From Oscillospiraceae bacterium (GTDB taxonomy: Bacteria; Bacillota; Clostridia; Oscillospirales; Oscillospiraceae): 5,410 bases of DNA. Positions 1 to 5,410 of the stretch are shown here, one piece after another. Both the position numbers and the translations under genes were made by a program. Where the stretch lies: assembly GCA_009786775.1 (NCBI GenBank), contig WQRL01000157.1:1-5410 (forward strand), written 5' to 3'. Under the pieces are notes generated by a model that saw nothing but the letters and a program-made list of their open reading frames with translations, was not told the DNA's origin and did not search any database. Positions within the stretch are counted from its first letter, which is position 1. Every line of letters starts with the position of its first letter.

Positions 1-1227
1 GCGCTCTTCTTCGGTCTCTTCCTCTTCGGTGTTTATTATCACAGTCCGCGTGGATGCCTCCCACACTATCGGAGCACCTAGTGCCTCTATTACAAATCTC
101 AGAGGAACGAGAGTCCTGCCATCCACAGCAGTTGCAGGAACATCTATGGTGACAGTTTGGCCGTTTACAGTGGGAGCCGTGCTTCCAAGGGGCATTACGA
201 TTACCGCCCCGTCTCTAATTGCGGTTATTGTCCGAGCCTCGTTATTCCATATGACGTTTGCACCGAGTTTTTCAAATATTGCACGCATCGGCACCAGCGT
301 CCTACCCTCGGCAAGCCTTGCAGGCACGTCGAAGTCTATCATTTGACCGTTGAACTGCACAAATACCCTATTGGCATCATCATAACCCCTTGCCGCATCA
401 CGCCTTGCTATTTCGGCAAAGGCGAAATCCATCAGGATCCTCGTGTCTGCAAAACGGCGGTCATTGTTAGGCGAATTCATTACAACCGTAATAATGCGCC
501 TGCCTCCGCGTACAGCGGTGGCTTGCAGGCAGAAGCCGGCGCGGGGCAACGTGCCGGTTTTGAAGCCGTCCAGCCCTGCAACTTGGCGGTTGTGGATGAG
601 CCTATTTGTGTTTGCTTGATTTTGCCCGCCTATAACCATGTTTGTCGCATTGGTGATACGCAGTATGTCTGGATGCCTGTGTATAAACTCATACACCAGC
701 CTTCCCATCGCATAGGCTGTCGCATAGTGATCATGCGCTCCGTGAGAATTTGCAAACCTCACTTCCATGCCGAGCCCGGCGGCAGTTTCATTCATTTTGG
801 CCACAAAAGCCGCCTCAGAGCCGCTGATATGCTCTGCAAGTGCTATGCTCGCCCTGTTTGACGATGGCAGCATCGCCAGATGAATAAGCTCATCTACTGT
901 GTAATATGCCCCTGCCGCAATCAGGCGGGAAGCAGGATTGTTTTCCGACATTCTCGCTGCATTTGCACTAATTCGGATTCTCGTATCCAAACTCAAATTC
1001 CCCGCCGCAATCTCTTCATAGGCTATAAAGGCTGTCATACTCTTGGTCATACTAGCGGGAACACGCAGGCTATGCGCATCGCGCTCGAACAGCACCTCAC
1101 CTGTGTCAAAGTCGATAACAACCGCCGCCTGTGCCGTCACCCCCGCTGGAGCGGCGGCGGCAAATGGAACAAATGTCGCAGTAAGCAACACCACAAGAAT
1201 AAGCGCAGTAAATCTTTTCTTCAGCAT
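1..1227 (-). CDS. D-alanyl-D-alanine carboxypeptidase (peptidase S11) with C-terminal stalk domain, C-terminus cut by window edge
   Basis: Seen: 409 codons are open from ATG 1227 to the window edge. An AGAAGG ribosome site lies 4 bases upstream. Residues 1 to about 26 are a Sec signal peptide (MLKKR, hydrophobic stretch, then Ala-rich). The serine DD-peptidase motifs are S59-M-T-K62 (nucleophile and general base), S122-S-N124 and K223-T-G225, with spacing close to that of E. coli PBP5. Known: S11 enzymes remove the terminal D-Ala from peptidoglycan pentapeptides outside the membrane and so limit cross-linking. Most carry a PBP5_C domain after the catalytic domain. Here residues about 288-400 are instead two stalk half-repeats (copper amine oxidase N-terminal-like, PF07833), each with a GRTLVP(M/L)R block at 308-315 and 366-373. 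The protein then runs into a Glu/Thr-rich low-complexity tail that continues outside the window. The DacF/DacA-type subclass cannot be decided. Transcription is probably from its own promoter. Confidence 0.93.
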   Translation of the reverse strand, partial: MLKKRFTALILVVLLTATFVPFAAAAPAGVTAQAAVVIDFDTGEVLFERDAHSLRVPASMTKSMTAFIAYEEIAAGNLSLDTRIRISANAARMSENNPASRLIAAGAYYTVDELIHLAMLPSSNRASIALAEHISGSEAAFVAKMNETAAGLGMEVRFANSHGAHDHYATAYAMGRLVYEFIHRHPDILRITNATNMVIGGQNQANTNRLIHNRQVAGLDGFKTGTLPRAGFCLQATAVRGGRRIITVVMNSPNNDRRFADTRILMDFAFAEIARRDAARGYDDANRVFVQFNGQMIDFDVPARLAEGRTLVPMRAIFEKLGANVIWNNEARTITAIRDGAVIVMPLGSTAPTVNGQTVTIDVPATAVDGRTLVPLRFVIEALGAPIVWEASTRTVIINTEEEETEEER

Positions 1228-1286
1228 TTTGCCTTCTCACTTTCTGGTTAGTACCGTGTTAATCGGAATATATTTTTGCACCGCAT

Positions 1287-1316
1287 ATTATACCGTACAC
1301 AATATTGTTTTTCCAA
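1287..1316 (-). promoter_or_regulatory. Candidate sigma-A promoter of the DD-carboxypeptidase gene
   Basis: Read on the minus strand, a -35 TTGGAA (1316-1311, 4 of 6) is followed by an 18-base spacer and a perfect -10 TATAAT (1292-1287). The predicted start is near 1280, giving a leader of about 50 bases before the ATG at 1227. It lies downstream of the hairpin ending the neighbouring gene, so the two exported-protein genes can be separate transcription units. The call rests on box match only. Confidence 0.6.
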
Positions 1317-1378
1317 ATTTGTATCACTTAATGACGAACCGCTCCGGCCCGTCACGATATTTGGGCGCAATATTATTA

Positions 1379-1421
1379 GAGCAAGCAAATAGCGAATTTC
1401 GCTTTCGCCATTTGCCTGCTC
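1379..1421 (-). terminator. Stem-loop after the stalk-domain gene, likely terminator
   Basis: Two 18-base arms (1379-1396 and 1404-1421) flank a 7-base loop. Sixteen positions are Watson-Crick pairs. The other two become G.U pairs when transcribed from the minus strand but A.C mismatches from the plus strand, which points to a minus-strand RNA. The hairpin starts 16 bases beyond the TAA stop at 1437. The following bases (TAATAATATT) are AT-rich but not a clean U-run, so termination may be partial, or the stem may mainly protect the 3' end. Confidence 0.6.
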
Positions 1422-1436
1422 CTTCTTGATTAGATT

Positions 1437-2732
1437 TTAGTTTGAATTAATAGTGACCGTCCGAGTTGCGCCATCCCAGTTAACTTCAACACCGAAACTC
1501 TCCGCCACGAATCTCAGAGGGACAAGCGTACGCCCATTTTGCACCATCCCCGGCACATCAATTGTGACGGTCTGACCATTGACCGTCGGCGTTGTGCTAC
1601 CGAGAGGGAGCACTACGGTAGTGCCCTCTTTTGTACCTGTTATGGTTTGTGTGGCATCATCCCAGTTTACCTCTGCCCCCAGAGCTTCAAATATAGCACG
1701 GAGCGGAACCAAGGTTCTGCCGTCTACTGTTTTGGGCGGCACGTCGAAGGAAAGCGGGCTACCACCAATAGTCACGAAGATTGGAAGGGCTGGCGGAGCT
1801 TGAACTCCACCGCTTACTTGAGAAAGTTGCCACCTCAAGATAACTCCCATTTCACGACCTTCGAATCCGAACATCGTAAATGTTCCGTCTGCATTAGAGG
1901 TTATGTTTGATGGTAAACCTCTGTTGGGTCTGTTGGCCAGCTTATAGTCGTATATATAACTTGAGTTCTCAACCTCAAAATTGTCGGGCGGTAAAATACT
2001 AACAACAATTCGGCTTTCTGCCGAAGGTAATGTGCCACTCCAACTGACAAACCCAGGGCTTCTATAACTATGATATATTTCCTGCAAAACACCATCAACA
2101 GTTGCCGTAATCACTGCCCCCGTAACCCTTTGGCCATTGCGGTCTCTAACCTCCCCATCGATGAATACCCACGGCCTTGACTCTGACGGTGGTGTCGCAG
2201 GCGGTTGCGGTTCAGGCAATGCTGCCGAATCTGCGGTTGGGGCAAACCACCAACTCAAACCAAGCCCAGCACCGTCACTGCCCAAACCAATTGTAAATAC
2301 CCCATCTGAAGAAATTTGAGCATTAAAGGGTCCGGAGCCACCGGTTCCTGCGAAATTAGTTCGTGCATTTACAATTTCAAAATCACCTTGTAGCACTATT
2401 CGTACAATCGCCTGACTCTCAGGCGTAGGGAAAGTCACTCTAATGGTGCCAACCGGATCCATCTGATTTGCAGAAGTGATGGCTCTTTGAGCAGCCCTCT
2501 CTCCATCAAAGTACACAAATACCTCTGCATCTATTCGCTGCTGAGTTGCCAGACTGTGAAGGTGAAGTTGAAATTGAACTTCTCTCGAATTTGCGCCGTC
2601 TCTGATTTCACGTTCTATGCGCTCACCTCTTATGACAATTCTTTCAGATGCGTCAGCAGAAAGGCTCCCTATAGACAATACGCTTGATGCGAGAGCTAAA
2701 GCAAGAATAATATTGAGTATACTTTTTTTCAT
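1437..2732 (-). CDS. Exported protein with duplicated beta-rich domain and C-terminal stalk domain
   Basis: Seen: 431 codons. ATG 2732 is preceded by a GAAGGT ribosome site, and the stop is TAA. Residues 1-28 form a Sec signal peptide ending A26-D27-A28. Residues about 68-163 and 207-302 look like divergent copies of one beta-rich domain: each has a (P/S)xES..IV.I.....F.(I/V).N segment and ends in a DG.FT..G.....G..L.W segment (FTIGLGSDGAGLGLSWWF against FTMFGFEGREMGVILRW). A Pro-rich linker (PEPQPPATPP, 173-182) joins them. Residues 316-431 are two stalk half-repeats with GRTLVPLR blocks at 323-330 and 385-392 and NW(D) turns. The stalk family is named for the copper amine oxidase N-terminal domain but occurs in many Firmicutes surface proteins without that enzyme. 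No catalytic motif is visible. A structural or binding role at the wall is an inference. The substrate is unknown, and I do not recognise the beta-domain family. Confidence 0.9.
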   Translation of the reverse strand: MKKSILNIILALALASSVLSIGSLSADASERIVIRGERIEREIRDGANSREVQFQLHLHSLATQQRIDAEVFVYFDGERAAQRAITSANQMDPVGTIRVTFPTPESQAIVRIVLQGDFEIVNARTNFAGTGGSGPFNAQISSDGVFTIGLGSDGAGLGLSWWFAPTADSAALPEPQPPATPPSESRPWVFIDGEVRDRNGQRVTGAVITATVDGVLQEIYHSYRSPGFVSWSGTLPSAESRIVVSILPPDNFEVENSSYIYDYKLANRPNRGLPSNITSNADGTFTMFGFEGREMGVILRWQLSQVSGGVQAPPALPIFVTIGGSPLSFDVPPKTVDGRTLVPLRAIFEALGAEVNWDDATQTITGTKEGTTVVLPLGSTTPTVNGQTVTIDVPGMVQNGRTLVPLRFVAESFGVEVNWDGATRTVTINSN

Positions 2733-2793
2733 TGTGGTCTACCTTCACTTTCGTTTCATTTTTACAGTTCGTGAGCTGTGTTCTTAGTTAACT

Positions 2794-2799
2794 ATTATA
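2794..2799 (-). promoter_or_regulatory. Possible -10 box upstream of the stalk-domain gene
   Basis: A perfect TATAAT reads on the minus strand 62 bases before the ATG at 2732. No good -35 lies at 16-18 bases (the hexamer at 17 is AAAAGT) and there is no extended TG, so the support is weak. The same bases are the end of a 7-codon ORF, so the match may be chance. If it is not a promoter, the gene would depend on read-through from the promoter at 3138-3166. Confidence 0.3.
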
Positions 2800-2829
2800 C
2801 TCTTTTTTGATTGTTCACTTTTCACCTCC
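2795..2829 (-). other. Perfect Shine-Dalgarno site with a 7-codon ORF (possible leader peptide)
   Basis: GGAGGTGA (2829-2822), a full 8-base match to the 16S anti-Shine-Dalgarno, is followed after 3 bases by GTG (2818-2816) and the codons for MNNQKRV, then TAA. This is a better ribosome site than that of either exported-protein gene, yet no long ORF follows it. It could be a leader peptide or ribosome standby site in a long leader of the 1437-2732 gene. It could equally be chance. There is no evidence of translation beyond the site itself. Confidence 0.25.
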
Positions 2830-2866
2830 AAATTTCATGCATGTCCGTCACCAAGACATAAATTTG
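2829..2866 (-). repeat. Hairpin between the RNA terminator and the Shine-Dalgarno site
   Basis: On the minus strand, CAAATTTATGTC pairs with GACAT and, after a 5-base bulge, AAATTTG, giving a 7+5 base-pair stem around a 9-base loop. The last G of the stem is the first G of the GGAGGTGA site, so folding could change access to it. No U-run follows, so it is not a terminator. The function is unknown. Confidence 0.4.
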
Positions 2867-2876
2867 AAGGCCATAA

Positions 2877-3131
2877 TAAAAAGGCGCGCAGGGGGCATAA
2901 TGCCTTGCCTACGCGCCTCAAAAATACATTCTCAGCGTTTGTCCACAGTTAACAAACCAGCACCACAACAAAATCAGCCTTGTAAAAACCCATATAAATG
3001 AGTATACTGATTCAAGTCGTAGTGGCGGATATTTCCGTGTTTGTAGGCGTTTACTTTAAGTGGTTCCCTACATTCGCCGTTTGGTGTTGGTAGCACCTAA
3101 CGGTCGCTGCGGCCTCTTGTTATGGCCTCAT
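2877..3131 (-). ncRNA. Candidate structured non-coding RNA of about 255 nt, family not recognised
   Basis: Seen: the minus strand has a good promoter (3166-3138), a strong terminator (2918-2878) and no ORF between them. The interior is dense in complementary segments: CCGTT-a-GGTG / CACC-a-AACGG with a symmetric A-A step (3103-3077), GTAGG/CCTAC (3071-3043), CGGA/TCCG (3037-3026), AATCAG/CTGATT (3012-2972), GTTTGT/ACAAAC (2957-2937), and a possible closing helix CAGCG/CGCTG (3109-3105 with 2937-2933). The last two share one base and cannot both form fully. Together they suggest a multibranched fold. I find no tRNA or tmRNA signature, no RNase P core and no SRP Alu or GNRA helix. The lack of long 5'-3' pairing argues against ordinary 6S RNA. 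Alternatives are a riboswitch-type leader of the gene at 1437-2732, or a clostridial structured RNA such as raiA, which I cannot confirm from memory. Confidence 0.65.
2878..2918 (-). terminator. Strong intrinsic terminator of the non-coding RNA
   Basis: On the minus strand, an 11-base-pair stem AGGCGCGTAGG / CCTGCGCGCCT (one pair is a G.U) continues through a small internal loop into GGCA/TGCC with a 3-base loop. Five U residues (2882-2878) follow at once. On the plus strand the wobble would be an A.C mismatch and no T-run follows, so the orientation is clear. Confidence 0.85.
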
Positions 3132-3137
3132 TTCCGC

Positions 3138-3166
3138 ATGATATCACAATAATGTTACATATACAA
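3138..3166 (-). promoter_or_regulatory. Sigma-A promoter with extended -10 driving the non-coding RNA
   Basis: On the minus strand, -35 TTGTAT (3166-3161), a 17-base spacer and -10 TATCAT (3143-3138) are preceded by the extended element TG-A. AT-rich DNA (AATTAATC) lies just upstream of the -35 like an UP element. The predicted start is near 3131. The arrangement fits an abundantly transcribed small RNA. Confidence 0.65.
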
Positions 3167-3180
3167 GATTAATTGTGTGA

Positions 3181-3195
3181 AAAATCATTGATTTT
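3181..3195. repeat. 15-bp perfect inverted repeat upstream of the RNA promoter
   Basis: AAAATCA-T-TGATTTT is symmetric about a single base and lies 15 bases upstream of the -35 of the non-coding RNA promoter. Its size and place would suit a regulator binding site, but AT-rich palindromes of this length also occur by chance. Confidence 0.3.
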
Positions 3196-3353
3196 TTGGG
3201 TGTAGCTGATTTTTTGCCGCAATGTAATGTCTAGCTGGAGAGGAAATTGAAGGCAGCAGACCACCATTTGGCTTAAACCGCCGCCTCATAAAGCATGATT
3301 CAATAATGTCCTACCGACTCCACACCCCTTCTCTTGCAACACTTTGCTGCATC

Positions 3354-3422
3354 ATCCGCTAAAATGTGCATGCTTTATCCGCTAAATTGTGCGCGTTTCA
3401 TCCGCTAAAATGTAAATTCCTT
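3354..3422. repeat. Tandem array: three 23-bp units downstream of the ATPase gene
   Basis: Units begin at 3354, 3377 and 3400, an exact 23-bp period. The conserved core is ATCCGCTAAAATGT, with one A-to-T change in unit 2, and units 1 and 2 continue with GC. The last 7-8 bases of each unit vary. The array starts 53 bases past the ATPase stop codon. The same stretch read as protein gives spurious repeated peptides, so it is best seen as DNA or RNA sites. It pairs with the 33-bp array on the other side of the gene. Confidence 0.85.
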
Positions 3423-3441
3423 CTAATCAAGAGCAGCAAAC

Positions 3442-3455
3442 AGGCAACCTTGCCT
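3442..3455 (-). terminator. Short hairpin after the ATPase gene, weak terminator candidate
   Basis: AGGCAA-CC-TTGCCT is a perfect 14-base palindrome 20 bases past the ATPase stop. On the minus strand it is followed by GTTTGCTG rather than a U-run, so it is a poor intrinsic terminator. No better terminator is visible before the 23-bp array, so transcription may run through the array. Confidence 0.3.
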
Positions 3456-3474
3456 AACCATGCGCTGACAGCTA

Positions 3475-4821
3475 CTACAAAAACATTGCCATATATATGG
3501 GCAGGTGGAGTATGCCATCTTTTTCTATTACGTCCTTCGTGTAGAGAATGTAAGAACTTGAGAGCTTTGATGAAAACTTTTTCCTAAACTTATCCAGCGA
3601 CGAATGTGACTTGTAGCTACCTGACTTAATTTCAATTGGGGAGATTTTTCCATTTTCTGTTATTATGAAGTCGATTTCCATGTGGTTCTCACGGTTATTT
3701 TTGTCGTTGCGGGAGTAAAAATAAAGACTGTGCCCGCTTCTACGAAGCATTTGGGCGGCTATATTTTCCATTATCATCCCCTCGTTAATGCTGAGCTTAT
3801 CAAACAAAATTGCTCTATAGATTTCGTTTTTACTATACGGCTTGCCTGTAAAAGCATGTGTTACAAGAAGCCCTGTATCGGCCATATAGCATTTTTGTGT
3901 TGCAAAATCTGCGCTGAGCGCAAGCCCGGCATTGGGGTCGGTGGCATTGAAGCAGGTGTTGACCACCATGGCCTCACTCAACCACACAAATGAATCCTCA
4001 TAGCTCCTAAAGCGAGCCTGCTTTGATATAGATGACAGTTTGTATTTCTTTTCTTTTTTTGAGAGCTGGGCGGGAATTCCGTCAAATATTGCAAAAACTT
4101 TGTCTTCGTAGCCTGCGGCAAATTTAGACACATCGTCGCGGTACAGTTTCAATATACGCTGCTTAACAGCATCAACAGCCCCAAAGTCTTTGCCCTTCAC
4201 ATATTCAATCACCGCTTGCGGCATTCCCCCAACAAGAACATATTGCCGGAAGTCATTCATCACTTTCCTGTGCAGAGCCTGCCCCAGCGGCATTTTTTTA
4301 TCAAAGCATTGCTTTAGGAAAGGAACTGTGACCTCATCACCCATTGCCCACAGAAACTCTTCAAAGTCCAGCGGAAACATTTCCAAATGTTCTTCTTCAG
4401 AAGGGATTATAATATTTTGAACATTCTTCTTTAGCCTTATTAGCGAACCTGTTTCTATAAAGTCATATCTGCCGTCCTCAACAAAATACTTAATTAACTG
4501 CCTAGCACGCGGGAATTGCTGAACTTCGTCAAAAACAATTACAGAGGCTCTCTCGTGCAGAGACACTGAGTAAAAGGCCGACAATTTGGCAAAAAACAAA
4601 TCAAGGTTGGAACTGTCGTTATAAAACATATCCAAAACATCCTGCGGTGCATTGCCAAAGTCAATGATTATGTGGCTCTTGTACTCATTTTCAGCAAACT
4701 GCCGACACAGGAAGCTCTTGCCTACACGCCTTGCGCCTTCAACCAATATAGCGGTAACTCCGGCACTTCTTTTTTTCCACTCAAGCATCTCTAAATATAT
4801 TTTCCTTCTTAATGCACTCAT
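3475..4821 (-). CDS. AAA-family ATPase with DUF4143 and PD-(D/E)xK-like C-terminus
   Basis: Seen: 448 codons. ATG 4821 has an AGAGGA ribosome site 4 bases upstream and a promoter about 45 bases upstream. Walker A is G29-ARRV-G34-K35-S36. Walker B is VIVFD98-E99. A sensor-1-like ETGS sits at 123-126. The family hallmarks EMFPLDFEEFLWA (147-159) and VGGMPQAV (197-204) follow. The C-terminal part has GMIMEN (348-353), then D384 and E397-I-K399 in IEIKSG, the layout of a PD-(D/E)xK nuclease-like core. Length is typical and the gene appears intact. Known: AAA_14/DUF4143 proteins are abundant in anaerobes and archaea, but the cellular function and substrate are not established. Inference: an ATP-driven DNA-associated protein, possibly acting on the repeat arrays that flank it. 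It is transcribed alone; its divergent neighbour starts 560 bases away. Confidence 0.93.
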   Translation of the reverse strand: MSALRRKIYLEMLEWKKRSAGVTAILVEGARRVGKSFLCRQFAENEYKSHIIIDFGNAPQDVLDMFYNDSSNLDLFFAKLSAFYSVSLHERASVIVFDEVQQFPRARQLIKYFVEDGRYDFIETGSLIRLKKNVQNIIIPSEEEHLEMFPLDFEEFLWAMGDEVTVPFLKQCFDKKMPLGQALHRKVMNDFRQYVLVGGMPQAVIEYVKGKDFGAVDAVKQRILKLYRDDVSKFAAGYEDKVFAIFDGIPAQLSKKEKKYKLSSISKQARFRSYEDSFVWLSEAMVVNTCFNATDPNAGLALSADFATQKCYMADTGLLVTHAFTGKPYSKNEIYRAILFDKLSINEGMIMENIAAQMLRRSGHSLYFYSRNDKNNRENHMEIDFIITENGKISPIEIKSGSYKSHSSLDKFRKKFSSKLSSSYILYTKDVIEKDGILHLPIYMAMFL

Positions 4822-4863
4822 AATATCCTCTCAAACACTGCAAACAGGTGTGTTTTATTCTGC

Positions 4864-4892
4864 ATCATAACACACAAATCACGAAAAGACAA
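4864..4892 (-). promoter_or_regulatory. Promoter of the ATPase gene, overlapping repeat unit 1
   Basis: On the minus strand, -35 TTGTCT (4892-4887), a 17-base spacer and -10 TATGAT (4869-4864, 5 of 6) are preceded by the extended element TG-T. The predicted start is near 4857, giving a 5' leader of about 36 bases. The -35 lies inside the conserved core of the first 33-bp unit. Units 2 and 3 have ATGTCT at this place, so unit 1 is the only copy with a TTG start. A protein bound to the array should affect this promoter. Confidence 0.6.
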
Positions 4893-4979
4893 GAATAAAT
4901 TGCCCGCTTTTGCACGAAAAGACATGTATAATTCGGCGATTTTTGCACGAAAAGACATGTATAGATCGGTTATGGCTGT
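4881..4979. repeat. Tandem array: three 33-bp units upstream of the ATPase gene
   Basis: Units begin at 4881, 4914 and 4947, an exact 33-bp period (about three helical turns). The core ACGAAAAGACA is identical in all three. Units 2 and 3 also share TTTTGC before it and TGTATA after it, and unit 1 diverges there (AGAATA). The spacers between cores are not conserved, as expected for protein-binding sites rather than a recent duplication. The array spans the -35 region of the ATPase promoter and the DNA just upstream. Confidence 0.85.
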
Positions 4980-5036
4980 AACAGCGCTACTATAGCCACG
5001 GCAAGCGGGGCTTGACTGCAACATTTGCACAGATCA

Positions 5037-5183
5037 GTCGGACACGGGCAGGTGCTCTGGGGGAAAGTGGGGCGGCCGCAGTCCTGGAACACAAGTTTTG
5101 CAAGGGTTTCAAGTTTCTGCCAGAGTGGACGTGACTGACGTAGGCCGCCCCACTTTTTCACAGAGCACTTGCCCGTGTCCGAC
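5037..5183 (+). repeat. 147-bp foldback element with 41-bp imperfect inverted arms
   Basis: The arms at 5037-5077 and 5143-5183 match at 37 of 41 positions and enclose 65 bases. Three of the four differences are G.U pairs in a plus-strand RNA, and the fourth is G.A. On the minus strand these would be A.C and C.T mismatches. The loop can extend the stem with CAGTC/GACTG and CTGG/CCAG. The arms are GC-rich within AT-richer surroundings. No target-site duplication is obvious at the ends and no U-run follows. It could be a MITE-like non-autonomous element or a long RNA hairpin. There is no ORF for a transposase here. Confidence 0.8.
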
Positions 5184-5290
5184 GGACGGTTTCCGGCGGA
5201 TAATTTCCACCGAATGGTTTTAGATTTGGTCAAACTACAACATTTACATTTCGTTAAAATCTCTAAAAAATTCCTAAATCAACTTTTAAC

Positions 5291-5319
5291 TTCACAACCG
5301 GCTCTATTTCTGATATACT
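5291..5319 (+). promoter_or_regulatory. Strong sigma-A promoter of the divergent gene at 5381
   Basis: TTCACA (5291-5296, 5 of 6), a 17-base spacer ending in TGA (extended -10), then TATACT (5314-5319, 5 of 6). The predicted start is near 5326, with a leader of about 55 bases before the ATG at 5381. The DNA upstream (5220-5290) is AT-rich. It is among the best promoter matches in the window. Confidence 0.7.
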
Positions 5320-5380
5320 GTTTCGTGGATTATCGGCGCAGGAAACATGCTTCTGCGGACAGGATATATGGGGTAGAAAG

Positions 5381-5410
5381 ATGAGTCAGAACAACAAAAA
5401 CACTAATGAA
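5381..5410 (+). CDS. Start of a divergent gene, product not identifiable
   Basis: The ATG at 5381 is followed by ten open codons, MSQNNKNTNE, to the window edge. A GGGGTAG stretch 4 bases upstream is a plausible ribosome site, and a strong promoter lies 62 bases upstream of the ATG. The hydrophilic Asn-rich N-terminus is not a signal peptide in itself. Ten residues do not allow a family call. The gene is divergent from the ATPase and shares a 560-base intergenic region containing the foldback element and the 33-bp array. Confidence 0.55.
   Translation, partial: MSQNNKNTNE

Follow-up and report, generated by a model that had tools for sequence, protein, structure and literature searches.

Why should a single ATPase gene lie between two different arrays of exactly spaced repeats? 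The question is raised by the window, the whole stretch of 5,410 nucleotides analysed here, which is one entire contig (C157) of an Oscillospiraceae MAG that is 69% complete and divided among 345 contigs. An earlier note had placed three 23-bp units behind the gene and three 33-bp units before it, and had proposed that they form recognition sites at both ends of a self-contained mobile, maintenance or defence module. Both sets of units were confirmed at these places and with exact spacing (Table 1), and both exceed what shuffled DNA yields: the 33-bp array has 0 mismatches over 12 bases (best of 166 shuffled ~350-bp regions, 5) and the 23-bp array has 1 mismatch over 14 bases (best of 60 shuffles, 8). 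The explanation we favor, and consider probable, is that the 33-bp array is part of the gene's predicted promoter and is bound by the ATPase for autorepression, and that the 23-bp array is the orphan of a lost gene from another DUF4143 lineage.

Table 1. Features of the window, with positions counted from its first letter.
Feature	Position	Strand	Details
Three 23-bp units	3352..3422	-	Cores ATCCGCTAAAWTGT at 3354-3367, 3377-3390 and 3400-3413; gene sense ACATTTTAGCGGAT; middle unit one base different
DUF4143 / AAA_14 ATPase gene	3475..4821	-	448 aa; PADLOC PDC-S01 (PDLC04792)
Predicted -10 box TATGAT	4864..4869	-	17 bp from the -35 box; from sequence
Three 33-bp units	4880..4978	-	Cores TTGTCTTTTCGTG or near (gene sense) at 4880-4892, 4913-4925 and 4946-4958; operator-like
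Predicted -35 box TTGTCT	4887..4892	-	Formed by the gene-nearest 33-bp unit; arrangement common to most of 80 loci

Results

The gene and its product

The minus-strand genes of the window encode the DUF4143 ATPase, a protein with a Cu-amine-oxidase N-terminal domain, and a D-Ala-D-Ala carboxypeptidase. The ATPase matches AAA_14 (E 3e-22) and DUF4143 (E 1e-23) in Pfam, and the PADLOC profile (its positions 2-433 of 452) covers residues 4-448 of the 448 with E 2.3e-108. Its structural model (pLDDT 89.8) was closest to the archaeal ATPases 2qen and 2fna, followed by CED-4, plant NLRs, EfAvs5 and ORC/Cdc6, and residues 1-324 are predicted from the model to form a STAND-like core in the order NBD, helical and winged-helix domains. 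Within 52 aligned sequences the Walker A residues G29, G34 and K35 and the Walker B pair D98 E99 are invariant; E352, E382, D384, E397 and K399 of the C-terminal part, which we take to be the PD-(D/E)XK pattern, are likewise kept in 52/52. Model confidence is lowest in the loop 131-140 (block mean 54), and the stretch 121-150, well conserved within the clade and different between clades, is a candidate DNA-contact loop by prediction. The genome of the window, although incomplete, holds eight DUF4143 domain matches (C6, C81, C85, C157, C186, C198, C237 and C258).

The 33-bp array and the promoter of the gene

Judged by consensus boxes only, the 33-bp array is predicted to overlap the promoter of the DUF4143 gene itself. 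A scan of species genomes gave 197 loci that encode relatives; the best 80 (mostly from MAGs, 70-82% identical, with flanks of as much as 3 kb) served as orthologues, and 79 of them were testable, L046 having only 60 bp of upstream sequence. The tie between array and gene proposed in the earlier note was borne out, in that the core TTG(C/T/A)CTTTTCGTG or TTGCTTTTTCGTG (≤2 mismatches) was present upstream in 79/79. Over the 80 loci including the window there were one (4 loci), two (19), three (47), four (6), five (3) or six (1) in-register copies, and the steps between copies were 33 bp in 128/148 and 32, 34 or 35 bp in 14/148. The gene-nearest copy doubles as the -35 box; a -10 box within one mismatch of TATAAT was found in 68/80 loci (68/1600 when shuffled), and the spacing was 17 bp in 68/80. 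The bases following CGTG are AT in 43/80 promoter copies and CA in 93/148 upstream copies; the promoter copy thus looks as if it were tuned apart from the others. By label, mostly that of a MAG, the 80 loci belong to Bacillota (66), Spirochaetota (3), and Synergistota, Myxococcota and Mycoplasmatota (1 each), with 8 unplaced. Because the core is kept before the gene in loci labelled with five phyla, gene and array seem to travel together.

In the assembled part of its own genome the 33-bp core was not found elsewhere at ≤3 mismatches, and an 18-base piece of it (≤1 mismatch) was present, among 99 relatives searched, in the genome of the window alone. The window also carries a hairpin repeat of ~158 bp at 5034-5186 (arms 5034-5077 and 5143-5186; RNA fold -99.4 kcal/mol, z -9.2). 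It occurs in at least 41 places in the same genome (≥136 bp, 83-100% identity; 39 of 110 candidates scored), including C81 and C258, contigs with other DUF4143 genes, and was absent from 19/19 relatives searched, 12 of them of the same genus; we class it as a palindromic family of MITE- or REP-like kind, which among the genomes searched is confined to this one.

Arrays at other DUF4143 genes

Upstream regions (up to ~370 bp) of 166 DUF4143 genes, L018, L038, L041 and L046 being left out, were scored for three copies of a 12-mer, a pass being ≤4 mismatches over the three. The test was passed by 87/166 real regions and by 0/166 shuffled ones. The periods were 33 (70 arrays), 32 (7), 34 (5), 23 (2), and 18, 39 and 40 bp (1 each), where the 18-bp array is of low complexity and the 39- and 40-bp arrays are AT-rich and weak. 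Pass rates differ, at 63/80 for the clade of the window, 19/58 for other family-level homologues and 5/28 for a Pfam-wide sample plus L201 (L015 is the same contig as L056, drawn from two collections; without it the second figure is 18/57 and the 166 regions are 165 distinct ones), so the arrays are common in some DUF4143 lineages and are not, as far as these regions indicate, universal. Among regions before neighboring genes, 7/141 passed at the same threshold, and three of these (L050, L088 and L112) adjoin further DUF4143 genes or remnants; the second DUF4143 gene of L112 has its own 33-bp core, GGCGCAAACGTG.

The cores of other groups include TTGAAAAGT, GGGGAAAATCTGCA, GTGTCATTTTGTGC and GGAATTATGTCACA; some more distant DUF4143 genes have different cores at 32-34 bp, and cores differ between groups within one bacterial family. 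Mean core similarity was 0.60-0.80 for proteins above 65% identity, 0.49 at 50-65%, and ~0.2-0.28 below. Graded co-divergence of core and protein was not seen below ~50% identity, where similarity lay at background (Spearman 0.03 and -0.10, eight representatives each; for some loci, e.g. L016, the wrong promoter may have been picked). The shorter DUF4143 genes L165, L167, L202 and L141 have strong palindromes near the promoter, L165 with two TTTTTGYATTACAATGCAAAAA-like copies 39 bp apart, which are perhaps a third operator geometry; dyad operators as a general third class were rejected, the dyad being unmatched by any of 40 shuffles in only 6/25 genes.

What might bind the 33-bp array

Within the 29 genomes of orthologue loci, every exact copy of TTGCTTTTTCGTGCA lies at a DUF4143 locus. 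At ≤1 mismatch there were 65 matches, 50 at the locus and 15 elsewhere by hand comparison of coordinates, one of the 15 (genome of L055) possibly falling inside the DUF4143 gene of that genome. All 15 carry one mismatch and the reversed pattern gave 10; a regulon of TTGCTTTTTCGTGCA sites was discarded on this ground. Neighbor families (ORFs of at least 70 codons within 2.5 kb of 81 genes) recurred in no more than 6/81 loci, the commonest being an ABC ATPase (6), DUF4143-like ATPases (5) and a RelB-like family (4), as named by reading example sequences. With short ORFs (at least 30 codons, ≤700 bp) the three largest clusters, of 64, 33 and 25 loci, seem by their example sequences to be the array itself in translation, and the largest cluster apart from these recurs in 5/81. 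The constant second gene expected of a toxin-antitoxin or dedicated-regulator operon was therefore not found at either size among BLAST-detectable relatives, which is what the clustering joins, so that a fast-evolving partner could escape it. That the repeat encodes a peptide, 33 bp being 11 codons and keeping the array open, was also rejected: 14/148 steps depart from 33, and 23-bp arrays cannot stay in frame. Because the array is private and no partner gene recurs, we infer that the ATPase is the best candidate for the binder.

A host regulator or nucleoid protein, and not the ATPase, could instead bind the array and control the gene, as the overlap with the predicted promoter would allow and as has a precedent in RptR, a dedicated repressor described in an excerpt of PMC12255303 as binding three direct repeats in the promoter of a defence island in E. 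coli. We hold this to be unlikely, since one core stands before the gene under five phylum labels while DUF4143 groups within a single bacterial family have different cores, the off-locus copies are near the reversed control, and no regulator gene recurs nearby. Autorepression by the ATPase has also to be set against the view that the array serves mainly for loading or holding an ATPase-nuclease, in an initiator- or iteron-like assembly of which promoter control is a by-product. The gene-proximal unit is, in most loci, a -35 box at the 17-bp spacing, as expected for transcription control, and neither a replicon nor an integrase gene is shared by the loci, no neighbor family exceeding the count given above; we regard this view as quite improbable.

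The 23-bp array and a second DUF4143 lineage

Elsewhere in the assembled genome the 23-bp core gave five single matches only, each with 3 mismatches (≤3 allowed). A two-unit 23-bp pattern was found in 3/295 genomes of the order and a related pattern in 4/391 of the class, the window being included in each. One of the loci with 23-bp units, L132, has three of them, the last TTGCAAATTAGCGGAT, before an intact gene of 416 aa, with -35- and -10-like boxes, and its protein matches PDC-S01 (PDLC04790, E 2e-64). Relatives of this gene occur in 11/197 genomes of the order (E≤1e-30); none was found at that threshold in the assembled part of the genome of the window, about a third of that genome being missing. 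Twelve such sequences, L132 included, were read: ten have 23-bp repeats, with differing cores, before an intact gene; L254, a partial gene, has six 23-bp copies; and L242 had been read in a wrong frame and was dropped from the set.

Among 142 proteins placed in a FastTree tree, all 12 whose genes are labelled 23 bp fall into a single clade (support 100) that holds nothing else, where 10 of the 12 labels rest on reading of the upstream sequence (L245, L247 and L250 fail the three-copy detector at 23 bp) and FastTree warned of long branches. An independent Pfam search supplied the other two, L148 and L149, whose labels come from the detector alone. Partial or broken genes were left out of the tree (L018, L034, L038, L041 and L254), as was L242. 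The PD-(D/E)XK pattern was recognized in 9/12 sequences of the lineage, with its aspartate kept in 8/9 and replaced by A in L132.

The core ending in TAGCGGAT was found in six places: before the intact gene of L132, before remnants in L050 and L126, at the window and L125 where no DUF4143 gene was seen, and at a contig end (G569); G538 is a weak seventh match. In L050 the array is followed by codons ~231 to 416, and the L126 remnant consists of roughly 43 codons from the start of the gene and 31 from its end. Downstream of the L050 remnant, on the same strand, comes a 33-bp-type gene, so that there the two lineages do meet in tandem. L088 has a 23-bp array with core CAAAGTTCATAG before a DUF4143 remnant of ~50 codons (locus positions 2541-2687), beside an intact 33-bp-type gene. 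In the window the -35 and -10 positions that follow the 23-bp array look degenerate, and a search of 2733-3352 for the remnant of a 23-bp-lineage gene returned nothing better than E 1.7 (tblastn with 12 queries, among them the wrong-frame ORF L242 and the partial gene L254, plus the window protein). From these comparisons of sequence the array is likely an orphan, left from the promoter of a DUF4143 gene that belonged to the other lineage and has been lost. Because L050 shows the two lineages in tandem and a convincing three-copy downstream array is seen in the window alone among 107 loci, the layout of the window is best read as a tandem meeting after deletion of one gene, and not as a bracket. 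Upstream of the array that belongs to its gene, L117 has a further 33-bp array of other sequence, ATGCCGATTTTTTGACATAT, in which three copies were seen by eye; it is another orphan or a divergent array.

The downstream array as a proposed end of a module

Four of 107 loci passed the three-copy test downstream; two of these are runs of N, L112 is a GA-rich 18-bp repeat, and the window alone is convincing. Behind the gene, 9/80 relatives (L053, L060, L085, L097, L106, L108, L112, L118 and L121) have a single core-like match (≤2 mismatches) no more than 420 bp away, and a tenth, L113, has two further TTGCTTTTTCGTG core copies just behind its gene, which are counted among the 50 matches at the locus given above. 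Recognition sites at both ends are thus not borne out: put to the orthologous loci, the array before the gene stood, its core being kept in all that could be tested, and the array behind it did not. The TGCAC end said to face the gene in both arrays we read as chance, the matching letters being part of CGTGCA within the 33-bp core and, at the other array, TGCA just before the 23-bp core, at the position of the -35-like box in L132.

Ends of an IS21-like element, considered from outward TGCAC motifs, were rejected, since the 33-bp core precedes every testable orthologue and the 23-bp array precedes another DUF4143-type gene; matched end arrays of an IS21-type or other transposable element were not found, the downstream array belonging to another lineage. 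More broadly, hardly any credence can be given to a mobile element in which the arrays would be the two ends, as IS21-like multiple terminal repeats, and the ATPase the cargo or the transposase. Tandem repeats do flank the gene on both sides, and the gene is scattered over genomes of five phylum labels; but a convincing downstream array is confined to one of 107 loci, the arrays belong to different lineages and no neighbor family recurs widely. In the comparison for an empty site, relatives of dacF (E≤1e-60) were found in 4/19 genomes of the genus, that of the window included, and the nearest (73%) has other neighbors. Two pattern matches in viral contigs were set aside, no DUF4143 gene being seen by eye among the surrounding ORFs and one match lying inside a repetitive glycine-rich gene.

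Discussion

A proposed model of autorepression

If the ATPase is the DNA-binding partner, as we suppose because no other gene recurs at the locus, it would bind the tandem cores, cooperatively given their fixed period; on a filled array it would cover the -35 box, occlude the promoter and so keep its own level low. Should the family prove to be anti-phage, loss of the ATPase from the array during infection would raise its synthesis. Against the ATPase as binder stands the fact that the winged helix of STAND ATPases is often without DNA binding. Compared with the window protein, this domain is the most conserved of four in 75/79 orthologues, and against 22 genes of other clades it is most often the least conserved (9/22); over 441 sampled within-clade pairs it scored 0.795 vs 0.782 for the ATPase domain, a small margin, and the 20-residue stretches that are most specific to the clade, including 121-150 and 61-90, lie outside it. 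The domain test does not single out the winged helix as the sole specificity domain.

On DNA of 10.5 bp per turn, a step of 23 bp overshoots a whole number of turns by ~69 degrees and one of 33 bp by ~51 degrees. Both angles are close to the 60 degrees that separate successive protomers of a six-fold AAA+ helix, which is a lead only. A more far-reaching proposal, which we put forward as speculative and rather doubtful, is that the single gene acts as a tripwire: an ATP-dependent helical ATPase-nuclease filament would sit on its private array, with successive units (23 or ~33 bp, whole turns plus roughly the rotation of one protomer) engaging successive subunits; infection would strip the filament, freeing the nuclease and opening the promoter in one stroke; lineage-specific addresses would let several modules of this kind coexist in one genome and avoid cross-talk, and dead modules would leave their arrays behind.

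Relation to known systems

Self-regulating operator arrays are already known; what is new is a private, period-locked array that tracks lineages of a defence candidate. Among the open-licence papers listed, judged by titles or abstracts, none described such arrays at DUF4143, AAA_14, PDC-S01 or COG1373 genes. A promoter array that is private and lineage-specific would give PDC-S01 a direct biochemical handle, a predicted DNA target with a testable off switch, for which the 23-bp and 33-bp arrays offer a built-in specificity control, and orphan arrays could mark sites of PDC-S01 gene loss.

Part of the earlier suggestion stands here: a mobile element with two ends is not supported, and the idea of defence is supported insofar as the protein is a listed anti-phage candidate. 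An excerpt of PMC12988326 defines PDC-S01 by the fusion of an ATPase with a PD-(D/E)-X-K member, ranks it the fourth most common defence across prokaryotes (29,494 bacterial and 9,986 archaeal instances) and gives validation as pending for most PDCs; in an excerpt of PMC13356809 it is the most frequent single locus of a rumen survey. This single-gene phage defence candidate is matched both by the window protein, which has the ATPase and the PD-(D/E)XK motif, and by L132, the intact gene with a 23-bp core; an anti-phage role of the window gene is a candidate one.

The archaeal STAND-like ATPases PABY2304 (2qen) and SSO1545 (2fna), of 350-352 residues, share 14-16% identity with the window protein, whose C-terminal PD-(D/E)XK part lies outside the structural match. 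In the iteron arrays of plasmid replication initiators, units of close to 22 bp stand in tandem next to the gene for the protein that binds them, and autoregulation goes with them; unlike those systems, no replication gene was noticed in the window and the gene-nearest unit is the predicted -35 box of the ATPase gene. The RptR island, as excerpted from PMC12255303, resembles the present locus in having three direct repeats in a defence promoter, which there are occupied by a repressor. RptR itself is a small regulator separate from the genes it controls, and its 9-bp repeats contain TAGCTA, whereas here no separate regulator recurs, the spacing of the units is 23 or 33 bp, and it is the ATPase that is proposed to bind.
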